From the NCBI GenBank assembly GCA_945887835.1, contig CAMCZQ010000015.1, positions 1-32,950 of the forward strand: DNA of 32,950 nt, read 5' to 3'. Numbering within the stretch: the first letter of the stretch is position 1; every line of letters starts with the position of its first letter. The notes beneath the pieces were generated by a model that saw only the letters and a program-made list of their open reading frames with translations, ran no database searches and had not been told where the DNA came from. Source of the DNA: Bordetella parapertussis (GTDB lineage Bacteria > Pseudomonadota > Gammaproteobacteria > Burkholderiales > Burkholderiaceae_B). Both the position numbers and the translations under genes were made by a program. Of this stretch, positions 1 through 32,950 are shown in pieces.

Positions 1-645
1 CACGGTTTGGTGATTGTGCCGCTTTCAATCTATGCGGCAAGCCTGGCAAAAACATTTGATGTCCCTGTTTGGTTCGATACGTTCGGTACCTGGGTGTCAA
101 TCACGATTTTGCTTGGCCTAGCCGTCTTAAATCTGTTGAGTGTGCTGGGCACGCCTGCACACGAAGCGGTGCAGCTCAAGGGTTGGCGCCAAAGTTTTTT
201 TGCTCGCATGCTAAATGTTCGTCATCCTGGCGCAATGCTCGCGGTTGGCGCAGTGTTTGCGCTGTCTTTTGACACGCTGAGTCAAGCGTCTTTGTTTGTA
301 GTTCTTGCCAGTAAATATCAGGCTTGGCACTTTGCAGTGATTTTCGCGCTGCTCTTTGTGGTTGGGATGCTGATTACCGATGGCATCAACGGCTTATTCA
401 TCGCTAAGTTGATCAAACGGTCTGATCACACGGCGCGAGTTGCCTCAAGGGTGATGGCGCTTGCGGTCTCGGGCGTGAGTATCTTGGTAGCGGTCGTCAG
501 TATTTTGAGCGAAATTAATCCAACTTTTGACGGCTGGCGCTCGGGCAAAGAAGTCTGGCTAGGGGTATTTATCGTTGCCATACTGGTCGCGAGTTACTTT
601 GTAGGGCAGCGGTTGAGCAAGCCCTATATCACTAAGCAATATTAA
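1..645 (+). CDS. NiCoT-like nickel/cobalt transporter, 5'-truncated by window edge
   Basis: This integral membrane protein is open from base 1 in the same frame and runs to a TAA at 643-645, so the N-terminus lies outside the window. The visible 214 residues are mostly hydrophobic, with about five membrane-spanning stretches. An internal helix carries a 'ALSFDTLSQ' segment and a later one 'GMLITDGINGL'. These resemble the paired signatures of HoxN/NixA (NiCoT) nickel-cobalt permeases, GFDTATE and GMxLxDTxDG, but with substitutions, so the metal specificity is uncertain. It would move a divalent transition metal across the inner membrane. The next gene (fic) is in the same direction but has its own promoter, so the two are probably not one operon. 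It could instead be another multi-pass exporter of the NicO type. Confidence 0.55.
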   Translation, partial: HGLVIVPLSIYAASLAKTFDVPVWFDTFGTWVSITILLGLAVLNLLSVLGTPAHEAVQLKGWRQSFFARMLNVRHPGAMLAVGAVFALSFDTLSQASLFVVLASKYQAWHFAVIFALLFVVGMLITDGINGLFIAKLIKRSDHTARVASRVMALAVSGVSILVAVVSILSEINPTFDGWRSGKEVWLGVFIVAILVASYFVGQRLSKPYITKQY

Positions 646-659
646 GCATATGCAATTTT

Positions 660-763
660 CACCTCAGCTTTGAGGCGACATTAGAATTTTTACGCTTCAT
701 CAGTGAGGCGATATTCTTACATTTACGCTTCAACTTTGAAGCGATTAAATATATAATACGCTT
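660..763 (+). repeat. 33-bp-periodic array of palindromic sites upstream of fic (probable operator array)
   Basis: Three related dyads start at 660, 693 and 726, exactly 33 bp apart. The third, CGCTTCAACTTTGAAGCG (726-743), is an almost perfect palindrome with 8-bp arms. The second, CGCTTCATCAGTGAGGCG (693-710), and the first, CACCTCAGCTTTGAGGCG (660-677), are imperfect versions. Over 19 bp each matches the third at about 15 positions. A fourth half-site, CGCTT at 759-763, falls in the same register and abuts the fic ATG. The third dyad covers the expected -35 region of the fic promoter, so occupancy should block transcription. The likely binder is the C-terminal winged-helix domain of Fic itself; that is inference. 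Confidence 0.7.
752..757 (+). promoter_or_regulatory. fic -10 box (TATAAT), predicted leaderless start
   Basis: A perfect TATAAT lies 7 nt upstream of the fic ATG (765), which places the expected transcription start at or next to the A of the start codon. No Shine-Dalgarno sequence precedes the ATG. The -35 region (about 729-734, weak match) lies inside the third palindrome of the array. Confidence 0.6.
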
Positions 764-764
764 T

Positions 765-1889
765 ATGTATCTCTGGCAAGCGCCCAATTGGCCCCATTTT
801 CAATACGATCTGACTGCTTTGCAGCCGACTTTGGCGCGGGCGCGGGTCGCGCAGGGGCGCGTGCTCGGTCTGGCTGGTACGTTGCAGTTGGTCGACCTGG
901 CTCAATTAGAGCTTGAGGGTTGGGCAGCCGAGGCCGTCGCCACCGCCGAAATCGAAGGCGAGGTGCTGCAAGTTCACTCAGTGCGTGCCTCGGTCGCCCG
1001 TAGGCTTGGCTTGCCCGGCGCACCGAATGTGTTTCGCGATGCCCGTACCGAGGCCACGCTTGATGTGTTGCAAGCTGCGATCAAACGTTGGCAACATCCC
1101 TTAAGCGACGAAGACCTGTTCACGTGGCAGGCGGCGTTGTTTCCTGAAGGGCGCAGTGCGGGCGTCAAGATACAAATAGGTGCATATCGACAGCACACTC
1201 AGGCCATGCAGATTGTCACAGTCAAGTACGGTGCACCAGATATTGTTCATTACCAGGCGCCTGCTTCAGTTGATGTGCCCGCGCAGATGATGCAATTGAT
1301 TGCTTGGTTTAATGACAGCGCAAAGAGTTGCGATGGCCTAGTGCGCGCAGCGCTTGCACACTTATGGTTTGAGGCGATTCACCCCTTCGAGGATGGTAAT
1401 GGTCGAGTGGGGCGTGCGTTCAGTGAGTTGGCGCTTGCGCAAGACATGCAAAGTTCGCAGCGTATCTGGAGCTTATCCCAACAAATCATGAATGATCGTT
1501 CGGGATACTACGAGCAACTACAAGCCGCAACGTCAAGTGACACACTTGATGTGACACCTTGGGTTGAGTGGTTTGTTGCTTGCATCGAACGCGCTGCACA
1601 GGCGGCGCTTAAGCAAATGCAAGCCGCAATTGAAAAGACACGCTACTTTTCAACGCTCAGAGATTTGCACCCCACGCTTACTGCGTCTCAATTAAAGATC
1701 TTGGGGAAGCTGTTTGAGGCGCAGCCTGAGGGGTTTTTAGGGGGAATGAGCACGTCTAAATATGTGAACATTACTGGCCAGTCACGCGCCACCGCCTATC
1801 GCGAGCTCACAGACATGAGTCAGTTGGGGTTGCTTGAGCAATACGGTCAGGGGCGAGGTGCGCGTTACCGAATCGTGCCTCTAAGTTAA
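765..1889 (+). CDS. Fic family AMP-transferase with N-terminal inhibitory motif and C-terminal winged helix
   Basis: Fic proteins transfer AMP (AMPylation) from ATP to hydroxyl side chains of target proteins. The 374-residue protein has an N-terminal DUF4172-like domain starting MYLWQAPNWPHF, a central Fic core with the full catalytic motif HPFEDGNGRVGR at residues 206-217 (His206 catalytic), and a C-terminal winged-helix region (about 300-374). A class II inhibitory motif, TAEIEG at residues 60-65 (fits [S/T]xxxE[G/N], with Glu64 the autoinhibitory residue), precedes the core, so the enzyme is probably self-restrained without a separate antitoxin gene. The start is fixed by the TATAAT placed 7 nt upstream; no ribosome binding site is seen. 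The stop overlaps the convergent HAD gene by 4 nt (TTAA). The C-terminal domain probably binds the palindrome array upstream. Target proteins are unknown. Confidence 0.9.
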   Translation: MYLWQAPNWPHFQYDLTALQPTLARARVAQGRVLGLAGTLQLVDLAQLELEGWAAEAVATAEIEGEVLQVHSVRASVARRLGLPGAPNVFRDARTEATLDVLQAAIKRWQHPLSDEDLFTWQAALFPEGRSAGVKIQIGAYRQHTQAMQIVTVKYGAPDIVHYQAPASVDVPAQMMQLIAWFNDSAKSCDGLVRAALAHLWFEAIHPFEDGNGRVGRAFSELALAQDMQSSQRIWSLSQQIMNDRSGYYEQLQAATSSDTLDVTPWVEWFVACIERAAQAALKQMQAAIEKTRYFSTLRDLHPTLTASQLKILGKLFEAQPEGFLGGMSTSKYVNITGQSRATAYRELTDMSQLGLLEQYGQGRGARYRIVPLS

Positions 1890-2605
1890 ACCCCCATCTG
1901 CGTAGCCAAATCCCGAATATCTTTTGCCACCACATCCCACGCCTCGGTCGCAACCAGGTTGTCAGTTTGTGTAGGACCATACTCAGTTGGACGTGGCCAG
2001 AAGGCCGTTTTCAGGCCACAGTTTTTAGCGGCGAGCAGATCGTTGTTATGTGCTGCGCACATCATCACCTCTGAGGGATCTAAGCGCAGCGCGTGACATA
2101 CGCCAAGATACGACTCGGGCTGTGGCTTGTAGCATCGAAATACTTCGGTGGATAAATTCAAATCCCAGGGCAGGCCTGTGTATTTGGCGATGTCAGTCAG
2201 CAGTGAGATGTTGCCGTTTGAAAGTGGGGCAATGATGTATTTGCTTTTTAGGCGTGTCAGTCCGCCCACTGCATCAGGCCAACCATCTAGGCGATGCCAC
2301 ACTTTATTGACGTGCTCGCGTTGCGGCTCTGTCATTTTGCTTAGGCCATATTGCTCAATCAGCACGTCAAGCGATTCGCGATGCAATACATCTAGCACGG
2401 TGAATTCGCGCTTGCCACTGCGGCAGGCTTCCATCGAAGGCTGATACATACTGCGCCATTGTTCAGCGAACACAGTCCAGTCAGCCTGAAAACCATTTTC
2501 GTTGCCCCAGCGGGTAAGATCACGCACGATACTGCCGCGCCAGTCAACGACCGACCCAAACGTATCGAACACCATGGCTTTAACGGTAGAGTGAAGTGAG
2601 GACAT
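1886..2605 (-). CDS. haloacid dehalogenase type II-like HAD hydrolase
   Basis: This 239-residue HAD-superfamily hydrolase resembles L-2-haloacid dehalogenases, which replace the halogen of 2-haloalkanoic acids by hydroxyl through an Asp-ester intermediate. The HAD motif I is VFDTFGSV with nucleophile Asp14. Motif II is PLSNGN, a conserved Lys occurs in YKPQPESY, and motif III is in the 'CAAHNNDLLAA' stretch. Characterised dehalogenases have DxYGT after the nucleophile; here the Tyr is Phe and the Thr is Ser, so activity on haloacids is plausible but not certain. A Shine-Dalgarno GGAG lies about 11 nt before the ATG. A 14-bp perfect palindrome stands 56 nt upstream and may be its operator. The gene is convergent with fic and shares 4 nt with it. 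Confidence 0.8.
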   Translation of the reverse strand: MSSLHSTVKAMVFDTFGSVVDWRGSIVRDLTRWGNENGFQADWTVFAEQWRSMYQPSMEACRSGKREFTVLDVLHRESLDVLIEQYGLSKMTEPQREHVNKVWHRLDGWPDAVGGLTRLKSKYIIAPLSNGNISLLTDIAKYTGLPWDLNLSTEVFRCYKPQPESYLGVCHALRLDPSEVMMCAAHNNDLLAAKNCGLKTAFWPRPTEYGPTQTDNLVATEAWDVVAKDIRDLATQMGV

Positions 2606-2660
2606 GCTTTTTGCTCCGAACTTTTATGTTGAGTGATTCTTATTGACTTAGACTTGATAG

Positions 2661-2674
2661 GGTACACGTGTACC
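2661..2674. promoter_or_regulatory. 14-bp perfect palindrome, possible operator of the HAD gene
   Basis: GGTACACGTGTACC is a perfect 14-bp palindrome in the AT-richer leader of the HAD gene, 56 nt upstream of its start. Sites of this size and symmetry are typical for dimeric repressors such as TetR, GntR or LacI types. No regulator gene is adjacent, so the binder is unknown. Confidence 0.4.
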
Positions 2675-2688
2675 TGGCTATGGGTTAT

Positions 2689-2733
2689 TTAGGCGGTCAA
2701 ACTGATATTTTTATCAAACACAGTATCTACCAT
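2689..2733 (-). pseudogene. relic of a PIN-domain (VapC-type) toxin gene, first few codons only
   Basis: An ATG overlaps the end of the antitoxin relic (ATGGTAG) and opens a 14-codon reading frame beginning Met-Val-Asp-Thr, then soon reaches TAA. Many VapC-type toxins that overlap an RHH antitoxin begin with MVDT and an essential first Asp. The rest of the PIN domain is absent; the sequence after codon 5 does not resemble one. This supports a deleted toxin-antitoxin operon. The evidence is short and rests mainly on the overlap geometry with the antitoxin remnant. Confidence 0.4.
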
Positions 2734-2918
2734 TCTGAGCGCACCTGCGCTTGATATTTCTGTCCATCAACCAATTGTTCCTTCCAGAGCCCGAAAGCAG
2801 TGGCAGTCTGGTTTTGCTGTCCCAAATAAAGACTAATCGCTCGCCGAACTAACTCAGCTCGCGACGTCTTTTCGAAGCGGCAAAGGGCGGACAAATCGTC
2901 AAGCAGTGGATTCGGGTG
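2727..2918 (-). pseudogene. N-terminally truncated ribbon-helix-helix antitoxin relic
   Basis: Reading the minus strand from 2918, 63 codons run from HPNPLLDDLSALCRF through EKTSRAELVRRAISLYL to AFGLWKEQLVDG and end in SEW followed by TAG. The middle part is the two-helix portion of a CopG/RHH DNA-binding domain, and the AFGLWK...EW tail is the kind seen in VapB-like antitoxins. An in-frame TGA stands just before the His codon, there is no ATG, and the N-terminal beta-strand that contacts DNA is missing. The break is next to a large inverted repeat. It is therefore probably nonfunctional. A frameshift rather than a deletion at the N-terminus is possible. Confidence 0.6.
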
Positions 2919-2926
2919 TCAATACT

Positions 2927-2991
2927 GTTTGAGGTGAAGTCGCGATGAACTTGACTTTAGATTAAGTTCATCGCGTGAGCAAGCCTCAAAC
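2927..2991. repeat. large two-part inverted repeat
   Basis: The perfect 12-bp arms CGCGATGAACTT (2941-2952) and AAGTTCATCGCG (2964-2975) flank an 11-nt loop. Outside them GTTTGAGG (2927-2934) and CCTCAAAC (2984-2991) also pair. The structure fills the space between the truncated antitoxin relic and the stop codon of the SDR gene. No T-run follows on either strand, so it is not a typical intrinsic terminator. It may be a mobile palindromic element, a deletion junction or the former operator of the toxin-antitoxin operon. Confidence 0.65.
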
Positions 2992-2996
2992 AAAAA

Positions 2997-3770
2997 TTAC
3001 ATCACTGCAGAAGTACCACCATCAAGATTCACACTGCTACCCGTGACATAGCTCGAGGCTTCAGATGAAAAGAAAGCCACGACATTGGCCACTTCTTCAG
3101 CGCGGCCCACACGACCCAAAGGCACTTCTTTACCTTGCGCTTCATACAACTGTTCAACCGGGATACCAGCCTTGGCGGCTTTGCGCTCGTGCTGACCCGC
3201 GCGAATCAAACCGATACAAACACTGTTGACCAAAATGTTGTCAGCCGCAAATTCTTTTGACAAAGCCTTTGTCATGGCCAAGCCTGCCGCACGGGTCACC
3301 GTGGTTGGCATCGATTTAGCTTTTGGTTGTTTTGCACCAATGTTGGTGACGTTAATAATGCGGCCCCATTTATTTTTGCGCATTTCTGGGATCGCTAAGC
3401 GTGACAAACGAATCGCGGCAAACAGTTTCAAATCAAAGTCAGACTGCCAAGCTTGATCGGTAACCGATTCAAACTCGCCGGTTGCCGAAGTGCCGGCATT
3501 GTTGATCAGAATATCGATACGGCCGTAGGCTTTAAGGGTTTCTTGAATCAGGCGGGAGCAATCAGCCTCTTTGCTGACATCGGCCGAAATAGCCATGATC
3601 TTGCCGCCCGCGGCGCGAATTTCGCCGGCGACTTGATCTAATAATTCTTGTCCACGGGCAGCGATCACCACGGTGGCGCCCTCTTGAGCGAGCTTGGCTG
3701 CGCACGCCTTACCAATACCTTGAGAGCCGCCCGTTACGATGGCCACGCGATTTGTCAGTTGTAAGTCCAT
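2997..3770 (-). CDS. SDR-family protein lacking the canonical catalytic Ser-Tyr-Lys
   Basis: This 257-residue short-chain dehydrogenase/reductase fold has a clear NAD(P)-binding TGGSQGIG (residues 13-20), NNAG (90-93) and the usual C-terminal YVTGSSVNLDGG. Such proteins are often annotated as 3-oxoacyl-ACP reductases. The active site is unusual: where classical members have Ser, Tyr and Lys, this one has Asn143, Thr156 and Arg160 (context SMPTTVTRAAGLAMTK). It may therefore be a non-canonical or non-redox SDR whose substrate cannot be predicted. The gene is divergent from the peptide-binding protein gene, with about 110 bp between the two starts. It is otherwise full length and shows no sign of decay. 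Confidence 0.85.
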   Translation of the reverse strand: MDLQLTNRVAIVTGGSQGIGKACAAKLAQEGATVVIAARGQELLDQVAGEIRAAGGKIMAISADVSKEADCSRLIQETLKAYGRIDILINNAGTSATGEFESVTDQAWQSDFDLKLFAAIRLSRLAIPEMRKNKWGRIINVTNIGAKQPKAKSMPTTVTRAAGLAMTKALSKEFAADNILVNSVCIGLIRAGQHERKAAKAGIPVEQLYEAQGKEVPLGRVGRAEEVANVVAFFSSEASSYVTGSSVNLDGGTSAVM

Positions 3771-3850
3771 TTTATGTCTCCAATACAGGGTCTAAAAGCT
3801 CGTTTGTGTGGGTATTCTACATAGAGGGGTTCGCTCAAGCTTAATTCAGC

Positions 3851-3856
3851 TAGAAT
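3851..3856 (+). promoter_or_regulatory. candidate -10 box for the binding-protein/argE operon
   Basis: TAGAAT lies 26 nt before the ATG at 3883 and 15 nt before the Shine-Dalgarno AGGAG (3872-3876). No strong -35 hexamer is seen; TTCGCT at 3830-3835 is a weak candidate at 15-bp spacing. Confidence 0.35.
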
Positions 3857-3882
3857 CGTTACACAATACACAGGAGTTTGCC

Positions 3883-5457
3883 ATGCGTCTACGCCGTTTA
3901 TCCAGTCTGATCGTGCTTCCGATTGCTGCGGCCTTAATTGGGCTTTCTGCGCACGCCGCTAACCTGCGAATTGGAGTGGGCGCTGACATCACCTCGATGG
4001 ACCCGCATTTTGTGAATTTGTTTCCAAATAACGGCGTCGCTGAACATATTTATGACAAATTGGTAGGCTTGGATGCGGATTCGCGTCTGATCCCCGCGTT
4101 GGCCGAATCCTGGAAAACCATCGACCCAACGACGTGGGAATTTAAACTGCGAAAAGACGTGAAGTTTAGCGACGGCAGTCCGTTTACGGCAGCAGACGTT
4201 GTGTTTAGTTATGACCGCGTCGGGAAAATCCCAAACAGTCCAGGCCCCTTCACGTTGTACACCAAGGCGATTATTGCGAGCGAGATCGTAGACGACCACA
4301 CGATTCGTTTTAAAACAGCCGCACCGTATCCCCTGTTGCCTAACGATTTATCGACAATTTATATCTTGTCGAAAAAAGTGGCTGAAACCGCTACAACCGA
4401 AGATTTCAACGCTGGCAAGGTCAATATCGGTACCGGGCCCTTTAAGTTTGGCGAGTTTAAGCGTGGCGATCGCGTAGAGTTGGTGCGAAATGATGGGTAC
4501 TGGGGTAGAAAATCCGACTGGGAAAAAGTTACCTTGCGAATCTTGCCGAACGATCCGACTCGTGTGGCAGCGTTGCTCGCAGGCGACGTAGATGCGATTG
4601 AAAATATTCCTACACCTGATCTGACCAAAATTAAAGCGAATCCAAACCTATTAACCTCGACGAAAACTTCGCACCGAATTATTTTCTTTAACCTGGATCA
4701 GCAGCGGGACGTTACGCCTTTTGCCACGGCAAAAGACGGTACACCTCTTGCGAAGAATCCCTTTAAAGACTTAAAGGTTCGTCAGGCCATCTCTAAAGCG
4801 ATTGACCGCGAAGCGATTAAAGCGCGTGTCATGGAAGGCCTTTCCTTGCCCAGTAACAACCTTGTGCCGGCGCCTATGTTTGGCCATGCCCCTTCCTTAA
4901 CGCCTGAAAAATACGATGTTGCCGCAGCCAAGGCGTTGTTAGCCGAGGCCGGTTACCCAGACGGCTTCGCCTTAACGCTACACGCACCGAACAATCGTTA
5001 TGTGAATGACGATCAAATCGCGCAGGCCGTGGCACAAATGCTGACTCGCGCAGGCATTGTGACAAAAATTCAAACCATGCCAATGGCTGTCTATTTAGGA
5101 CGTGCCAGTAAGCTTGAGTATTCGATGACGATGTTGGGTTGGGGCGCGTCAACCGGCGAATCGTCTTCGGCTCTGCGCCCCTTGGTGGCGACCAATCAGC
5201 CTGATAAGGGCTTAGGCACATTTAACTGGGGTCGCTATTCGAATCCCAAGATGGATGCTGTGCTGGCAAAGGCGATGAGCACGATCGACGATAAGCAGCG
5301 TGAGGCCTTGCTGCAAGAGGCCGCGATTTTATCGCTTCAAGACGTGGGGATCGTACCGATACATCATCAGATTAATACCTGGGCGACAAAAAAAGGTGTG
5401 GTGTACACGCCCCGCACAGATGAGTACACCCTGGCCAATGAATTTAGGCCGCAGTAG
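3883..5457 (+). CDS. ABC transporter substrate-binding protein, family 5 (DppA/OppA type)
   Basis: This periplasmic receptor of an ABC importer for peptides or similar small solutes has 524 residues, the usual family size. I chose the ATG at 3883 because it has a good Shine-Dalgarno AGGAG 6 nt upstream and begins a clean signal peptide (basic MRLRR, a hydrophobic core, cleavage after AHA). A longer frame from 3808 would place extra residues before the signal peptide. Family 5 features follow: 'ADITSMDPHF' at the mature N-terminus, 'LAESWKTIDPTTWEFKLR' and 'VKFSDGSPFTAADVVFSYDR'. No permease or ATPase gene is nearby, so it must work with components encoded elsewhere. The ArgE-like deacylase follows 55 nt later and could act on the imported substrate. 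Confidence 0.9.
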   Translation: MRLRRLSSLIVLPIAAALIGLSAHAANLRIGVGADITSMDPHFVNLFPNNGVAEHIYDKLVGLDADSRLIPALAESWKTIDPTTWEFKLRKDVKFSDGSPFTAADVVFSYDRVGKIPNSPGPFTLYTKAIIASEIVDDHTIRFKTAAPYPLLPNDLSTIYILSKKVAETATTEDFNAGKVNIGTGPFKFGEFKRGDRVELVRNDGYWGRKSDWEKVTLRILPNDPTRVAALLAGDVDAIENIPTPDLTKIKANPNLLTSTKTSHRIIFFNLDQQRDVTPFATAKDGTPLAKNPFKDLKVRQAISKAIDREAIKARVMEGLSLPSNNLVPAPMFGHAPSLTPEKYDVAAAKALLAEAGYPDGFALTLHAPNNRYVNDDQIAQAVAQMLTRAGIVTKIQTMPMAVYLGRASKLEYSMTMLGWGASTGESSSALRPLVATNQPDKGLGTFNWGRYSNPKMDAVLAKAMSTIDDKQREALLQEAAILSLQDVGIVPIHHQINTWATKKGVVYTPRTDEYTLANEFRPQ

Positions 5458-5512
5458 ATTTTTGAAACTAAGCCCGACTTTTTGAACAAGCCCTAAATAC
5501 ACTGAGCAACAC

Positions 5513-6694
5513 ATGACGACCTCGACCACACTGTCAAATACGATTGAACTGATCAAAACTCTGGTAGCGTTTGACACGACCAGTCGCGAGTCAAACTTAG
5601 GCCTCATCGAGTTTGTGCGCGATCATTTAAAGGGTTTGGGTCTTGCAACCCGCCTGTCTTACGACGCTGAAAAGCGCAAGGCAAATTTGTTTGCCACCTT
5701 AGGCGATCAAAAAACGCGTGGCATCGTGTTGTGTGGTCACACTGACGTGGTGCCGGTTGACGGGCAAGCCTGGGATACCGATCCGTTTAAAGCGCACATT
5801 GCCGATGGTCGTATTTATGGTCGCGGTGCGGTTGACATGAAAGGCTTTATTGCGGCGTCGTTAGCGATGCTACCGGCTTATATGAATAGTGAGCTCAAAC
5901 AGCCCTTGCATATTGGTTTGACCTATGACGAAGAGGTTGGGTGCATTGGTGTGCAAACCTTGATTCGTGATTTGGCTGCCGCCAATATTCACCCGGCCGG
6001 CTGCTTTGTCGGTGAGCCGACCCGTATGCAAGTGATGACGGGGCACAAAGGCATGCGCGTGACGCGTTGCCGCGTGCGTGGCCTAGAGGCCCACTCTTCG
6101 ATGGTGCCCGAGGCAGTCAACGCGATTGAATACGCTGGCCGCTTGATTGAAAAAATTCGCTCAATGTCGATACAAATGCAAGCCAATGGCCCCTTTGATC
6201 CGCTGTTTCAAACACCGCATACCACCATGCAAACAGGCGTGATCAAAGGCGGTACAGCGCCTAATATCGTGGCCAAAGATTGCGAGTTTATTTTTGATTG
6301 CCGCACCTTGCCGCAAAGCAACTCAGATGAGTTGATCAAACAAGTGCAAGAGTACGCCGAGGTATTGAAAGCCGAGATGCGCAAGATTTCTGCTCAGGCA
6401 GATATTGAGTTTGAAACCATTTCTAATTCAGTGCCGCTTTCAACGGATCACGAAGCGCCAATCTCGTATTTGGGCAAAGCGTTAGCGCGTAATAATCTGC
6501 TGGGTCGCGTGTCGTTTGCCACCGACGCAGGTTGGTTAAATCACGCTGGGATCCCTTGCGTCGTAGTCGGGCCTGGCGACATTGCAGTCGCGCACAAGCC
6601 CAATGAATTTATCGAAATCAGCCAGCTCGAAGAGTGCTTGGGCTTCATCGATCGCTTGCGCGAACGCATGACCCAAGAAGTTTTGCTAGCGTAA
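5513..6694 (+). CDS. argE: acetylornithine deacetylase-like M20 metallohydrolase
   Basis: This 393-residue zinc amidohydrolase of family M20 is most like ArgE, which removes the acetyl group from N-acetylornithine in arginine synthesis. Metal-site motifs are visible: GHTDVVP (first His and Asp), GRGAVDMKG (bridging Asp), the catalytic-base region DEEVGCIG, and GEPT. The dimerisation-domain signature GHKGM and a late His in 'AVAHKPNEF' are also present. The gene follows the solute-binding protein in the same direction, 55 nt apart. That makes a role in deacylating an imported N-acyl amino acid or peptide equally possible. Only a weak GAG precedes the ATG. The stop overlaps the convergent DUF2442 gene by 9 nt. 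Confidence 0.8.
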   Translation: MTTSTTLSNTIELIKTLVAFDTTSRESNLGLIEFVRDHLKGLGLATRLSYDAEKRKANLFATLGDQKTRGIVLCGHTDVVPVDGQAWDTDPFKAHIADGRIYGRGAVDMKGFIAASLAMLPAYMNSELKQPLHIGLTYDEEVGCIGVQTLIRDLAAANIHPAGCFVGEPTRMQVMTGHKGMRVTRCRVRGLEAHSSMVPEAVNAIEYAGRLIEKIRSMSIQMQANGPFDPLFQTPHTTMQTGVIKGGTAPNIVAKDCEFIFDCRTLPQSNSDELIKQVQEYAEVLKAEMRKISAQADIEFETISNSVPLSTDHEAPISYLGKALARNNLLGRVSFATDAGWLNHAGIPCVVVGPGDIAVAHKPNEFIEISQLEECLGFIDRLRERMTQEVLLA

Positions 6695-6940
6695 GACCCA
6701 CTCGCGGTTTGCCTTGATCGCGTTGTACATGGCGTCTGGGGCGAGGTCAATGTTGTTAGGCCAAGCGACCGCGCCGCGGTCGATGAAGGCCTGCTTAAAA
6801 AAATTGAAATCCTTGAGTGCAGAAAAAACCCCAGTCAGATGACTGGTTTCAAAACGCACCTCGCCCGAGGTGCCATCTGAAAAACGCACAAGCATCGAAA
6901 GCGGCGCGATTATTTTTAGGTCAACGACATCCCAAGGCAT
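6686..6940 (-). CDS. DUF2442 domain protein
   Basis: This 84-residue protein matches the DUF2442 pattern: an N-terminal beta-rich part with 'LVRFSDGTSGEV', then 'GVFSALKDFNFFKQAF' and the tail 'VAWPNNIDLAPDAMY'. Its function is unknown. The family is commonly found next to DUF4160 genes, as here (the DUF4160 stop is 7 nt upstream). That association has led to suggestions that such pairs act as toxin-antitoxin-like modules; this is inference and not shown by the sequence. The 3' end overlaps argE by 9 nt in convergent orientation. Confidence 0.8.
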   Translation of the reverse strand: MPWDVVDLKIIAPLSMLVRFSDGTSGEVRFETSHLTGVFSALKDFNFFKQAFIDRGAVAWPNNIDLAPDAMYNAIKANREWVLR

Positions 6941-6947
6941 CTTGCTC

Positions 6948-7208
6948 TCATACTAAGGGGTTGATCGGATTCGGCTGTTGCTTTGCGGTGCATAAGTGCC
7001 AGTCTATTAAAAGCTCGTTCTGATGTAACTCTGCCCAGTCCAAAACGAGTTCTTGCGCTCTGCGAGGTAGTTTACCGCTGGAAATTGTTAATTCGAGTAT
7101 ATCGACGGTCGCTTTAAATTCAGCGTATTCGACATGAAAATGAGGCGGCACGTGATCATTAAAAAACATGCGTATTGAAATACCGTAAAACGAACTAATT
7201 GTTGGCAT
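6948..7208 (-). CDS. DUF4160 domain protein
   Basis: This small protein of 86 residues carries the DUF4160 signature 'PTISSFYGISIRMFFNDH' followed by 'PPHFHVEY', and a helical second half with 'LVLDWAELHQNELLIDWHL'. I chose the ATG at 7208 because GAGGG (7216-7220) is placed 7 nt upstream as a ribosome binding site; a GTG two codons earlier is less likely. The function is unknown. It is the first gene of a two-gene unit with DUF2442. Its Shine-Dalgarno lies in one arm of a 9-bp inverted repeat, which suggests translational or transcriptional self-control. Confidence 0.8.
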   Translation of the reverse strand: MPTISSFYGISIRMFFNDHVPPHFHVEYAEFKATVDILELTISSGKLPRRAQELVLDWAELHQNELLIDWHLCTAKQQPNPINPLV

Positions 7209-7215
7209 AGGCACA

Positions 7216-7243
7216 CCCTCTAATCCTCAATTTTATTAGAGGG
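7216..7243 (-). promoter_or_regulatory. inverted repeat overlapping the DUF4160 ribosome binding site
   Basis: CCCTCTAAT (7216-7224) and ATTAGAGGG (7235-7243) are perfect 9-bp arms around a 10-nt loop, and the pairing continues for about 4 bp beyond a one-base bulge. In the minus-strand transcript the downstream arm contains the GAGGG Shine-Dalgarno of DUF4160. It could be an RNA hairpin hiding the ribosome binding site or a protein operator. No T-run follows, so it is not a terminator. Confidence 0.55.
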
Positions 7244-7297
7244 GTGTTAAAGAATCTCTATCAAATAGTTACAGAATATTTCGAGATGTAACGGCCA

Positions 7298-7957
7298 CTA
7301 AGCCGTCTGCGCAGCGACCTGACGCAGTGCTTGCTCAAAAGCCTCGGCAGGTTGGGCACCTTGCAACAGGTATTGATCGTTGATGATCACCGAGGGCACT
7401 GAACTGATCCCTAAGCCGGTATATTTTTGCTGACGGGCACGTACGTCGGCGTTGAATAAGTTTTGGCTTAATACTTCTTGCGCACGCACGGTATCTAAGC
7501 CGGCGCGCTTGACGGCATCGATCAAATTATTCTGATCATCAAGGCTTACCGCCAAGGTGAAATAGGTGCCAAGTAATTCGCGCTTGAGTCGATATTGCGC
7601 TTGCAAATCGAGCTCAACCTCAGCCCAATGTAATAAGCGATGCGCATTAAAGGTGTTGTAGACGTGCTTGCGACCTTCTGGGTGAAAGTCAAAACCCACT
7701 GCCGCGGCACGGTCGCGAATATTCTTTTGATTGACTCGAATTTGCGCTTCAGGCATGCCGTATTTTTCAGTGAGATGTTCGATCACATCCTGGCCGCCTT
7801 CGGGCATATGTGGATTAAGCTCAAACGGCTGAAAATGAATATCAACGTCAAATTCACCGTTGATATTTTTAAGCGCTTGTTCAATTGCGCCCAAGCCGAC
7901 CGCACACCAAGGGCAGGCAATATCTGACACATAATCAATCTTGACAGTTTTTTTCAT
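7298..7957 (-). CDS. DsbA-family oxidoreductase, FrnE-like
   Basis: This 219-residue thioredoxin-fold protein has the redox motif CPWC at residues 15-18 (Cys15, Cys18) and the FrnE-type context 'DYVSDIACPWCAVG'. The characteristic 'SSVPSVIINDQYLLQGAQPAE' with its cis-Pro is near the C-terminus. It has no signal peptide, so it acts in the cytoplasm, probably in thiol-disulfide exchange. Its partners are unknown. It lies 53 nt downstream of the ammonium transporter stop in the same direction and could be co-transcribed with it. The DUF4160 gene starts 89 nt further on. Confidence 0.85.
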   Translation of the reverse strand: MKKTVKIDYVSDIACPWCAVGLGAIEQALKNINGEFDVDIHFQPFELNPHMPEGGQDVIEHLTEKYGMPEAQIRVNQKNIRDRAAAVGFDFHPEGRKHVYNTFNAHRLLHWAEVELDLQAQYRLKRELLGTYFTLAVSLDDQNNLIDAVKRAGLDTVRAQEVLSQNLFNADVRARQQKYTGLGISSVPSVIINDQYLLQGAQPAEAFEQALRQVAAQTA

Positions 7958-8010
7958 GGCAAAACAACCCTCGGCAGAAACTCAAACAATATTGAGCTTC
8001 GATAGTACTA

Positions 8011-9219
8011 TCACCAAGAGCTTTCAGATTCAGGCGTGGCCGACACGTGATGAATGCTGAGATCAGCGCCCGCGTGTTCGTCTTCAGGGTCCATACGCAA
8101 GCCCATTGTCATTTTGAGCAGGCCATAAACAATAAAGCCACCAACCAGGGCAATCCCAACACCCAAGCCTGTGCCAATCAGCTGGGCCGACAAACTGACC
8201 CCACCAAGGCCACCGAGTGCTTTTTGTCCAAAGATACCCGCGGCGATACCCCCCCAGACTCCGCACAAACCATGCAGAGGCCACACGCCAAGAACATCGT
8301 CGATTTTCCAGCGATTTTGTTCGAGCGTAAAGACAAAGACGAAGAGGGCGCCAGCCACCAAGCCAACCACGAGCGCCCCCAGTGGGTGCATTAAGTCAGA
8401 ACCGGCACACACAGCTACCAAGCCTGCCAAGGGGCCGTTATAGCTAAAGCCCGCATCATTTTTGCCAAAGTACCAGCCGGCCAAGGTGCCACCCGCCATG
8501 GCCATTAAAGAGTTCATGGCGACTAGGCCACTAATCTTGTCGATGGTTTGGGCGCTCATGACGTTAAAGCCAAACCAGCCCACCGTCAGGATCCAAGCGC
8601 CTAGGGCCAAGAAAGGAACATTTGAAGGCGGGTGCGCGGCCATGCGACCGTCTTTGCGATAGCGACCTTGGCGTGCACCCAAAAGCAAGATGGCAGGCAA
8701 GGCAATCCATCCCCCAACCGCATGCACGACAACTGAACCGGCAAAATCGTGAAACTCTTCGCCGCTAAAGCTCTTGACCCAGGCTTGGAAGCCAAAGGGA
8801 TGTTCGGGGTTCCAGGCAATACCTTCGAAGATGGGATAAATAAAACCCACTAATAAAAAGGTGGCCAACAACTGAGGGTTAAATTTTGCACGCTCGGCAA
8901 TGCCACCCGACACAATCGCGGGGATCGCTGCGGCAAAGGTGAGTAAAAAGAAAAACTTGACCAGTTCAAAGCCACTTTTCGCGGCAAGCTCTTCGGCGCC
9001 CATGAAAAAGTTCGTACCATAGGCAAGCGAATAGCCGATAAAAAAGTAAGCGATCGTTGAGACCGAAAAATCGACCAAAATCTTGACGAGTGCGTTGACC
9101 TGATTTTTTTCGCGTACCGTGCCGAGCTCTAAAAACGCAAAGCCGGCGTGCATCGCTAAAATCATGATTGCGCCTAATAAAATAAATAGCGCATCGACAC
9201 CTGTTTTTATATTTTCCAT
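8011..9219 (-). CDS. amt: ammonium transporter, Amt family
   Basis: This 402-residue polytopic membrane protein of the Amt/MEP/Rh family carries ammonium across the inner membrane. About eleven membrane helices are visible. Pore features include the 'DFAGSVVVHAVGG' helix with the first pore His (His166) and 'PLHGLCGVWGG' with the second, plus 'GWFGFNVMSA'. The start is supported by GGAG 5 nt upstream. Unlike many bacterial loci, no glnK (PII) gene is adjacent. The gene begins without a cleaved signal sequence. A small hairpin followed by a T-run in the leader may act as an attenuator. Confidence 0.9.
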   Translation of the reverse strand: MENIKTGVDALFILLGAIMILAMHAGFAFLELGTVREKNQVNALVKILVDFSVSTIAYFFIGYSLAYGTNFFMGAEELAAKSGFELVKFFFLLTFAAAIPAIVSGGIAERAKFNPQLLATFLLVGFIYPIFEGIAWNPEHPFGFQAWVKSFSGEEFHDFAGSVVVHAVGGWIALPAILLLGARQGRYRKDGRMAAHPPSNVPFLALGAWILTVGWFGFNVMSAQTIDKISGLVAMNSLMAMAGGTLAGWYFGKNDAGFSYNGPLAGLVAVCAGSDLMHPLGALVVGLVAGALFVFVFTLEQNRWKIDDVLGVWPLHGLCGVWGGIAAGIFGQKALGGLGGVSLSAQLIGTGLGVGIALVGGFIVYGLLKMTMGLRMDPEDEHAGADLSIHHVSATPESESSW

Positions 9220-9232
9220 TTCGGCTCCGGGT

Positions 9233-9254
9233 AAAAAATCGCCTGCGTTAGGCG
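9233..9254 (-). terminator. possible attenuator hairpin in the amt leader
   Basis: On the minus strand CGCCT (9254-9250) pairs with AGGCG (9244-9240) across the loop AACGC, and is followed by a run of six T at 9238-9233. It ends only a few bases before the amt Shine-Dalgarno. It resembles a short intrinsic terminator. With only 5 bp of stem it is weak, and its position inside the leader is what makes it noteworthy. Confidence 0.35.
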
Positions 9255-9458
9255 TTCAATCTTCTAGCGATACTGTTAAGGTATTGATTTGCGTTTAGAC
9301 CTAGAACGCAGCACATGAAAACTGTGTAAATCGACGGCGTATCTTAACGCGACTGAGCACAACGTTGGCGCATGAATAAATAAGCTATAAAAAACAAATA
9401 CTTAAAAAATGTATAACCGAACCATTTTGGTGCAAATAGACGGATTTCAGGAGAAGAC

Positions 9459-10544
9459 ATGGCAACGTACGACATAGCAACCATCGAAGGTGATGGCATT
9501 GGCCCCGAGGTTTGCGCCGCCACCGTCACAGTATTAAAAGAGGCACTGGGGTCAAACGTACTGGCTTTTAATCAGTTTCCTGGTGGGGCGTCGCATTACG
9601 TCAAAACCGGTCAGGTGTTGCCACCAGATACGTTTGAAGCGTGCAACACATCACACGCGATTTTGCACGGGGCTGCAGGTTTGCCCAGCGTGACGTATCC
9701 CGATGGCACAGAGGTGGGTAATGACTTGCATCTGCAGTTACGCTTCAAGCTCGATCTGTATGCGAACGTGCGACCGATTCGTTTGTATCAAGCGGACTTT
9801 TCGCCGCTTAAAAATCGCCAGTCTGGTGACATTGATTACATCATCGTGCGTGAAAACACCGAAGGCTTATATGCTAGCCGCGGCGCGGGCGTACTGCTGC
9901 GCGGCGAGGTTGCCACCGACACGTTGGTGTTAACGCGCAAGGGCGTCTCGCGTATCGCCAAATTTGCCTTTGAGTTATCGCGTAAACGCAATGGCTCGCC
10001 TTCTGACGGCGTGCGTCGCATGACGGTGTGCGACAAGGCTAATATTTTGCGCAGCTACGCTTTTTTCAGATCTGTCTGTGACGAGGTGGCGCAAGACTAT
10101 CCCGATGTCGCAATCGACTACGCTTACGTTGACGCGATTACGGTCCATCTGGTTAAACGTCCCGAGTTCTATGATGTGATCGTCGCTGAAAATATGTTTG
10201 GTGACATTATTTCGGATCTGGGTGCCGCCACGGTTGGTGGCATGGGGATCGCACCCTCGGGTGAGTTGGGCGATCACCATGGTTTGTTTCAAGGTGCGCA
10301 TGGCTCGGCACCAGATATCGCCGGCCAAAATATCGCGAGTCCCTTGGCGACGATTTTGTCGGGTTCGTTTATGTTGCGTTGGTTAGGCGATCGCCATGCC
10401 GATCAAAACTTAATTCACGCCGCGCAACGCATCGAGCAGGCAGTCGAGGCGACCTTAGCGGATGGCAAGGCAATCCCACGTGACTTGGGCGGAGTGGCGT
10501 CGTGCTCTGACGTGACAGCAGAGATTTGTCGGCATCTTAAGTAA
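9459..10544 (+). CDS. isocitrate/isopropylmalate-type NAD(P)-dependent decarboxylating dehydrogenase
   Basis: This 361-residue beta-decarboxylating dehydrogenase oxidises a 2-hydroxy acid with loss of CO2. Family landmarks are 'TIEGDGIGPEV' at the N-terminus, 'RENTEGLYASRG', the catalytic 'DAITVHLVKRP' region, 'AENMFGDIISDL' with metal-binding Asp residues, and 'QGAHGSAPDIAGQ'. The exact substrate (3-isopropylmalate, isocitrate, homoisocitrate or tartrate) is not clear. No leuC/leuD genes are adjacent, so this is probably not the leucine-pathway enzyme. A Shine-Dalgarno GGAGA precedes the ATG. It is divergent from amt across a 239-bp region that must hold both promoters. Confidence 0.8.
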   Translation: MATYDIATIEGDGIGPEVCAATVTVLKEALGSNVLAFNQFPGGASHYVKTGQVLPPDTFEACNTSHAILHGAAGLPSVTYPDGTEVGNDLHLQLRFKLDLYANVRPIRLYQADFSPLKNRQSGDIDYIIVRENTEGLYASRGAGVLLRGEVATDTLVLTRKGVSRIAKFAFELSRKRNGSPSDGVRRMTVCDKANILRSYAFFRSVCDEVAQDYPDVAIDYAYVDAITVHLVKRPEFYDVIVAENMFGDIISDLGAATVGGMGIAPSGELGDHHGLFQGAHGSAPDIAGQNIASPLATILSGSFMLRWLGDRHADQNLIHAAQRIEQAVEATLADGKAIPRDLGGVASCSDVTAEICRHLK

Positions 10545-10635
10545 AACGTGGTGAAGCGTTAGGCGTGGTCAAGCCTCTGCCCTGAGACGCTGGTAAATTA
10601 CTATTCGACTTCAATGGGTTGACCGAGGGTTTTTT

Positions 10636-11250
10636 ATGATGCAAGTGACAACGTCTTCAGACATCTTGCGGGTGGGGATTGTTTCGGTGTCAGATCGCGC
10701 CTCGCAGGGTGTTTATGCGGATCAAGGGATTCCGGCGTTGCAGGCTTGGCTTGCGCGCGCCGTGTCTACCCAGTTGCAAACCGTGACCCGCCTGATTCAA
10801 GATGACGCCGCTGAGATCTCGGCGGCCTTGATCGAACTCGTAGATAGCGAGCGTTGTCATCTGGTACTGACAACGGGCGGCACAGGCCCCGCGCGTCGCG
10901 ACGTCACTCCCGAGGCGACGCAGGCAGTGGCCACGCGCGACATGCCCGGTTTTGGCGAACAAATGCGACAAATCAGCCTGCAGTTTGTGCCTACCGCGAT
11001 CTTGTCGCGCCAAGTGGCCGTGTTGCGTGAGATCGAAGGCCACGCTGCCCTCATCATTAATTTGCCCGGGCAGCCCAAAGCCATCAGTGAAACCCTCGAA
11101 GGCCTAAAGCGTGAAGATGGTAGCGTGGTGGTGTCGGGGATTTTCGCCGCAGTGCCGTATTGCATTGATTTAATCGGCGGGCCCTATATCGAAACTCATG
11201 ACGCGGTGGTCAAAGGGTTTCGTCCGAAATCGGCCCGTCGCCCCGCCTAA
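10636..11250 (+). CDS. mogA: molybdopterin adenylyltransferase
   Basis: MogA adenylylates molybdopterin as a step before molybdenum insertion in molybdenum cofactor synthesis. The 204-residue protein has the MoaB/Mog signatures 'TTGGTGPARRDVTPEAT' (ligand-binding loop) and 'PGFGEQMR', plus 'INLPGQPKAI' late in the fold. It is a single-domain protein of the usual size. Two adjacent ATG codons exist; the first has GAGGG 6 nt upstream. The stop overlaps the convergent methyltransferase gene by 4 nt. No other molybdenum cofactor gene is in the window. Confidence 0.9.
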   Translation: MMQVTTSSDILRVGIVSVSDRASQGVYADQGIPALQAWLARAVSTQLQTVTRLIQDDAAEISAALIELVDSERCHLVLTTGGTGPARRDVTPEATQAVATRDMPGFGEQMRQISLQFVPTAILSRQVAVLREIEGHAALIINLPGQPKAISETLEGLKREDGSVVVSGIFAAVPYCIDLIGGPYIETHDAVVKGFRPKSARRPA

Positions 11251-12401
11251 CGGGCCGCAAGCCTCCAGAGCGAGGTAACCTCAGCGCGACGTGCGTCGGC
11301 AAGCGGATCAGTTTCTTCTTTTGTTTTTGGGTGAGTCGGGCGAGTATCGAGCCGCTCAAGCACGACCAGTCCCGCACGCTCGATAGCCGCTAACAAGGCC
11401 GCTCTGCTGCGCAAACCGAGGTGCTCGGCCAAATCCGACAACAGCAACCAACCCTGCCCCTTAGGCGCCAGGTGCGTTGTTAAGCCCGATAGAAACCCCA
11501 GCAACATATGCTGGTCCTGGTCATAGACCGCTTGTTCCAGGGTTGACGCAGGGCGTCCGGGCAGCCAAGGGGGATTGCACACAACCAAATCCGCCTGCCC
11601 CTCAGGAAACAAATCCCCCTGTTTCAACGTGATGTGCTTTGCCATATTCAGACGATTGATATTATCTTGCGCGCACAGCAAAGCGCGCGCGCTGTTGTCA
11701 GTGCCAACGATGTGCTTGACCCCTTGTTTCACCAACAACGCAGCGATGACACCGGTGCCAGTCCCAATATCAAAAGCGGTGTTGATTGTCAGGGGACTTG
11801 CTCTGAAGGCTTGGCTGATCAAATCCAGATACTCTGCGCGAATCGGTGCAAAGACTCCGTAATGCGGGTGGATACGATCTTGCAAGGCAGCGACCTCGAC
11901 GCCTTTTTTACGCCATTCGTAGGCGCTGATCACGCCTAGCAGTTCGGTCATGGGCATGACGTAGGGTTCGGCATGGTCGCCATACGCAGCCACACAGGCC
12001 GTCGCTACGTCGGGCGCGCGACGCAAGCTCAGGGTGTGATGAGGTTCGAACGGCAGCAACAGCATCCCTAGCGTGCGTGCCCGCTGAGCACGGGCCAGGC
12101 GGACTTGATGAAACCGCTCAGGGTAGGGCTGCTCGGCATACTTGACCCGACGTTTTGCGGTGCGTCGACCCAGCGCTTGCAGTAATTGGCGGGCATTTTG
12201 AAAGTCACCCGTCCAGATGAGTCCGACCCCTTCGCTCGCCAGACGGTAAGCAATGTCGGCGGTCATCGTGTCATCGGCTAAAACAGTGCGTTTTGGGGGT
12301 GCCCAATTGTTTTCAGAGCGCCATGGTAGTGTTTGCGTGACCTCGTCTTTTTCAAAAGAGAGCACAAGGGAAATTGCAGAATTTGGGCTGCTCGGCGGCA
12401 T
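11247..12401 (-). CDS. class I SAM-dependent methyltransferase, substrate unknown
   Basis: This 384-residue protein has a methyltransferase domain in its second half. The SAM-binding motif DIGTGTG is at residues 211-217 and an NPPW motif at 276-279, typical of N-methyltransferases acting on amide or base nitrogen (HemK/RsmC-like). The first 200 residues are an additional domain that I cannot assign, rich in Arg in 'RRTAKRRVKYAEQPYPERFHQVRLARAQRAR', which could bind RNA or ribosomal protein. The Shine-Dalgarno is weak. The 3' end overlaps mogA by 4 nt. An rRNA or ribosomal-protein methyltransferase is a reasonable guess only. Confidence 0.75.
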   Translation of the reverse strand: MPPSSPNSAISLVLSFEKDEVTQTLPWRSENNWAPPKRTVLADDTMTADIAYRLASEGVGLIWTGDFQNARQLLQALGRRTAKRRVKYAEQPYPERFHQVRLARAQRARTLGMLLLPFEPHHTLSLRRAPDVATACVAAYGDHAEPYVMPMTELLGVISAYEWRKKGVEVAALQDRIHPHYGVFAPIRAEYLDLISQAFRASPLTINTAFDIGTGTGVIAALLVKQGVKHIVGTDNSARALLCAQDNINRLNMAKHITLKQGDLFPEGQADLVVCNPPWLPGRPASTLEQAVYDQDQHMLLGFLSGLTTHLAPKGQGWLLLSDLAEHLGLRSRAALLAAIERAGLVVLERLDTRPTHPKTKEETDPLADARRAEVTSLWRLAAR

Positions 12402-12540
12402 AAAAGTGTCTCGATAGTTGATCTGGCTCAGGCGAAACCCGACTTTGGGGTGTTTTTAGGGAAAATACTCTCATGCTGCCGTAAAATACGCAGTTAATTC
12501 ATCCTCCATCCCGTCATTTTGCTCTAAAAAAGGATTTCTC

Positions 12541-13605
12541 ATGGCACTCGTCTCTATGCGCCAGCTTTTGGATCATGCCGCTGAGCATGGTTATGGCATT
12601 CCGGCCTTCAACGTGAACAACCTCGAACAGGTTCAAGCCATCATGGAGGCGGCCGCGCAAACCGACAGCCCAGTGATCATGCAAGCCTCAGCGGGCGCGC
12701 GCAAATATGCGGGCGAGGGCTTTCTTAAACATTTGATTCAGGCTGCGGTTGAGTCGTATCCAAATATTCCTGTGGTGATGCATCAAGATCATGGTCAATC
12801 GCCCAAGATTTGCCAAGGCGCCATTGACCTTGGCTTTTCAAGTGTGATGATGGATGGTTCGTTAAAAGAAGACGGCAAGTCGATTGCTGACTATGACTAC
12901 AACGTTGCGGTCACTAAGCAAGTGGTTGAGATGGCGCACAAGTTAGGCGTGACGGTTGAGGGCGAGCTTGGCTGCCTCGGCTCGCTCGAAACCATGGAAG
13001 GCGAGAAAGAAGACGGCCATGGTGCCGACGGCAAACTGACGATGGATCAATTGTTAACCGACCCTGAGCAGGCTGCCGATTTCGTGCGTCGAACGCAACT
13101 TGATGCCTTAGCGATCGCGATCGGGACCAGCCATGGCGCCTATAAATTTACGCGCAAGCCCACGGGCGATATTTTGTCGATTTCACGTATCAAAGAAATC
13201 AACAAGCGCCTGCCTAATACACACTTGGTCATGCATGGCAGCTCAAGCGTGCCGCAAGACCTGCTCGCCGAGATCCGCCAGTTTGGCGGCGACATGAAAG
13301 AAACCTACGGCGTGCCAGTCGAAGAAATTCAAACTGCGATCAAGTTTGGTGTGCGCAAGATCAACATCGACACCGATATTCGCTTAGCGATGACGGGCGC
13401 GATCCGTCGTTTCTTTGCCGAAAACCCCGGCAAGTTTGATCCACGCGAATACCTCAAGCCAGCCCGTGAGGCGGCTAAGGCAATTTGTATTCAGCGCTAT
13501 CAGCAGTTTGGGACTGCAGGCAACGCCAGCAAAATCAAAGTGACGCCGCTTAAAGATATCGCCGTGCAGTACACGGCAGGTAAGTTGTCGCAGGTTGTTC
13601 AGTAA
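12541..13605 (+). CDS. fba: class II fructose-bisphosphate aldolase, Calvin-cycle subtype
   Basis: This enzyme catalyses reversible cleavage of fructose 1,6-bisphosphate to dihydroxyacetone phosphate and glyceraldehyde 3-phosphate in glycolysis and gluconeogenesis. The 354-residue protein shows zinc ligands in 'VMHQDHGQ', 'GTSHGAYKF' and 'VMHGSSS', the '[10 protein letters not shown]' loop and the phosphate-binding '[11 protein letters not shown]'. The length and sequence fit the CbbA/Fba subtype used by Burkholderiales. An AAAGGA-type ribosome binding site precedes the ATG. It is followed 178 nt later by purC. Confidence 0.95.
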
Positions 13606-13623
13606 CGGAAAAGCAGTCCGGGG

Positions 13624-13664
13624 CTTCGCTGACAGAGCCAGGGTGGTCAGCGCTGCAAGCGAAG
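13624..13664 (+). other. hairpin-forming sequence after fba
   Basis: CTTCGCT (13624-13630) can pair with AGCGAAG (13658-13664), or GCTGAC (13628-13633) with GTCAGC (13646-13651). These are overlapping, mutually exclusive stems just after the fba stop. There is no T-run, so it is not a standard intrinsic terminator. It might stabilise or process the fba transcript. Confidence 0.35.
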
Positions 13665-13700
13665 TCGCCCGCCATTGCCTGATTGTGCGGCGCGGTTAAG

Positions 13701-13758
13701 AGCCTCGCACTTGTTGTTAAAATCATCGAATCTTCAAGATTTAAGCGGGCGCGAGGCT
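13701..13758 (+). promoter_or_regulatory. inverted repeat in the purC upstream region
   Basis: AGCCTCGC (13701-13708) and GCGAGGCT (13751-13758) form perfect 8-bp arms 42 nt apart, ending 25 nt before the purC GTG. Between them lies a TAAAAT (13718-13723) that could be a -10 box, and a small palindrome, AATCTTCAAGATT. Whether this is an operator pair or a leader stem is not determined. Confidence 0.35.
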
Positions 13759-13783
13759 CGCTTTCACTTTTATAGGCTTCGCT

Positions 13784-14665
13784 GTGGCCCTCACGATTCT
13801 TCAGTCTTCGATCCAGTCTCTACCCTTGCTGGCGCGAGGTAAAGTGCGCGATATGTATGCGGTGGGCGATGACAAGTTACTGATTGTTGCCACCGATCGT
13901 ATCTCTGCCTTCGACGTGATTTTGGATGATCCCATCCCTGGCAAAGGTCAGGTGCTCAAAGAGCTTACCGACTTTTGGCTTGCCAAACTGGCCCACGTAT
14001 TGCCCAATCACTCAACGGGCATTAACCCTGAAGAGGTGGTGACCGCTGCCGAGCGCGAGCAGGTGGTTGGCCGCGCTGTTGTGGTGAAACGCTTAAAGCC
14101 AATTTTGGTCGAGGCTGTCGCGCGTGGGTATTTGATTGGCTCGGGCTGGAAAGATTACCAGGCGAGCGGAGCCGTTTGCGGTATCGCGCTACCGACCGGA
14201 CTCAACCAAGCCGGTAAGTTGCCTACACCGATTTTTACACCAGCAGCCAAAGCCGAGTTTGGCTTGCATGACGAGAACGTTGATTTCGATTACGTGATTA
14301 AAGAAATCGGTCTTGTAATGGCTGAACGCATTCGCGAGGTCACCTTGCGTTTGTATGTTGAGGCTGCCACGTTTGCCGCCACCAAAGGCATCATGATTGC
14401 TGACACCAAGTTCGAGTTTGGGCTGGATGCAAACGGAACCTTGCATTTGATGGATGAGGTGCTCACACCAGATTCGTCACGCTTTTGGCCCGCCGATGGT
14501 TATCGTGAGGGCATCAGCCCTCCGTCTTTTGACAAGCAATTTGTGCGCGATTATCTTGAAACGCAAGCGTGGGGCAAGACCCCGCCCGCACCAAGATTGC
14601 CAGCTGAGGTCATCGCTAAAACCGCAGCTAAATATCGTGAAGCGCTTGACCGGTTGGTGGCTTAG
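13784..14665 (+). CDS. purC: phosphoribosylaminoimidazole-succinocarboxamide synthase
   Basis: PurC joins CAIR and aspartate using ATP to form SAICAR in purine synthesis. The 293-residue protein has '[15 protein letters not shown]' near the N-terminus, '[12 protein letters not shown]', and the 'DTKFEFG' and '[12 protein letters not shown]' motifs of the family. It starts at GTG (13784) with only a modest AGG upstream, the sole plausible start before the conserved region. It heads the purC-purE-purK-sua5 run, with 68 nt to purE. Confidence 0.95.
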
Positions 14666-14733
14666 TTCTTTGCTGCTCCACAGTCGACACGAACTTGTTT
14701 ATTGCTATTTGAACCCTTTTTTGAGGCTTATAA

Positions 14734-15255
14734 ATGACCTCTACTATGACCACCACAAATAAAGTCAGCGCCTCGCCAATCGTTGGCGTTGTCATGGGCT
14801 CCTCAAGCGATTGGGAAGTCATGCAGCACGCTGTCAATATGCTCAACGATTTCGGTATCGCCTGCGAAACGCGTGTGGTGTCGGCCCATCGTATGCCGCA
14901 AGAGATGGCCGACTATGGCGCTGCTGCGGCCGGTCGCGGCTTGCGAGCGATTATTGCGGGGGCGGGTGGTGCCGCGCATTTGCCGGGCATGATGGCAGCG
15001 CTCACCGAGGTACCCGTGTTTGGCGTACCAGTGCCTTCAAAATATCTGCGCGGCGAGGATTCGTTGCTATCCATTGTGCAAATGCCCAAGGGCATCCCGG
15101 TCGCAACCTTTGCGATTGGCGAAGCGGGGGCGGCTAACGCAGCCTTGCATGTGATTGCAAACTTGGCCACAACCGATCGTGCATTGCGCGAGCAACTCCT
15201 TGCGTTTCGTGTGCGTCAAACTGAAGCGGCGCGTGCCATGAAGGTGCCTCTGTGA
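14734..15255 (+). CDS. purE: N5-carboxyaminoimidazole ribonucleotide mutase (class I PurE)
   Basis: This enzyme converts N5-CAIR, made by PurK, to CAIR. The 173-residue protein has the class I signature 'GVVMGSSSDWEVM', 'SAHRMP' and 'GAGGAAHLPGM'. The ATG at 14734 has GAGG 7 nt upstream; a second ATG four codons later is possible. The stop overlaps the purK start by 4 nt (GTGA), indicating translational coupling. It is directly paired with its pathway partner. Confidence 0.95.
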   Translation: MTSTMTTTNKVSASPIVGVVMGSSSDWEVMQHAVNMLNDFGIACETRVVSAHRMPQEMADYGAAAAGRGLRAIIAGAGGAAHLPGMMAALTEVPVFGVPVPSKYLRGEDSLLSIVQMPKGIPVATFAIGEAGAANAALHVIANLATTDRALREQLLAFRVRQTEAARAMKVPL

Positions 15256-16403
15256 TCGTACCGGGTGAGTGGTTGGGATTGATGGGTGGTGGTCAGCTAG
15301 GACGCATGTTTTGTCAGGCGGCACAGTCGTTGGGGTATCGCGTCGCAGTACTTGATCCTGCGCCTGAGGGCCCAGCAGCTTCAGTCGCCGATATGCACAT
15401 TCAGGCTGAGTACGATGATGAAGAGGGCTTGCTGCGCCTAACCCGCCAGTGTCGGGCTGTGACTACTGAATTTGAAAATGTTCCGGCCACCAGTTTAAAA
15501 ATATTGGCTAAACATTGCCGAGTGACCCCGGGTGCTCAGGCGGTCGAAATCGTGCAAGATCGTATCGCTGAAAAAGCTTACATCGCGAGCCAAGGGGTGG
15601 CGGTTGCACCTTATGCGCCAATCCGTTGCGCAGCTGACTTGCAAGCAGCCGGTGCGCACCTGTTTCCCGGGATTTTAAAAGTGGCCCGCTTAGGCTATGA
15701 CGGCAAAGGTCAGGCACGTGTGCGCACCTGCGCTGAGGCCTTAACAGCCTTCGAAGAGTTTGGCGCTGTACCTTGTGTGCTTGAGGCAATGCTGGATCTA
15801 CAAGAAGAACTATCGGTGGTGATGGCGCGTGGGCTCGACGGCCAGTGCGCAGTGTTTCCGGTGGCTTCAAACGTGCATGATCACGGCATTTTGGCGGTGT
15901 CGACGGTTGATAGCCAACCTGCGGCTTCGGCGCAGTTGGCAACCGAGGCGGCACTTGCGATTGCCAATGGTTTGAAGTATCAGGGCGTGTTGTGCGTTGA
16001 GTTTTTTATCTTGCGCGACGGCCAGTTGCTGGTCAATGAAATTGCACCGCGACCCCACAACAGTGGTCACTACACCATGAACGCGTGCGTCACAAGTCAG
16101 TTTGAACAGCAGGCGCGCGTGATGGCACGATTGCCGTTAGGCAGCACGCAGCTATTAGCGCCGGTGGTCATGCTCAATATCTTGGGCGACGTTTGGTACA
16201 CCGACGAGACTGATGCGCAAACTGAGCCAGACTGGTCGGGTGTGTTAGCGGTGCCCGGTGCGTCGCTGCATTTATATGGCAAGCGCGAAGCCCGCCGAGG
16301 TCGCAAGATGGGTCACGTGAATTGCGTGGGCAATACGCTGCCTGAGGCGATTGCCGCCGCCAATCAGATCGTTAACGTGCTGCGCTTACCCGTCGCTGCC
16401 TGA
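15252..16403 (+). CDS. purK: 5-(carboxyamino)imidazole ribonucleotide synthase
   Basis: PurK uses ATP and bicarbonate to carboxylate AIR to N5-CAIR. The 383-residue ATP-grasp protein shows the N-terminal 'GLMGGGQLGRM' loop, 'TTEFENVP', the ATP-grasp 'KVARLGYDGKGQ' and late 'NEIAPRPHNSGHYT'. It starts at GTG overlapping the purE stop by 4 nt, so the two are translated together. The sua5 gene follows almost at once. Confidence 0.95.
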   Translation: MIVPGEWLGLMGGGQLGRMFCQAAQSLGYRVAVLDPAPEGPAASVADMHIQAEYDDEEGLLRLTRQCRAVTTEFENVPATSLKILAKHCRVTPGAQAVEIVQDRIAEKAYIASQGVAVAPYAPIRCAADLQAAGAHLFPGILKVARLGYDGKGQARVRTCAEALTAFEEFGAVPCVLEAMLDLQEELSVVMARGLDGQCAVFPVASNVHDHGILAVSTVDSQPAASAQLATEAALAIANGLKYQGVLCVEFFILRDGQLLVNEIAPRPHNSGHYTMNACVTSQFEQQARVMARLPLGSTQLLAPVVMLNILGDVWYTDETDAQTEPDWSGVLAVPGASLHLYGKREARRGRKMGHVNCVGNTLPEAIAAANQIVNVLRLPVAA

Positions 16404-16428
16404 CGTGTCAGAGCGAGGCCAACCTGTT

Positions 16429-17496
16429 GTGAGTGCAAAGGCAAGCGCAAATCCAAGCACAGGCACAAGCGCCAGTGCAGCCGAGATTGCCCGCGCGATC
16501 GAAGTATTGACCCAGCAAGGCTTAGTCGCCTTTCCAACAGAAACTGTTTACGGCCTTGGGGCCGATGCTGAAAGTGCGCTTGCGGTTGAGCGCATTTATC
16601 AGGCGAAGGGCAGGCCCTCTAATCATCCCGTCATCGTGCACGTCACCCCTGAGGCTGATTTGTTGTATTGGGCTGCGAGTGTGCCGCCCGAGGCACAGTT
16701 GTTAATCGATACGTTTTGGCCAGGCCCGCTCACACTGATTTTGAAGCGGGCTTCACATATTTCTTCAGTCGTCAGCGGTGGGCAAGATAGCATCGGTTTG
16801 CGCTGCCCTTCGCATCCGGTGGCGCAGGCTTTGTTACGTGGGTTCGCTGCGACGCGTGTGTCAGGACAAGGCGGCGTGGCGGGCCCATCGGCCAACAAGT
16901 TTGGTCAAGTGTCACCCACAACCGCCGAGCATGTGGGCAGCGAGTTTGCTGAACTGGTTGCGCAAGGCATGCCAGTGCTTGAGGGGGGCGCGAGTGACGT
17001 GGGCATCGAATCCACAATCGTCGATTTATCTCGTCTAGAGCAAGGGGTAGGCCCGGTGTTGTTGCGCCCGGGACACATTACAGCCGCCCAGCTTGCGCAA
17101 GTGTTAAACCAAGAGGTCGCGGCGCCCGACGCTCAAGCGCCGCGCGTATCGGGTGCCTTAAAGTCGCATTACGCTCCGCATACGCCATTACGCTTGCTTA
17201 GTTTGGCTGAGTTGCAAAGCGCAGTAGCGGCTGCACAAACCTCCAAACTCGCATCAAGCCAGCGTTTGGCCGTGGTAACTCATACGCCTGAAGGAGTCCC
17301 TGCAGACCTAGGCGAGCAGTTAGAGCGAATCAGCCTACCTAACGACCCCGCCGCCTATAGCCGCGTGCTGTATGCCACCCTGCGCGCGTTGGATCAGCAG
17401 GGCTATAGCCGGTTGTTGTGGCAGCAGCCGCCCGCGGGGCTCGAATGGGCGGGGGTGCAAGACCGACTCAGTCGGGCTGCTGCGGGGTTTGGCTGA
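16429..17496 (+). CDS. L-threonylcarbamoyladenylate synthase (Sua5/YrdC/YciO type)
   Basis: This enzyme makes threonylcarbamoyl-AMP from threonine, bicarbonate and ATP for the t6A37 modification of ANN-reading tRNAs. The N-terminal YrdC domain shows 'VAFPTETVYGLGAD', 'KGRPSNHPVIVHV' and 'GLRCPSHP'. A C-terminal Sua5 domain follows, giving about 355 residues and identifying the long Sua5 form rather than short TsaC. The start is uncertain: the frame is open from 16351 inside purK. I prefer the GTG at 16429, which has GAGG about 10 nt upstream, but the GTG at 16405, just after the purK stop, is also possible. It lies in the purine operon. Confidence 0.9.
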   Translation: MSAKASANPSTGTSASAAEIARAIEVLTQQGLVAFPTETVYGLGADAESALAVERIYQAKGRPSNHPVIVHVTPEADLLYWAASVPPEAQLLIDTFWPGPLTLILKRASHISSVVSGGQDSIGLRCPSHPVAQALLRGFAATRVSGQGGVAGPSANKFGQVSPTTAEHVGSEFAELVAQGMPVLEGGASDVGIESTIVDLSRLEQGVGPVLLRPGHITAAQLAQVLNQEVAAPDAQAPRVSGALKSHYAPHTPLRLLSLAELQSAVAAAQTSKLASSQRLAVVTHTPEGVPADLGEQLERISLPNDPAAYSRVLYATLRALDQQGYSRLLWQQPPAGLEWAGVQDRLSRAAAGFG

Positions 17497-17533
17497 GCGC
17501 CGCGCACTTCAGGCGACTGCTAGAGAGTTCGAT

Positions 17534-17658
17534 GATCACGGTGTCGTCCAAAGATCACGGTGGAGCTCAACTATCAAGCTTGTATCCACCGATAAAATTA
17601 GAAATTTAATTTTGTATCACAAGTTAGACAAATAAGTGATTTTTGTATAATATGTGAT
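17534..17658. promoter_or_regulatory. hipBA control region with five ATCAC/GTGAT half-sites and a TATAAT promoter
   Basis: ATCAC occurs at 17535, 17554 and 17617 and its inverse GTGAT at 17636 and 17654, mostly 18-19 bp apart. The first two are part of a 10-bp direct repeat, GATCACGGTG. TATCAC at 17616-17621 and GTGATA at 17654-17659 mirror each other across the promoter. A perfect TATAAT (17646-17651) is 7 nt before the hipB ATG, with TAGACA (17625-17630) as a -35 candidate at a short 15-bp spacing. The last half-site covers the bases between -10 and ATG. Binding by the HipB-like protein is inferred. Confidence 0.55.
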
Positions 17659-17970
17659 ATGCCCAGTAAAAAACAACCTGTTTATCCAAACGAACAAAGG
17701 CTCTTGACTGAGCTTGGTGAGCGATTACGCCTTGCGCGAATGCGGCGTAAGTTTTCATCAGAAACTGTCGCGGCTCGCTCGTCGATCTCTCGCATGACGC
17801 TTTATCGTGTCGAGCGAGGCGACCCCTCGGTGCTGATGGTCACTTACTTACGCGTGCTGGCCACCTTGCAACTCGAAGATGACTTGGGTCTGGTCGCGAA
17901 AGAAGACCGCCTCGGACGCAGTTTGCAAGATCTTGACTTGCCTCACGGAAGAACTCTCCATGCAAGATGA
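17659..17970 (+). CDS. HipB-like XRE-family antitoxin/repressor
   Basis: This 103-residue protein has an XRE helix-turn-helix at about residues 15-70 (context 'LGERLRLARMRRKFSSETVAARSSISRMTLYRVERG'-like, here split over two helices). HipB-type proteins neutralise the HipA kinase and repress their shared operon. The start is fixed by TATAAT 7 nt upstream with no ribosome binding site, pointing to a leaderless transcript. The 3' end overlaps the HipA-like gene by 11 nt. Half-sites ATCAC/GTGAT in the promoter are the likely operator. Confidence 0.85.
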   Translation: MPSKKQPVYPNEQRLLTELGERLRLARMRRKFSSETVAARSSISRMTLYRVERGDPSVLMVTYLRVLATLQLEDDLGLVAKEDRLGRSLQDLDLPHGRTLHAR

Positions 17971-19198
17971 GCCACTTGAAGTCTGGCTGGACGCACAGTT
18001 CTGCGCAAAGCCAATGCTGGTCGGGTTCATCTCGAATGATCATGGGCAGTTGCGTTTTCAGTACTCTCAAAATTGGCTGACCGACTCTAGTCGCTTCGCG
18101 ATTGATCCAGACCTACCTTTGAGCCAAGGGGTTTATTTTCCGAATAAAGTTGCTGGCAACTTTGGATGTTTTTTAGATGGTTCGCCCGATCGTTGGGGGC
18201 AAACGCTAATGAAACGCAGAGAAATGCTTGAGGCGCAAGATGAAAAGCGTAAGCCTCGAAACTTATACGAGTGGGATTTCATGGCGGGCGTGCAAGACCT
18301 CACGCGTCAAGGGGCCTTGCGCTTGCGGTCAGCTTCGCATGACCAGTTTGTCAGCCAACATCGCCTGTCTGCACCTCCTCTCGCGCAGTTGGCTGAACTC
18401 GAACTCGTTGCTAAAGAGCTGAGTCACAAACGTATCGACAATCTGAGCGCTTTGCGTCGCTGGCTCAGTGTTCTTGTCGCACCAGGCGCATCGCTGGGCG
18501 GTGCGCGTCCGAAAGCAAATTTTACTCAGACCGATGGCTCGTTGTGGATTGCGAAGTTTCCATCGCGAGAAGATGACATGGATATCGGCGGATGGGAGGG
18601 CGTTGTGCATGCACTTGCCGTACAAGCCAAGCTTGATGTGCCTGATGCCAAAGTCTTTAAATTCGGCAAATACTTTCATACATTTTGCGTCAAGCGTTTT
18701 GATCGATCGCAGGGTCGGCGAGTTTTTTATGCCTCGGCCATGACGCTTTTAGGGCGACGAGAGAGCGAGGGTAGCAGTTATGTAGACCTCGCAAGATTGT
18801 TGTTAACGCAAGGCAATCCAGCAACCCTCAAGCATGATCTTGAACAGTTATTTCGCCGCGTCGTGTTTAACGTCTGCGTATCTAATCGCGATGACCATTT
18901 ACGTAATCACGGCTTTCTGTTTGACGGGAAAAACTGGCGACTGTCGCCGGCCTTTGACGTCAATCCGAATTTAGCAAAGGCTGAGCATGTGCTTAATTTG
19001 GATGCGGTGACCAATCGGCCTGATTTGGAGATTGTTGCGAGTACCGCTTCGTACTACGATTTAAACGAGTCACAAGCTCAAAAAATAATCCTTGAGATAA
19101 AGGCCGTTGTGCAGACTTGGAAAGCACAAGCACGCAGTTTGAAACTGAGCTCAGCAGAGATCGCGCTGATGGAACCCGCCTTCAATTTTACTGAATAA
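17960..19198 (+). CDS. HipA-family serine/threonine kinase toxin
   Basis: HipA-type kinases phosphorylate a cellular target (glutamyl-tRNA synthetase for E. coli HipA; the target of this one is unknown) and can induce growth arrest. With the ATG at 17960 (GGAAG upstream, overlapping hipB by 11 nt) the protein has 412 residues. Kinase features are the loop GGARPK at 180-185, Lys199 in 'LWIAKF' as ATP-binding lysine, the catalytic D-x-H-x-x-N at Asp311-Asn316 in 'NRDDHLRNHGF', and the metal-binding Asp333 in 'SPAFDVNP'. All key residues look intact. The gene ends in a strong hairpin terminator and is a compact self-contained cassette after the purine operon. Confidence 0.9.
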   Translation: MQDEPLEVWLDAQFCAKPMLVGFISNDHGQLRFQYSQNWLTDSSRFAIDPDLPLSQGVYFPNKVAGNFGCFLDGSPDRWGQTLMKRREMLEAQDEKRKPRNLYEWDFMAGVQDLTRQGALRLRSASHDQFVSQHRLSAPPLAQLAELELVAKELSHKRIDNLSALRRWLSVLVAPGASLGGARPKANFTQTDGSLWIAKFPSREDDMDIGGWEGVVHALAVQAKLDVPDAKVFKFGKYFHTFCVKRFDRSQGRRVFYASAMTLLGRRESEGSSYVDLARLLLTQGNPATLKHDLEQLFRRVVFNVCVSNRDDHLRNHGFLFDGKNWRLSPAFDVNPNLAKAEHVLNLDAVTNRPDLEIVASTASYYDLNESQAQKIILEIKAVVQTWKAQARSLKLSSAEIALMEPAFNFTE

Positions 19199-19237
19199 AA
19201 AAGCAGCGTCCGCATTTAAGTGCGCACGCTGCTTTTT
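19198..19237. terminator. bidirectional intrinsic terminator between hipA and gcdH
   Basis: AAAAAGCAGCGT (19198-19209) and ACGCTGCTTTTT (19226-19237) are perfect 12-bp complements. An inner CGCA/TGCG stem and one C-C mismatch extend the hairpin. T-runs in both directions serve the hipA-like gene on the plus strand and gcdH on the minus strand. The first arm begins in the hipA stop codon. Confidence 0.9.
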
Positions 19238-19256
19238 AATGCACAGTAAAACTCGC

Positions 19257-20450
19257 TTAGAAGAACGCCTGAATCCCTGTTTGCGCGCGACCTAAAATCA
19301 GGGCGTGCACGTCATGGGTGCCTTCGTAGGTGTTCACGACTTCAAGGTTGACTAAGTGACGGGCCACACCGTACTCATCCGAGATACCGTTGCCACCCAA
19401 CATGTCGCGCGCCATGCGGGCGATGTCAAGCGACTTGCCGCAGGAGTTGCGTTTCATGATTGAGGTGATTTCAACGGCGGCTGTGCCTTCGTCTTTCATG
19501 CGGCCTAAGCGCAGGCAACCTTGCAACGCGAGCGTGATCTCGGTTTGCATGTCGGCCAGTTTTTTCTGGATCAGTTGGTTGGCAGCCAAGGGGCGACCAA
19601 ACTGTTTGCGGTCAAGCGTGTACTGACGCGCCATGTGCCAGCAGAACTCTGCCGCACCGAGTGCACCCCAGGCAATCCCGAAACGGGCTGAGTTTAAGCA
19701 GGTAAAGGGGCCCTTCAGGCCCGACACGCCAGGCAACATTTGTTCGTCGCCAATCTCGACACCTTCCATGACGATTTGGCCTGTGATTGAGGCGCGTAAA
19801 CCGACTTTACCGTGGATAGCAGGTGCAGACAGACCTTTCATACCCTTCTCAAGGATAAAGCCACGAATACGACCGTCGTAGTCACCGCCCACACATTTGC
19901 CCCACACGACGAATACGTCGGCGATCGGCGAGTTCGAAATCCACATTTTGTTACCGGTCACCGTATAGCCGTTTGCAGTTTTCACGGCGCGGGTTTCCAT
20001 GCCAGCTGGATCAGAGCCATGGTCGGGCTCTGTCAGGCCAAAACAGCCAATCCACTCACCGCGGGCAAGTTTGGGCAAATATTTTTGCTTTTGCTCCTCG
20101 GTACCAAATTCATTAATCGGCAGCATGACGAGCGAGGACTGCACGGACATCATCGAGCGATAACCCGAGTCAACACGTTCGACCTCGCGCGCGATCAGCC
20201 CGTAGCTGACGTAATTCAAACCCGAGCCACCGTATTGTGTGGGGATCGTTGCGCCCAACAGGCCAAGCTCACCCATCTCAGGAAAAATCTCGACGTCGGT
20301 TTTTTCGTTGCGAAACGCGTTGACTACGCGAGGCGCAAGCTTGTCTTGGCAATACGCGCGCGCGGCGTCGCGCACCATGCGCTCTTCGTCAGTGAGCTGG
20401 CTGTCCAGCAAAAGGGGGTCTTCCCAGTTAAATGAGGCTTCAGCGGCCAT
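19257..20450 (-). CDS. gcdH: glutaryl-CoA dehydrogenase
   Basis: This FAD-dependent acyl-CoA dehydrogenase oxidises and decarboxylates glutaryl-CoA to crotonyl-CoA in lysine, tryptophan and glutarate degradation. From the ATG at 20450 (AGGAG upstream) it has 397 residues, the usual length. GcdH-type landmarks are '[18 protein letters not shown]' at the N-terminus, '[19 protein letters not shown]', '[18 protein letters not shown]' and the C-terminal '[21 protein letters not shown]' with the catalytic Glu. An upstream frame extension to 20468 is not needed. It is last in a run of minus-strand genes and shares the terminator with hipA. Confidence 0.93.
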
Positions 20451-20476
20451 GTCGTGCTCCTGTTGCAATGCAATGA

Positions 20477-20631
20477 TTAAACGATACCAAGGCTCGGTCG
20501 AAGTTGTCCTGAATACCCATATACAAACGCCAGGTGACCCTCCGACTCGTTTACATGGATTTTTTCGTTCGAGCTAAGCTTTTCAAACGCTTGCCAGGCG
20601 CCATCTTTGCTCGGTAATGCGTTGAAATTAT
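20477..20631 (-). pseudogene. possible short gene remnant between the ThDP enzyme and gcdH
   Basis: The 150-base gap between the ThDP-enzyme stop and gcdH holds an open minus-strand frame of about 50 codons ending in TAA. It includes 'ALPSKDGAWQAFEKL' and '[14 protein letters not shown]', which read more like protein than noise and vaguely resemble an alpha/beta-hydrolase C-terminus. It lacks a start of its own and any ribosome binding site. Chance is a real alternative. Confidence 0.2.
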
Positions 20632-22316
20632 TTCTTGAGTGCGGCGGCCCGTAGTTTTGAAATCGTGGTGGTTGGGGTAATTGTCTCTGGGTCAATCAGA
20701 CAATGAATGATTGCGGGTTGCTTGCTTGCCACCGCACGTTCGTAGGCAGGGCCGAATTGCTCGGTTGTTTCGACGCGTTCGCCATGGCCACCAAAGGCGC
20801 GGGCGTAGGCTGCGAAATCAGGATTTTGCAGTTTGGTCGCTGACACGCGGCCAGGGTAGTTCTTTTCTTGATGCATACGGATGGTGCCGTACATGCCGTT
20901 ATCGATGATCAAGACAATAATCGGCAAGTTGTATTGCACGGCCGTAGCGAATTCTTGTCCGTGCATCATGAAGCAGCCGTCACCAGCAAAGCAGACCACG
21001 GTTCTTTCAGGCCACAGGCGCTTGGCGCCGACGGCGGCGGGTAAGCCATAGCCCATCGAGCCCGAGGTTGGTGCGACTTGGGTTGCAAACTGGGTGAAGC
21101 GGTGAAAGCGATGAAGCCAGGTAGCAAAGTTGCCTGCGCCGTTTGCCATAATGGCATTGGCGGGTAAGTTGGCCTCAAGATACTGCATGACGCCGCCCAT
21201 TTGCAGGGTGCCGGGCGTTTGAATCGGTGCGGGGTCGCTCCAGGCCAGATAGCTTTGATGCATGGCGGGCGTCTCTGCCGCCCAAGGCTGAGAGGCTGGG
21301 GTCGCAACTGAAGCTAATTCTGAGGCAAACGAAATCGGTGAAGCGTTAATTGCTAGCGACGCACGATAGACACGGCCGAGTTCGCCGCTGTCTGGGTGAA
21401 CGTGTACCAGAGCTTGTTTGGGCACAGGGATATCAAACAGGGTGTAAGCCTGGCTTGGCATCTCTGACATGCGCCCGCCGACTAACAAGACCAAGTCTGC
21501 CTCGGCAACACGTTTGAGCAAAGCGGGATTCAAGCCAATACCCACGTCGCCGATAAAACAGGGGTGTGTGGCCGGGAACAGCATCTGGCGCCTGAACGAT
21601 ACCGCAACCGGTAGTTTGCAGCGCTCTGCAAAGGTGGCAAACTCATTGACGGCTTGAGCATTCCAGCGAGTACCGCCCAAAATCGCAACCGGTGCTTTAG
21701 CCTTGGCCAGACGTGCGGCCAGCTCTGCCATTTGTCCTTTTGTGGGGGCAGAATCCACCGCCTCGTAGCGCGGGGCATCCGGCTTGGTTGCGAGCTCGAC
21801 CAACATGTCTTCAGGCAAAGCAATCACAACTGGGCCCGGACGCCCTGAGGTGGCGACATGGAAGGCGCGTGACAAGATCTCAGGGATACGCGCTGCATCA
21901 TCAATCTCGGTCGCCCACTTGGCGGCGGTGCCAAAGACTGCACGGTAATCCATCTCTTGAAACGCCTCACGCTCGCGCATGCCGCGTTCGATTTGACCAA
22001 CAAAAACAATCAGTGGGGTCGAATCCTGCTTGGCGATGTGAATGCCTGCTAGCGCGTTTGAAGCACCGGGGCCGCGGGTCACCATGCAAATACCGGGCTC
22101 GCCATTCAGTTGACCCTGGGCAGCGGCCATCATGGCTGCACCGCCCTCTTGCCGACACACGGTCACATCAATATTGACATCGACCAGCGCATCCAGCACC
22201 GCCAGAAAGCTCTCGCCGGGCACGCAAAACACGTGTTTGACACCGTGACTGACAAGTTGACCAACAAGAAGTTGACCGCCGGTACGTGGGGCGCTGGGAG
22301 AAGGGGCTTGGCTCAT
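20628..22316 (-). CDS. thiamine diphosphate-dependent enzyme, acetolactate synthase large-subunit-like
   Basis: This 562-residue protein has the three-domain ThDP fold. The catalytic Glu35 is in 'CVPGES', the flavin-type middle domain is present, and the ThDP/Mg motif runs from 'AGDGCFMMHGQEF' to 'IIDNGMYGTIRMHQEKNYPGR'. Family members include acetolactate synthase, glyoxylate carboligase and several decarboxylases; the product here is unknown. No small regulatory subunit (ilvN) is next to it, which argues against the main branched-chain enzyme. I use the ATG at 22316, because upstream codons read as unconserved Pro-rich sequence. It lies 77 nt downstream of the FAD oxidoreductase. Confidence 0.85.
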   Translation of the reverse strand: MSQAPSPSAPRTGGQLLVGQLVSHGVKHVFCVPGESFLAVLDALVDVNIDVTVCRQEGGAAMMAAAQGQLNGEPGICMVTRGPGASNALAGIHIAKQDSTPLIVFVGQIERGMREREAFQEMDYRAVFGTAAKWATEIDDAARIPEILSRAFHVATSGRPGPVVIALPEDMLVELATKPDAPRYEAVDSAPTKGQMAELAARLAKAKAPVAILGGTRWNAQAVNEFATFAERCKLPVAVSFRRQMLFPATHPCFIGDVGIGLNPALLKRVAEADLVLLVGGRMSEMPSQAYTLFDIPVPKQALVHVHPDSGELGRVYRASLAINASPISFASELASVATPASQPWAAETPAMHQSYLAWSDPAPIQTPGTLQMGGVMQYLEANLPANAIMANGAGNFATWLHRFHRFTQFATQVAPTSGSMGYGLPAAVGAKRLWPERTVVCFAGDGCFMMHGQEFATAVQYNLPIIVLIIDNGMYGTIRMHQEKNYPGRVSATKLQNPDFAAYARAFGGHGERVETTEQFGPAYERAVASKQPAIIHCLIDPETITPTTTISKLRAAALKK

Positions 22317-22393
22317 GTTTTTGCTCTGGAGGGGAGGGGGGGTGAACGAATCCAACATCATAGCGTGTCGGGTACGGGGTGCGCCATCTCAGT

Positions 22394-23512
22394 TTAGGAT
22401 GCAGTTTTGGACAGGTATGCCAGAGCCTCTTTTGCGATGGCCAGGCTCGAGGTTAAGCCCGGCGATTCAATGCCAAATAAATTGACGAGGCCTGGGATGC
22501 CATGGGTGGCGGGCCCGGCAATCATGAAATCGGCCGCGGCTTCATGCGGCCCAGAAATCTTAGGCCGAATACCAGAATAGCTGGGCGATAAAGTGCCGTC
22601 TTGCATGCCCGGCCAGTAGGTGCGCACAGCCTCATAAAACCCTAAGCAGCGGTCTGGATCGACCGCGTAGTCGACGTGATCGATCCATTGCACGTCGGGC
22701 CCAAATTTTGCTTGCCCACCCAGATCAAGCGTGAGGTGCACGCCCAAGCCTGCATGATGCGGCGTCGGGTAGATCAGGCGGGTGAAAGGTGCACGACCTT
22801 GCAGGCTAAAGTAGCTGCCCTTGCACAGATATTCTGTGGGAATGGAAGACTCAGGGATCCCTTTTATTCGGCGCGCCAGCGTTGGCGCGTGCAAGCCCGA
22901 GGCGTTAATCAGCACGTTGCAAGATAACTCCATCGCGTCAGCGCCACCAAACTGCAAATTAAAACCACCATCGCCGCGCACACTACCCGATAAAAGCGGC
23001 GTATGAAATACACATTGCGCGCCTGCGTTTTCGGCATCGCCTTGGTAAGCCAGCATCAAGCCATGGCTGTCGATGATTCCGGTCGAGGGTGAGAGTAACG
23101 CTGCAGTACAAAACAAGGCAGGTTCAAGCGCTTGGGCCTGGGCAGCCGATAACAGTTCCAGGTCAGACACGCCGTTGATGTGGGCTTTTTTTGCAATTTC
23201 AGTGAGCGTTGGAATTTCTTCGTCGCTGGTTGCCACGATGAGTTTGCCCAAGCGCTTGTGCTTGACGCCGTGTTCGGCGCAGTAGGCGTACAAAAGATGG
23301 CGACCTTCAACGCACAGGCGGGCTTTGAGGCTGCCAGCGGGGTAATAAATACCGGCGTGAATGACCTCAGAGTTACGGGCGCTCGTGCCGGTGCCGATCC
23401 CTTCGGCCGCTTCGACCACCATGACCTCGCGCCCGCTTTGGGCTAAGGCTCGGGCGATGGCTAAACCAACCACGCCTGCTCCGATCACAATGCAATCAAT
23501 ATCTGTGCTCAT
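22394..23512 (-). CDS. FAD-dependent oxidoreductase, L-2-hydroxyglutarate dehydrogenase (LhgO)-like
   Basis: This 372-residue DAO-type flavoprotein begins with the FAD-binding '[17 protein letters not shown]' and continues with '[19 protein letters not shown]', the pattern of L-2-hydroxyglutarate oxidases. Later '[10 protein letters not shown]' and 'YSGIRPKI' fit the fold. Such enzymes oxidise L-2-hydroxyglutarate to 2-oxoglutarate and feed electrons to the respiratory chain. Glutaryl-CoA dehydrogenase two genes downstream suggests a link to glutarate or lysine breakdown. The gene starts 9 nt after the flavin reductase stop. Other 2-hydroxy or amino acids could be the substrate. Confidence 0.8.
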
Positions 23513-23521
23513 GACTTCGAT

Positions 23522-24028
23522 TTATTTTTGAAGATTAGGAGTGAGGTCGTAACCGCCTGCGTGATAGACCAAAGGCAGGCTCTCGGTGCGTTCGCAGTGC
23601 TCGACTTCGCCGATAAAAATGACGTGATCGCCTTCGTCGTAACGACTGCGGTTAAAACATTCGAACCAGGCCGCGCAGGGTAGATCTAGCCTCGGTGAGC
23701 CGCCAGGAGCCTGCGCCAGTGGCACGTCAGAAAACCGCTCAGCCGCGGTGCCTTTGGTAAAGCGGTGAGAAACGCCAAGCTGTTCGTGGCTCATGACATG
23801 GATGACATAGCGTTCGCAGTTCAGCAGAGTCGCCAGCGAGGACGAGCCACGTGAGAGGCTAAACAGCACCAGCGGCGGGTCGAGAGACACCGAGTTAAAA
23901 GAACTAACGGTGAGGCCCACGGGCTCCTGCCCGGCAAGCCTTGCGGTAATGACCGCGACACCGGTTGGAAAGCGACCGAGTGTCGCGCGAAAAAAAGCAG
24001 AATCAAAACTAGGTGCAGATGCTGTCAT
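23522..24028 (-). CDS. flavin reductase domain protein
   Basis: This 168-residue flavin reductase-like protein (FMN-binding split barrel) uses NAD(P)H to reduce free flavin, usually for a monooxygenase. 'RATLGRFPTGVAVITA' and 'GLTVSSFNSVSLDPPLVLFSL' are the family hallmarks, followed by 'GDHVIFIGEVEHCE'. I chose the ATG at 24028, one base after the pdxH stop; a longer TTG start inside pdxH is less likely. No partner monooxygenase is adjacent. It probably forms an operon with pdxH and the FAD oxidoreductase. Confidence 0.85.
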   Translation of the reverse strand: MTASAPSFDSAFFRATLGRFPTGVAVITARLAGQEPVGLTVSSFNSVSLDPPLVLFSLSRGSSSLATLLNCERYVIHVMSHEQLGVSHRFTKGTAAERFSDVPLAQAPGGSPRLDLPCAAWFECFNRSRYDEGDHVIFIGEVEHCERTESLPLVYHAGGYDLTPNLQK

Positions 24029-24029
24029 G

Positions 24030-24659
24030 TCAGGGCGAGATACGTCCAAGTGTCCAGCCAGTGCCAGAGCGTTGATAGGTGAGTCGATCGTGCAAGCGCG
24101 ACGGACGCCCTTGCCAAAATTCGAAACAGTCGGGGTTTAAACGATAGCCTCCCCAGTGAGGGGGGCGCGGAGGTTGTTCGCCATACCGTTGCTGTATGGC
24201 GGCGGTGTTCGCTTCGAGTTCGGCCAGAGTGGTTGGCTGACTTTGGGCCGACACCCAGGCGCCTAAACGCGAACCAAGCGGGCGGCTATGAAAATAGTCG
24301 TCAGACTCATGCGCCGACACCTTGGTCACTAAACCGTCAATACGGACTTGCCGCTCAAGTGGCTGCCAAAAAAAGTTCAGACTCGCCCAGGGTTGTGTGG
24401 CAAGCTCTTGGCCCTTGCGTGAGTGGTAGTTGGTATAAAACACAAAGCCAGCCTCGTCGAAGCCCTTTAGCAAGACGACTCGTGCTGAAGGGCGACCTTG
24501 CGCGTCGGCGGTGGCAAGCGTCATGGCGGTGGGCTCAGCGACATTTTGTTCTAGCGCTTGCTCAAACCAAAGACCAAACTGTTCGAAGGGCGAGGTCTTG
24601 GCATCTTGTTCGACAAGGGTCCCTTTTTCGTAGCTTTGACGCAGATGCGCGATCGACAT
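24030..24659 (-). CDS. pdxH: pyridoxamine 5'-phosphate oxidase
   Basis: PdxH oxidises pyridoxine or pyridoxamine 5'-phosphate to pyridoxal 5'-phosphate using FMN and oxygen. The 209-residue protein carries '[32 protein letters not shown]' (split over the barrel), 'SRKGQEL', '[12 protein letters not shown]' and the C-terminal signature '[17 protein letters not shown]'. It is full length. It is followed within one base by the flavin reductase start. A near-symmetric sequence lies about 40 nt upstream. Confidence 0.93.
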
Positions 24660-24700
24660 AATAAATCCAAAAGAGGTGACTAAATGCTAAGAAACGATTC

Positions 24701-24725
24701 AGGCAGGTGCACAGTGCACACGCCT
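24701..24725. promoter_or_regulatory. dyad-symmetric site upstream of pdxH
   Basis: AGGC-AG-GTGCAC-A-GTGCAC-AC-GCCT is symmetric at ten of twelve base pairs around a central A, with two internal GTGCAC palindromes. It sits 42 nt upstream of the pdxH start in a 165-bp gap after chaC. It could be an operator or a weak terminator of the chaC transcript. The T-content on the minus strand downstream is modest. Confidence 0.35.
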
Positions 24726-24824
24726 AGGTCAAGTGTACCGTGGGGAACCATCGTCTTGCCAAAGTGATTGTTGGCGATCATTGGCCGTTTCTGCTGGCGC
24801 GATCGCGTTGAGGTTGCTGGATGC

Positions 24825-25481
24825 TTATTGCTGCTGCTGAATTTGGTTTGGCTGTTTGCGCCGGTGTATCAGACGTTCGGTCAAGGCAGCGAGGTGCTCA
24901 TCGCAAATTCCAGCGGCTTTGAGCGACACTGCAGTTTGTGTCACATAATCGAAGCACGAGCCATACGTGCCATACGCTCGACAGATAATCTCAACTAAGT
25001 CATCCTCAGGGGGTTGTTTGACATAGGCAGGACCATTTCTATCGATCACAAAGGCCATTGCCTTGACATTGCCCAGAGGTGTCGCGCACGTGAGCCAGCT
25101 TGGTAAGTAAGCGCCGGTTCCCATTTCGCGTTTCCAGACGGCATCAAAGGTCTGCTCGACGTTTTGCCCCGCAATTTTGAATACCATCCCCTGGCAGACA
25201 CCGGTTTGCTCCAGCCCAAATACCAGACCGGGGGTTTCAGGGGTGCCCCGGTTGATACGCGACCAAAGGCATAACGAGCGGTGATAGCCCTCTAGCGAAG
25301 CTGCACGCTGCTCAACGAATTCAAATTCGGGTCGCCAAATCAGCGAACCATAGCCAAAAATCCAGAGATCTTGCCCCGGGCGCCAGTCTTTTAGCGCAGT
25401 TTCAAGTGAGGCCAGTCGCTCTTGTTCAGTCCAACGCAGAAAGGTATTTGCGGGTGGCGGGGCCGGATGGGATAAAGACAT
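24825..25481 (-). CDS. chaC: glutathione-specific gamma-glutamylcyclotransferase (ChaC-like)
   Basis: ChaC enzymes cleave glutathione to 5-oxoproline and Cys-Gly in the cytoplasm. The 218-residue protein has the glutamyl-binding loop 'FGYGSLIWRP' (residues 42-51), 'RINRGTPETPGLVFGL' and the catalytic Glu119 in 'WKREMGTGAYLPSW'. It ends in a Gln-rich tail 'PNQIQQQQ'. The start lies 5 nt after the MFS transporter stop, so the two are co-transcribed. Confidence 0.9.
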   Translation of the reverse strand: MSLSHPAPPPANTFLRWTEQERLASLETALKDWRPGQDLWIFGYGSLIWRPEFEFVEQRAASLEGYHRSLCLWSRINRGTPETPGLVFGLEQTGVCQGMVFKIAGQNVEQTFDAVWKREMGTGAYLPSWLTCATPLGNVKAMAFVIDRNGPAYVKQPPEDDLVEIICRAYGTYGSCFDYVTQTAVSLKAAGICDEHLAALTERLIHRRKQPNQIQQQQ

Positions 25482-25486
25482 GTGCG

Positions 25487-26716
25487 TTATTGAGGTGGTG
25501 TTGTGGGCGGGGGCGTATCAGTTGCGCTGCGGTTTTCGTCTTTGGCATCGCGGGTGAACCAGCGGCCTGCGCCAAGCGCTGCGGCGGTGATCCAAAACAA
25601 GGGCATGACGCCCCCCATGACGGTACCCAAGGCACCAAAGGCCAGTGGTAGCGTGACTTGACAACCGTTAATCAAGGCCATGCGCAAACCAAAGGCCTCG
25701 CCTGCGCGACCCGACGGCGCATGGTGCTGCAACAGCGCCAAAATCCCGGGTTGCGTCGAGCCTAGCGCCAACCCAAGCACAAAAGACATTGACATCAAAA
25801 TCCAAACTTGCGAGAAGAACGGGTACAACAAAAAGTTAATGCCCGAGGCGAGCAAGGCGGCATGAATCAGTTGCCACGGGCGAACATGGCGTTGAATCCA
25901 GGGAAGCACGATGCGGATGACGATCGTGGCACAGGCAAAAACCGCCAAAATGAGCCCAATGGTGGTGGCGGACAAACCCGCACTGACGCCAAAAATTGGA
26001 ACCACAAAGCCATGCGTATCCCAGGCACTTGAAAGCAACATGTTCGCGATAAACACTCTGCGCAGTTCTTTGCTGGCAAACAGGTCGGTGACGCTGCGCT
26101 TGACTTCGCTGGGGGGCGCTTTGATATGTGAGGTGATTAAGTAGCGCTTCATGCGCAGGAGACCCACAAAACACAGGATTGGCGAGATGGCTAACAAGGC
26201 AAAGACGCTTCGGTGCCCGAGATGGTCAATCGAGATGCCGGCGACAAGCGGACCGATTAGCCCCGAGGTGGCCATTGACAAGGAGAGCCACGAAAAATTG
26301 CGCAAGCGTTCTTCGCCGCTGCTTTGACCCATCTGGCGCTGCACCGCAATTTGAAAGGTCATGTGACCTGAACCAATCAACACCGCCGCAATCATGAGAG
26401 ACGGTAGGCTTTGCCAGGTAAATGGCATCAGGGATCCCACAATCACCATGATCGCGCTCGCCCGCATCGGCTTGTAGGGTCCGATTGAATCAATTAAACG
26501 ACCGGCCTGGACCGAACAGAGCATCGGTAAAAGTGCAAACACCGCGATCAGAACGCCTACTTCAAGAGTCGAGCGGCCGAGTTCGAGTGCGGTTAGGGTG
26601 ACGGCGACTCTTCCGCCCGAAATCGCAATGTGCACTAGCATGATCAACAGACACAGAACCCCCGCGCTGGCAAAAGCAGACGGTAGAGGCTGGGGCGAAG
26701 GTTGGGGGGGCGACAT
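25487..26716 (-). CDS. major facilitator superfamily transporter
   Basis: This polytopic protein of 409 residues with about twelve membrane helices is an MFS permease. The motif between helices 2 and 3 ('AGRLIDSIGPYKPMRAS') fits the family loop, and the second half repeats the six-helix pattern. The substrate is not evident. I prefer the ATG at 26716 (start MSPPQPSPQ, preceded by GTGAG); a start at 26752 would add 12 residues. The C-terminal tail is Thr/Pro-rich. It is followed 5 nt later by chaC and could export a peptide or efflux substrate. Confidence 0.85.
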   Translation of the reverse strand: MSPPQPSPQPLPSAFASAGVLCLLIMLVHIAISGGRVAVTLTALELGRSTLEVGVLIAVFALLPMLCSVQAGRLIDSIGPYKPMRASAIMVIVGSLMPFTWQSLPSLMIAAVLIGSGHMTFQIAVQRQMGQSSGEERLRNFSWLSLSMATSGLIGPLVAGISIDHLGHRSVFALLAISPILCFVGLLRMKRYLITSHIKAPPSEVKRSVTDLFASKELRRVFIANMLLSSAWDTHGFVVPIFGVSAGLSATTIGLILAVFACATIVIRIVLPWIQRHVRPWQLIHAALLASGINFLLYPFFSQVWILMSMSFVLGLALGSTQPGILALLQHHAPSGRAGEAFGLRMALINGCQVTLPLAFGALGTVMGGVMPLFWITAAALGAGRWFTRDAKDENRSATDTPPPTTPPQ

Positions 26717-26793
26717 GCTCACAGTATTAGGGGTAAATTGTGTTCCTCTCATGCGCTCTTGTCGAGCGTGCCATGCGGTTTTTTGGGTAGATC

Positions 26794-27636
26794 ATGCAAA
26801 AAGACCTCTTAACAGAGCAATTGAGCCACACTTCTGATGCCGAGCGCCGCTTCGGCGGGCTCGAGCGACTGTACGGCGCACACACTAGCGTTGCGTTGCA
26901 GCACGCTCATGTGGCCGTGGTGGGCATTGGCGGCGTGGGGTCTTGGGCTGCAGAGGCGCTGGCCCGCAGCGGTGTAGGGGCACTCACGCTGATCGATCTT
27001 GACCATGTAGCCGAATCTAATATCAACCGGCAGGTGCACGCTCTGACTGAGACCTTGGGTCAGTCAAAGATTGCGGCGATGGCCCAAAGAATTCAAAGCA
27101 TTCATTCCGACTGTCGCTTGACGTTGGTGGATGATTTTTTAACACCTGACAATGTCCAGCAGCTGCTGCCTGTTGGGCTGAGTGTTGTGCTTGACTGCAC
27201 CGATCAAGTTCCAGCCAAGATCGCGATGGTGCTACAGTCGCGGGCACGTCAGCAAGCCTTAATCGTGTGCGGTGGGGCGGGCGGGAAAACCAATTCATTA
27301 GCTTTGCAGGTAGGCGATCTGGCCCAGACCACGCATGACGCCTTATTGGCCCGAGTGCGCAATATCTTAAGACGGGACCATCGTTTTGCGCGTGCGTCGA
27401 ATGCCGCGGGCAAAGCGCACAAGCGCGTGCCTAAAATGGGGGTACGCGTGCTGTGGGTTGACCAACCCACCCGGTTGCCTGAAGTGTGGCAGCAACCGGC
27501 GGAGGGGCAGGCTTTGCAAGGGCTGTCTTGCGCGGGGTATGGTTCAACGGTTACTGTCACAGCAGCGATGGGATTTGCGGCGGCGGCCGAGGCAGTGAAT
27601 ACTATCCTGCACGCGCATGCTGGGGCTACGCTTTAG
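26794..27636 (+). CDS. tcdA: tRNA threonylcarbamoyladenosine dehydratase (TcdA/CsdL)
   Basis: TcdA is an E1-like enzyme that uses ATP to cyclise t6A37 in tRNA to ct6A. The 280-residue protein has the nucleotide loop 'VVGIGGVGSWAAEALARSG' (about 42-60), 'LIDLDHVAESNINRQVHA' and 'VVLDCTDQVPAKIAM', characteristic of this ThiF/MoeB branch. The gene is divergent from the MFS gene. It complements the Sua5 homologue about 9 kb upstream, which supplies the t6A precursor. Confidence 0.92.
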   Translation: MQKDLLTEQLSHTSDAERRFGGLERLYGAHTSVALQHAHVAVVGIGGVGSWAAEALARSGVGALTLIDLDHVAESNINRQVHALTETLGQSKIAAMAQRIQSIHSDCRLTLVDDFLTPDNVQQLLPVGLSVVLDCTDQVPAKIAMVLQSRARQQALIVCGGAGGKTNSLALQVGDLAQTTHDALLARVRNILRRDHRFARASNAAGKAHKRVPKMGVRVLWVDQPTRLPEVWQQPAEGQALQGLSCAGYGSTVTVTAAMGFAAAAEAVNTILHAHAGATL

Positions 27637-27663
27637 CAGTAAATCACGAATAACGATAACGAC

Positions 27664-28839
27664 ATGACTCAACTTAAAGCATTAGCAAAAATTTTATCGA
27701 TGGCCGACTTTGAACGCGAGGCTGAAAAACGCTTGCCGCGGCCAATCTTTGGATATGTGTCGGGCGCCTGTGAAGACTGTCAGTCGTTGCGTGCCAATCG
27801 GGATGTGTTCGCAGAGTACGAATTTATTTCGCGCACGCTGGTCGATGTTTCAAGCCGCAGCCAGCAAGTTGAAATTTTTGGTAAGACCTATAGCGCTCCT
27901 TTTGGTATGGCACCGATGGGGATCACCGCGATGTCGGCGTACCGCGGAGATATCGTCTTGGCCGAAGCGGCTAAGCAAGCCAATATCCCGATGATCATGA
28001 GTGGTTCGTCATTGGTCAAAATGGAAGAGCTCATTGAGCGCGCACCCGATGCATGGTTTCAGGCTTATTTACATGGCAAGACCGAAGACATCTCACCTTT
28101 GATCGATCGGGTGGATGCGGCTGGTTTCAAAACTCTCGTGATAACGGTTGACACACCTGCCTCATCTAATCGCGAGAACAATGTCCGCACCGGTTTCTCA
28201 ACGCCGTTGCGACCCAACTTGCGCTTAGCCTGGCAGGGCGTGACGCACCCGCGCTGGCTGTTTGGTACGCTGCTTAAAACGTTGTGGCATCACGGGATGC
28301 CGCACTTTGAGAATTCGTTTGCGACTCGCGGCGCACCGGTGATTTCAGCGAACGTTGCGCGAGACTTCTCGGCGCGCGGTCAATTGAGCTGGGATCATGT
28401 GCGCGACATTCGTAAGCGTTGGAAAGGTCCGCTCGTGATTAAGGGGATTTTGCATCCTGGCGATGCGGCGCTTGCCAGACAGTACGGGATGGACGGTGTG
28501 ATCGTTTCGAACCATGGTGGTCGGCAATTGGATGGTGCAGTCGCACCGCTGCGGGTCTTGCCACAGATTGTTGAGCAATTCAAAGATGGCCCGGTCATGC
28601 TTGATAGCGGCGTGCGTCGCGGCAGCGACATGATGAAGGCCTTGGCCTTGGGTGCTCGCAGTGTGTTTTTAGGGCGCCCCTTTAATTATGCGGCGGCAGT
28701 CGGTGGGCCAGAAGGTGTCGCCCATGGGATTTCATTGCTGCAGCAAGAGGTCATGCGTAATATGGCAATGATGGGCATCAATCAACTCAGTGAGTTGACG
28801 CCCGAGTCGTTGCTGTATGTAGGGCGTGCGGCGAAATAG
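27664..28839 (+). CDS. FMN-dependent alpha-hydroxy-acid oxidising protein (LldD/GOX family)
   Basis: This 391-residue TIM-barrel flavoprotein oxidises an L-2-hydroxy acid to a 2-oxo acid. Features are 'FGYVSGACEDCQSLRANR' near the N-terminus, 'APFGMAPMGITAM', Lys260 in 'PLVIKGILHP', and the active-site 'SNHGGRQLDG' with His284 and Arg287. The N-terminal signature differs from the common 'GGADDE', so the substrate may not be lactate. It starts 27 nt after tcdA and leads a set with an RraA-type aldolase, a 2-hydroxyacid dehydrogenase and a Bug receptor. No strong Shine-Dalgarno is seen. Confidence 0.85.
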   Translation: MTQLKALAKILSMADFEREAEKRLPRPIFGYVSGACEDCQSLRANRDVFAEYEFISRTLVDVSSRSQQVEIFGKTYSAPFGMAPMGITAMSAYRGDIVLAEAAKQANIPMIMSGSSLVKMEELIERAPDAWFQAYLHGKTEDISPLIDRVDAAGFKTLVITVDTPASSNRENNVRTGFSTPLRPNLRLAWQGVTHPRWLFGTLLKTLWHHGMPHFENSFATRGAPVISANVARDFSARGQLSWDHVRDIRKRWKGPLVIKGILHPGDAALARQYGMDGVIVSNHGGRQLDGAVAPLRVLPQIVEQFKDGPVMLDSGVRRGSDMMKALALGARSVFLGRPFNYAAAVGGPEGVAHGISLLQQEVMRNMAMMGINQLSELTPESLLYVGRAAK

Positions 28840-28873
28840 TTCAACACCTCAAACAAATAGAGTGTTCTTCCTT

Positions 28874-28899
28874 TAGACTTTTAGAATTCTAGACTTTTA
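28874..28899 (+). repeat. short direct repeat before the RraA-type gene
   Basis: TAGACTTTTA occurs at 28874-28883 and 28890-28899 (16 bp apart) in an AT-rich 105-bp gap. A third, partial copy may follow in 'AAGCTTTCAAG'. It may be promoter or spacer sequence; no function is apparent. Confidence 0.3.
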
Positions 28900-28944
28900 A
28901 GCTTTCAAGTTTCCAACCATTCAACACACCATACCGGAGTAGAC

Positions 28945-29616
28945 ATGTCACAACTCGGATTCGCGATTCATACCCACAAACATACGGTCAGTGATGCAAC
29001 GCTCAAGCGTTTTGCCAAGCTTGCGGTTGCCAACATCAGCGACGTCATGAGTCGCACCAACGGAACCGTGGACTTGCGCCCCTTTCATAAGGGCGGAAAG
29101 ATTCTGGGTCGCGCCTTTACGGTTAAGACAGCACCTGGTGATAATTTGATGGTGCACAAAGCGATTGATATGGCGGCCCCGGGCGATGTGATCGTAGTGG
29201 ATGCGGGTGGTCTGCAGCGCAACGCCATCATCGGTGAAATTATGTCTACCCTCGCAGCGAGTCGAAAGATCGCAGGTATGGTGATTGACGGCCCGATTCG
29301 CGATGTCGATAGTATTAGCAAAAATAAATTTCCGGTGTTCGCACGTTCAATCTCTCATCGCGGCCCCTATAAAGAAGGCCCAGGTGAAATCAACGTGACA
29401 GTGTCGATCGACGGCATGGTTGTGCACCCTGGCGATATCATTGTGGGCGACGATGACGGCCTGTTTGCGATTCGCCCTGCGGGTGCGGATGCGTTGGCCA
29501 AGCTGGTTGAAGCGGTTGAGAAAAAAGAAAAAAATATTCTTGCGCAAATTGCGAAAGGCACACTCGATCGCTCGTGGGTAGACCAAGCACTGCGTGCCAA
29601 GGGTGTTTTGAAATAA
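28945..29616 (+). CDS. RraA-family aldolase (HMG/CHA aldolase or oxaloacetate decarboxylase type)
   Basis: This 223-residue RraA-fold protein has the conserved 'DVIVVDAGGLQRNAIIGEIM' and 'GMVIDGPIRDVDSI' with Arg119-Asp120 in the catalytic site and Glu98 nearby. Members with this pattern are metal-dependent aldolases that cleave 4-hydroxy-4-methyl-2-oxoglutarate or 4-carboxy-4-hydroxy-2-oxoadipate, or decarboxylate oxaloacetate. RNase E inhibition is unlikely because of the catabolic context. GGAG precedes the ATG. It lies between the hydroxyacid oxidase and the D-2-hydroxyacid dehydrogenase in the same direction. Confidence 0.85.
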   Translation: MSQLGFAIHTHKHTVSDATLKRFAKLAVANISDVMSRTNGTVDLRPFHKGGKILGRAFTVKTAPGDNLMVHKAIDMAAPGDVIVVDAGGLQRNAIIGEIMSTLAASRKIAGMVIDGPIRDVDSISKNKFPVFARSISHRGPYKEGPGEINVTVSIDGMVVHPGDIIVGDDDGLFAIRPAGADALAKLVEAVEKKEKNILAQIAKGTLDRSWVDQALRAKGVLK

Positions 29617-29654
29617 TTCAATCAAAAAAATTAAGCATAATTTTGAGAGACAAC

Positions 29655-30680
29655 ATGAAAAAGCAAGTCGTACGTTTTGATTTTTGGATAAACCCTGTGT
29701 TCGATCGGCATCTGAAAGGGATCGCTGATATTGATCTAACCGTTTGTCGCTATTCGGATGACGAAAAGAAAACGCTAGAGGTATTTAAAAATACCCACGT
29801 GTATCACATCTGTGCAGCGCGCGACGAGGTGCCACCGCAGTGGTGGGTCAACGAAGACTTGCTTAAAAAGAGCCCGAACTTGTTGTGCGCCTCGGCCTCG
29901 GGCGCGGGCTACGATCCGGTTGATCTTGCGGCCTGTAATCGCCACGGCGTGTTGGTGGTGAATCAATCGAGTTGCAATGCCGACTCGGTTGCCGAACATG
30001 CGATGGGTTTGTTGTTGTCGGTGAAGCATCGCATCACGGCTTGTGATCGCATCATGCGTGCCAACGCTTACACCACCCGTGAAGACTTGATGGGCAACGA
30101 AATTCGTGGCTTGACGCTTGGTATCGTGGGGATGGGCAATATTGGCCGCCGTGTGGCGCAACTGGCAAAAGCGTTTGGCATGACTATTATTGGCCATGAT
30201 CCATTTTTATCTGCCGATGAAATTCAAGCGCGTGGCGCAAAGTCTGTGACGTTTAATGAGTTGTTGACGCAAGCAGATGTGATCACCGTGCATTGCCCAC
30301 GTTCGCCAGAAACACTGAACTATTTTGGCGCCGAGCAATATCGCGCCATGAAAAAAGGTGCTGTGTTTATGTCAACAGCGCGTGGTGGGATTCATGACGA
30401 AAAGGCGTTGTACGAGGCGTTACGTGACGGTCACTTGTCGGGCGCTGGGCTGGATGTGTGGTCGGTTGAACCTCCCGCTCAAGACAACCCTCTACTGTCT
30501 TTGCCAAACGTGACGGCAACCTATCATATTGCGGGTGTTACTCACGAGGCGCGACGTAATGCGGCCTCAATGGCGGCTGAACAAATTGAGGGTATGTTGA
30601 AAGGACAGCGCGCACCTCGCATGGCGAACCCAGAGGTCTGGCCCGTATTTCTTGAACGCTACAAAAAGATGTTTGGTTGA
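29655..30680 (+). CDS. D-isomer-specific 2-hydroxyacid dehydrogenase
   Basis: This 341-residue NAD(P)-dependent dehydrogenase interconverts a 2-oxo acid and a D-2-hydroxy acid. The Rossmann motif is 'GIVGMGNIGRRVAQL' (glycines at 159, 161, 164) with Asp182 following. Catalytic Arg occurs in 'STARGGIHDE', and His in 'ATYHIAGVT'. The ATG at 29655 (GAGAGA upstream) avoids a long overlap with the aldolase gene, 38 nt away. Glyoxylate/hydroxypyruvate reductase is the nearest functional guess. It is third of four catabolic genes. Confidence 0.88.
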   Translation: MKKQVVRFDFWINPVFDRHLKGIADIDLTVCRYSDDEKKTLEVFKNTHVYHICAARDEVPPQWWVNEDLLKKSPNLLCASASGAGYDPVDLAACNRHGVLVVNQSSCNADSVAEHAMGLLLSVKHRITACDRIMRANAYTTREDLMGNEIRGLTLGIVGMGNIGRRVAQLAKAFGMTIIGHDPFLSADEIQARGAKSVTFNELLTQADVITVHCPRSPETLNYFGAEQYRAMKKGAVFMSTARGGIHDEKALYEALRDGHLSGAGLDVWSVEPPAQDNPLLSLPNVTATYHIAGVTHEARRNAASMAAEQIEGMLKGQRAPRMANPEVWPVFLERYKKMFG

Positions 30681-30713
30681 TACTGAAACTTTACTTAACA
30701 CGGGAACTTTACG

Positions 30714-31697
30714 ATGAAAAATTTTCTGAAGAACTTTGTTCAACGGGCTTTATTCTCTGGCGTGTTGTTGTTAGGCCTGACTGCAGGAGCAAGCGCGGCG
30801 GGCTACCCCGAGAAGCCCATTACCATGCTCGTGGCCTATGGGCCTGGCGGCGGCACCGATTTAATCGCCCGATTGATCGCGCCCTATGTTGAAAAGTACT
30901 TGGGCAACGATGCGCGAATTGTCGTGAGCAATAAGGCGGGGGCAGGTGGTGCGATTGGGTTTACGGAACTCGCAAGGGCCACACCCGACGGCTACACCAT
31001 TGGCTTTTTGAATACCCCCAATTTGATTTCGATTCCAATTGAGCGCCAAGCCAACTACACCTGGAGGGGTTTTGATCTGATCGGCAATTTGGTGGACGAT
31101 CCTGGTGCTTTCACCGTGAACAGCGCTAGTCCCATGAAAGACCTAAAAGACCTCGTGACGTACGCGAAGGCGAATCCCGGTAAAGTGACCGTGGGCTCGA
31201 CAGGCGTTGGTTCTGATGATCATTTAGCGATGCTATTTTTTGAACGCGCTGCGGGTGTGAAAATGACGCACATCCCTTACAAAGGATCGGCCGAAGTACG
31301 TAGCGGCATTCTGACCGGGCAGTTAGTGGTTGGGGCGATCAACGTCGGAGAAGCGTTGCAATTTATGCAAGGTGGCGCCCCAATGCGTATGTTGGGTCAG
31401 ATGTCACTTAAGCGCACAAACTTGGCGCCTGGTACCCCCACGTTTGCAGAGCAGGGGTTTCAGATGGAAAGCGCGTCGCTGCGTGGGCTTGCGGCACCGA
31501 AAGGATTACCCGCTGACGTTCGTGAAAAACTGGTCAAGGCGGTTGGTCAAGCCGCTGCCGATCCAGGCTATTTAAAACAAGCTGCCTTGTTGTTTGCTCC
31601 TGTGCGCTACCTGGCCCCAGCGGCTTACGAAAAAGAACTGCTCTCTACCGAAAAAGACCTGCTCGAGTTATGGAAAGTCGCGCCCTGGAAAGAGTGA
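30714..31697 (+). CDS. Bug-type (TctC) tripartite tricarboxylate transporter receptor
   Basis: This periplasmic binding protein of 327 residues belongs to the Bug/TctC family, expanded in Burkholderiales. It has a signal peptide (MKNFLKNFVQR, hydrophobic core, cleavage after ASA). The mature part starts 'AGYPEKPITMLVAYGPGGGTDLIARL', where the glycine-rich loop holds a carboxylate ligand. No membrane subunits (TctA/TctB) are nearby. As last gene of the cluster it probably captures the carboxylate degraded by the preceding enzymes. Its end overlaps the convergent pabC gene by 30 nt. Confidence 0.92.
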   Translation: MKNFLKNFVQRALFSGVLLLGLTAGASAAGYPEKPITMLVAYGPGGGTDLIARLIAPYVEKYLGNDARIVVSNKAGAGGAIGFTELARATPDGYTIGFLNTPNLISIPIERQANYTWRGFDLIGNLVDDPGAFTVNSASPMKDLKDLVTYAKANPGKVTVGSTGVGSDDHLAMLFFERAAGVKMTHIPYKGSAEVRSGILTGQLVVGAINVGEALQFMQGGAPMRMLGQMSLKRTNLAPGTPTFAEQGFQMESASLRGLAAPKGLPADVREKLVKAVGQAAADPGYLKQAALLFAPVRYLAPAAYEKELLSTEKDLLELWKVAPWKE

Positions 31698-32348
31698 TTC
31701 TGCTCGCAGGACGTCAAACCAACCGCGCAACCCGTTGGATAGCCTGAGGCTAGCTGCCGGGTGTTCAAAATCGGTGCGCGTCAGTACGGCTTCTCGTACT
31801 TGATGCGTGCTTAACAAATGCTCTCGCATGACACCGCCCAGTAAGCCGCAGGCTAAGGGCGGTGTCACCCAGGCATTGTTTTGTTTAATGTAAATATTTG
31901 AGCGACTACCTTCGCACAACTCAGCGCGTTCGTTTAAAAAAATCAAATCAAAAAAATCATGATGTGCGGCAAGCCACTGTGTCGTTGGGTCGTACCAAGG
32001 CCGCTGGGTGGTTTTGTGTTGAAGTAGTGCTTCATGGCTATCAAGCGTGAGTGAGGCAAGCGCCACCAAAGGGCGAGTTTGCAGCGCAGGCAACGGCGCG
32101 GTCGTGATGTGAAGCTCACCGTTGGGTGTCATCAAGAGGCGCACCCGCGTGCTCTCAGTTGACGTTGTCATCTTCAATAGCGCCGTTTGAATTTCTTGGT
32201 CAACGGCGACGTGGCCAGGCCAGTTAAACCCCAAATTCAGCGCAGAGGCTTGCAGGCGTTGTAAGTGCCCGGCAAGCATTGGGATTTGACCTTGCGAATC
32301 AGCGCGCATGGTTTCGATTAACTCAAAGCGGTGGCGCTCGGTGTTCAT
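31668..32348 (-). CDS. pabC: aminodeoxychorismate lyase-like class IV aminotransferase
   Basis: PabC releases pyruvate from 4-amino-4-deoxychorismate to give p-aminobenzoate for folate. The 226-residue PLP enzyme has 'LLQHKTTQRPWYDPT' with the PLP lysine, 'FDLIFLNERAELCEGSRSNIYI' and 'GLLGGVMREHLL'. The start overlaps the pabB stop by 4 nt (ATGA), so the two are translationally coupled. In a number of betaproteobacteria PabB and PabC are fused, and here they are separate. The C-terminus overlaps the Bug gene by 30 nt in convergent orientation. Confidence 0.88.
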   Translation of the reverse strand: MNTERHRFELIETMRADSQGQIPMLAGHLQRLQASALNLGFNWPGHVAVDQEIQTALLKMTTSTESTRVRLLMTPNGELHITTAPLPALQTRPLVALASLTLDSHEALLQHKTTQRPWYDPTTQWLAAHHDFFDLIFLNERAELCEGSRSNIYIKQNNAWVTPPLACGLLGGVMREHLLSTHQVREAVLTRTDFEHPAASLRLSNGLRGWFDVLRAESLFPGRDFP

Positions 32349-32950
32349 TTCGTTTCGCAGTGGTCAATTACGATTCGCGCTTTCCAGTGGCATTCGTCCC
32401 ACTCAAGCTGTGCGACTGAGTCGTGCACAATGCCGCCGCCAATGTGATACAGCCCGCTGCCGTCTTGTTTGAGTAGCAACGTGCGAATGGCGACATTGAG
32501 CGAGAAGTCACCATTGGGGGCCAGCCAACCAAGACTGCCACAATACAAACCACGCGGTTGCGCTTCAGTTTGCTGAATACGCTTCATCGCTGCGATTTTA
32601 GGTGCACCGGTGATTGAGCCACACGGAAATAGTGCCCGCAAGATCTGTTCAAGTGAGGTCTCGGGTGCAATCGTGGCATGAATGGTTGAGGTCATCGTCC
32701 AGACCGAGGGGTAGGCCTCAAGTGAGAACAAGGGCGCTGCAACGACACTACCGGGTAAGGCGATGCGTCCAAGATCATTACGCAACAGGTCGACGATCAT
32801 TAGATTTTCGGCGCGGTCTTTTGCGCTCGCTTGTAAGTGCTGCCCAAGACGCTGATCTTCAAGCGGGTCGTTTGAGCGAGGTGCAGTCCCTTTCATGGGG
32901 CGGGTGATTAACGTTGTACCGCGACGTTGCAAGAATAACTCTGGTGAAAA
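32345..32950 (-). CDS. pabB: aminodeoxychorismate synthase component I, 5'-truncated by window edge
   Basis: The visible C-terminal 201 residues belong to the chorismate-binding domain of PabB, which aminates chorismate. The frame is open to the window edge and reads FSPELFLQRRG there, followed by 'TRPMKGTAPR', 'ENLMIVDLLRNDLGR', 'LFPCGSITGAPKIAAM' and 'GLYCGSLGWLAPNGD', all typical. The 5' part lies beyond the window. The stop TGA overlaps the pabC ATG. Confidence 0.93.
   Translation of the reverse strand, partial: FSPELFLQRRGTTLITRPMKGTAPRSNDPLEDQRLGQHLQASAKDRAENLMIVDLLRNDLGRIALPGSVVAAPLFSLEAYPSVWTMTSTIHATIAPETSLEQILRALFPCGSITGAPKIAAMKRIQQTEAQPRGLYCGSLGWLAPNGDFSLNVAIRTLLLKQDGSGLYHIGGGIVHDSVAQLEWDECHWKARIVIDHCETK

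Follow-up and report, generated by a model that had tools for sequence, protein, structure and literature searches.

A helically phased array of dyads as the likely operator of a self-repressed DUF4172-Fic gene

A Fic gene in the 32,950-nucleotide stretch of DNA analysed here (hereafter referred to as the window) is preceded by a regular series of palindromes, raising the question of what this array is for and which protein reads it. We consider, with a probability of about 0.8, that the array is an operator through which a single-gene class II Fic enzyme represses its own expression. The preliminary description of this locus had placed dyads at 660, 693 and 726, and a half-site at 759, in one exact 33-bp register. 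All of these half-sites were found there. The array contains seven half-sites in a single register: CACCTCA (660-666), TGAGGCG (671-677), CGCTTCA (693-699), TGAGGCG (704-710), CGCTTCA (726-732), TGAAGCG (737-743) and CGCTTTA (759-765). The forward half-sites begin at 660, 693, 726 and 759 and the reverse half-sites at 671, 704 and 737, each series advancing by exactly 33 bp. The arms of the three palindromes match at 6/7, 6/7 and 7/7 positions, so that the third is nearly perfect, as had been described, and reaches 8/8 if CGCTTCAA is included. The half-site at 759 keeps the register but, rather than abutting the start codon, it overlaps it, its last base being the A of the ATG at 765.

The best three-palindrome periodic score in the region 646-764, with every start and any period from 20 to 44 allowed, was 19/21, whereas 1000 dinucleotide-preserving shuffles of the same region gave a mean of 12.1 and a maximum of 16 (0/1000 at 19 or above). 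The array, with its three palindromes placed exactly 33 bp apart, is thus confirmed as real. The three 33-bp blocks are only 19-22/33 identical in pairwise comparisons, and the array is therefore not a recent perfect tandem repeat. A set of three outer dyads (671-699, 704-732 and 737-765) with a spare half-site at 660 describes the array just as well, and the comparison with relatives favours this second description. Its elements are as follows.

660 to 666, forward strand: half-site CACCTCA, spare and most upstream, with one mismatch
671 to 699, no strand: outer dyad 1, TGAGGCG-N15-CGCTTCA, an exact match in its own genome to TGARGCG-N15-CGCYTCA
704 to 732, no strand: outer dyad 2, TGAGGCG-N15-CGCTTCA, an exact match to the same pattern
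726 to 743, no strand: inner palindrome CGCTTCAACTTTGAAGCG, the unit of the preliminary description, taken here to be the place where outer dyads 2 and 3 meet
737 to 765, no strand: outer dyad 3 (proximal), TGAAGCG-N15-CGCTTTA, with one mismatch, its last base being the A of the ATG

The gene behind the array, identified from Pfam, PADLOC and PDB matches, has the following parts.

765 to 1889, forward strand: Fic gene, 374 amino acids, with DUF4172, Fic and C-terminal winged-helix domains
768 to 1013, forward strand: DUF4172 domain, aa 2-83 (Pfam)
1677 to 1880, forward strand: C-terminal winged-helix domain, about aa 305-372 (Pfam match at aa 325-370; outer limits approximate)
1782 to 1808, forward strand: putative recognition helix SRATAYREL, aa 340-348, with R341, A342 and Y345 as candidate specificity residues

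The DUF4172 (5.6e-24) and Fic (4.6e-14, aa 112-223) domains were clearly recognized by Pfam, and the winged helix was matched by DIP2311-like_C right at the cut-off (4.4e-6, 27.3 bits versus 27); the recognition helix was placed by the wHTH pattern. The closest solved chain is that of CbFic2 (PDB 8cil, 2e-81 over aa 2-370). The protein also matched the PADLOC SoFic profile PDLC03963 (1.3e-48, 164.2 bits), and did not reach the cut-off of the NCBIfam SoFic equivalog NF046030 (76.2 versus 550 bits). An inhibitory-helix motif, TAEIEG (aa 60-65), precedes a complete Fic motif, HPFEDGNGR (aa 206-214), in the arrangement that defines class II Fic proteins, in which an (S/T)xxxE(G/N) helix lies before HPFx(D/E)GN(G/K)R. 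Residues E64, G65, H206, P207 and D210-R214 were invariant across 55 sequences, as was R346 of the recognition helix. A Fic domain followed by a C-terminal winged helix is the architecture of self-repressing, CccR-like Fic-wHTH proteins. A search of the flanks for a separate antitoxin gene, covering ORFs of at least 100 aa, found a transporter-like gene upstream (7-645, weakly NicT-like, scoring 26 bits where the cut-off is 450) and a haloacid dehalogenase gene downstream, converging on the Fic stop codon.

We investigated the sequences upstream of close and distant orthologues, 28 loci in all, obtained by scanning named genomes. Eleven of the 14 close orthologues (L005-L018) had half-sites with at most one mismatch at -39 (forward), -28 (reverse) and -6 (forward), and 11 had the reverse half-site at -61; L015 and L016 lacked the -6 half-site and L009 and L010 the -61 half-site, whereas in L013 the spacing was kept but shifted, because its start codon sits further downstream. 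Three loci (L005-L007) had seven half-sites, as in the window, and L008 had eight, with an extra reverse half-site one step further upstream, at -127; the spacing alternated between 22 and 11. The distant orthologues had the same layout with different letters: TGAGCCG/CGGCTCA in L020, L022, L024, L025 and L026, and TGAGTCG in L021. The expectation that motif and spacing would recur upstream of orthologues was therefore borne out for close orthologues (11/14), but the letters CGCTTCA/TGAAGCG were not conserved in distant ones, because they follow the recognition helix (see below). The genes of L005-L008 are 97-99% identical to the window Fic gene, with a near-identical upstream stretch in three of them. 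The titles of the corresponding MAGs (Methylopumilus, Gammaproteobacteria, Alcaligenaceae and Bordetella parapertussis) are probably unreliable.

The family was then sampled more broadly. We collected DUF4172 genes from 399, 369 and 299 genomes, drawn at the levels of order, class and phylum, respectively; matches were present in 71/399, 71/369 and 69/299 of these genomes (the draws overlap slightly), and in 81/247 Bacteroidales. Most of the places were fetched, the weakest or fragmentary ones being left out, and this yielded 222 genes by profile, 219 with a usable start and 185 representatives at 90% identity. The constant element before DUF4172-Fic-wHTH genes was the outer dyad, TGnnnnG-N15-CnnnnCA, which spans 29 bp and has half-sites 22 bp apart. 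A TG..CA dyad of this span, with at least 6/7 arm matches, was present before 140/184 DUF4172-Fic genes and 3/111 control genes drawn from the window and L005-L026; all three control matches were to Fic's own operator, encountered twice from a divergent gene (L016, L022) and once from a Fic fragment (L025). In the same sequences as the controls (window and L005-L026), the TG..CA dyad was found for 17/18 Fic representatives. If the TG..CA ends were not required, the values for Fic and control genes were 159/184 and 21/111. In L016 and L022, the Fic operator sits between divergent genes and may govern a second promoter there. Span-29 dyads with at least 6/7 arm matches were present in 158/183 promoters, as against a mean of 31.9 and a maximum of 40 in 20 shuffles, and 126 of the 158 began with TG; about 25/183 promoters had no such dyad, which counts against the operator reading.

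The preliminary description took the inner palindrome, CGCTTCA-N4-TGAAGCG, as its unit, and these palindromes, with their 33-bp period, could be the dimer sites instead of the outer dyads. Of those in the window, the one at 726-743 has the best-matched arms, and 10/15 facing pairs of the TGAAG group had an inner spacing of 11. Across the family, however, adjacent outward-facing half-sites were 22 bp apart in 165/186 cases (21 bp in 10), one such pair per gene being 22 by construction, whereas adjacent facing half-sites were 12 (46 cases), 11 (10), 22/23 (23) or 32/33 bp (12) apart, these spacings together accounting for 91/118. Like-oriented neighbouring half-sites 20 bp apart also recurred (12 cases). 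Since the method fixes one outward pair per gene, the unbiased evidence is provided by the count of exact 7-bp inverted repeats at a spacing of 22, which were present in 91/182 promoters and 1/182 far-upstream stretches, the count in shuffles being about 1.4. A choice-free scan of spacings peaked at 22 and at 20 (91 and 90 of 182 promoters, respectively). We therefore regard the inner palindromes as unlikely dimer sites; a dimer probably occupies the outer dyad, with its 22-bp arm spacing.

Additional half-sites were not placed at random with respect to the defining dyad. In 121 promoters, 166 of 258 extra half-sites lay at offsets of 33/34 (69), 44/45 (48) or 53-55 bp (49), and there were 2.13 extra half-sites per promoter, versus 0.40 with shuffled flanks. 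These offsets correspond to about three, four or five helical turns, and the dyads therefore mostly keep a common face of the DNA, the distance between them varying. The idea of a regular array along one face of the DNA was thus supported, with two amendments: the exact 33-bp step is specific to a lineage, and more than one site is usual in the family, the preliminary description having noted that ordinary autorepressors use one or two. On the strength of these comparisons, we consider that the phased array is a family trait, its layout being shared by relatives in two phyla, and that the exact 33-bp period is this lineage's version of it.

The position of the proximal dyad bears on the function of the array. 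Two promoter elements were predicted.

729 to 734, forward strand: candidate -35 element TTCAAC, 17 bp upstream of the -10 element, read from the sequence
752 to 757, forward strand: candidate -10 element TATAAT, read from the sequence, with a predicted transcription start at about 764-765

The inverted repeats (671-765) thus lie over the predicted TTCAAC/TATAAT of the gene's own promoter, as in CccR-like systems. Among the 158 family promoters with a span-29 dyad, 49 had a dyad ending on the A of the ATG, and these 49 could be aligned, with a -35 element TTGC at -35..-32 and a -10 element of about CATAAT at -12..-7. A Shine-Dalgarno-like motif was present in 4/49 of these genes, versus 41/135 of the others. 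A proximal dyad placed around the promoter and ending on the A of the ATG suggests a leaderless, self-repressed gene, and the Fic transcript is probably leaderless. Inverted repeats adjoining a start codon might also fold into hairpins in RNA or DNA, act as a terminator or have arisen by chance. We consider this extremely improbable, as the repeats lie upstream of the predicted transcription start, their letters change in step with the helix of the protein (see below) and their counts exceed those in shuffled sequences.

The identity of the binder was addressed by covariation between protein residues and dyad bases, in a main set of 121/185 representatives (span-29 dyad with at least 6/7 arm matches, TG start and a protein of more than 330 aa), in which the dyad of L081 is probably mis-called. 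Residue 342 led base 3 in normalised mutual information (0.77) and residue 341 led base 4. Base 5 was led by residue 330, followed by 345, and at base 6 residue 341 tied with residue 98. R74 of the DUF4172 domain was ahead of wing residue 363 at base 7, and wing residue 362 led base 8. The pairing between residue 342 and base 3 was A-A in 59 genes, D-C in 48, R-G in four and other combinations in 10 (n=121). Operator similarity followed the wHTH domain barely more closely than it followed the remainder of the protein (0.34 and 0.29, respectively, as partial rank correlations).

Shared ancestry was taken into account with a co-change test on a quick LG+G4 tree of residues 1-300, in which 364 columns were ranked, with p-values given per column. 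Residue 341 ranked first of 364 for bases 4, 5 and 6 (p=3.4e-5, 1.5e-4 and 7.9e-6, respectively), and residue 342 ranked first for base 3 (p=3.6e-4, with only five changes). After correction for 364 columns, the 0.05 level was passed by residue 341 at bases 4 and 6, though not at base 5, and was not passed by the 342/base 3 pairing; outside the wHTH domain, R74 (bases 7, 8 and 10) and P84 (base 4) also passed. R74 ranked first at bases 7 and 8, and tied with wing residue 363 for first place at base 10. In 57 disjoint pairs, residue 341 ranked first for base 5 (p=3.1e-5, with column 50 close behind) and second for base 4, and lay outside the top six for base 6, other columns leading bases 4 and 6; residue 342 ranked sixth for base 3, where only three pairs differed. 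Some of these tests are weak. R74 (window 984-986) lies beside the inhibitory helix, and its co-changes with bases 7, 8 and 10 may reflect a DNA contact or the marking of a clade.

Ten genomes had two copies of the gene. Four of them (G481, G499, G942 and G1015) combined different helices with different operators. The same helix occurred twice in three others, with both operators matching in G182 and G522, and one promoter without a good dyad in G355. Of the remaining genomes, G444 had one dyad that is probably mis-called, and G744 and G450 each had one copy without a TG..CA dyad. A further set of 31 loci comprised 30 from Bacteroidales and L272, from a clostridial genome; 12/31 reached 6/7 arm matches, eight of these starting with TG. 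At a looser limit of 5/7, at which shuffles gave a mean of 1.8 and a maximum of 5 of 31 and 13/31 loci were unscorable, D342 was accompanied by C at base 3 in 18/18 scorable Bacteroidales loci, which is a consistency check without contrast, because D342 was the only residue in these loci. In the left arm of the same 18 loci, I345 was accompanied by A at base 5 (5/5) and other residues by G (13/13). In Clostridia, the family was found in 1/245 genomes, and its locus, L272, had no TG..CA span-29 dyad near the start. Many of the dyad right arms in the Bacteroidales loci L273-L302 overlap a TATATTTG-like element, which we take to resemble the -7 promoter box of Bacteroidales.

The preliminary description had attributed binding to the winged helix of the Fic protein itself. 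Covariation at residues 341, 342 and 345, the paralogue pairs and the lack of any other gene common to at least 4/23 sequences (two genes of the window and L005-L008 apart) all speak for this attribution: the binder is probably Fic's own winged helix, and the lettering of the half-sites looks like a code read by its recognition helix. Self-regulation may extend beyond DUF4172, given the excess of inverted repeats, with different sequences and spacings, before Fic_N (SoFic-type) genes of the same order (L242-L271); in these 30 promoters, which do not form a negative control and for which start codons were guessed by reference to the Fic motif, counts were raised at spacings of 18-26 and 42-46. 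In two genomes, a DUF4172-Fic gene also has a Fic_N gene no more than about 2.4 kb away (G078:C91:16373-18750 and G028:C1:537319-539454).

Alternatively, a separately encoded host regulator might bind the palindromes and control the Fic gene. The match of the Fic winged helix only at the Pfam cut-off leaves room for such a protein. The lettering of the half-sites nevertheless follows the helix of Fic itself, and paralogues within one genome have different operators. No conserved neighbouring regulator was detected: within flanks of up to 3 kb, no gene was common to at least 4/23 sequences, save two shared by the window and L005-L008. In the 3.66-Mb assembly of the organism (87% complete), exact outer dyads occurred only in the array. 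Twelve other places were examined (six one-mismatch outer dyads, one exact inner palindrome, on C139, and five one-mismatch inner palindromes), and nine of the 12 lay inside ORFs of at least 80 aa, the exceptions being on C149, C199 and C70; a regulon served by the same motif was rejected on these grounds. At up to two mismatches, matches in this genome were more numerous than for a backward-pattern control (91 versus 14 for the inner palindrome and 89 versus 34 for the outer dyad), an excess that a regulon of the separate protein could explain and because of which a small regulon may exist. Taken together, these observations make a separate regulator very unlikely, and the array appears to serve only the Fic gene. 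Another DUF4172 domain survives in the same genome as a remnant of 29 residues (G000:C14:10151-10237), the surroundings of which (L165) yielded no more than a weak dyad (score 5.5).

If Fic reads its own operator, a Fic dimer would set its two C-terminal winged helices on both arms of one 29-bp outer dyad, the half-sites of which are 22 bp, or two turns, apart (about 75 Å). The proximal dyad (737-765) would enclose the -10 element, the predicted transcription start and the A of the ATG, and its occupancy would therefore block RNA polymerase. Two more dyads, whole turns upstream, would place further dimers on the same face of the DNA, where possibly cooperative binding would make repression tighter or sharper.

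Self-repression by a Fic-HTH protein is already known. CccR of Yersinia pseudotuberculosis represses its own promoter through palindromes near the -35 and -10 elements, and requires dimerisation to do so (PMC9755527). The window Fic resembles it in its C-terminal DNA-binding domain and in the inverted repeats near the -35 and -10 elements of its own promoter, but not in layout: the CccR footprint covers one pair of 10-bp arms with 26 bp between them, whereas the window arms are 22 bp apart, with TG..CA outward, and the CccR arms, as we read them, face the opposite way. This distinction is based on the published description of CccR. The recognition helices of CccR are 70.2 Å apart (PMC9755527), which is close to the approximately 75 Å of 22 bp of B-DNA by our own arithmetic, although the spacing of its operator is larger. 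CccR is a T6SS effector, and the accessible part of its description mentions no array (PMC9755527).

CbFic2 of Coxiella burnetii shares the DUF4172-Fic-wHTH architecture of the window Fic, and its DNA binding is linked to dimerisation (PMC10628234). According to the accessible text, it was studied as a host-directed effector, with a specific promoter site raised by the authors as a possibility only; it bound random DNA, even without its HTH, and of the random DNAs of 5 to 60 bp used, 20 bp was enough for dimerisation, and fitting the crystal dimer onto DNA of this length was considered difficult (PMC10628234). These findings count against the operator reading, and dimerisation on 20 bp would not be expected if both arms of the 29-bp dyad were strictly needed. 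As CbFic2 dimerises and alters its activity on DNA (PMC10628234), DNA binding by the window protein, in which the inhibitory-helix and Fic motifs are intact, might mainly switch the enzyme between an AMPylating monomer and a deAMPylating, DNA-bound dimer, with repression as a side effect. The recurrence of a proximal dyad over the -10 element and start codon suits an operator and would not be needed for an enzyme switch alone, and we find this alternative doubtful. An equally tentative proposal is that the phased array is both promoter and enzyme switch: operator-bound dimers would be inactive or deAMPylating and displaced Fic would AMPylate, so that one specific DNA ligand would couple repression and activity, and helix and operator would have co-diversified into insulated pairs with a readable code (base 3 paired with residue 342, bases 4-6 with 341 and base 5 with 345).

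The anti-phage Fic proteins SoFic/EcSofic share class II status and a C-terminal domain with the window Fic, and EcSofic is a dimer; EcSofic has a downstream 47-aa antitoxin, AS1 (PMC12249575), whereas the window Fic has a converging gene at its stop codon. The terms DNA-binding, HTH and transcription are absent from the main text of that paper (PMC12249575). No description of phased family-wide arrays or of a recognition code was found among the open-licence papers listed for DUF4172, Fic autoregulation and SoFic.

The DNA read by the winged helix of DUF4172-Fic enzymes was left open in the CbFic2 study, which, in its accessible part, used random DNA (PMC10628234). We propose here a defined site for every gene and a dimer spacing for structural studies, and the natural pairs of helix and operator open the coupling of DNA binding to AMPylation to direct experiment. 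Our results also suggest how the amount of a lone Fic enzyme may be held low with no separate antitoxin.
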